Made by a program: the position numbers and the translations under genes. Positions 1 through 35,111 of a stretch of DNA of 35,111 bases are shown piece by piece (position 1 is the stretch's first letter; every line of letters begins with the position of its first letter). The stretch lies in NCBI RefSeq assembly GCF_004136575.1, contig NZ_NOIQ01000022.1, positions 1 to 35,111 of the forward strand. Reading direction: 5' to 3'. This stretch comes from Rothia koreensis. Lineage in GTDB: Bacteria; Actinomycetota; Actinomycetes; Actinomycetales; Micrococcaceae. Below the pieces are notes generated by a model. That model was not told the origin of the DNA and did not search any database. It saw nothing but the letters and a program-made list of their open reading frames with translations.

Positions 1-43
1 CCCCCCCCGGGATGCGCTTGACGCTCTTCCGCCCGGCAGAGCA

Positions 44-81
44 AAGGCGCCCCGACCGGTCTCATCCGATCGGGGCGCCTT
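44..81 (-). terminator. Intrinsic terminator of the osmolyte ABC operon
   Basis: Twelve-base arms (44-55 and 70-81) pair perfectly. They extend inwards by three more G-C pairs after a C/A mismatch, leaving a six-base TCTCAT loop. Read on the minus strand the hairpin ends in TTT and lies about 60 bases past the stop of the substrate-binding gene, so it most likely ends the four-gene transporter transcript. The arms end in AA and TT, so it could also stop rightward transcription. Confidence 0.8.
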
Positions 82-141
82 GCGATTGCCCCACCCGAGA
101 GCACCTCACGGTCCCGGGCGCGGGCTTCCGGGCTGCGTGGC

Positions 142-1128
142 CTACTTCTTCTTGACCAGGCCCTTGTCCGCCATCCAGTCGAAGGCCACGTCCCCTGGGT
201 CCTTGCCCTCGACGTCGACCTGATAATTCAGGTCCTGCATCGTCTTGTCGTCCAGGAGCTTGGAGACCTGCTCGAAACGGTCCTGGAGCTCGGGGTATTC
301 CTTGACCAGGTCGGAGTTGAAGACCGGTGAACCGTTGTACTTCGGGAAGAATTCCCTGTTGTCCTCGAGGACCGTCAGGTTCAGCGCGGGGATACGACCG
401 TCGGTCGTGAAGACCTCACCGAAGTTGCAGTCGCCCTTCGCCGTGGCCGCATAGACCGTCCCGGTGTCCATCACGGATACCTTGTCTTCCGGGACACCAT
501 CCGGTGCTCCGCGCTTCAGCCCGTACTTTTCCAGCATCGGGTTGAATCCGTCGCTGCGAGAGTTGAATTCCGACTCCACGCAGAAAGACCGTTCCTCGGG
601 CGGGACCTTGGCGATGTCCTCGAGGGTCTTGACCCCGTACTTGTCCTTGAAGTCCTGGCGAACCGCGAAGGCGTACGTATTGTTCAGCGGGGCGGGCTTG
701 CCCCACGTGAGATCGTTCTTGGCGTCCTCTTTCTTCACGGCCTCCCATTGCTCCTGGGCGTCCGGGATGGCCTTGTCCTTGCCCATGTAGGTCAGCCACG
801 CCGTGCCGGTGTACTCCCAGCCCAGCTGCGCCTGACCGCTGACCATGAGGTTGCGGGAGGGCTGGGACCCCGGAACGTTGGTCATGTCGGTTACGTCGAA
901 ACCCACCGCCTCCGCGGTCAGCACGGCGATCTTGCCGAGCACCAGTTGTTCGGTGAAGTTCTTGGAGGTCACCGTGACCTTTTTGTCTCCTGCGCCGTCG
1001 ATGGGCTTGATCGTTCCCGATTCCAGGTCGGGAAGGGTCGACGTCGCCGGCTGCAGGCCGCAACCGGCCAGCGCGAGCATCCCGACGGCACCGAGGGCCG
1101 CGAGTCGTAGCTTCTTCTGTCCAAACAT
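142..1128 (-). CDS. Glycine betaine/choline-type ABC transporter substrate-binding lipoprotein
   Basis: Extracytoplasmic receptor of a quaternary-ammonium or other compatible-solute ABC importer (OpuAC/ProX-like fold, 328 aa). It has a type II signal peptide: KK at residues 5-6, a hydrophobic core, and lipobox LAGC with the lipidated Cys at 23. The mature protein opens with VTSKNFTEQLVLGKI, typical of OpuBC/OpuCC/ProX receptors. It is the last gene of a four-gene operon, starting two bases after the stop of the preceding permease. The start is ATG. The family binds betaine, carnitine, choline or related solutes, but I cannot tell the ligand here because the aromatic cage residues need a structural alignment. 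The likely role is uptake under osmotic stress. Confidence 0.9.
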   Translation of the reverse strand: MFGQKKLRLAALGAVGMLALAGCGLQPATSTLPDLESGTIKPIDGAGDKKVTVTSKNFTEQLVLGKIAVLTAEAVGFDVTDMTNVPGSQPSRNLMVSGQAQLGWEYTGTAWLTYMGKDKAIPDAQEQWEAVKKEDAKNDLTWGKPAPLNNTYAFAVRQDFKDKYGVKTLEDIAKVPPEERSFCVESEFNSRSDGFNPMLEKYGLKRGAPDGVPEDKVSVMDTGTVYAATAKGDCNFGEVFTTDGRIPALNLTVLEDNREFFPKYNGSPVFNSDLVKEYPELQDRFEQVSKLLDDKTMQDLNYQVDVEGKDPGDVAFDWMADKGLVKKK

Positions 1129-1130
1129 GT

Positions 1131-1892
1131 CTAGATTCCCTTCGGTCGAGCGACCTGCTCGACGACGCGAGCAATCCAGTCCACGCTCAGCGCGAGGAGG
1201 GCCACCAACAGCGATCCCGCGATGAGGACCTTGTTCAAGGACAGGTTGACGCCCGTGGTGATCAGGAGGCCCAGACCGCCGCCGTCGACGAACGTTGCGA
1301 GAGTTGCCGTACCCACGAGGAGCACGAGTGCCGTGCGAATTCCGGCGAGCATGACGGGGACGGCCAGCGGCAGCTCGACCTTGAGGAGAACGGCCATGCT
1401 GCTCATGCCCATCCCCCGGGCAGACTCCACGAGCCTCGGGTCAACGGCGTCGAGCCCCACCATCGTGTTCTTCAGAACCGGGAGGAACGCGTACAGGATC
1501 AGGGCCAGAGCCGAGGCCTGGAACCCGAAACCGAGCCAGAAGGCGAACAACACGATCAGGCCGACCGGAGGTGCCGCCTGCCCGAGGTTCGCGATCGCCA
1601 TGAACGGGGTCCCCAACCATCGCATGGGTTTCCGGGTCAGGAGAACCCCGATCGGGATGGCGAGCACCAGCACGACGACCGCCGCAACCACGGTCAGCTG
1701 GAGGTGCTGCCAGGTCAGTTCCAGAAGATTCTTGGGATCGAGCGTGACCTTTTCCGAATCGGTCAGGTTGGCGCTGGTCAGCCACCATGCGATGGCCGCC
1801 AGGGCGAGAATGATCACGATCGGCTGGATCACGAGTCCGCCCCATTGGCGGCGACCGGTGTCCAGATCCGCCGACTGAGCTGACTGGGTCAT
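1131..1892 (-). CDS. ABC transporter permease, glycine betaine/choline type (second permease)
   Basis: Integral membrane subunit of the osmolyte importer, 253 aa, in the size range of OpuB/OpuC permeases. After a short hydrophilic N-terminus there is one membrane segment (about residues 22-40). The BPD_transp_1 core follows, with several further helices and the cytoplasmic loop PRLVESARGMGMSSMAVLLK, the EAA-like loop that contacts the ATPase. The ATG start overlaps the TGA stop of the ATPase gene in an ATGA junction, which points to translational coupling. Together with the permease at 3345-3986 it should form the heterodimeric channel. Family and operon role are clear; the substrate is inferred. 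Confidence 0.9.
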   Translation of the reverse strand: MTQSAQSADLDTGRRQWGGLVIQPIVIILALAAIAWWLTSANLTDSEKVTLDPKNLLELTWQHLQLTVVAAVVVLVLAIPIGVLLTRKPMRWLGTPFMAIANLGQAAPPVGLIVLFAFWLGFGFQASALALILYAFLPVLKNTMVGLDAVDPRLVESARGMGMSSMAVLLKVELPLAVPVMLAGIRTALVLLVGTATLATFVDGGGLGLLITTGVNLSLNKVLIAGSLLVALLALSVDWIARVVEQVARPKGI

Positions 1893-3352
1893 GAACGGTC
1901 ACCGCTTTCGTTCCACGGTTCTCGACCGGCCGCGCGCCCCGTGGGGTCTGCGGAGGACGTCGTGTCCCCCGCGACCGAGGCATCGGCGTCCTGGGACTCG
2001 GCGCCCGCGGTTCCTTCCGCATCGCCGGAGGCCTCGGAGTTCGTGCGCTGGACGGTCACCGGGATTTCCCCCGTGTTGTTCCCGACCGGCGTGTAGTCAC
2101 CCGGGGTGTAACGGCGCAACTCGGTGATGGCGTTCATGACCGTTTCGACGGTGATGATGCCCCGGTATCGTCCGCGTGCACCCTCGACCACGGCCTCACC
2201 GGTGCTCGCGACCAGCATCGTGTCGAGAGCGTCGTTGAGGGTGGACCTGGTTCCCACGAGGGGGAGCTCCTTGTCGAGGTGCGAGGGCACCGTGGTCATC
2301 CGTGAGAGCTGTTCCTTGGAGAGCCACTGGATCGGACGTTCGCGGTCGTCCACGATGACCGCCGAGTTGTACCCCGTCTTGTCGATGTGGCCGACCAGCT
2401 CGCGGGCGCTCTGACCAGGATGGCCGAGGACGCCGGAGATCAGGTCCACGTCGCCCACACGGGCCAGGCCCAGCTGCTTCAGGCCGGCGCCGGAGCCGAT
2501 GAAGTTCTCCACGAACTCGTTCGCGGGATTCGCGAGGATCCGCTCCGGGGTGTCGTACTGGACGATCCGGGCTCCTTCGTCGAAGACCGCGATCCAGTCG
2601 CCGAGTTTCACTGCCTCGTCGAAATCGTGGGTCACGCACACGATGGTCTTGTGCAATTCGCTCTGGATGTTGATGAGCTCGTCCTGGAGCCGTTGCCGGG
2701 TAATCGGGTCGACGGCGCCGAAAGGTTCGTCCATCAGGAGAACGGGCGGGTCGGCCGCGAGGGCGCGGGCGACGCCAACGCGCTGCTGCTGCCCGCCCGA
2801 GAGCTCTCGCGGGTAGCGGTTGCGGTACGTGTCCGCGTCCAGGGAGACCAGGTCCAGCAGTTCGTCCACGCGCTCGGCGATGCGCTTCTTGTCCCATCCG
2901 AGCATCTTGGGGACGAGGCCGATGTTGCTCGCGACGGTCATGTGCGGCAGAAGACCCCCGGCCTGGATCACGTAACCGATCTTTCGACGCAGCTTGTCGC
3001 CGTTGATCTTGGTGACGTCCTCGTCGCCGAGGATCAATCTGCCCTCCGTGGGCTCGATCAGGCGGTTGATCATCTTGAGGGTCGTGGTCTTGCCACACCC
3101 GGAGGGGCCGACGAACATGATGATCTGCCCGGCCGGGATTTCCAGGGTCAGCTGGTCGACCGCGGGCTTCTTGCCGCCGCCGTAGCGTTTGGTCACGTTC
3201 TCAATGAGGATCGAGGCGCCCTTCTGGCGCGCTTCTCCCCCGCGGTTCGCGTCGTTCCGGGACTCGTCGGCCGACGACGTCGTCTGCTCGGTTCCGACGC
3301 CCTGGGACGCGGCGTGGGAGGAGGTGGTGTTGTTTCGGGTGTTCTCAGACAC
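1889..3352 (-). CDS. Osmoprotectant ABC transporter ATP-binding protein with CBS domains
   Basis: Energizing ATPase of the compatible-solute importer (ProV/OpuBA/OpuCA type), 487 aa. Walker A GPSGCGKT lies near residues 82-89, signature LSGGQQQR and Walker B LLMDEP follow in order, and the switch His is in VTHDFDEA. After the nucleotide-binding domain come two weak CBS-like repeats (about residues 300-415), which in OpuA sense ionic strength or cyclic di-AMP. The start is GTG (3352) with AAGGGG upstream, and it overlaps the end of the preceding permease by eight bases. Two ends are unusual: about 45 low-complexity Ser/Thr/Asn residues before the ABC domain, and about 60 acidic, Ala/Ser-rich residues after the CBS pair. 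Both look like flexible tails. Confidence 0.92.
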   Translation of the reverse strand: MSENTRNNTTSSHAASQGVGTEQTTSSADESRNDANRGGEARQKGASILIENVTKRYGGGKKPAVDQLTLEIPAGQIIMFVGPSGCGKTTTLKMINRLIEPTEGRLILGDEDVTKINGDKLRRKIGYVIQAGGLLPHMTVASNIGLVPKMLGWDKKRIAERVDELLDLVSLDADTYRNRYPRELSGGQQQRVGVARALAADPPVLLMDEPFGAVDPITRQRLQDELINIQSELHKTIVCVTHDFDEAVKLGDWIAVFDEGARIVQYDTPERILANPANEFVENFIGSGAGLKQLGLARVGDVDLISGVLGHPGQSARELVGHIDKTGYNSAVIVDDRERPIQWLSKEQLSRMTTVPSHLDKELPLVGTRSTLNDALDTMLVASTGEAVVEGARGRYRGIITVETVMNAITELRRYTPGDYTPVGNNTGEIPVTVQRTNSEASGDAEGTAGAESQDADASVAGDTTSSADPTGRAAGREPWNESGDRS

Positions 3353-3986
3353 GGATACCCCTTGAAGTGGTCAGACGGCCGACGAGGATGAGGACCACGT
3401 CGAGTATGAGGGCGAGGATGATCACGGCGACGATGCCGGTCACGACGGACTCGAGGGAGTTCGCGCCTCCGAGCCGCGAGAGGCCCGAGAAGATGTAGCC
3501 ACCGAGTCCGGGGCCGAGCGCGTAGGCGGCGACCGCCGCAATGCCCATCGTCATCTGCGCCGAGACGCGCATTCCGGCCAGAATCACCGGCCAAGCGAGG
3601 GGCAGTTCGACGCGGAAGAATGTTTTGACGCGGCCCATGCCGATGCCTCGAGCGGCCTCGATCGTCGATTGGTCGACGCCGGCCAGACCGACCACCGCGT
3701 TGCGAAGGATCGGCAGCACGGCGAAGAAGGTCACGACGACGACGGCCGGAACCACGCCGAAGCCCAAGGGCACGATGAGGAGGCCGATCAGGGCGAAGGA
3801 CGGAATGGTGAGGCCGACCGCCGAGACGTTGTTCGCCACGGATGTCAGCGCACGGCTTCGGTAGCACAGCGCGGCCAGAACGATCGCGATGACCGTAGCG
3901 AGCACGAGGCACTGCACCACGAGGCTCATGTGTTGCCAGCTGGAGAACAGGATCTGTCCCCAGCGCTGGCGCAAGAATTCGCTCAT
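3345..3986 (-). CDS. ABC transporter permease, glycine betaine/choline type (first gene of operon)
   Basis: First gene of the four-gene osmolyte importer operon, 213 aa. The ATG at 3986 (MSEFLRQRWGQ) is chosen because AGGA sits seven bases upstream. The open frame continues 66 codons further, but that extension is polar and crosses the likely promoter. It has about five or six membrane segments and the EAA-type loop STIEAARGIGMGRVKTFFRVELP, which docks on the ATPase. Length and N-terminus (LSSWQHMSLV-like start) match OpuBB/OpuCB permeases. It pairs with the permease at 1131-1892. The next gene, the ATPase, begins eight bases before this one ends, so the operon is tightly coupled. Confidence 0.9.
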   Translation of the reverse strand: MSEFLRQRWGQILFSSWQHMSLVVQCLVLATVIAIVLAALCYRSRALTSVANNVSAVGLTIPSFALIGLLIVPLGFGVVPAVVVVTFFAVLPILRNAVVGLAGVDQSTIEAARGIGMGRVKTFFRVELPLAWPVILAGMRVSAQMTMGIAAVAAYALGPGLGGYIFSGLSRLGGANSLESVVTGIVAVIILALILDVVLILVGRLTTSRGIRV

Positions 3987-4008
3987 GGTGTTCCTAGTGT
4001 GATGACTT

Positions 4009-4066
4009 GACATGGGTGAATACCCACGTCCTGACCAAGGATAATCAGCCTGCTGATGAGATCCAA
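4009..4066 (-). promoter_or_regulatory. Candidate promoter, operator dyad and leader hairpin of the osmolyte operon
   Basis: On the minus strand TTGGAT (4061-4066) and TATCCT (4038-4043) are 17 bases apart, a plausible sigma-70-type promoter. The spacer contains the dyad ATCAGC-CT-GCTGAT (4044-4057). Just downstream, positions 4009-4028 can fold into an eight-pair hairpin with an ATTC loop at the 5' end of the predicted leader. A dyad inside the spacer would place a repressor, or a MerR-type distorter, between sigma contacts. Promoter strength and regulator are inferred. Confidence 0.4.
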
Positions 4067-4106
4067 CTATTTGCGGTAAGTGCAACCTTCCTAGTCCCCC
4101 TGGTTC

Positions 4107-4120
4107 ATCAGCATCCTGAT
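4107..4120. promoter_or_regulatory. Second dyad, likely operator on the metY side
   Basis: ATCAG-CATC-CTGAT repeats the half-site of the dyad at 4044-4057. The two centres are about 63 bases apart, close to six helical turns, so one dimeric regulator could bind both sites on one DNA face. It lies about 150 bases upstream of metY. A weak plus-strand promoter (TGGTTC at 4101 with an AT-rich -10 near 4124-4130) would also place the dyad in its spacer. Confidence 0.35.
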
Positions 4121-4273
4121 CAATGAATACGCGGGATGCGGAGCCGAGGAGCGGCGTCGTCACATAGCGGGCCGGACGCGACACAATCGAAACAGTTGCG
4201 GGCGGCCTCGCCGTCGGCCGACCATGAATGGAACATCGTTGTACGCGAGCATCGACCGTCGAAGAGGACCAGC

Positions 4274-5608
4274 ATGGCCGAACACACCTTTGGATTCAGA
4301 ACCCGCGCGCTCCACGCTGGGGGTACCCCCGACGCCGAGCACGGTTCGCGAGCGGTCCCGATCTACCAATCGACATCCTTCGTTTTCAAGGATTCCGACG
4401 ACGCCGCCAACCTCTTCGCCCTGCAGAAGTACGGCAACATCTACTCCCGCCTGGGGAATCCGACCGTCGCGGCCTTTGAGGAACGCGTCGCCTCGCTGGA
4501 GGGCGGCATCGGTGCCGTGGCCACGTCCTCCGGAATGGCCGCGGAATTCATCACTTTCGCCGCGCTCGCCCAGGCAGGCGACCACATTGTGTCCTCGGCG
4601 CAGCTCTACGGCGGAACCGTGACCCAGTTGGACGTCACGCTTCGACGCTTCGGGATCGAGACCACGTTCATCGACTCCATGGATCCGCAGGCGTTCAAGG
4701 ATGCGCTGCAGGAGAACACCAAGGCCGTGTACACCGAGGCCGTGTCGAATCCTGCGTGCCAGGTCGCGGACCTCGAAGGGCTCGCCGAGGTCGCCCACGA
4801 GGCAGGGATCCCTCTCGTGGTCGATGCGACCATTTCGACCCCATATCTGGTGCGGCCGCTCGAGCACGGCGCTGACATCGTGATCCATTCGGCCACCAAA
4901 TTCCTCGGAGGCCACGGGACCACGTTGGGCGGCGTCGTCGTCGAGTCCGGCCGCTTCGACTGGGGCAACGGAAACTTCCCGTCGATGACCGAACCGATCC
5001 CCTCCTACAACGACATCTCCTGGTGGGGGAACTTCGGTGAGTACGGGTTCCTGACCAAACTGCGCTCGGAACAGCTGAGAGACATCGGGCCGTCGCTCTC
5101 CCCGCAATCGGCGTTCCAGCTGATCCAGGGGGTGGAGACGTTGCCGCAGCGCATGGACGCCCACCTGAGCAATGCGCGCGAGGTCGTCGACTGGCTCGAT
5201 GCGGACCCCCGCATCGCCTACGTGAATTACGCGGGTCTCCCCGACCACCAGCACTACCAGCGGGGCCGCAAGTACCTTCCGCTCGGCGTCGGCTCGGTCT
5301 TCAGCTTCGGTGTTGCCGAAGCCAACGGCCTCTCGGGCCGTGAGGTCGGGGGCCGCTTCATCGAGAACCTGCAGCTCGCGAGCCACCTGGCGAATATCGG
5401 CGACGCCCGCACCCTGGTGCTGCACCCGGCTACCACGACCCACCAGCAGCTCTCCGCGGATCAACTGGCCGCGGGCGGCGTTGCGGAAGACCTCATCCGC
5501 ATCTCAGTGGGTCTCGAGGACCCGGAGGACATCCTCTGGGATCTGGATCAAGCCCTGACGGCGGCCACGGGCCTCACGCGCGAGTCCGCTGAACAGAAAG
5601 GTCTGTGA
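4274..5608 (+). CDS. metY: O-acetylhomoserine aminocarboxypropyltransferase (O-acetylhomoserine sulfhydrylase)
   Basis: PLP enzyme of the Cys/Met-metabolism (gamma-family) group, 444 aa, that makes homocysteine from O-acetylhomoserine and sulfide in direct sulfhydrylation. N-terminal FGFRTRALHAGGTPD, the YSRLGNPTVAAFEERVASLEGG block, the SSAQLYGGT loop, and PLP lysine motif HSATKFLGGHGTTLGG are all present. The long insertion with YNDISWWGNFGEYGFLTKLR separates MetY from the shorter MetB/MetZ enzymes. The ATG at 4274 is chosen for AGAGGA five bases upstream and for the family N-terminus; the frame opens 46 codons earlier without such support. The next gene starts three bases after the stop, so the two are probably co-transcribed. 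No SAM riboswitch is visible in its leader, unlike the MetE-like gene in this window. Confidence 0.93.
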   Translation: MAEHTFGFRTRALHAGGTPDAEHGSRAVPIYQSTSFVFKDSDDAANLFALQKYGNIYSRLGNPTVAAFEERVASLEGGIGAVATSSGMAAEFITFAALAQAGDHIVSSAQLYGGTVTQLDVTLRRFGIETTFIDSMDPQAFKDALQENTKAVYTEAVSNPACQVADLEGLAEVAHEAGIPLVVDATISTPYLVRPLEHGADIVIHSATKFLGGHGTTLGGVVVESGRFDWGNGNFPSMTEPIPSYNDISWWGNFGEYGFLTKLRSEQLRDIGPSLSPQSAFQLIQGVETLPQRMDAHLSNAREVVDWLDADPRIAYVNYAGLPDHQHYQRGRKYLPLGVGSVFSFGVAEANGLSGREVGGRFIENLQLASHLANIGDARTLVLHPATTTHQQLSADQLAAGGVAEDLIRISVGLEDPEDILWDLDQALTAATGLTRESAEQKGL

Positions 5609-5611
5609 GAC

Positions 5612-6121
5612 ATGACGAATCAGAACGCACGCACCTGGATCGGCCCGAGCGCGCCGGAACGCCTCAACATCCTGCACAACACGACGTCGGTTGCGATCGT
5701 GGGCATGTCGGACAAACCGGCACGCGCGAGCTACTTCGTCTCGACCTACTTGCTCTCGAGCTCCCCGTACCGGGTCTATTTCGTGAACCCGGTCCTCGCT
5801 GGCAAGGGAACCAAGGTTCTGGGCCAGGAGGTGTACCCCTCCCTCGATGCGCTGCCGGAAACGCCCGACGTCGTCGACGCATTCCGGAAGCACGACGATC
5901 TCCCGGGAGTTGCCGAGGAGGCCGTGAAGATCGGGGCCAAGACGCTCTGGTTGCAACTGGGGTCGTGGAACGAGGAAGCCGCGGCAATCGCCGAAGAGGC
6001 CGGCCTGAACGTGGTCATGGACCGGTGCATCAAGATCGAGCACGCCCGGTTCCACGGCGGCCTGCACCTGGCGGGCTTCAATACGGGGGTCATTTCCTCG
6101 AAGCGGCAACGGACGGCGTAA
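5612..6121 (+). CDS. CoA-binding (Rossmann) domain protein
   Basis: Small cytoplasmic protein of 169 aa made of a single CoA_binding_2 Rossmann domain, as in the YccU family. It shows the nucleotide-binding loop VAIVGMSDKPARASY (about residues 27-41), the strand YRVYFVNP, and the family motif DRCIKIEHARF near the C-terminus. The domain resembles the CoA-binding part of succinyl-CoA synthetase, but the biochemical role of stand-alone members is not settled. It starts three bases after the metY stop and is almost surely co-expressed. A link to homocysteine synthesis, for instance sensing acetyl-CoA or CoA levels, is my inference only. Confidence 0.85.
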   Translation: MTNQNARTWIGPSAPERLNILHNTTSVAIVGMSDKPARASYFVSTYLLSSSPYRVYFVNPVLAGKGTKVLGQEVYPSLDALPETPDVVDAFRKHDDLPGVAEEAVKIGAKTLWLQLGSWNEEAAAIAEEAGLNVVMDRCIKIEHARFHGGLHLAGFNTGVISSKRQRTA

Positions 6122-6167
6122 CTCCGCAGGGCGGGCTTGTCCTCCCGCGCCCCGATCGAAGCCGTCC
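6111..6167 (+). terminator. Possible two-tier hairpin after the metY unit
   Basis: GGACGGC (6111-6117) pairs with GCCGTCC (6161-6167). Inside, GGGCGGG can pair imperfectly with CCCGCGCCC (6144-6152). The outer arm overlaps the stop region of the CoA-binding gene. There is no T-run, so termination is only a guess. Confidence 0.3.
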
Positions 6168-6227
6168 TGAATTGTCGGGCGGCGACCTCTGGTTCGGACC
6201 GAGGATGGATGGCGTAAGGAGGACCGC

Positions 6228-7094
6228 ATGATTCGCACGCTCAACGCACTCGTCGGGGTCGTCGAGAACGACATGGCCGAAGAGCCCGACTGGGCATCCT
6301 TCGCCCGGCGTCACGCGACCACGGAATACCACCTGCGGCGTATGTTCTCGGCCCTGGCCGGGATGCCGCTGTCGGAGTATGTGCGTCGGCGGAGGATGAC
6401 CCTGGCCGCGGCCGAGCTCACGCAGAAGGATTCCACACTTCTCGACGTCGCCATCCGGCACGGCTATGGGTCCGCCGAGGCGTTCAACAGAGCTTTCCGC
6501 TCGGTTCACGGCGCCCACCCCACCCTGGTGCGCGAAAAAGGCGGTCCGTTGCGTACACAACCAATGCTCAGATTCCGTCTGAGCGTGGAAGGGGATTCTC
6601 CCATGAACGTCACCATCGCCACTAAGCCCCGCCTTGTCCTCGCCGGTCACGCGGCACAGGTTCCGCTGATCCACGAAGGCATCAATCCGCATATTCAGCG
6701 GCACGTGGACCGGATAACGGATGAAGACAACCAGAGGTTGCAGACCGTCAACGACGCGGAGCCCACCGGAATTCTCTCGGCGACCTCCGACCTGGAGCCC
6801 GACGCTCCGGAAGGTTCGTTGCTGACCTATCTGCACGGCGTTGCTGTTTCCGACGAGGACCATGTCCCCGACGATCTCGACACCCTGACGGTCGAGGCCG
6901 GTCATTGGGCCGTTTTCACCTCGGAAGGGCCCCACCCGGAAGCGTTGCAGCAGATGTGGGCGGCAACGGCCACAGAGTGGTTCCCATCGAACCCGTGGAG
7001 ACTGCGCCCCGGCCCGACGCTCCTCCGGTTCCTCAGCCTGAGCGACACCACGGCCACGTGTGAACTCTGGATGCCTGTCGAAGAGGACGAGTAA
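6228..7094 (+). CDS. AraC-family regulator with GyrI-like effector-binding domain
   Basis: Transcription factor of 288 aa with two parts. Residues 1-105 form an AraC/XylS double helix-turn-helix: FARRHATTEYHLRRMFSALAGMPLSEYVRRRRM is the first and LDVAIRHGYGSAEAFNRAFRSVHGAHPT the second. Residues 125-288 form a GyrI-like/SOUL-fold small-molecule domain (VTIATKPRLVLAGH through ATCELWMPVEE). This layout, DNA-binding domain first, is that of Rob/TipA-like and other GyrI-fused activators, which usually respond to hydrophobic compounds and control drug or stress genes. AAGGAGG lies upstream of the ATG. The target is unknown; the MFS exporter at 7915-9129 is the nearest efflux candidate but is not adjacent. 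It converges with the lipoprotein gene. Confidence 0.88.
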   Translation: MIRTLNALVGVVENDMAEEPDWASFARRHATTEYHLRRMFSALAGMPLSEYVRRRRMTLAAAELTQKDSTLLDVAIRHGYGSAEAFNRAFRSVHGAHPTLVREKGGPLRTQPMLRFRLSVEGDSPMNVTIATKPRLVLAGHAAQVPLIHEGINPHIQRHVDRITDEDNQRLQTVNDAEPTGILSATSDLEPDAPEGSLLTYLHGVAVSDEDHVPDDLDTLTVEAGHWAVFTSEGPHPEALQQMWAATATEWFPSNPWRLRPGPTLLRFLSLSDTTATCELWMPVEEDE

Positions 7095-7152
7095 CCATCG
7101 GTCCTTCGGCAGGATCGGCCCGGGGAGCATGTCCCGACGGGTTCTCGCCTGG

Positions 7153-7854
7153 TCAGGATCCCTTCGAGGACGAACCGTCGTCCTGGCTGGGACCCCACTT
7201 GGTGTACCCGTCGGGGCCCTCGACCTGCTTGAAGGACATGTCCTCGGTGTCGGCGTCGGCGTCGAAACGCCAGTCGTCGTCCTTCCACTGGACCGTGAAG
7301 GTCAGCTCTCCGTATCCGGCGCCGTCGTAGGCCGAGACCAGGATTTTCACCGCGGCCTTGTCCTTGGTGTAATCGCCCAGCTTGAAGCCCGCGACTTTGA
7401 GGTTTTCGGCTTGGCTGGAGGACGAGGCGGACTGGCCCTCCTCTTCGAAGCGATCGGCAACCTTGTCCCGCGAATCGTTGGCGATGGCCTGCTTCCTGAT
7501 GATCTTGGTCATCAGACCGTAGTCCTGAGAGACCACGGGAAGGCTGTAGTTCGCGGCGGCGAAGAGTGCGCCCTCCGGGGAGTGGCTGAAGCAGGACGGC
7601 ACCTTGTCGTCATCGACTTTCTCTGGCCCGAACTTGTCCGAGGTGGGGACCTTCAGTCCGTTGAGACCGTCTTTCCAGTCGGTCTTGGGAGCAGAATCGA
7701 GAGTCGTCTTGTCCGAGGCGTCCTCTTTGCAGATCGACGTCTTCTCTTTCGAATCACCCGCATTGTTCGATCCGCCCATTCCGCAACCGGCGAGGGTCAG
7801 AACGCCGATGGCGCCGAGACCGATGGCCCTGGACGCATGGTTCAGTCGTGACAT
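7153..7854 (-). CDS. Lipoprotein of unknown function
   Basis: Predicted exported lipoprotein of 233 aa. Signal peptide residues 1-23 lead to lipobox LAGC with Cys 24, then a Gly/Ser/Asn linker. The mature domain has a motif SCFSHSPEGALFAAANY (about residues 86-102) that I recognise from uncharacterised actinobacterial surface or mobile-element-associated proteins. A basic/acidic helical stretch, a beta-rich segment ending in WKDDDWRFD, and a Ser/Asp-rich tail follow. Two cysteines other than the lipid Cys (one near residue 38, one near 87) could form a disulfide. ATG with AAGG seven bases upstream. I do not know its function; neighbours give no clue. Confidence 0.75.
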   Translation of the reverse strand: MSRLNHASRAIGLGAIGVLTLAGCGMGGSNNAGDSKEKTSICKEDASDKTTLDSAPKTDWKDGLNGLKVPTSDKFGPEKVDDDKVPSCFSHSPEGALFAAANYSLPVVSQDYGLMTKIIRKQAIANDSRDKVADRFEEEGQSASSSSQAENLKVAGFKLGDYTKDKAAVKILVSAYDGAGYGELTFTVQWKDDDWRFDADADTEDMSFKQVEGPDGYTKWGPSQDDGSSSKGS

Positions 7855-7890
7855 GGTGTGCCTTACTTCAGGTGTGAGTTTTGTATCACC

Positions 7891-7918
7891 ATGCTAAATG
7901 CTTTGGTTCACTTTTCAA
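7891..7918 (-). promoter_or_regulatory. Promoter of the lipoprotein gene
   Basis: On the minus strand TTGAAA (7913-7918) and TAGCAT (7891-7896) stand 16 bases apart, matching the -35 and -10 consensus at five and four of six positions. The -35 box overlaps the last codon of the upstream MFS gene. The predicted leader is about 30 bases. Confidence 0.5.
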
Positions 7919-9129
7919 CGAGCGAGGCGGGCGTCCTGCGCGAGCTGTCGCTTTTCCAGCACGACGTCGTACACCCAGATCAGCACGCACAGCGCCGTCA
8001 TCACCCCGCCCGCGACGCAGACGCCGACCCAGTGCCCGGCGTTCCATGCCCACACGCCGACGGCGGATCCCACCGCGGCCCCGACGAAGTACATCGTCAT
8101 GTAGACCGAGTTCAGGCGCGCCCTGGCCTGAGGGTCCAACGTGTACACAGTGTTCATCGAGATGATGTGCACCAGTTGGACGCCGACGTCCGTGAGAACC
8201 ATGCCGACGCAGAACCACAGCACGCTGTGCCCACCCAGAACGAAGGCACCCCATCCGAGCGCCAGTGCCACGAGACCCAGCATCGTCCCGCGGCGCCCGT
8301 GGCCTCGGTCGACCATGCCGCCGGCCACGCTCGCCATGAGCGCTCCCGCCAGACCGGTGAGCCCGACCAGGCCGATGGCCGTGGGGCTCAGCCCGAAAGG
8401 CTCATCCGCGAGAAGCAACGTGGTGGTCGCGAAGATCGCGCTCATCGATGCGAAGGAAATGCCGGAAATCAGCGAGCGAGTGCGCAGCCGCGGGTGATGA
8501 AGGATCAGGCGCCCCATGGAGAGGAACAGGCCCGGGTAACTCGGTGGGTCCTCGGGGTAGGACGGCGGCAGCACCCGCCACAGCCCGATTCCCACGAGAA
8601 TCATCAGGACCGCTGCGACGTGATAGATCAGGGTCCACCCACCGATGTCCGAGAGGATCCCCGCCACCGCGCGAGCGATCAGGACGCCCGCAAGCAGTCC
8701 TGACATCACGGTCCCCACGGCTCGTCCGCCCTTGCCGGGCGCAGCCAGGATCGAGGCATAAGGGACCAGAACCTGCGCGGACACGGAGAAGAGACCCGCC
8801 ACGGCGACACCGATGAGAAAGACGCCGAAGCCGGGGGCGAAGCCGGCAATGGCCTGCCCCGCTGCGGTCAACCCGATGAGGCCGACCGTGAGCTTGCGCC
8901 TTTCGAACAGGTCACCCAGCGGCGCAAGGAAAACCAGGCCCACAGCGTAGGCCACCTGAGCGACCGTGACCGACGTGGCCGCCGTCGATGAGCTGACCCC
9001 CAGCGCCTCGGAGATTTCGTCGAGAAGGGGCTGGTTGAAGTAGTTCCCTCCCGCGCACAAGCCTGTGGCAAGGCACATCAGGAACAGTACGGAACGAGTC
9101 AGCTGGGGTGCGGGTCTGGCTGTGGTCAC
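7915..9129 (-). CDS. MFS transporter (drug/metabolite exporter type)
   Basis: Major facilitator of 404 aa with about 12 membrane helices. The N-terminal half holds the family A-motif as GDLFERRK between helices 2 and 3; the start of helix 1 reads CLATGLCAGGNYFNQPLLDEI, the NQPLL pattern of a widespread uncharacterised bacterial MFS subgroup. The inter-domain loop contains a PPSYPEDPPSYPG stretch. Family knowledge suggests efflux of small molecules; substrate unknown. The start codon is GTG and upstream ribosome-binding bases are weak, so the exact start is uncertain. Its 3' end carries the promoter of the lipoprotein gene. Confidence 0.85.
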   Translation of the reverse strand: MTTARPAPQLTRSVLFLMCLATGLCAGGNYFNQPLLDEISEALGVSSSTAATSVTVAQVAYAVGLVFLAPLGDLFERRKLTVGLIGLTAAGQAIAGFAPGFGVFLIGVAVAGLFSVSAQVLVPYASILAAPGKGGRAVGTVMSGLLAGVLIARAVAGILSDIGGWTLIYHVAAVLMILVGIGLWRVLPPSYPEDPPSYPGLFLSMGRLILHHPRLRTRSLISGISFASMSAIFATTTLLLADEPFGLSPTAIGLVGLTGLAGALMASVAGGMVDRGHGRRGTMLGLVALALGWGAFVLGGHSVLWFCVGMVLTDVGVQLVHIISMNTVYTLDPQARARLNSVYMTMYFVGAAVGSAVGVWAWNAGHWVGVCVAGGVMTALCVLIWVYDVVLEKRQLAQDARLAR

Positions 9130-9156
9130 CCCGCAAGCTTAGGCCGATCCGAAGCG

Positions 9157-10203
9157 TCAGCGGTAAACGCGGAGTGCGCCGGTGTGAACGTTCCACCCCA
9201 GAATGTATCCTCGCGAAAAGTGCTGACGAATTTCGTTTCCTCGGCGGTACTCGTTGGTCACGGGAAAACCGAATCCTCGTTCGTAGTCGGACCTGGACCA
9301 GAGGGTCCCGATCGCGCCGTATTCCTTGACCCAGTGGGCACCGGTGCGTTCGGTCCACAAGAATTTGAAGCGCTGACCGTGTTCGTTCTGGAAGATCTGG
9401 TATCGGCCGCCGGTGGCATTGCTCTCCGGGATGATCGGTCGGCCAAACACCCTCTCGCCTCCGTTGGCGCGATAGGCCTGACCGATCGCGCCGTACGGGG
9501 TGAGGGCACCCAGTCCCTCACCCCTGGCGCGACCGCCCCAGACGGAGGCCGACGCATCCGACGGCGCGCCTCCGTATTCGTATCCGTAGAGATTGACCGT
9601 TCCGAGCAGCCGCCAGGGGGCTCCCGTACGGGACAAGCGCCCGTCGGCGTAGGTCAAAGCAATGCCCACGACCCGGGCCTTGGGGTTGAGCAACGCCGCG
9701 CTGTGGGCCGGCGAGGTCTTCCACCATTCCAGCAATTGCAGCACGTCCGACTGGTAGGTCAGGGCGATGACCTCGTTGGCGTGCGAGTACCGCCCCGCTC
9801 GAGGATCCGAGAGGAAATCATTGGTGTGATAGAAGGCCTCCGCAATGACCTGATCATCGGAATGTCGTTGTTCGATCTGCGTGAGCCGGGCGGAGAACTT
9901 GACCGGGCGCAGGCCCCGAGAACCGCGGTAGGCGTTGATTCCGTCCAGCAGTCTTTGCGTGTCCTGGAGCCGTTTCTCCTGGCTGACTCGGAGAATGTCC
10001 TGCTGGGCGGCCCGCCCGGGTGGCGGGGCCTCAAGTTGGGTTCCGGCCAGGGCGACGGCGGCCAACGCGGATGCCGCCACCATACTGCGGGCCGTCGACC
10101 CGTGAATCATCTCCCCTACCATTGATCGCCGCCGTTGCGCATGACGCGGAACGTAGCGACTCCGACCTCGACGACCCGGCAGCGTGATCGCACAGAAACC
10201 CAT
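9157..10203 (-). CDS. Secreted CAP/SCP-domain protein with LGFP repeats
   Basis: Exported protein of 348 aa. A basic N-terminus (about residues 1-42) precedes a hydrophobic helix MVAASALAAVALAG, giving a long signal peptide. Residues about 75-190 form a CAP/SCP domain with conserved elements HTNDF, ANEVIAL and WWKTSPAHSAALLNP, whose His and Glu residues form the usual metal/ligand pocket. Residues about 235-345 hold LGFP-type repeats (AIGQAYRANGG...FGRPIIPE and AIGTLWSRSDYERGFGFPVTNE), modules known from actinobacterial mycolyltransferases and cell-wall proteins and thought to anchor to the wall. Start chosen at 10203 because GGAG lies six bases upstream; ATGs at 10122 and 10110 would give a conventional signal peptide. 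The upstream gap is unusually AT-rich. Confidence 0.82.
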   Translation of the reverse strand: MGFCAITLPGRRGRSRYVPRHAQRRRSMVGEMIHGSTARSMVAASALAAVALAGTQLEAPPPGRAAQQDILRVSQEKRLQDTQRLLDGINAYRGSRGLRPVKFSARLTQIEQRHSDDQVIAEAFYHTNDFLSDPRAGRYSHANEVIALTYQSDVLQLLEWWKTSPAHSAALLNPKARVVGIALTYADGRLSRTGAPWRLLGTVNLYGYEYGGAPSDASASVWGGRARGEGLGALTPYGAIGQAYRANGGERVFGRPIIPESNATGGRYQIFQNEHGQRFKFLWTERTGAHWVKEYGAIGTLWSRSDYERGFGFPVTNEYRRGNEIRQHFSRGYILGWNVHTGALRVYR

Positions 10204-10349
10204 GGACGACTCCGTTCATGAAGGAGACGAATGATCAGGACTCGGCCAGCGCAGAACTCTTTGGCCGCGCCGAAACACCACCATTTTATTCGGGAAAAGA
10301 AAGATAACCTACTAAGAATTGATATCCGATATAACAGCGAAACTATCAA
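10204..10349 (-). promoter_or_regulatory. AT-rich gap holding the CAP-LGFP promoter region
   Basis: Roughly two thirds A/T over 10283-10356, in strong contrast with the rest of the window. On the minus strand TTGATA (10344-10349) with GATATC 17 bases on is a possible promoter, and further AT-rich hexamers lie downstream, so the start point is uncertain. The related strings GATATC and CGATAT lie side by side at 10321-10332. The AT-richness fits a xenogeneic-silencing target or an acquired promoter. Confidence 0.4.
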
Positions 10350-11069
10350 TTAATGGTTTGTATCGATGTTTTCCTGCCCCAAAAGCGTGACACCGTCGGG
10401 CCACGTGGTGGCCTCGCCGGTGTCGCCAGCCAGCCGACCCGCGATCCATACATCGAGAAGGCGCCCGTTCACCGTGGACAACGCCCTGCGGGAGAGGCCT
10501 TCGTAGGAGAATCCCAACCGTTGCGCCAGACCGGCCGAGGCCTCATTGCCGACCATGGCCCGCCACTCGATGCGGCTGAGCCCGAGACCGGAAGGCAAAT
10601 CCTTGGGGTCCGACTCTTTCGGCTCGCGGAACGCGAAGTCCAGCACCAGGCGGCAGGCCTCCGCCGTGTACCCCCTTCCCCGGGCGCCTCGAGCGGTCCA
10701 CACACCCATGCTGGCAATCCGCCCGCTGGTCATGGAGAGGCTCACGACGCCGGCGAAGAGCCCGACGTTCTCGTCACCCGGAACCTGGTCGGCCGCGTCG
10801 CGAGGAACCTGAATCAGCGTCCCCTCATTCGGGTGCTCGGCCTCGTCCCTGATGTGGAACGCCCACACCAACTCGTGGCCGGATTTCCACCCCGGGGCGA
10901 CGACGCCCTCGATGTATTCCAGCGCGTCATCCTCCTCGTACGGGTACGGGATCGAACCGGTCCAGCGCGGAATCTGCGGATCCTGGCACGCATCGACGAT
11001 CGCGGCGACGTCGTTGGCGCACGGCGCATCAAGGGCCAGGCGGTTCGACCAGAGGCTGACATTTCGCAT
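10350..11069 (-). CDS. GNAT-family N-acetyltransferase (RimJ/RimL type)
   Basis: Acetyl-CoA-dependent acetyltransferase of 239 aa. It begins with the RimJ/RimL-like pattern WSNRLALDAPCANDVAAIVDAC, has the acetyl-CoA pyrophosphate-binding loop ARGARGRGYTAEACRLVLDFAF (about residues 128-149) and the late motif NEASAGLAQRLGFSYEG. Such enzymes acetylate protein N-termini or small amines; the substrate here cannot be told. Both flanking genes are on the same strand. The Shine-Dalgarno is weak. The stop lies inside the AT-rich boundary. Confidence 0.85.
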   Translation of the reverse strand: MRNVSLWSNRLALDAPCANDVAAIVDACQDPQIPRWTGSIPYPYEEDDALEYIEGVVAPGWKSGHELVWAFHIRDEAEHPNEGTLIQVPRDAADQVPGDENVGLFAGVVSLSMTSGRIASMGVWTARGARGRGYTAEACRLVLDFAFREPKESDPKDLPSGLGLSRIEWRAMVGNEASAGLAQRLGFSYEGLSRRALSTVNGRLLDVWIAGRLAGDTGEATTWPDGVTLLGQENIDTNH

Positions 11070-11119
11070 GAGCTCAGTTTAGGCCGTCTCGCCCCCTGCC
11101 CTCCCGCATGCAGAGAAAT

Positions 11120-11151
11120 GGCGACGGCCCCGCCGAAGCGGGGCCGTCGCC
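11120..11151 (-). terminator. Intrinsic terminator of amino-acid permease 1
   Basis: A perfect 14-base-pair stem (11120-11133 with 11138-11151) and a four-base loop. On the minus strand it is followed by ATTTCTCT. It lies 45 bases past the permease stop and separates it from the acetyltransferase gene. Confidence 0.85.
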
Positions 11152-11195
11152 GGAACCGGTCCGGCATATCACCGAACCTTGCGCAGACCAGGACG

Positions 11196-12716
11196 TTACG
11201 ACTTGCGATGCCCGCCGGCTGCCGGTCGGTTGGCGACCACCGGGTGCAATCCGGTGACGCCCTCCCGCTCGGCGGCAATCTCCAAGACCCGACCACGCAC
11301 GGCGAACCATCCGATGATCAGGGCCGGAATCACGATGACCATGGAGGCCAGGGTGAATGTGCCCACCGGGTAGTCGAGGGCGATCAGCACCACAACACCC
11401 GCCATGAAGAGGAGCACGAGCCAGTTGGCGTAGGGTGCCAGCGGAGCCCGGTAATGCGGCCGCTGGTACAGCCCCTTCTTCGTCAGGGAAACGAACTTCA
11501 TGTGGCAGATCGTGATGGTCAGCCATGCGCTCATGATGCCGATCGACGCGAAGTTCAGCACGATTTCGAAGGCGCTCTCCGGAACAAAGTAGTTCAGCAC
11601 CACACCCAGCAGCGCGACGACGGCGGTGAGGCAAATGCCGCCGTAGGGGACGCCGGAGCGGGTGAGATTCTGGGCGAATTTGGGCGCGGATCCGGCCATC
11701 GCCATCGAGTGCATGATGCGTCCCGTGGAGTACAGGCCCGCGTTGAGCGATGAGAGCGCCGCGGTGATCACCACGAGCTGCATGATCGGACCGGCGGCGT
11801 CGACCCCGATCGAGGAGAAGAACGTGACGAACGGGCTCTCCGTCTCGCTGAACGCGGTGTACGGGAGCAGGAGGCAGAGGAGCAGAACGGAACCGACGTA
11901 GAACACGGCGATACGCAGAATGACCGTGTTGATCGCTTTGGGGATGATCTTTTCCGCGTTCTTGGTCTCGCCCGACGTCGTGCCGACGAGCTCGATGCCG
12001 GCGTAGGCGAAGACCACGCCCTGAGTGATGATCAGAGCCGGCATCAGACCGTTGGGGAAGATCCCGCCGTTGCCGGACATGAGGTGGAACCCGGTGGGCT
12101 GGCCATTCGGGGTCCCGAAGATCACGAACACGATGCCGAGGGCGAGGAAGACGAGCAGGGCGATGACCTTGATCAGCGAGAACCAGAACTCCATTTCGCC
12201 GAAGACCTTGACCGAAATCAGGTTCATCACGACGACGATCACGACCACCAGGAAGGCGATGACCCATTGCGGGATCGCGGCGAAGACGTCGAAGTACTGC
12301 CCGAACCAGCGCACGTAGATCGCGATCGCGGTCGCATCCACGACCGCCGTGGTCGCCCAGAAGAGCCAATACATCCACCCCGAGAAGTACGCGGCCTTCT
12401 CGCCGAAGAACTCGCGGGAGTAGGAGACGAAGGAGCCGGACGACGGCCGGTGGACCACGAGCTCGCCGAGGCAACGGAGAATGAGATAGCCCATGAAACC
12501 GCAGACGGCATAAACGAGGAAGAGCGAGGGTCCGGCGGAGGCCAAGCGTCCACCTGCCCCCAGGAAGAGGCCGGTGCCGATGGCACCGCCGACGGCGATC
12601 ATTTGGAGTTGGCGGGGGCCGAGCCCTTTGTGGAAACCCGCCTGTTCATCATTGAATGTCTGTTCGGTGCCGTGGCTCTGGGGCTCGGCACCGGACCGCG
12701 AAGCTTTGGACGACAT
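11196..12716 (-). CDS. Amino-acid permease 1 (AAT family, L-asparagine permease-like)
   Basis: Proton-coupled amino-acid importer of the APC superfamily, 506 aa, about 12 membrane helices. It has the hallmark N-terminal motif LQMIAVGGAIGTGLFLGAGG, the helix-3 region GSFVSYSREFFGEKAAYFSGWMYW, and YAGIELVGTTSGET in the middle. The overall sequence is closest, from memory, to AnsP-type asparagine permeases, but lysine, GABA or aromatic permeases share this fold. It is one of four paralogues on this strand. C-terminus is short (PAAGGHRKS), lacking the acidic tails of the others. ATG at 12716 with AAGG upstream. Two GlnR-like boxes precede it and a terminator follows it, so it is probably a single-gene unit under nitrogen control (inference). 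Confidence 0.88.
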   Translation of the reverse strand: MSSKASRSGAEPQSHGTEQTFNDEQAGFHKGLGPRQLQMIAVGGAIGTGLFLGAGGRLASAGPSLFLVYAVCGFMGYLILRCLGELVVHRPSSGSFVSYSREFFGEKAAYFSGWMYWLFWATTAVVDATAIAIYVRWFGQYFDVFAAIPQWVIAFLVVVIVVVMNLISVKVFGEMEFWFSLIKVIALLVFLALGIVFVIFGTPNGQPTGFHLMSGNGGIFPNGLMPALIITQGVVFAYAGIELVGTTSGETKNAEKIIPKAINTVILRIAVFYVGSVLLLCLLLPYTAFSETESPFVTFFSSIGVDAAGPIMQLVVITAALSSLNAGLYSTGRIMHSMAMAGSAPKFAQNLTRSGVPYGGICLTAVVALLGVVLNYFVPESAFEIVLNFASIGIMSAWLTITICHMKFVSLTKKGLYQRPHYRAPLAPYANWLVLLFMAGVVVLIALDYPVGTFTLASMVIVIPALIIGWFAVRGRVLEIAAEREGVTGLHPVVANRPAAGGHRKS

Positions 12717-12755
12717 GGGTCAATACCTTCTCTTGGGAAACCTCGAAGGGTGTGA

Positions 12756-12796
12756 GTGACCGAAACGTTACCGCTCCGGTGTGACGAATATGTTAC
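12756..12796. promoter_or_regulatory. Two GlnR-like boxes upstream of permease 1
   Basis: GTGAC-N6-GTTAC occurs twice, at 12756-12771 and 12781-12796, exactly 25 bases apart. Each fits the AC-N9-AC / GTnAC-N6 pattern described for actinobacterial GlnR sites. They lie 40-80 bases upstream of the permease start, where an activator or repressor would act. Confidence 0.5.
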
Positions 12797-12806
12797 CCAC
12801 AAAGAA

Positions 12807-12850
12807 GAGGGACCGTGGTGCACACCACACGGTGTGCGACACGGTCCCTC
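12807..12850 (-). terminator. Two-tier intrinsic terminator of the ornithine cyclodeaminase gene
   Basis: Outer arms GAGGGACCGTG (12807-12817) and its complement (12840-12850) pair perfectly. GCACACC and GGTGTGC pair inside around an ACAC loop. On the minus strand TTCTTT follows. It lies 23 bases past the stop codon. Confidence 0.85.
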
Positions 12851-12872
12851 CCTCGACGAGGTCGTCCGACGA

Positions 12873-13901
12873 TCAGCCCACGGGCTTCATCGCGTTGACC
12901 AAGGAGAACAGGTCCTTGGGGTCGTCGGGATCCGCCACGAGGTCCACGTAGCTCTGCAGCTCGGAGCCCGCGGTCGCGTCCCTGACGCATCGCAGGGCGG
13001 AGAAATCGTTGATCGCGAACCCGACGGAGTCGAAGATCGTGATGTCCTCGGCGGAGGTGCGCCCCTCCGCCTCACCGTTGAGGACCTGCCAGAACTCCGT
13101 GACGGGGAAGTCCGGGTCCATTTGCTGGATCTCGCCCTCGACCCGGGTCTGCGGGGTGAACTCCACGAACACGTTTCCGCGATCGAGGATTTCGGCCTCC
13201 AACTCGGTCTTGCCGGGGCAGTCGCCGCCCACGGCGTTCAGGTGAACGCCCGGCCGGACGTGGCGGTTCGCGAGGATCGTGTTCTGTGCCTTGTCCGCGG
13301 TACAGGTGGTGATGATGTCGGCGTCGGCCACCGCATCGTCGACCGTATCGGCCACCGTGACGCGGAATCCGAGGGGCTCGAGGTTCCGCTGAAGCTTTTC
13401 GACGGCCTTGGGGTCGATGTCGTAAACCGTCAGGTCCTCGATGCCCAGGGCGGCGCGGAACCCGAGGGACTGGAACTCGGACTGCGAACCCGCGCCGATG
13501 AGGGCCATGCGCTTCGAGTCCGGCCGGGCCAGCTTGCGCGCGGTCATGCCCGACGTCGCGGCCGTCCTCAATGCCGTCAACAAGGTCATCTCGGCGAGGA
13601 ACGTCGGGTAGCCGTTGTCGACGTCGGCCAGCACGCCGAAGGCCGTCACGGTCTGGAACCCGCGCGCGGGGTTGGACGGATGCCCGTTGACGTACTTGAA
13701 GGAGTACTCCTCGCCGTCCGATGTCGGCATGAGCTCGATGACGCCGAACGGAGTGTGGCTGGCCACCCGTGGGGTCTTGTCGAACTTGGCCCACCGGCTG
13801 AAGTCGCGCTCGAGGTAATCCATCATCTTCCCGATGATGTTTTCCACTCCATCGCGCTGGATCCAGCGCGCCATGTTCTGGACATCGACGAATTGCGTCA
13901 C
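12873..13901 (-). CDS. Ornithine cyclodeaminase family protein
   Basis: NAD-dependent enzyme of the ornithine cyclodeaminase/mu-crystallin family, 342 aa. In the named enzyme ornithine becomes proline and ammonia; relatives act on lysine, alanine or opines. The Rossmann motif ALIGAGSQSEF is near residue 145, preceded by the family substrate loop (MTLLTALRTAATSGMTARKLA). The region DIITTCTADKAQNTIL and NAVGGDCPGKTELE are also family blocks. GTG at 13901 is chosen because GGGAGG lies just upstream and the family N-terminus begins there; the frame opens 32 codons earlier inside the promoter. A divergent Lrp/AsnC gene lies 136 bases away, the usual layout for a locally regulated amino-acid catabolic gene. 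Its presence among amino-acid permeases fits nitrogen scavenging. Confidence 0.88.
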   Translation of the reverse strand: MTQFVDVQNMARWIQRDGVENIIGKMMDYLERDFSRWAKFDKTPRVASHTPFGVIELMPTSDGEEYSFKYVNGHPSNPARGFQTVTAFGVLADVDNGYPTFLAEMTLLTALRTAATSGMTARKLARPDSKRMALIGAGSQSEFQSLGFRAALGIEDLTVYDIDPKAVEKLQRNLEPLGFRVTVADTVDDAVADADIITTCTADKAQNTILANRHVRPGVHLNAVGGDCPGKTELEAEILDRGNVFVEFTPQTRVEGEIQQMDPDFPVTEFWQVLNGEAEGRTSAEDITIFDSVGFAINDFSALRCVRDATAGSELQSYVDLVADPDDPKDLFSLVNAMKPVG

Positions 13902-13941
13902 GGCAATCCTCCCTCTCAAAGTGACTCGTGTTTCTAACGAC

Positions 13942-13958
13942 AGTGTAATATGCACACT
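13942..13958. promoter_or_regulatory. Likely Lrp/AsnC operator between divergent genes
   Basis: AGTGT-AATATGC-ACACT is a 17-base dyad with an AT-rich centre, the form typical of Lrp/AsnC sites. It overlaps the probable promoter of the ornithine cyclodeaminase gene (AT-rich -10 around CATATT on the minus strand). Confidence 0.5.
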
Positions 13959-14037
13959 CTTTGACCGAAACGGACAATCAAGCAACAAATTTCGCACTGT
14001 ATGAGCAGATTATGATCCATGAGTTAGCATTTTGATC

Positions 14038-14469
14038 ATGGCAAAGACTTCAGATCTGGATCGACGACTCATTGCGGCGCTGCGCAAGGACGGCCGCGCC
14101 TCCATCGCCGCCCTGTCCGAAGAGCTCGGCGTCTCCCGAGCCACCGTCACCAAACGCATCGACTCCCTCACGGCCCGCGGCATCATCGTGGGTTTCAGCG
14201 TACGGGTCAGGGACTACGCCGAAGCCTCGCAGGTCCGCGCGATCTCTCTCATCGAGGTCGAGGGGCGGACCACCGATCACGTCATCAATGAGCTGAGGGG
14301 GCTGCCCGAAATCCTCGCGCTCCACACGACCAACGGCGGCTGGGACCTCGTCGCCGAGATGCAGTGCGTCGATCTCCAGGACTTCGACGCCGTGCTCAAA
14401 TCCATTCGAGGAATCTCCGGCGTGGTCAACAGCGAGACGAGCCTCCTGCTGAGCTCCGTGGTCAGATAG
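14038..14469 (+). CDS. Lrp/AsnC-family transcriptional regulator
   Basis: Small feast/famine regulator of 143 aa. Residues 1-60 carry the winged helix-turn-helix (DLDRRLIAALRKDGRASIAALSEELGVSRATVTKRIDSLTARGII) and residues 65-140 the RAM ligand-binding domain, with the effector-pocket region HTTNGGWDLVAEMQC. The ATG at 14038 is preferred over the TTG two codons earlier. No good Shine-Dalgarno is seen, so the mRNA may be leaderless. It is divergent from the ornithine cyclodeaminase gene and probably controls it in response to ornithine, arginine or another amino acid; the ligand is not predictable from sequence. Confidence 0.9.
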   Translation: MAKTSDLDRRLIAALRKDGRASIAALSEELGVSRATVTKRIDSLTARGIIVGFSVRVRDYAEASQVRAISLIEVEGRTTDHVINELRGLPEILALHTTNGGWDLVAEMQCVDLQDFDAVLKSIRGISGVVNSETSLLLSSVVR

Positions 14470-14545
14470 GCACGCAGAGCTCCACCAGGACCCATCGACT
14501 CGAGCGTCGGCACCGCCCCGAACCCACAAGGACTTGCGGTTTTGT

Positions 14546-14568
14546 AAGTAGTTAGTAACTGGTAACTT
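14546..14568. promoter_or_regulatory. TetR operator dyad
   Basis: A 23-base dyad of form AAGT-N4-AGT-W-ACT-N4-ACTT, centred at 14557, ends 6 bases before the preferred TetR start. TTGCGG (14534-14539) with TAACTG (14556-14561) is a possible promoter overlapped by it, so binding should repress the TetR-MFS pair. Confidence 0.55.
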
Positions 14569-14574
14569 GTGGGC

Positions 14575-15147
14575 ATGGGCGAAAGAATGAGCCGCTCGGA
14601 GCGACGAGCGCAGATAGCGGAGATTGCGGCCGAGGAGTTTGCAGCTCACGGCCTTCACGGCGCCTCGACGGAGGCCATCGCGAAGAAGGCCGGAATCTCC
14701 CAGGCGTACGTGTTTCGCATCTTCGGGACGAAGAAAGCGCTGTTTCTCGAGCTGATCCAAGAAGCCTTCGGGCGAGTCACGGAAGGCATGCAGAGGTCCG
14801 CCGGAGACGACACGGGCCTCACGGCTTTGTCCGAGATGGGACAGCAGTACTACGACTCGCTCGCCGACCGCACGAACCTGCTGCTCCAGCTCCAGGGGCT
14901 GGCGGCCTGCGGGGACCCCGAGATCCAGGAGGCGGTGCGGAACAGCTTCGCGGACATGTGGACCGCAGTTGCTGGGACCACTGGCTTGGACCCGGTCACG
15001 GTCAAGACATTCCTCGCCTATGGCATGCTGCTGAACTCCGGCGCGGCCATGGACGTCGAGGCACTCGACGAGGAATGGGCCGAGGGCGTTCGGACACGAA
15101 TCCGCCCGGACCTGTTCCGCCACATCAGCGGGGAGACGAATCAGTGA
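14575..15147 (+). CDS. TetR-family repressor of the adjacent MFS gene
   Basis: TetR/AcrR-type regulator of about 190 aa. The helix-turn-helix is in residues 7-52 (RRAQIAEIAAEEFAAHGLHGASTEAIAKKAGISQAYVFRIFGTKKALF), followed by an all-helical ligand and dimer domain (TetR_C type). Its TGA overlaps the GTG start of the MFS gene (GTGA), so the two are one translationally coupled unit. The start could be ATG 14575, ATG 14587 or GTG 14569; none has a strong ribosome site, and a leaderless message is possible. The dyad just upstream supports autoregulation. Likely role is inducible control of the exporter by its substrate. Confidence 0.88.
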   Translation: MGERMSRSERRAQIAEIAAEEFAAHGLHGASTEAIAKKAGISQAYVFRIFGTKKALFLELIQEAFGRVTEGMQRSAGDDTGLTALSEMGQQYYDSLADRTNLLLQLQGLAACGDPEIQEAVRNSFADMWTAVAGTTGLDPVTVKTFLAYGMLLNSGAAMDVEALDEEWAEGVRTRIRPDLFRHISGETNQ

Positions 15148-16556
15148 ACACGACGGCGGACCGGCGCACCGCAAACCCCGGACTTGGTCCGGCCATCGTC
15201 GTCGTCGCATTCCTGGGAGCAGTGATCGGAGGCGTCGGCGCACCCCTGATCACCTCTGTCGCCGTCGATATCGGGACAAGCCTCGAAGCGGCACAGTGGT
15301 CGCTCACGATCACCCTGTTCTCTGGCGCCGTGACCGCTCCGGTACTGGGGCGACTCGGCACGGGTCCGCACCGAAGAGCCTCGCTCCTGGTTGCTCTCTC
15401 CCTGGTGGCTGCGGGCGGTTTGCTGACCGCGTGCCCCGGGCCCCTATGGCTCCTGATGATCGGTCGCGCATTCCAGGGTTTTGGTCTGGGCGTCACGGCT
15501 CTGCTCATGGGAATCGCCAAGGACCACCTCTCGGAGAAGCAGGCCGAGTCGACGATCGCGATCGTCTCGGTGGCCTCCACGGTCGGAATCGGCATCGCCT
15601 ACCCGTTGATGGGCCTGATCAACGAGGCGGCCGGGCTCCGCGTCGCTTTCGGCACGGGATTCCTTCTTTCCCTGACGGCGGTGCTCGTCGCCTGGAGATT
15701 CGTGCCACGAGATGAGCCGGGTCCCGCCGTTCGTGTCGATGTACCCGGTGCGGTGCTTCTGGGACTCGGAATTCTGGGGGCTCTGCTGGTTCTGGCCCAA
15801 CCCTCGGTGTGGCGGCCCGGCTGGTTGGGTCTCTCGATCGTGATGGCGTCCGCCGCGGCGTTCATTGCGTGGGTCGCGGTCGAACGGCGCACAGCCGAAC
15901 CGCTGGTGAACATGGCCGTCCTCCGGAACAGCGGCGCCTTGCGCGCGAATGCCGCCATGCTCGTCTCGGGTGCAGGCATGTACCTTTTGTTCTCGTTGCT
16001 CACGCGATACGTCCAGACCCCCACCGAGGCCGGTTACGGATTCGGGCTCTCCGGCGTCCTGGCCGGTGCCGCCCTGATTCCCTTTTCTGCCGTGGGGCTC
16101 GTGGCAGGCCGACTCACGCCGGTGCTCAGGAGTCGCGTGCCACCGCCGTGGATATTCACAATATATGCCGCCGCGGTAATGCTCGCCGCCTGCATCTTCG
16201 CTCTGGCGCCCGGTTCGCTCGTCGTGGCGTTGGCGTCGATGGCGGTGCTCGGTTTCGGCGTCGGCGGGGCGTCGTCCATCATGCCGAGACTCGTGCTCGA
16301 GGGCGTACCCCAGCAGGAATCGGCCAGCGTCCTGTCCCTCAACCAGATCGCACGCAGCGCAGGTTTCAGCGCGGGGAGTGCCGTCGCAGGCCTCCTCCTC
16401 GCCACCGCGACGACGGAGGGGGCCGTGTTCCCGACAGAGCACGGCTATTCGACGGCCGCTGTCTGCGTCGTCGTCCCGCTGCTCGTCGGCGTTGCCCTGG
16501 TCCTCCCCCGCAGAGGCCGACAAGAACAAGGCCCGACCGGGCACGGCGGCCGGTAG
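15144..16556 (+). CDS. MFS drug exporter (DHA2/EmrB-QacA-like)
   Basis: Membrane exporter of 470 aa with 13-14 predicted helices, the size and layout of the DHA2 (14-TMS) drug:H+ antiporters. The start of helix 1 contains VVVAFLGAVIGGVGAPLITSVAVDI; helix 4-5 region has LLMIGRAFQGFGLGVTALLMGIAKDHL, with the R-x-x-Q-G-x-G motif typical of drug exporters. GTG at 15144 is chosen: it overlaps the TetR stop and GGGGAG lies eight bases upstream. The last residues (Arg/Gly-rich) are cytoplasmic. It is paired with the TetR gene and probably exports a toxic or signalling small molecule; substrate unknown. Its stop codon lies inside a terminator hairpin. Confidence 0.87.
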   Translation: MNTTADRRTANPGLGPAIVVVAFLGAVIGGVGAPLITSVAVDIGTSLEAAQWSLTITLFSGAVTAPVLGRLGTGPHRRASLLVALSLVAAGGLLTACPGPLWLLMIGRAFQGFGLGVTALLMGIAKDHLSEKQAESTIAIVSVASTVGIGIAYPLMGLINEAAGLRVAFGTGFLLSLTAVLVAWRFVPRDEPGPAVRVDVPGAVLLGLGILGALLVLAQPSVWRPGWLGLSIVMASAAAFIAWVAVERRTAEPLVNMAVLRNSGALRANAAMLVSGAGMYLLFSLLTRYVQTPTEAGYGFGLSGVLAGAALIPFSAVGLVAGRLTPVLRSRVPPPWIFTIYAAAVMLAACIFALAPGSLVVALASMAVLGFGVGGASSIMPRLVLEGVPQQESASVLSLNQIARSAGFSAGSAVAGLLLATATTEGAVFPTEHGYSTAAVCVVVPLLVGVALVLPRRGRQEQGPTGHGGR

Positions 16557-16576
16557 CCGCCGCACACGGTCGGGCC
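16530..16576. terminator. Bidirectional terminator between MFS and permease 2
   Basis: Outer ten-base arms GGCCCGACCG and CGGTCGGGCC (16530-16539, 16567-16576) and an inner stem CGGCGGC/GCCGCCG around CGGTA. It spans the convergent gene ends and contains the MFS stop codon. No T-run. Confidence 0.7.
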
Positions 16577-16589
16577 GTGAGGACTGCCG

Positions 16590-18176
16590 TCAGTCCTCGT
16601 CGTCGTGCCCGTCGTGAATCTCCGGGGAGATCACGGCGCGGGCCCGGTGCGGGTGGTGGGGGTGCTTGGTCTCGGCGGCCGGACGTGCGGCGACGATCGG
16701 GTGGGTCCCCGTGACGCCCTCGCGCTCCGCGGCCAGCTCCATCACCCGGTTCCTGACGAGGAACCAGCCCCCAACGAGCAACGGGATCAGGATCAGCATG
16801 GAGCCCAGCGTGTAGGTGCCCACGGGGTAGTCAATGGCCATGAGGACCAGGACGGAGACCAGGAACGCGACCGTCAGCCAGTTGGTCCATGGTGCCAGGG
16901 GCGCCCGGTACTGGGGTCGCGTGTACAAGCCCTTCTCGGAAAGGCTCACGAACTTCTTGTGGGACAGCGTCACCGCGGCCCACGAGGCCATCGTTCCGAG
17001 CGCGGAAATGTTGAGCACGATCTCGAAGGCCTGCTCGGGCACGAAGTAGTTCAGGATGACGCCGATCAACGACACCACGGCGGTCAGGCAGATCCCGCCG
17101 AAGGGCACACCCGAGGAATTGAGCTTCGCCGCGAACTTGGGTGCCGACCCGGCCATGGCCATCGAGTGCAGGATACGGCCCGTGGAGTAGAGCCCGGCGT
17201 TGAGCGACGACAGGGCGGCGGTGATGACAACCAATTGGACGATGGGTCCTGCAACGTCGATGCCGATCGAGGAGAAGAACGTCACGAACGGCGATTCCTT
17301 GTCGCTGTAGGCGGTGTACGGCATCAGCATGCACAGCAGGAGCACGGACCCGACGTAGAAGACCGCGATGCGCAGGATCACGGTGTTGATCGCTTTGGGG
17401 ATGATCTTCTCCGGGTTCCGGGTCTCCCCCGACGTCGTCCCCACGAGCTCGATGCCTGCGTAGGCGAAGACGACACCCTGGACCACCACGAGCGCCGCGA
17501 GCCCGCCGGCGGGGAAAAGACCCCCGTGGTCCGTGATGAGGTGAATGCCGGTGGGCTCGCCATTCGGCGATCCGAAGATCACGAAGATGATGCCGAGCAC
17601 CAGGAAGAGGACCAGAGTCGCGACCTTGATGAGGGAGAACCAGAACTCCATCTCACCAAATACTTTGACGGAAATGAGGTTGGTGACCAGCACGATCGCG
17701 ACGACGGCCAACGCACAGACCCACTGCGGAATGTTTCCGACGAAATCGCTGTATTTGCCGAACCAGCGCACGTAGATCGCGATCGCCGTCGCGTCGGCCA
17801 CCGCCGTCATGGCCCAGTTCAGCCAGTACAACCAGCCCGACACGTACGCGGCCTTCTCGCCGTAGAACTCTCGGGTGTAGGAAACGAACGAACCGGAGGA
17901 GGGCCGGTGGCACACCAGTTCCCCCAGCGAGCGAAGCATGAGGTATCCGAAGAATCCGCAGACTCCGTAGATGATGAAGAGCGACGGACCGGCCGAGGCC
18001 AGGCGTCCGCCCGCACCCAGGAACAGACCGGTGCCGATGGCTCCACCGATCGCGATCATTTGGAGTTGGCGGGCTCCGAGCCCCTTGTGGAGCCCCGCGT
18101 CCTCGTTGGCCACCACCCCGGTAGTGTCGTTGCTGCTCGGAGCAGGATTGTTATCAGGCGCAGATGTCGATGACAT
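16590..18176 (-). CDS. Amino-acid permease 2 (AAT family)
   Basis: Paralogue of permease 1, 528 aa, about 12 helices. Motifs LQMIAIGGAIGTGLFLGAGG and YAGIELVGTTSGET match permease 1 exactly at the core. The C-terminal cytoplasmic tail is extended and unusual: HPHHPHRARAV followed by an acidic end (HDGHDDED), suggesting metal- or pH-sensitive behaviour or a protein contact (inference). It contains GSPNGEPTGIHLITDHGG in an extracellular loop where the paralogues differ most. ATG with AAGG nine bases upstream. The gap above it (231 bases) separates it from permease 3, so whether they share a transcript is unclear. Confidence 0.87.
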   Translation of the reverse strand: MSSTSAPDNNPAPSSNDTTGVVANEDAGLHKGLGARQLQMIAIGGAIGTGLFLGAGGRLASAGPSLFIIYGVCGFFGYLMLRSLGELVCHRPSSGSFVSYTREFYGEKAAYVSGWLYWLNWAMTAVADATAIAIYVRWFGKYSDFVGNIPQWVCALAVVAIVLVTNLISVKVFGEMEFWFSLIKVATLVLFLVLGIIFVIFGSPNGEPTGIHLITDHGGLFPAGGLAALVVVQGVVFAYAGIELVGTTSGETRNPEKIIPKAINTVILRIAVFYVGSVLLLCMLMPYTAYSDKESPFVTFFSSIGIDVAGPIVQLVVITAALSSLNAGLYSTGRILHSMAMAGSAPKFAAKLNSSGVPFGGICLTAVVSLIGVILNYFVPEQAFEIVLNISALGTMASWAAVTLSHKKFVSLSEKGLYTRPQYRAPLAPWTNWLTVAFLVSVLVLMAIDYPVGTYTLGSMLILIPLLVGGWFLVRNRVMELAAEREGVTGTHPIVAARPAAETKHPHHPHRARAVISPEIHDGHDDED

Positions 18177-18407
18177 TGTTCAACCTTCAGGTCAGGGAGC
18201 ATCGACGCGCGCATCCGGGCATCCCGCCGGTCGGCACGAACGATGCTCTGCTCGAAATATCACCGGCGGGGAGAGGTCGATCTCACGACGCTGTGGTTCA
18301 CCTCACCCGAGCGGTTCACTGTGGAAGCTTACCTCGGGGTCGCCCCGGAATGCGCAAGCGCCGAGTACTGCATCGTGTTCGGTGTGGGGCACCGAGGCAC
18401 CGGCCGG

Positions 18408-19985
18408 CTATTCGTCGTCTTCGTCGTCGAGGCGGATGGTGGTGTTGGAGCGTCCGTGGTCGAACGGTTCGTTGGTGTCGTCCGTGGTCGGCCACTGCGC
18501 GACCACCGGGAACTGGCCCGTGTAGCCCTCGCGCTGGGCCGCAACCTCCATCACCCGGCGTCGAACCATGAACCAGCCGATGATGAGCAGGGGAATGATG
18601 ATGACCATGGAGGCCAAGGTGTAGGTGCCCACGGGATAGTCGAAGGCGATCAGAATCATGACCGCCACGAAGAAAGCCATGGTGATCCAGTTGGTGAAGG
18701 GGGCCAACGGCGCCCGGTATTTCGGGCGCTGGTACAGCCCCTTCTTGGCCAGCGACACGAATTTCTGGTGGGGCAGGGTGATGGCGGCCCAGCCGACGAT
18801 GATTCCGACGGCCGACATGTTCAGCACGATCTCGAAGGCCGCCTCAGGGACGAAGTAGTTCAGCACGACGCCGAGCATCCCCACGCCCGTGGTCAGCAGA
18901 ATCCCCACGAACGGGACACCGCCCTTGGTCAGCTTCTGGGCGACCCGCGGAGCCGATCCCGCCATCGCCATCGAGTGCACGATGCGACCGGTCGAGTAGA
19001 GCCCGGCGTTGAGGGACGAGAGCGCGGCGGTGATGACCACGAGCTGCATGATCGGCCCGGCGGCGTCGACCCCGATCGAGGCGAAGAAGGTGACGAACGG
19101 GGATTCGTCGTCGCTGTAGCGCGTGTAGGGCAGCAAGAGGCAGAGGAGCAGGACGGAGCCCACGTAGAACACCGCGATCCTGAGGATCACGGAGTTGATG
19201 GCCCGGGGGATGACGCGTTCGGGCTCTTGGGTCTCGCCCGAGGCGGTGCCGACGAGTTCGATACCCGAATAGGCGAAGACCACGCCCTGGGAGACCACCA
19301 GTGCGGCCAGGAGGCCGTTGGGCAGCATGCCGCCGCTCTGGGAAATCAGGCTGAACCCTGTCGGCTCCCCCGAGGGCGATCCGAAAATCACGAAGAGGAT
19401 GCCCACGACCATGAATGCGACCAGTGCCGCGACCTTGACGATCGCGAACCAGAATTCCATCTCGCCGAAGACCTTGACCGAGATGAGGTTCATGACCGTG
19501 ACCGCCGCGATCACCAGGAACGCGAGGACCCACTGCGGGATGGACCCGATGAAGTCGATGTACTGGCCGAACCACCTGATGTAGATGGCCATCGCGGTTG
19601 CGTCCACGATCGTCGTGGTTGCCCAGCTCAGCCAGTACATCCACCCGGTGAAGTAGGCCGACTTCTCACCGAAGAACTCGCGACAGTACGAGACGAAGGA
19701 GCCCGACGACGGCCGGTGCACCACGAGTTCGCCCAACTGGCGCAGGATCAGGTACCCGAAGAATCCGGCCACGCCGTAGAGGATGAACAAGGTCGGACCG
19801 GCCGACTCGAGGCGGCCACCCGTCCCGAGGAACAAGCCCGTTCCGATCGAACCGCCGATAGCGATCATCTGGAGCTGGCGAGGGCTCAGGCCCTTCTTGA
19901 ACCCCTCCTGCTCGGCCTCGAATTGGTTCTGCGCGGCCTCGGATGAACGACTCGCCGCCGACGAGTCCGAGCCGGATGCTGCCAT
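18408..19985 (-). CDS. Amino-acid permease 3 (AAT family)
   Basis: Paralogue of permeases 1, 2 and 4, 525 aa. It has LQMIAIGGSIGTGLFLGTGG near residue 42 and YSGIELVGTASGET in the middle: Ser for Ala and Ala for Thr relative to permeases 1 and 2, changes at the substrate-site loop that may shift specificity. The N-terminal 30 residues are Ser/Ala/Glu-rich and differ from the others. The C-terminus ends with an acidic cluster (RLDDEDDE). GGGAGG lies five bases upstream of the ATG. The upstream region holds a candidate promoter and a perfect 14-base palindrome not seen at the other permeases, so it is probably under separate control. Confidence 0.87.
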   Translation of the reverse strand: MAASGSDSSAASRSSEAAQNQFEAEQEGFKKGLSPRQLQMIAIGGSIGTGLFLGTGGRLESAGPTLFILYGVAGFFGYLILRQLGELVVHRPSSGSFVSYCREFFGEKSAYFTGWMYWLSWATTTIVDATAMAIYIRWFGQYIDFIGSIPQWVLAFLVIAAVTVMNLISVKVFGEMEFWFAIVKVAALVAFMVVGILFVIFGSPSGEPTGFSLISQSGGMLPNGLLAALVVSQGVVFAYSGIELVGTASGETQEPERVIPRAINSVILRIAVFYVGSVLLLCLLLPYTRYSDDESPFVTFFASIGVDAAGPIMQLVVITAALSSLNAGLYSTGRIVHSMAMAGSAPRVAQKLTKGGVPFVGILLTTGVGMLGVVLNYFVPEAAFEIVLNMSAVGIIVGWAAITLPHQKFVSLAKKGLYQRPKYRAPLAPFTNWITMAFFVAVMILIAFDYPVGTYTLASMVIIIPLLIIGWFMVRRRVMEVAAQREGYTGQFPVVAQWPTTDDTNEPFDHGRSNTTIRLDDEDDE

Positions 19986-20043
19986 GGGGTCCTCCCGTTG
20001 CTTGGAATGTGAACCTTACACGGTCCGCGAAATATCGCTCCAC

Positions 20044-20094
20044 AGCCTACCGCGATGCTCGGACACGTGTAACCCAAAACACAACATATGTTGT
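20044..20094 (-). promoter_or_regulatory. Promoter and palindromic operators of permease 3
   Basis: On the minus strand TTACAC (20067-20072) and TAGGCT (20044-20049) are 17 bases apart. The octamer ACACGTGT (20063-20070) overlaps the -35 box. The perfect 14-base palindrome ACAACATATGTTGT (20081-20094) sits just upstream of the -35, a position for an activator or an upstream-binding repressor. The protein is unknown. Confidence 0.5.
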
Positions 20095-20131
20095 CTTGGA
20101 AGAAACCCCATCATAGGTCCACCGACCCACC

Positions 20132-20199
20132 CGCGCGAGGTGGCAATCATGTGCGGTTTTGAGCCCGATACCCGCACAAAACTGCCGCCTCGGCGCGCG
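20132..20199. repeat. REP-like inverted repeat pair next to ilvD
   Basis: Left arm begins CGCGCGAGGTGGCA and continues to GTGCGGTTTT (20132-20160); right arm (20174-20199) is its imperfect complement, ending in CCTCGGCGCGCG. The same half-site occurs four times at 27209-27340. The pair forms a long imperfect hairpin 13 bases past the ilvD stop, so it may also act as terminator or 3'-end protector. Confidence 0.7.
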
Positions 20200-20211
20200 A
20201 GAGGGAACGGT

Positions 20212-22053
20212 TTATTCCGGAACGATGCGGACGGCGCCCTTGTCGGCGCTCGTCACCATCGAGGCGTAGGCACGCAACGCGGTGGACACCTGACGCTCGC
20301 GCGGCTTGGTCGGCTTCCAGGGCAACGGACCGCGTGCCTCCCGCCGACGGGCCAGCTCCTCGTCGGACACGTGGACCTGGAGGAGCCGGTTGGCGACGTC
20401 GATCTCGATTTCGTCTCCGTGCTCGATCAGCCCCACGGCGCCGCCCGACGCGGCCTCCGGCGAGATGTGACCGATCGAGATGCCCGAGGTGCCTCCCGAG
20501 AAGCGTCCGTCCGTGATGAGGGCGCACTCCTTCCCGAGGCCCAGGCCCTTGAGGTACGAGGTCGGGTACAGCATTTCCTGCATGCCCGGACCACCCTTGG
20601 GACCCTCGTACTGGATCACGACGATGTCGCCCGGCTCCACGTGCTTGGACAGGATCTCGAACACGGCTTCGTCCTGCGACTCGACCACGAACGCCTTGCC
20701 ACGGAAGTGGAACAGGCTCTCGTCGATGCCGGCGGTCTTGATGACGGCGCCGTCCTCCGCGATATTGCCGAAGAGGATGGCCAGGCCGCCGTCCTTGGTG
20801 TACGCGTGTTCGACCGAGTGGATGCACCCGAACTCGGGATCGGTGTCGTGCTCCTCGAACTTGTTGGCCGTCGAGAAGGCCTGGGTCGTGCGGACGCCGC
20901 CTGGCGCCGCCAGGAACAGCTCCCGGGCCCGTTCGGTGGCCGTGTCGCGGCGGATGTCCCACTCGTTGAGCCAGTCGTCCACGGACTCCGCGTGCACGGT
21001 GCGCACACCCTCGTGGCGGAACAGGCCGGCACGGTCCAGTTCGCCCAGGATCGCCGGGATTCCCCCGGCCTTGTGCACGTGCTCGATGTGGAACTGCGTC
21101 GAATTCGGCGCGACCTTGGCCAGACACGGGACGTGGCGAGAGAGCTCGTCGATGTCCTTGAGCGTGAAGTCGACCTCGGCCTCCTGGGCGGCCGCGAGAA
21201 TGTGCAGCACGGTGTTGGTGGAACCGCCCATGGCGATGTCCAGGGCCATCGCGTTGGTGAAGGCGTTCTTCGAGGCGACGTTGCGCGGGAGAACGGATTC
21301 GTCGTCCTCCTGGTAGTACTTCTTGGCCAGATCGACGACGGTCCGTCCCGCGTTCAGGAACAGGTCCTTGCGGGCGATCTGCGTGGCCAACGTGGTTCCG
21401 TTGCCGGGCAGTGACAGGCCCAGGGCCTCGGTCAGGCAGTTCATCGAGTTCGCGGTGAACATCCCGGAACAGGAACCGCACGTCGGGCAGGCGTTCTCCT
21501 CGATCATGCCGAGCTGGTCATCCGTCACGGACTCGTCCACGGCGTAGGCCATCGCGTCCACCAGGTCGATCCGGTGTTCGATGACGCCCTCGACCGCGTT
21601 GCCCGACTCCATCGGGCCGCCCGACACGAAGACCACGGGAATGTTCAGGCGCATCGCGGCCATGAGCATGCCCGGCGTGATCTTGTCGCAGTTGGAGATG
21701 CACACCAGGGCGTCGGCGCGGTGGGCATTGACCATGTACTCGACCGAGTCGGCAATGATGTCTCGGGACGGGAGGGAATAGAGCATTCCGTCGTGCCCCA
21801 TGGCGATCCCGTCGTCCACGGCAATCGTATTGAATTCCTTGGCGACGCCGCCGGCCTCCTCGACCGCGCTGGCAACGAGCGCCCCCATGTTCTTGAGGTG
21901 AACGTGCCCGGGCACGAACTGGGTGAAGGAGTTGGCGATCGCGACGATCGGTTTCCCGAAGTCTTCCTTCTTCATTCCCGTCGCACGCCAGAGCGCGCGG
22001 GCTCCGGCCATGTTGCGCCCGTGCGTGGATGTTCTGGAACGCAGTTCAGGCAT
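20212..22053 (-). CDS. ilvD: Dihydroxy-acid dehydratase
   Basis: Fe-S enzyme of valine, leucine, isoleucine and pantothenate synthesis, converting 2,3-dihydroxy-isovalerate and -methylvalerate to the 2-keto acids. 613 aa, the length of the long (E. coli-like) form. The [4Fe-4S]/[2Fe-2S] ligand blocks are intact: [13 protein letters not shown] with Cys 122 and [16 protein letters not shown] with Cys 195, plus [13 protein letters not shown] around residue 79-90. The ATG has an AGGAGG ribosome site. It stands alone, not next to ilvBNC. No T-box or attenuator is evident in the 163-base gap above it. The REP-like hairpin lies just after its stop. Confidence 0.96.
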
Positions 22054-22215
22054 GTGTCCTCCTTCGGCCTCTGATGCTCATTCCAGACTACTCCCGCACT
22101 TTCGGCTGCCACCTGCCGAGACGTCATGTCTTGAATGATGGAACGCGGCCCGCCCTCGGCGAGCCGGCGTTCTCCGCGCCGGAAGCGAACCATCGTCCCG
22201 CGCGTTCGGGACCGA

Positions 22216-23235
22216 CTATCCGGCGTCCACGGCCTCCAGGCGGCGCACCAGATCGACGACGGAGGACCGAAGCCGTGAGATCCCCTGTTCCGGATCGTTC
22301 TCCGTCACCAACCGGGCCGACGGCCTGCGCCCCCAGAGGTTCCGGGGATCGGCGATCGTGGTTCCGTGCGCGGGCCCCTCATCCGCAACGACCTCCACGG
22401 TTGTGGTCACGGCGTCGTACTCGGCATCCCCGATGGCTGCCGCAGAGGCAAAGAAGTCGTGGATATGGGCCATGTATCCGTAACCGTGCTGCTCGTGGAA
22501 CTCGAAATAGAAACGAAGCGCGTCATCGAGCACCGTCAGCAGACGCGCACCCCGCCCGTCGGGGTCGAGGGGACGATCCGCCGCGGCGTCGATCGCCCAC
22601 GCCGCCGCGTCATCGGGCTGGAGCTCGTAGCGTTCGGTCGTCTCGAGCCCGCAGACGAGCGGCAACTTTTCCTCGGGCAGCCCCTCATACGCCTCATAGG
22701 CCGCGAAAACCTCCCGCGCGGCCAGAGGGTCCGTGTGGATGTTCCATTCGGCCAGAGGCGTCGTGTTGCCGGGATGGAAGAAAGCGCCGCCCATGATCGT
22801 GACCGAGTGCAGCAGCTCCGGGAGCCTCGGCTCGATGCGCAGGGCGAGAGCAAAGTTCGTGAGCGGTGCCGTGCAGATCGCGTCGAGTTGGTCCGGATTC
22901 TCGCGGGCCAGCTCGACCCACACCTCCGGCGAGAAACCTTCCGCGATCCCCACGCCGGAGTCGACTCGCGCGTACCCGATGCCCTGCGGACCGTGGGTCT
23001 CCGGGGTCGTGACCAGTTCCTTGCCGAGCGGACGGGATGCCCCGAGACATACCGGGACGTTGTTGCGCCCGCACAGGCTCAGCAGTCCCAGGTTGTTCCT
23101 GGCGACGTCGTCGGCGGGAACGTTTCCGGGAGTGCACGAGACGGCCTCGAAGACGACCTCCGGCTGGGCAGCCAAGTACACGAGCGCGAGCGCATCGTCG
23201 ATGCCGGTGTCATTGTCCAGAAGAATGCGGGGCAT
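22216..23235 (-). CDS. Nucleoside hydrolase (inosine-uridine preferring type)
   Basis: Ca-dependent N-ribosidase that cleaves ribonucleosides to base and ribose for salvage, 339 aa. The calcium-binding N-terminus LLDNDTGIDDALAL (residues 5-18) is the family signature, and MGGAFFHPGNTTPLAEWNIHTDP contains the Asn/Asp residues that bind Ca and ribose. Specificity (IU, CU or IAG type) cannot be decided. The start lies 30 bases after the permease 4 stop with no clear terminator between, so some read-through from the permease is likely. A short hairpin (22164-22182) after the stop lacks a T-run. Confidence 0.9.
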   Translation of the reverse strand: MPRILLDNDTGIDDALALVYLAAQPEVVFEAVSCTPGNVPADDVARNNLGLLSLCGRNNVPVCLGASRPLGKELVTTPETHGPQGIGYARVDSGVGIAEGFSPEVWVELARENPDQLDAICTAPLTNFALALRIEPRLPELLHSVTIMGGAFFHPGNTTPLAEWNIHTDPLAAREVFAAYEAYEGLPEEKLPLVCGLETTERYELQPDDAAAWAIDAAADRPLDPDGRGARLLTVLDDALRFYFEFHEQHGYGYMAHIHDFFASAAAIGDAEYDAVTTTVEVVADEGPAHGTTIADPRNLWGRRPSARLVTENDPEQGISRLRSSVVDLVRRLEAVDAG

Positions 23236-23265
23236 AACCCCAGCATAGGGGCCTACCCTTCCGGA

Positions 23266-24858
23266 TCACCCCTTGTCGGAGCCGTCTTCAGGATCCTGGC
23301 TCTCGTCCTCGGCATGGATGATCGTCGTGCTTCCGTGACCGCGGCGCCCCTCGTGATGGGTGCGCTGGGCCGCGGGACGGTCCGCAACCACGGGGTAGAG
23401 ACCCGTGACGCCCTCACGCTCGGCCGCCAGTTCCCTGACCCGGCGTCGGACCACGAACCAGCCGATGATCAGGGCCGGAATGATGATGACCATGGTCGAC
23501 AACGTGTACGTGCCCACCGGGTAGTCGAAGCCGATCAGCACGATCACACCCGCCAGGAAGACCAGAGTGATCCAGTTCGTCACCGGAGCCCACGGCGCCC
23601 TGTACTTGGGCCGCCGGTACTTTCCCTGCTTGGTCAAGGAAACGAACTTCATGTGGGCCATGGTGATCGCGACCCAGCCGGCGATGATGCCGAGGGAGGC
23701 GATGTTGAGCACGATCTCGAAGGCGGACTCGGGCACGAAGTAGTTCAGCACGACGCCGAGGAGGGCCACCCCTGCGGTCAGCAGGATCCCGCCGTACGGA
23801 ACGCCGGACTTGGTGAGCCGCTGGGCGAACCGCGGCGCGGAACCCGCCATGGACATCGAGTGAAGTATGCGCCCCGTGGAATACAGCCCGGCGTTCAGGG
23901 ACGAGAGGGCCGCGGTGATGACCACGAGTTCCATGATCGGCCCGGCCGCTCCGACGTTGATCGAGGAGAAGAACGTGACGAACGGGGACTCGTCCTCGCT
24001 GAAGGCCGTGTAGGGCAGCAGAAGGGTGAGCAGGAAGATCGCGCCGACGTAGAAGATCGCGATGCGCAGGATGACCGTGTTGATCGCCTTGGGAATGACC
24101 TTGGCGGCGTCGCGGGTCTCGCCGGAGGTGGTGCCGACCAATTCGATCGAGGCATAGGCGAAGACCACGCCCTGCATGATGATCAGTGCCGGCATCAGAC
24201 CGTTCGGGAACAGGCCACCGTTTTCGGTAATCAGGCCGATGCCTCGAGGGGATCCCGTGGGTGTTCCGAAGATGACGAAAGCGATCGCGAGCACCAGGAA
24301 GACCACCAGGGCGGCGACCTTGATGAGGGCGAACCAGAATTCCATCTCCCCGAAGACCTTCACGGAGATGAGGTTCAGGGCCACGACCAGAACAATGACC
24401 AACAGCGCCACGAGCCACTGAGGTATGGCATCGACGAAGGCGCTGTACTGACCGAACCAGTGCACGTAGATCGCGATGGCCGTGGAGTCCACGATGGCCG
24501 TTGTCGCCCAGTTGAGCCAGTACATCCATCCCGAGACGTACGCAGCTTTCTCGCCGTAGAACTCGCGGGTGTAGGAGACGAACGACCCGGAGGACGGACG
24601 GTGAACCACCAGTTCGCCCAGCTGTCGGAGGATCAGATAGGCGATGATCCCGCACAGCGCATAGTCGAGAAACAAGGAGGGGCCGGCAGAAGCCAGGCGG
24701 CCACCTGCTCCCAGGAACAACCCGGTACCGATCGCCCCACCGATGGCGATCATCTGGAGCTGGCGCGGGCCGAGACCCTGCTTCATCCCGGTCTGTTCCT
24801 GCTCATACGCCATTTCTTCGGGATATTTTGCGGTGTGCCGCTGACTCGTGTCGGTCAT
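23266..24858 (-). CDS. Amino-acid permease 4 (AAT family)
   Basis: Fourth AAT paralogue, 530 aa from the chosen ATG at 24858, which has GAGGA five bases upstream; an ATG 19 codons earlier lacks one. Core motif LQMIAIGGAIGTGLFLGAGG is present. Two substitutions stand out: an Asp in the second membrane region (SLFLDYALCG, where the others have Val, Ile or Leu) and Ser in YASIELVGTTSGET. Both are near the substrate path in APC transporters, so its specificity may differ (inference). Several paralogue blocks differ here as well (GTPTGSPRGIGLITENGG). The C-terminal tail contains HHEGRRGHGS and an acidic end. Divergent from the SAM-controlled MetE-like gene. Confidence 0.88.
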   Translation of the reverse strand: MTDTSQRHTAKYPEEMAYEQEQTGMKQGLGPRQLQMIAIGGAIGTGLFLGAGGRLASAGPSLFLDYALCGIIAYLILRQLGELVVHRPSSGSFVSYTREFYGEKAAYVSGWMYWLNWATTAIVDSTAIAIYVHWFGQYSAFVDAIPQWLVALLVIVLVVALNLISVKVFGEMEFWFALIKVAALVVFLVLAIAFVIFGTPTGSPRGIGLITENGGLFPNGLMPALIIMQGVVFAYASIELVGTTSGETRDAAKVIPKAINTVILRIAIFYVGAIFLLTLLLPYTAFSEDESPFVTFFSSINVGAAGPIMELVVITAALSSLNAGLYSTGRILHSMSMAGSAPRFAQRLTKSGVPYGGILLTAGVALLGVVLNYFVPESAFEIVLNIASLGIIAGWVAITMAHMKFVSLTKQGKYRRPKYRAPWAPVTNWITLVFLAGVIVLIGFDYPVGTYTLSTMVIIIPALIIGWFVVRRRVRELAAEREGVTGLYPVVADRPAAQRTHHEGRRGHGSTTIIHAEDESQDPEDGSDKG

Positions 24859-25023
24859 GGATTCCTCTGCATGTCTCGACGCCGCCGGCCGACTGTTCGC
24901 CTGTGCGATGGGCAAGCCAGAGGAAAATGCGGCGTCTGTAGTTTTTACGAGAATCGTCGTCGGACCACCCCGGTGTGGCCCTGGCTACTTGTATTGGTGA
25001 TGTGCGTCCAAAAGACGCCATCG

Positions 25024-25057
25024 ACACGATAACCCCCGATGGTCACAATCGTGTAAC
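25024..25057. promoter_or_regulatory. GlnR-like box and inverted repeat between permease 4 and the MetE-like gene
   Basis: GTCAC-N6-GTAAC (25042-25057) matches the GTnAC-N6-GTnAC form seen twice upstream of permease 1. It overlaps an inverted repeat ACACGAT (25024-25030) and ATCGTGT (25048-25054). Either divergent gene could be the target. The rest of 24859-25154 shows no other clear element. Confidence 0.45.
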
Positions 25058-25154
25058 AGGATCTGGTCGAGAAATACCGTGTCACACGCCGCGACGGGCC
25101 GGAACCCGCTGGATTCCGGAGGAAGAACCGAGAAAACTGGGCCGGGCACACAGA

Positions 25155-25242
25155 CCATCCCGAGCGGCCGAGAGACTTGGCTCGACGACGCCGCAGCAAC
25201 CCGCGCTCCCGAAGCAGGTGCTACCGCCAAGACCGATGGAGG
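25155..25242 (+). ncRNA. SAM-I (S-box) riboswitch controlling the MetE-like gene
   Basis: The leader carries the S-box core in order: CCATC (P1 5' arm, 25155-25159), CCGAG, AGAGAC followed by TTGGCTCGACGACGCC, GCAGCAACC, then GAAGCAGGTGCTACCGCC and GATGG (P1 3' arm, 25235-25239). These are the conserved GAG..GGCnC..GA.GCC..GCAACC and GGTGCtA..CC blocks that form the SAM pocket and kink-turn. GATGG overlaps the Shine-Dalgarno GGAGG (25238-25242), six bases before the ATG. SAM binding should stabilise P1 and hide the ribosome site, a translational OFF switch. No separate terminator is seen. Confidence 0.9.
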
Positions 25243-25248
25243 AACAAC

Positions 25249-26442
25249 ATGCTGAACAGCGCCGACCGCATCCGCACGACCCACGTGGGCTCGCTCCCCC
25301 GCACCGACGAACTGATTCGGGCCAACGCCCGGCGCGCCCGCGGTGAGATCTCCGAGCCGGATTTCCAGGCAGTCCTGACCGAGTCGGTCGGCGACGTCGT
25401 GGAAAAGCAGGTCGAGTGGGGCATCGACGTCGTCAACGACGGCGAGTACGGTCACGCGATGGCGAGCGACGTCGACTACGGCGCGTGGTGGCACTATTCC
25501 TTCGCCAGGACCGGTGGCCTCGAAACCGTGGACAACACGTCCTTCCAGGAGATCCTCAAGACGCCGGGCAACGGTCGGTACAACAGCTTCGCGGTGCGCC
25601 GGGACTGGAACCGCTTCGCCGATTTCTACGAATCCATCAACCTGGGCAACGACCCGGACGGCGAATTCCCGATCGCGACGGGACCGCTGACTTACCAAGG
25701 GCAGGACGCTGTCGCAGCGGACATCAACAACCTGCGCACCGCGGTGGAGAAGAATGAGGCGTCGGAGGCGTTCATCGCGTCCCTGTCGCCAGGGTCGGCG
25801 TCGCGCATCGGCAATCACCACTACGCGACCGACGAAGAGTTCATCTATGCCTGGGCAGATGTGCTCCATGAGGAATACAAGGCCATCACCGACGCCGGAT
25901 TCATCGTGCAATTGGACGACCCCTCCATCGCGGAAGCCTGGGACCAGCTGACGCCCGAGCCCACGATCGAGGAGTACCTGCGGTTCAACCAGCTCGCGAT
26001 CGAGGCCGCGAACTATGCCTTGCGCGGCATTCCCGAGGAGCAGGTCCGCTTCCACCTCTGCTGGGGATCGTGGCACGGCCCCCACACCACGGACATCGAG
26101 ATCAAACACCTCATCGACTCGCTCTTCACGATCAACGCCGGAGCGTACGTCTTCGAGGCGGCGAACGTCCGCCACGCGCACGAGTGGAAGGACTGGGAGG
26201 GAGTGAGCCTCCCCGACGGCAAGCTGGTGATCCCCGGCGTCGTCTCTCACTCGACCAACGTGGTCGAGCATCCCGAGCTCGTGGCCCAGCGGATCGAGCA
26301 ATACGCCTCCGTCCTGGGCAAGGAGAACGTGATCGCCGGGACCGACTGTGGTCTGGGCGGTCGGCTCCATCCCCAGGTCGCCGAGGCCAAGCTCAAGTCC
26401 CTGACCGAGGGCGCGAGGATCGCCACCGAGCGCCTGTACTGA
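25249..26442 (+). CDS. Cobalamin-independent methionine synthase-like protein (MetE C-terminal-domain type)
   Basis: Homologue of the catalytic C-terminal half of MetE, 397 aa, as in the B. subtilis YxjG/YxjH group. It begins with IRTTHVGSLPRT and has zinc ligands in the expected order: His 269 and Cys 271 (FHLCWGS), Glu 303 (FEAANVRH) and Cys 367 (AGTDCGLG). The family transfers a methyl group to homocysteine or other thiols; the methyl donor of short members is uncertain because the N-terminal half of MetE is missing. The SAM riboswitch directly upstream strongly supports a role in methionine supply. The start is ATG 25249 (GGAGG upstream); the frame opens 24 codons earlier inside the aptamer. 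Confidence 0.9.
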   Translation: MLNSADRIRTTHVGSLPRTDELIRANARRARGEISEPDFQAVLTESVGDVVEKQVEWGIDVVNDGEYGHAMASDVDYGAWWHYSFARTGGLETVDNTSFQEILKTPGNGRYNSFAVRRDWNRFADFYESINLGNDPDGEFPIATGPLTYQGQDAVAADINNLRTAVEKNEASEAFIASLSPGSASRIGNHHYATDEEFIYAWADVLHEEYKAITDAGFIVQLDDPSIAEAWDQLTPEPTIEEYLRFNQLAIEAANYALRGIPEEQVRFHLCWGSWHGPHTTDIEIKHLIDSLFTINAGAYVFEAANVRHAHEWKDWEGVSLPDGKLVIPGVVSHSTNVVEHPELVAQRIEQYASVLGKENVIAGTDCGLGGRLHPQVAEAKLKSLTEGARIATERLY

Positions 26443-26663
26443 CTCTGCGGGTGCGGGTGCCGGGTCGGGGCGCGAGCCGCGGGTGGGCCGCGGTCGGGGT
26501 GCGAGGTGCGGGCGCTGGTCGGGGTGCGAGCCGCGGGTAGGCCGCGGGCGCACCCCGCGCTCGGGAATTGGCAAAAGGTGCATGCCCTCACGACCGGATG
26601 CGTCTAGGGTGGATTTCAAACTGTCGTCCCTGACGATTTCCGAATCCCCCAAGGAGTCATCTC
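26443..26663 (+). repeat. G-rich degenerate repeats with G-quadruplex motif; leader of EIIA gene
   Basis: GGG-TGC-GGG-TGCC-GGG-TC-GGGG (26449-26470) fits the G3+N1-7 quadruplex rule on the coding strand, seven bases past the MetE-like stop. GGTCGGGG recurs at 26463, 26492 and 26517, each followed by GCGAG and related GC-rich text, a degenerate direct repeat. The last 50 bases hold the AAGGAG ribosome site of the next gene. Confidence 0.55.
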
Positions 26664-27146
26664 ATGGCCGCTGAACAGACAAACGAATCGAACCTTCTCG
26701 CCCCGCTCGCCGGGGAAGTCATCCGCATTGACCACGTCCCCGACCCGGTCTTCGCCCAGAAGATGATGGGCGAGGGTTTCGGAATCCAGGAACCCTCATC
26801 GGGCGAGATCGTCGCACCCGTATCGGGCGAGGTCACGGTGACCACCAGCAGCAAACACGCCCTCGGCATCAGGACCGATGACGGCCTGGAGGTCCTGCTT
26901 CACCTGGGCATCGACACCGTCGAACTCAAGGGCGAGCCTTTCGACCTCGAATCCGCCAAACACGACCGCGTCACCGCGGGCCAGCACCTTGGGTCGATGG
27001 ACATCGACGCCGTCCGCGACGCGGGCAAGGACCCCACGACGATCGTGGTCGTCACCAACTCTGCCGACCGTCTGGACTCCTTGGCGGTCCAGGGCGGCCG
27101 GTGCGACGCCGGCGACGTCGCCGCCGCCGCGACGCTGCGAGGCTGA
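26664..27146 (+). CDS. PTS glucose-type EIIA component
   Basis: Stand-alone EIIA of the glucose/sucrose PTS family, 160 aa. It accepts phosphate from HPr and passes it to an EIIB. Active-site His 80 lies in LEVLLHLGIDTVEL, with the assisting His 65 in SKHALGI; N-terminal LLAPLAGEVI matches the family. No EIIB, EIIC or HPr gene is in this window, so its partner is encoded elsewhere. AAGGAG lies upstream of the ATG. It is followed by the 811-base repeat island. Confidence 0.92.
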   Translation: MAAEQTNESNLLAPLAGEVIRIDHVPDPVFAQKMMGEGFGIQEPSSGEIVAPVSGEVTVTTSSKHALGIRTDDGLEVLLHLGIDTVELKGEPFDLESAKHDRVTAGQHLGSMDIDAVRDAGKDPTTIVVVTNSADRLDSLAVQGGRCDAGDVAAAATLRG

Positions 27147-27208
27147 GACGGTAGCCAGGTTGCGTCGACAGCGGAACTGAATCGGCGCGTTGGTGGAGTT
27201 GGCCGGCG

Positions 27209-27340
27209 TCGAGGTGGCAATTTCGTGCACGACCACCGCGCGAGGTGGCAGCCACGTGCACTTTTCACCCCAAAATCTGCACGCGGTTGCCACCTCGCGC
27301 CGGGACAGGGGGCGAAACTGCACCGGATTGCCACCTCGAA
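27209..27340. repeat. Nested REP-like inverted repeats (two forward, two reverse half-sites)
   Basis: Forward half-sites CGAGGTGGCA...CGTGCAC lie at 27209-27230 and 27237-27265; reverse ones at 27272-27301 and 27313-27340. The inner pair (CGCGCGAGGTGGCAGCC... with ...TTGCCACCTCGCGCC) forms an almost perfect hairpin of over 20 pairs; the outer pair encloses it. CGCGCGAGGTGGCA is identical to the copy next to ilvD. No gene lies between 27147 and 27957. Confidence 0.75.
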
Positions 27341-27370
27341 CGGATGCGCGACGCCGTCGCGTCCCCGGGT

Positions 27371-27650
27371 GCCCGCTGGGCGGCGCTGTTGGGAGGCGCT
27401 TACCCGATAGAGCAGCGTTTACCCGCACTATCGCGGCCCTGTGCGCCCGCCGCGCGGCTCTGTCGGGAGGTGCTTACCCGATAGAGCGGGGTTTACCGAC
27501 CGCATCGCTGTCTCCGGCACCCTCCCCGCAGCCCTGTCAGGTGGCGCTTACCCGATAGAGGGGGGTTTACCCGCAATATCGCGGCCTTGTGCGTCCTCCG
27601 CGCGGCTCTGTTGGGAGGTGCTTACCCGATAGATTGGCGTTTTCCGTCGC
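27371..27650. repeat. 74-bp tandem repeat, four units plus a partial
   Basis: The core CTTACCCGATAG starts at 27399, 27473, 27547 and 27621, an exact 74-base period. Units begin at 27391, 27465, 27539 and 27613; a tail fragment precedes the first, and the fourth decays after about 40 bases. In unit 1 CGATAG and CTATCG can pair around a loop containing TTTACCCGC; units 2 and 3 keep part of this. The period is not a multiple of three, so the apparent open frames here are not a protein repeat. Confidence 0.85.
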
Positions 27651-27705
27651 TAGGTGGGGGTTCAACCGCCTCCCAATGGCGGTTGTCGCCACCGAATCGG
27701 GTAAC

Positions 27706-27915
27706 GGCCACGCAGCGCACATCGTCACGGACCCGTCAGCCGCCGGCCACGCACGCACATCGTGGCGGGTCCTTCAGCCGCCGGCCGCGCAACGCACATC
27801 GTGGCGGGTCCTTCAGCCACCGGCCACGCAACGCACATCGTCCCGGGCCCGTCAGCCACCAGCCACGCAGCGCACATCGTCCCGGGCCCGTCAGCCACCA
27901 GCCACCAGCCACCCG
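27706..27915. repeat. 39-bp tandem repeat, five units
   Basis: CGCACATCGT starts at 27716, 27754, 27793, 27832 and 27871 (spacings 38, 39, 39, 39). The rest of each unit (CGGGYCC-KTCAGCCRCC-RGCCACGCA) is also conserved, so there are no unique spacers. A final stutter of CAGCCAC follows. The array ends about 40 bases from the purU stop. A 39-base period would keep a frame, but no ribosome site, start or known protein is seen. Confidence 0.8.
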
Positions 27916-27957
27916 CAGGAACCACGCGGTGCCACGGCGCCCGCGCCCACGACGCCG

Positions 27958-28830
27958 TCAGAAGACGATCGCGTGGTTCCCGTGCCAGAAGACCCTGTCC
28001 TCCGCGTGAGCCTGGACCGCGCGTGACAGGGTCGCCCTCTCGACGTAAGCTCCGTGTTTTTGCAAGTCGGCCGGGGAAAAGGTGTGGTCCACCCGGGTGA
28101 CGTCCTGCTCGATGATCGGGCCCGCATCAAGTTCGGGGGTGACGTAGTGCGCCGTCGCTCCGATGAGTTTCACGCCGCGCTCCCACGCCATCCGGTACGG
28201 CCCGGCCCCCACGAAGGCCGGAAGGAACGAGTGGTGGATATTGATGATCGGCACGTCGATCCGACGCAAAAAGTTTTCGGAAAGTATCTGCATGTAGCGA
28301 GCCAGGACCATGAAATCGGCCTTTCCCCTGACCAGCTCCATGATCCGCGCCTCTGCCTCCGACTTGTCGGCGCCCTGCGAGGGAACGTGGTGGAACGGGA
28401 TGCCGAAGTATTCCACTTCTTCGCGCAGATCCGGGTGGTTGGAGATGACCATCGGTATTTCCACGGGCAACTCGCCCCGTTGCTGGCGCCACAGCAGGTC
28501 GAGCAGGCAGTGGTCGGACTTCGGAGCAAGGACGATCATGCGTTTCGGCGTCGAACGGTCGATCAACCGCCAGTCGAGCCCCACGGAAAGCAAAGTGTCC
28601 TGCAGGTCCGCCTCGATGTCGGGGATCGACGCGGTGAAGTTCTCCTTGTGGAAGACGGTGCGCTGGTAGAAGATCGGCTCATCGTCGATGCTCGTGAACT
28701 GGTCGCTCTGCAGAATATTGCCCCCGTTCCGAGCGATCGCGCCGGCGACGGCGCTCACGATCCCGGGGCGGTCAGGGCCCTTGACGACGAGGCATCCCTG
28801 GTCGGCAAAGCGTTCGATGCGAGGGGTCAT
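27958..28830 (-). CDS. purU: Formyltetrahydrofolate deformylase
   Basis: Hydrolyses 10-formyl-THF to formate and THF, balancing one-carbon pools with glycine and purine synthesis. 290 aa: an N-terminal ACT domain (CLVVKGPDRPGIVSAVAGAIARNGGNI, residues 13-39) and a C-terminal formyltransferase-fold catalytic domain with MVLARYMQIL, IINIHHSFLPAFVGAGPY and TPELDAGPIIEQD, which include the catalytic Asn, His and Asp. ATG 28830 is chosen because GGAG lies upstream and a terminator hairpin fills the next 86 bases; the frame opens 23 codons earlier within that hairpin. It lies next to the repeat island on its 3' side. Confidence 0.93.
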   Translation of the reverse strand: MTPRIERFADQGCLVVKGPDRPGIVSAVAGAIARNGGNILQSDQFTSIDDEPIFYQRTVFHKENFTASIPDIEADLQDTLLSVGLDWRLIDRSTPKRMIVLAPKSDHCLLDLLWRQQRGELPVEIPMVISNHPDLREEVEYFGIPFHHVPSQGADKSEAEARIMELVRGKADFMVLARYMQILSENFLRRIDVPIINIHHSFLPAFVGAGPYRMAWERGVKLIGATAHYVTPELDAGPIIEQDVTRVDHTFSPADLQKHGAYVERATLSRAVQAHAEDRVFWHGNHAIVF

Positions 28831-28885
28831 GGATTCTCCGTCATTCTTCGGGTCGGGAACGTTCAAGAGCGGCGGACGCGCAAGC

Positions 28886-28916
28886 GCCCGGGTCGGCACG
28901 CCGTGCTGACCCGGGC
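28886..28916 (-). terminator. Terminator of the thiolase gene
   Basis: GCCCGGGTC pairs with GACCCGGGC (28886-28894, 28908-28916) and GCAC with GTGC inside. It lies 17 bases past the thiolase stop. No T-run, common in high-GC actinobacteria. Confidence 0.7.
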
Positions 28917-28932
28917 ACCTGGATTCAGGTTT

Positions 28933-30120
28933 TCAGCGGAACAGCAGCAGGGCCTCGCCCTGGCCGCCACCGCCGCACAGGGACACGGCCGCCTTGCCGC
29001 TGCCCCTGCGGTTGAGTTCGTAGGCCCCGTGCAAGGCCAAGCGCGCGCCGGACGCGCCGATCGGATGGCCCAGAGCGATGGCTCCGCCGTGGATGTTGAT
29101 TTTTTCCTGGTCGATACCGAGGTCACGGCCCGACTGGAGCGACACCGCCGCAAAGGCCTCGTTGATTTCCCACAGGTCGAGGTTCTCGGGCGTCCACCCC
29201 TCCTTGTCCAGGGCCGCCTTCGTCGCCTGCGACGGTTGGGAATGCAATGCGGTGTCCGGGCCTGCCGTCTGGCCGGCCGCGCCGACCTCCGCGAGCCATT
29301 CGAGCCCGTGGTCCTCCGCATACTGTTTGGAGGCAAGCACCAGGGCCGCCGCGCCGTCCGACAAGGGTGAGGAGTTCCCTGCCGTAATCGTCCCGTCCTG
29401 CGCGAAGGCGGGCCGCAATCCCCCGAGCGTCTCAGCGGTCGAGTCCGCGCGAATCCCCTGGTCCGTGTCCACGACCACGGGGTCGCCTTTTCGCTGGGGG
29501 ATGCTCAACGGCGCGATTTCCTCGGCCAGCACGCCGGACGACGTCGCCGCCCCGGCCCGCTGGTGCGAAGCCGCCGCTATCTGGTCCTGTTCCTCACGGC
29601 CGATGCCCCGGGCGACGTTGTCCTCTTCCGTCATCGCGCCCATGGACCGCCCGTCCTGGGCGTCGGTGAGCCCGTCCCGAGCGACCGCGTCGACCAGGCG
29701 GAGATCACCGTAAGAGGTGCCGGCGCGGAGCCCCGGGGCAATATGCGGAGCCGTGGACATGGACTCCTGCCCTCCGGCGACGACCACATCGGCTTCGCCC
29801 AGCCGGATGAGGCGGGCCGCCTCGGTGACCGCCGCGAGTCCGGAGAGGCAGACCTTGTTGAGGGTCATCGCCGGCACGTTGCGGGAGATTCCCGCACCGA
29901 GGGCGGAGGACTTGGCCGGGTTCTGTCCGCACCCCGCCTGGACGACGTGCCCCATGAAAACCTGCTCGACGGCCTCGGCGGCCACTCCCGACCGTTCGAG
30001 GGCCGCGGCGATCGCGTGAGAGCCCAGGTCGACGGCAGTCAGAGATGCCAACTGTCCCATGATCTTGCCCTGAGGAGTGCGGGCACCGCCCACGATGACG
30101 ACGTCGTTGAGCTCGGGCAT
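28933..30120 (-). CDS. Acetyl-CoA C-acetyltransferase (thiolase)
   Basis: Thiolase of 395 aa, condensing or cleaving acetoacetyl-CoA and related 3-ketoacyl-CoAs. Catalytic residues are present: acyl-carrying Cys 91 in NKVCLSGLAAV, His 352 in GHPIGASGAR, and proton-transfer Cys 382 in LCGGGGQGEALLL, with the NEAFAAVS block before them. ATG 30120 has AAGGAG eight bases upstream and gives the family N-terminus VVIVGGARTPQGKIMG; the open frame extends 27 codons more without support. Whether it serves acetoacetate metabolism or fatty-acid degradation is not shown by the neighbours. Confidence 0.93.
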   Translation of the reverse strand: MPELNDVVIVGGARTPQGKIMGQLASLTAVDLGSHAIAAALERSGVAAEAVEQVFMGHVVQAGCGQNPAKSSALGAGISRNVPAMTLNKVCLSGLAAVTEAARLIRLGEADVVVAGGQESMSTAPHIAPGLRAGTSYGDLRLVDAVARDGLTDAQDGRSMGAMTEEDNVARGIGREEQDQIAAASHQRAGAATSSGVLAEEIAPLSIPQRKGDPVVVDTDQGIRADSTAETLGGLRPAFAQDGTITAGNSSPLSDGAAALVLASKQYAEDHGLEWLAEVGAAGQTAGPDTALHSQPSQATKAALDKEGWTPENLDLWEINEAFAAVSLQSGRDLGIDQEKINIHGGAIALGHPIGASGARLALHGAYELNRRGSGKAAVSLCGGGGQGEALLLFR

Positions 30121-30207
30121 CGAAGATCTCCTTCGGTCGGAGGGGTGCGGTTCTCCCCCACATGGTACGCCAGCGAAGAGTTCGGGACCCCACCGGGTCA
30201 TCCCCCG

Positions 30208-31188
30208 TTACATCCAGTTCTTCTTCTTGAAGAGGACGTAGAGAATCCCGCTGATGACCACCATGAGACCCAGGGCGAACGGATACCCGAGGGCCCATCC
30301 CAGTTCGGGCATCTCCTCGAAGTTCATCCCGTAGATGCCCGCAATGATCGTGGGGACCACGAGGATGGCGGCCCAGCTCGAGAGCCTCTTCATCGCGTCG
30401 TTCTGGCGCTGACCCACCAGGGTCGAATCGACCGTGAGCGCGTTCTGCAGGGCCGAACGGAGGCTGTCCAGGTGCTCGATGGCTCGCAGCACGTGGTCCT
30501 TCACGTCGCGGAAATGCGGGTGCAGCTGTTGCGGGGTCCCGTACTTGTCCGCCCCGCGCATCAGCAGGTCGAGAAGGTAACTCAACGGCCTGGTGGCCCT
30601 CTGGAATTTGACCACCTCGTTGAACAGCTCGTAGATGCGTTGCGAGGTGTTGCCCCCGGCGAAGAGGTTCTCCTCGATCTCGTCCAGGTCCTCTTCCAGG
30701 TCCATGAGGACGGGATCGTACCCATCGACGACGCCGTCGAGCAGGAAGTACAACAGGGTCTGCGGGTTGTGCGGTTCGAGGGCAGTTCGTTTGAAGGCGC
30801 GACGCAACTGCCTCATGACCAGCTCGGAGGCCCCGCCCTTCGGAACCGTGACCACGAAGTAGTTCGGGCCGATGAACGCGTGGACCTCTGCGATGACCAG
30901 TTTCTCCGATCCGTCCTTGTAGGAGATCGGGTGTGCCGCGAGGAACAAGGCCTGACCGTAACGCTCCAGCTTGGGGCGCTGGTGACCGTGAGAAGCATCC
31001 TCGACCGCAAGAGGATGCAGGTCGAAGGCCTTGGTCAGGCCCTGCAGCTCTTCCTCGGAGGCGTCCTCCACCACGAGACACGCGGTCGATTCCGGCGACG
31101 CACGGAGTGCTTCCACGGTCGACTCGGCCGAGTCCTGGTCATGAACGCGTTCCTCGCGATCAATCAACGCATGAAGCACGTACGCCAT
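30208..31188 (-). CDS. corA: CorA-family magnesium/cobalt transporter
   Basis: Pentameric Mg2+/Co2+ channel of the CorA family, 326 aa. The large cytoplasmic domain (residues 1-260) is followed by two C-terminal helices; the first ends in the selectivity signature YGMNFEEMPEL, and the second ends in a basic KKKNW tail. The preceding helix contains LDSLRSALQNALTVDSTLVGQRQNDAMKRLSSWAAI, the stalk helix of the channel. No Mg-sensing leader RNA is visible in the 45-base gap to purA. Confidence 0.93.
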   Translation of the reverse strand: MAYVLHALIDREERVHDQDSAESTVEALRASPESTACLVVEDASEEELQGLTKAFDLHPLAVEDASHGHQRPKLERYGQALFLAAHPISYKDGSEKLVIAEVHAFIGPNYFVVTVPKGGASELVMRQLRRAFKRTALEPHNPQTLLYFLLDGVVDGYDPVLMDLEEDLDEIEENLFAGGNTSQRIYELFNEVVKFQRATRPLSYLLDLLMRGADKYGTPQQLHPHFRDVKDHVLRAIEHLDSLRSALQNALTVDSTLVGQRQNDAMKRLSSWAAILVVPTIIAGIYGMNFEEMPELGWALGYPFALGLMVVISGILYVLFKKKNWM

Positions 31189-31233
31189 GATGAGCCAGCC
31201 TGTTCCTCGGTATGATCCGCCGGGGACCGACGC

Positions 31234-32526
31234 CTAGTGGTCATCAATGAGGTCCCGGACCACGATGGTGTTCTCGCGTCCCGGCCCCACCCCGATGGCG
31301 GAAATCCGGCACCCCGAGAGCTCTTCGAGCTTCTCGACGTATTTGCGTGCGTTGTCCGGAAGGTCGTCCAGGGATTGCGCCTGGGAGATGTCTTCCGTCC
31401 AGCCGTCGAAGTACTCGTAAATCGGCTTCGCGTGGTGGAACTCGGTCTGGGTCATGGGGATTTCGTCGTGGCGCACGCCGTCGACGTCGTAGGCCACGCA
31501 CACCGGAATGCGGTCCAGCCCCGTCAGAACGTCCATCTTGGTCAGGAACAGATCGGTGAAACCGTTGATGCGCACGGCCTGGCGGGCCAGGACGGCGTCG
31601 TACCAGCCGCAGCGACGCGGACGTCCGGTGTTGACCCCGAACTCCCCACCGGTGTTCTGCAGGAACTCTCCCCACTCGTCGAAGAGCTCGGTGGGGAACG
31701 GGCCCGCACCGACTCGCGTGGTGTACGCCTTCTGGATACCGATCACGCGCGAGATCCGGGTGGGTCCCACGCCGGATCCGACGGACGCACCGCCCGCCGT
31801 GGGATTGGAGGAGGTCACGAACGGGTAGGTGCCGTGGTCGACGTCGAGGAAGGTCGCCTGGCCGCCCTCCATGAGCAGGGTCTTGCCCTCGTCCAGAGCG
31901 TTGTTGAGCAACAGCGTGGAGTCCACGATCATCGGCCGGAGGCGCTCGGCGAAGGACACGAAGTAATCGACGATCTCTTCCACCTCAACGTGGTGGCGGT
32001 TGTAGACCTTGACCAGCAGCTCGTTCTTCTGGCGCAAGGAACCCTCGACCTTCTGGCGAAGAATCGATTCGTCCATGATGTCCTGGACACGAATACCCAG
32101 GCGACCGATCTTGTCCATGTACGCCGGGCCGATGCCGCGTCCGGTGGTGCCGATGGCCCGCTTCCCCAGGAAGCGCTCGGTGACCTTGTCCATGGTCTGG
32201 TGGAACGGCGCGACCAGGTGGGCATTGGCGGAGATGCGCAGCTTCGAGGTGTCCGCGCCGCGAGCTTCGAGCCCGTCGATCTCCTCGAAGAGCGCTTCGG
32301 GATTCACGACGACGCCGTTGCCGATGACCGGGGTCGCCTCCGGGCTGAGAATACCCGCAGGCAGAAGCTTGAGCTCGAACTTCTCCCCGCCGACGACGAC
32401 GGTGTGGCCAGCGTTGTTGCCGCCATTCGGCTTGACCACGTAGTCGACGCGGCCGCCGAGGAGATCGGTCGCTTTGCCCTTGCCCTCGTCGCCCCATTGG
32501 GCGCCGACGATTACGATTGCTGGCAT
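31234..32526 (-). CDS. purA: Adenylosuccinate synthetase
   Basis: First dedicated step of AMP synthesis: IMP + Asp + GTP to adenylosuccinate. 430 aa, the usual length. The P-loop-like start [23 protein letters not shown] contains the catalytic Asp and Lys, and NNAGHTVVV contains the catalytic His. [22 protein letters not shown] and [12 protein letters not shown] are further family blocks. ATG 32526 is chosen because family members begin MPAIV; an ATG three codons earlier has a comparable AGGA. A TATCCT -10-like hexamer lies about 100 bases upstream on the minus strand. Confidence 0.96.
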
Positions 32527-32734
32527 GTGGAACATCCATTCCTGTTGACAGGTCACCGACCGGGTTTCACGGCGGCGAGAGGCCCGCGCGACCTGCCGGC
32601 CTCGCAAAGCCAGAGTCCAGGATACCCGTTGCGCGCGACGTCGGCTCGAGGTGTGGAAAAGAGCCTGCGTATGTTTTCGAAGGGCCGCCCCACCCCGGGA
32701 ACCACCCGGCCCCACGGATCCGGGAACCTGCGGT

Positions 32735-33205
32735 TCAGCTCAGGACCGAGATCTTCATCGGGTAGGGGTAGACCTCTCCCCTGTTCGCCTTGACGGCCCC
32801 GATGATGTGGCAGACGATCGCGATGATATTGACGACCGCCCACACGGGCAGCGCGATGACGATGCCGACGCCGAAAGTCACGATCACCAGGATCCAGGCC
32901 GCGATGTTGACAATCCACACCAGGAGATTGAAGTTGAAGGCCTGCGCCGAGGAGTACCGGACGAACGCGTACCCGGGCTTGTCCTTGTATATCAGCCAGA
33001 AAATCAACGGACCCAGGATGCTCAACCAGCCCGCGGTGAACAGAAGGATCACCAGCGTAGAGAGGTGCGCCAGCACGGCCATCGTGCGGGCATCGGACGG
33101 GATGCGGTTGCCGTAGGCGTCGAAGTCCCGGCCGGAGCCCGGGGAGGACTGTGAGTGCCCCTCCGGACCCGGTGCGGGAGGAGGCTGAGGTGTATGGCTG
33201 TTCAT
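32735..33205 (-). CDS. DUF4870-type small membrane protein
   Basis: Membrane protein of 156 aa. A 35-residue Pro/Ser/Gly-rich N-terminus precedes three or four hydrophobic helices (about residues 43-65, 90-115, 117-140). The motif [24 protein letters not shown] is the DUF4870 signature. Function of the family is unknown. A GAGAGGG ribosome site lies before the ATG, and a 17-base palindrome is 33 bases upstream, so expression may be regulated separately from its neighbours. Confidence 0.82.
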
Positions 33206-33237
33206 GGCGAACCCTCTCTCTTGGGTGACGAGCGGAT

Positions 33238-33254
33238 ACGTCTACCGTAGACGT
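33238..33254. promoter_or_regulatory. Palindrome upstream of the DUF4870 gene
   Basis: ACGTCTAC-C-GTAGACGT has perfect eight-base arms with a one-base centre. It overlaps a possible -10 region (TATCCG on the minus strand), a position that suits a repressor. The binding protein is not known. Confidence 0.5.
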
Positions 33255-33364
33255 TTGCCACAGCTCGCGGGACCCCGCACGGCGCGCTGCACGGTGCCGA
33301 GATCACCGTGGAAGCCGTGTTTGACGTCGTAGTATCCGGCTTGGCCCAGCATCACGATGCCCCC

Positions 33365-33406
33365 GGGCCCCGGCCAGGGCGCAGAATGCCCCCTGGCCTC
33401 GGGTCC
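33365..33406 (-). terminator. Terminator of alanine dehydrogenase
   Basis: GGCCAGGG (33372-33379) pairs with CCCTGGCC (33391-33398) around an 11-base loop, with imperfect extension by the flanking G/C runs. It lies 9 bases past the ald stop. No T-run. Confidence 0.6.
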
Positions 33407-33414
33407 GGCAGGGC

Positions 33415-34506
33415 CTAGACGCGCGCCGGCAGGTCCGGGAAGGCGTCGGCCACGCCTTGGAATGTAATCTCCCCTTGCTCGGTATTCAGGCCGGCCGCGA
33501 GGATCCGATCCTCCCGGAGGGCCTCGTCGATGCCCTGTCCGAGCCGGAGGACGAACGGCAAGGTCGCGTTCGTCAGCGACGCCGTACCCGTCCGGGGAAC
33601 CGCTCCCGGCATGTTGGCGACGCAGTAGTGTCGAATCCCGTCCACCTCGAAGACCGGGTCCTCGTACGTGGTCGGGTGAGAGGTCTCGAAGCAGCCACCC
33701 TGGTCGATGGCGACGTCGATGAGCAGCGAGCCAGGCGCGAGAAGGTCGAGGTGCTCCCGGCGCACCAGTTTGGGCGCGGCGGCCCCCGGGACCAGGACGG
33801 ATCCGATCACGACGTCGGCCCCTTCGAGCTCCCGCTCGATGTTGCGCGGATTGCTGGCCAGGACCCTGGCGGAGTTGCCGAAGTAGTCGGTCAGTTCCCG
33901 CACGCGCGGCAGGTACGCGTCCAGGATCGTCACCTCGGCCCTCAGCCCCACGGCAAGAAGCGCCGCCTGTGTCCCGACCGTCCCGCCGCCCAGAACCACG
34001 ACGCGGGCCGGGGCCACCCCCGGGGTTCCGCCCAACAGAATGCCTGGTCCGCCCTCGGTGTGAAGGCTGTACTGTGCCGCGGCCTGCGCCGCGAGACGGC
34101 CGGCGATTTCCGACATCGGCGTGAGCAACGGCAGCGCCCGACCGTCCCGGACGGTTTCGTAGGCGATGGACCGCGTTCGGTTCTCGAGCAGCGCCTGGGT
34201 CAGGTCCCGGTCCGCAGCGAGATGCAGGTAGGTGAAGAGCGTCAGGTCCTCTCGGAGGAAACCGTATTCCGGTTCGATGGGCTCCTTGACCTTGACCAGG
34301 AGCTCGGCCGTGTCCCATACCTCGGCCTGGGTCCCCAGTCGAGCACCCGCGGCCACGTATTCCGCGTTGTCGAAACCCGAGCCGACGCCCGCGCCGTCCT
34401 GCACGAAGACCTCGTGTCCGGCTTCGACGACGGCGTGCACGCCGTCGGGGGTCATCCCGACACGGCGTTCACTGGGCTTGATCTCGGTAGGCACGCCAAT
34501 ACGCAT
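33415..34506 (-). CDS. ald: Alanine dehydrogenase
   Basis: NAD-dependent interconversion of L-alanine and pyruvate plus ammonia, 363 aa. Substrate residues are in place: Arg 15 (PSERRVGMTPDGV), Lys 74 (LLVKVKEPI) and His 95 (TYLHLAAD). The dinucleotide loop VVLGGGTVGTQAALLAVG is intact, and IDVAIDQGGCFETSHPTTYEDPVF carries the catalytic Asp. ATG 34506 gives the family N-terminus MRIGVPTEIK; the frame opens 20 codons earlier. The spacing to AAGGAAC is rather long. Such genes are often controlled by an AldR-type Lrp protein; the window's Lrp gene is about 20 kb away, so no link is claimed. Confidence 0.94.
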   Translation of the reverse strand: MRIGVPTEIKPSERRVGMTPDGVHAVVEAGHEVFVQDGAGVGSGFDNAEYVAAGARLGTQAEVWDTAELLVKVKEPIEPEYGFLREDLTLFTYLHLAADRDLTQALLENRTRSIAYETVRDGRALPLLTPMSEIAGRLAAQAAAQYSLHTEGGPGILLGGTPGVAPARVVVLGGGTVGTQAALLAVGLRAEVTILDAYLPRVRELTDYFGNSARVLASNPRNIERELEGADVVIGSVLVPGAAAPKLVRREHLDLLAPGSLLIDVAIDQGGCFETSHPTTYEDPVFEVDGIRHYCVANMPGAVPRTGTASLTNATLPFVLRLGQGIDEALREDRILAAGLNTEQGEITFQGVADAFPDLPARV

Positions 34507-34565
34507 ATTCAGTCGTTCCTTTCGGTCGATCCGGCCGGCGACGTCGTTGTCACCGCCCACCGCCA

Positions 34566-34594
34566 ATTATGGCCCGTCCGCGAGGAACATTCAC
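34566..34594 (-). promoter_or_regulatory. Candidate ald promoter
   Basis: On the minus strand GTGAAT (34589-34594) and CATAAT (34566-34571) are 17 bases apart; the -10 matches five of six consensus positions. Predicted leader about 55 bases. Confidence 0.45.
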
Positions 34595-34601
34595 CCGTTC
34601 T

Positions 34602-34619
34602 CGCCCGCCGTTCCGGGCG
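34602..34619 (-). terminator. Hairpin after the DUF3151 gene
   Basis: CGCCCG and CGGGCG pair around a six-base loop, four bases past the DUF3151 stop. No clear T-run on the minus strand. Confidence 0.5.
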
Positions 34620-34622
34620 GTT

Positions 34623-35042
34623 TCAGGACGAGAGCTGACCGGCGGCCTCGGGATCCGAGTCGTTCAGGAACGATGAGATGCGCTGGGCTTCATCGGTCTC
34701 GCCGATGGCCGACGCCGCCCTCCCCAACAGGTACAGCGACCGGAGGAATCCACGGTTCGGCTCGTGGGAGAACGGGATCGGCCCGTGCCCCTTCCAGCCG
34801 TGGCCACGCAGAGCGTCCAGCCCGCGGTGGTATCCGACGCGAGCATAGGCATATCCCTCGACCACATACCCGGAGTCCAACGCATCCTGGGCCAGCAACG
34901 CCCAGGCCAGGGAGGACTTCGGGAAGGCGCGAGCGAGATCCTCGCCTTCGTCACCGGCCTCGATGCGGGCCAGCAGCTCGGGCTCCTCGTCCAAGTACGT
35001 GGGCTCAGGACCGTCGAGAAGGTTCTTTCCGGCAAGGGACAT
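34623..35042 (-). CDS. DUF3151-family protein
   Basis: Cytoplasmic protein of 139 aa belonging to the actinobacterial DUF3151 family. Recognisable blocks are NLLDGPEPTYL at the N-terminus, FPKSSLAWALLAQDAL, YAYARVGYHRGLDALRGHGWKGHGPIPFSHEPNRGFLRSLYLLGRAA and a helical end. The helical pattern resembles tetratricopeptide-like packing, but function is unknown. In many actinobacteria this gene lies close to purA and fructose-bisphosphate aldolase, and here purA is two genes away. The ATG is at 35042; 69 bases remain to the window edge, with an AAGGATCC ribosome-like site. Confidence 0.85.
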   Translation of the reverse strand: MSLAGKNLLDGPEPTYLDEEPELLARIEAGDEGEDLARAFPKSSLAWALLAQDALDSGYVVEGYAYARVGYHRGLDALRGHGWKGHGPIPFSHEPNRGFLRSLYLLGRAASAIGETDEAQRISSFLNDSDPEAAGQLSS

Positions 35043-35111
35043 GATGGATCCTTTCGTCAGAAGGTGGTCTGGTGCCCACTGTACCGGCGTCGGACAGGCT
35101 GCGTTGGGGGG

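Follow-up and report, generated by a model that had tools for sequence, protein, structure and literature searches.

A SAM-I riboswitch that probably turns off translation directly precedes a MetE-core gene in Rothia koreensis

The leader of a short MetE-like gene of Rothia koreensis carries a SAM-I (S-box) riboswitch aptamer (positions 25152-25242, + strand) that very probably turns translation off directly. Positions refer to the window, the whole 35,111-nt stretch of contig NZ_NOIQ01000022.1 that was analysed. The ribosome-binding site, GGAGG at 25238-25242, has its first two bases inside the 3´ arm of P1, GAUGG at 25235-25239, and the gene (25249-26442, +) starts just downstream. From what is known of the family we infer that the aptamer would bind SAM and alternate between two states in vivo. 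At low SAM, P1 would open frequently enough to give the ribosome access to GGAGG, and the methionine-synthase-like enzyme would be made. At high SAM, the ligand would hold the aptamer folded and P1 closed. Two of the ribosome-site bases would then be paired, the other three would lie against the helix end, and initiation would fall.

The aptamer was found with the Rfam model RF00162 (48.9 bits against a gathering score of 44.4, E 1.9e-08), in an alignment that spans the full length of the model (1-108 of 108). It is the sole Rfam match at gathering score in the whole window, and its score lies 4.5 bits above the cut-off. The preliminary description had recognised all core S-box blocks in this leader, and the covariance search confirms an S-box there. 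Five standard pairs form P1, from 25155-25239 through 25159-25235, with the 5´ arm CCAUC at 25155-25159 and the 3´ arm placed by the sequence as well as by the RF00162 and Rothia alignments. Further out, the model has three more positions (25152-25154 with 25240-25242) at which no standard pairs form, so P1 and the ribosome site share two bases. The 5´ arm of the outer P2 stem (25164-25168) pairs with 25190-25194, and UUGG in the P2 loop (25177-25180) pairs with CCAA (25227-25230) in a pseudoknot. P3 (25195-25222), as drawn from both alignments, has AGCA/UGCU and CC/GG at its base and a short distal part. All 23 scored pairs of P1, P2, the P3 base and the pseudoknot are standard in the window. 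Also kept are GCAACC, GGUGC and the A-U/U-A step of P1, which we take to be SAM contacts. The A that precedes GAG in J1/2 is C here; the resulting CCCGAG follows P1 in all five Rothia S-boxes of the MetE-core class, while the second position is A in the Rfam consensus and in 28 of 34 aligned Rothia S-boxes.

Pair conservation was assessed in an alignment of 34 of 61 Rothia S-boxes, hand-picked to cover the gene classes. Standard pairs fill 781 of 782 cells, compared with 97.1% when columns are shuffled (none of 500 shuffles reaches the observed value) and 25-51% for slid partners. One of five measures, the number of further pair types, was not above the shuffles (10 observed, 10.2 shuffled). 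The P1 pairs are kept in 34/34 rows. Both-sided changes occur in six of 23 pairs, one in P1 (C-G, U-A, U-G), three in P2 and two in the pseudoknot. For the pseudoknot the window has UUGG/CCAA, most rows have CUGG/CCAG and two have CUAG/CUAG; one locus (L151) shows a single mismatch. Judged by these pairs, the S-box structure in the window is confirmed as real, beyond chance. It is nonetheless conceivable, if very unlikely, that the aptamer of this strain is degenerating and has lost its response, as might be read from the narrow margin of its score, the short distal P3, the A-to-C departure following P1, and the full loss or remnants of the aptamer in some relatives (L134, L119 and L124, described below). 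Against decay, every pair of P1, P2, the P3 base and the pseudoknot is intact in the window, the same pairs are kept in all five Rothia leaders, and where relatives have lost the aptamer it has visibly been cut out.

That GATGG and GGAGG share bases, as the preliminary description had it, can be read directly from the sequence, with the ATG at 25249-25251. The start codon begins nine bases past P1, and six bases separate it from GGAGG. With an assumed anti-SD strand, predicted anti-SD pairing weakens from -9.3 kcal/mol with P1 open to -3.8 kcal/mol with P1 closed. Folding the leader in a calculation that leaves out ligand, pseudoknot and transcription order gave P1 a probability of 0.001 and a cost of 5.4 kcal/mol when forced. 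In this ligand-free fold the Gs of the ribosome site are paired within a different hairpin, so folding does not demonstrate an open site without SAM. The earlier suggestion that there is no separate expression platform also stands; the leader lacks space for one.

A working aptamer might instead act mainly on the amount of transcript, through Rho-dependent termination or RNA decay that follows the exclusion of ribosomes, and less on initiation itself. The two effects are inseparable by sequence, and the Xanthomonas SAM-I switch is described, in the available part of the source, as mainly though not solely translational (PMC7270179). A scan of the + strand between aptamer and gene found no terminator-like site, however, and GGAGG is followed by six bases only before the ATG, so that we consider a chiefly transcript-level effect unlikely and prefer direct control of translation.

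We searched 35 Rothia genomes and obtained 61 RF00162 matches in 29 of them, all retained, including five below the curated cut-off. By next gene they fall into metF (22), a sulfonate-type ABC ATPase (20), an acyl-CoA-synthetase-like gene (12), the MetE-core gene (5) and metN (2), classes that were called by eye from N-terminal sequence, with an NCBIfam check of a single member from each of three classes (ABC, acyl-CoA-synthetase and metN). The window genome (2.9 Mb, 44 contigs) has three, before metF-metE, an ABC transporter and the MetE-core gene. For the ABC, acyl-CoA-synthetase and MetE-core classes, a long frame starts at most 13 bases from P1 in 37/37 cases, all with GATGG. A GATAG arm, which would spoil the ribosome site, is found in none of these 37 direct cases versus 16 of the 24 others, a comparison uncontrolled for gene class and kinship. 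The Fisher value of this split, 3.6e-9, likewise ignores both and is no true probability. Most direct cases (34 of 37) have a five-pair P1, most metF cases (20 of 22) a six-pair one. We also noted that the S-boxes before the acetate--CoA-ligase-like gene (L160:3-1496, -, and 11 other Rothia loci; 12/61) lie in some genomes ~3 kb from the one before the sulfonate-type ABC transporter.

These counts bear on whether the overlap is a coincidence arising from a purine-rich P1 end. The SAM-I consensus is indeed rich in purines at its 3´ end, and the ribosome site merely abuts P1 in 25 of 30 leaders of the MetE-core gene. Yet 37 of the 61 Rothia S-boxes have a frame that starts no more than 13 bases from P1, and the start lies 5-19 bases from P1 in all 30 leaders, which leaves coincidence only a very slight chance, the smallest of the alternatives to direct translational control.

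The metF class is laid out in another way. Its P1 arm is GATAG in 16 of 22 cases. In 19 cases, 65-126 bases separate P1 from the start nearest the conserved N-terminus of MetF, and in one case 17 bases do. No start at the MetF N-terminal motif was found in the remaining two; of these, one shows a frame that begins at 88, the other no frame. In three metF leaders (L163, L164 and L052), the P1 3´ arm reads GATAGAA and a complementary TTCTATC lies further down. As read from these sequences, TTCTATC could compete for the P1 arm, and metF switches may use a separate platform. One metF-type S-box (L044, G047:C6:160715-160804) lacks a long reading frame within 260 bases, and its genome also lacks a match to the MetE N-terminal half; the operon may have been lost there.

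Relatives of the MetE-core protein were confirmed at least 583 times in named genomes, and the best 80 were kept as loci. Among the matches listed, Kocuria sp. TGY1127_2, Rothia uropygioeca and Kocuria sp. 36 have the nearest named proteins (91%), followed by Rothia santali and Curtobacterium sp. S6 (83%) and then further Rothia. A SAM-I model built from the 34 Rothia S-boxes and run on the 80 loci and the window gave 32 matches of ≥72 bits and three of <17 bits. Setting aside the window, two extra S-boxes in L135, one that precedes a metY-like gene in L090 and one in L140, an S-box lies directly before the MetE-core gene in 27 of the best 80 loci (before the first tandem copy in L103 and L127). 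Of these, 10 are labelled Kocuria and 13 Arthrobacter; two are the Rothia-type Kocuria sp. 36 and Curtobacterium S6, and the last two bear labels (Sporosarcina and Vibrio) at odds with their position among Arthrobacter. The genes labelled Sporosarcina beigongshangi (L079), Vibrio cholerae 35D (L110) and Curtobacterium sp. S6 (L064) group with Arthrobacter or Rothia; these labels probably reflect contamination or wrong names.

Of the 53 loci without an S-box, 23 were scanned with Rfam and the remaining 30 with the SAM-I model alone. The Rfam scan placed a SAM-IV riboswitch before the MetE-core gene in two Arthrobacter (L093:5859-5982 and L098:5861-5985) and after it in L095 (7336-7448), and detected no SAM riboswitch at gathering score in the other 20. 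The Rothia-built model found no S-box in 12 loci labelled Rothia (L065-L076). Two close orthologues (L008 and L009, 82-83% identity) lack the aptamer too, so it is dispensable for the gene. Arthrobacter ipis (L134) retains the 5´ arm of P1 and the ribosome site, with two CCGA repeats at the apparent cut, and from this sequence the aptamer appears to have been cut out between the repeats. Shorter S-box remnants persist in L119 and L124; all three lie just upstream of position 6001 of their loci. In Rothia nasimurium, a long, perfect-looking inverted repeat lies upstream of the orthologue (L012:1234-1310) and weakly matches an unrelated microRNA model, and similar sequence occurs in L010, L014 and L017. 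Across the neighbourhoods of the 80 loci there was no constant partner gene, and many of the shared clusters were shadow frames.

In a 24-row tree, the five Rothia S-box rows group together among the Rothia rows (99/98), with the S-box label given to just these five rows, while L077, L082 and L092 in the same tree carry S-boxes too. A recent gain in one Rothia clade was considered and dropped, since the Rothia-built model found S-boxes before Kocuria and Arthrobacter orthologues. Of the 80 loci, 59 were picked for a 58-row tree; two (L085 and L087) were removed because their matched sequence contains an internal stop, and the window was added to the other 57. On this tree the S-box label needs at least eight changes, six of them forced by well supported branches. 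As far as the tree goes, it is open both to an old S-box with losses and to several gains.

We compared 30 leaders of the MetE-core gene, those of the 27 S-box loci, the window, L006 and L007. Five Rothia-clade leaders read GATGGAGG, in which the ribosome site overlaps P1; there the predicted anti-SD pairing (assumed anti-SD strand) is -9.3 kcal/mol with P1 open and -3.5 or -3.8 kcal/mol once P1 is closed. For the other 25, the ribosome site follows P1, in the form GATGGAAAGGA, GATGGAAGGA or close to these, and closing P1 costs 0.4-1.6 kcal/mol of predicted anti-SD pairing (same assumed strand). The overlap is thus a trait of the Rothia clade. Collectively, we counted for direct translational control the RF00162 match, the kept pairs and pseudoknot, the nine-base spacing to the ATG, GATGG in 37/37 direct-type Rothia S-boxes, the drop in anti-SD pairing, and SAM-I or SAM-IV before orthologues; against it we counted the overlap of only two bases, the ligand-free fold, the CCCGAG departure and the aptamer-free close orthologues.

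The layout of the window switch is already published, and the window S-box adds one more case. Barrick and Breaker 2007 (PMC2258182), in the part of the paper available, state the layout of SAM-I riboswitches with direct translation attenuation and their frequency in Actinobacteria and Cyanobacteria, and use a rule of 15 bases from P1 to the start codon. The window switch resembles this type in being actinobacterial, with a start codon within that distance (nine bases) and a ribosome site in the 3´ side of P1. Nothing basic differs from what that part describes; the five-pair P1 of the window covers two of the five ribosome-site bases. The Xanthomonas campestris met riboswitch, as described in the available text (PMC7270179), likewise combines a SAM-I aptamer with translational control of methionine synthesis (predicted for the window), but it has a long platform with anti-SD hairpins and initiator tRNA binding, for which the window has no room. 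Lactobacillus paracasei yxjH-luxS, likened here by description, also places a short MetE-like gene behind an RNA leader linked to methionine; according to the portion of the source available this leader is a T-box (PMC6004538), whereas that of the window is an S-box. What is new is the S-box before the MetE-core gene in 27 of the best 80 loci, SAM-IV in two others, and the restriction of the P1 overlap to the Rothia clade. Bacillus subtilis yxjG/yxjH carry S-boxes, and the S-boxes of Gram-positive bacteria have been compared in earlier studies. A literature search that covered subscription journals thinly returned no recognised account of a MetE-core gene with an S-box in Micrococcaceae, an absence that is accordingly unproven.

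The earlier assignment of the gene as a homologue of the C-terminal half of MetE is upheld, with Meth_synt_2 as the sole Pfam domain of the 397-aa protein; the N-terminal folate-binding half of full-length MetE (Meth_synt_1) was not found in it. The best NCBIfam model scored 93 bits against a cut-off of 406, and the protein thus fits no named NCBIfam subfamily. The zinc residues H269, C271, E303 and C367 and the homocysteine residues S15, E66 and D223 are invariant in 11 orthologues and align by profile with 3RPD and 1T7L. In the available part of Price et al. 2021 (PMC7857596), core methionine synthases are assigned H, C, E and C as zinc residues and S, E and D as homocysteine residues. The protein shares these with MesA-MesD, as it shares having the MetE catalytic half without the folate-binding half. 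It differs from MesD, going by the same text, in that the window genome has no match to MesX (DUF1852, PF08908), which 1 of the 35 Rothia genomes has, and from MesA, MesB and MesC, for which a corrinoid protein is the likely methyl donor, in that this genome has no match to B12-binding PF02310. The window genome carries a full MetE, and searches for Met_synt_B12 (MetH) and S-methyl_trans found no match. In three other Rothia genomes (G013, G018 and G047, listed at 99-100% completeness), the gene is present and PF08267, PF02965 and PF08908 have no match.

Within the window, metY lies at 4136-5608 (+), and a search of 3353-4400 gave no Rfam match at E up to 1, in agreement with the earlier observation that this gene lacks an S-box leader. 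The accompanying claim that metY and the MetE-core gene are wired differently holds within the window but not in an Arthrobacter relative (L090), which has S-boxes before a metY-like gene (2776-2888) and the MetE-core gene (5886-5982). The MetE-core gene is flanked by an amino-acid permease frame in the opposite direction upstream (23266-24915) and a PTS EIIA gene downstream. This permease is one of four within 14 kb, all on the - strand (the others at 11196-12716, 16590-18176 and 18408-19985), and a glycine-betaine-type ABC transporter lies at 142-3352.

The methionine function first proposed for the gene is strengthened by SAM-I before it in 27 of the best 80 loci and SAM-IV before two more, and such riboswitch control, as predicted from these sequences, argues for methionine supply by the MetE-core enzyme. 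We tentatively raise the possibility, which we think is less probable than its opposite, that these genes form an additional folate-independent family of methionine synthases, which is common among Micrococcaceae and occurs repeatedly under SAM-I or SAM-IV control, and in which the ribosome site has moved in Rothia from beside P1 into it, from a block by proximity to a block by pairing. Such a family would need neither MesX nor a B12 protein, and its methyl donor would therefore be one not yet described. Known core-synthase partners were not found in this genome, and two classes of SAM riboswitch suggest that a family named by homology alone supplies methionine. The overlapping, abutting and deleted versions of the leader form a natural set bearing on how much pairing a five-pair P1 must have to block the ribosome.
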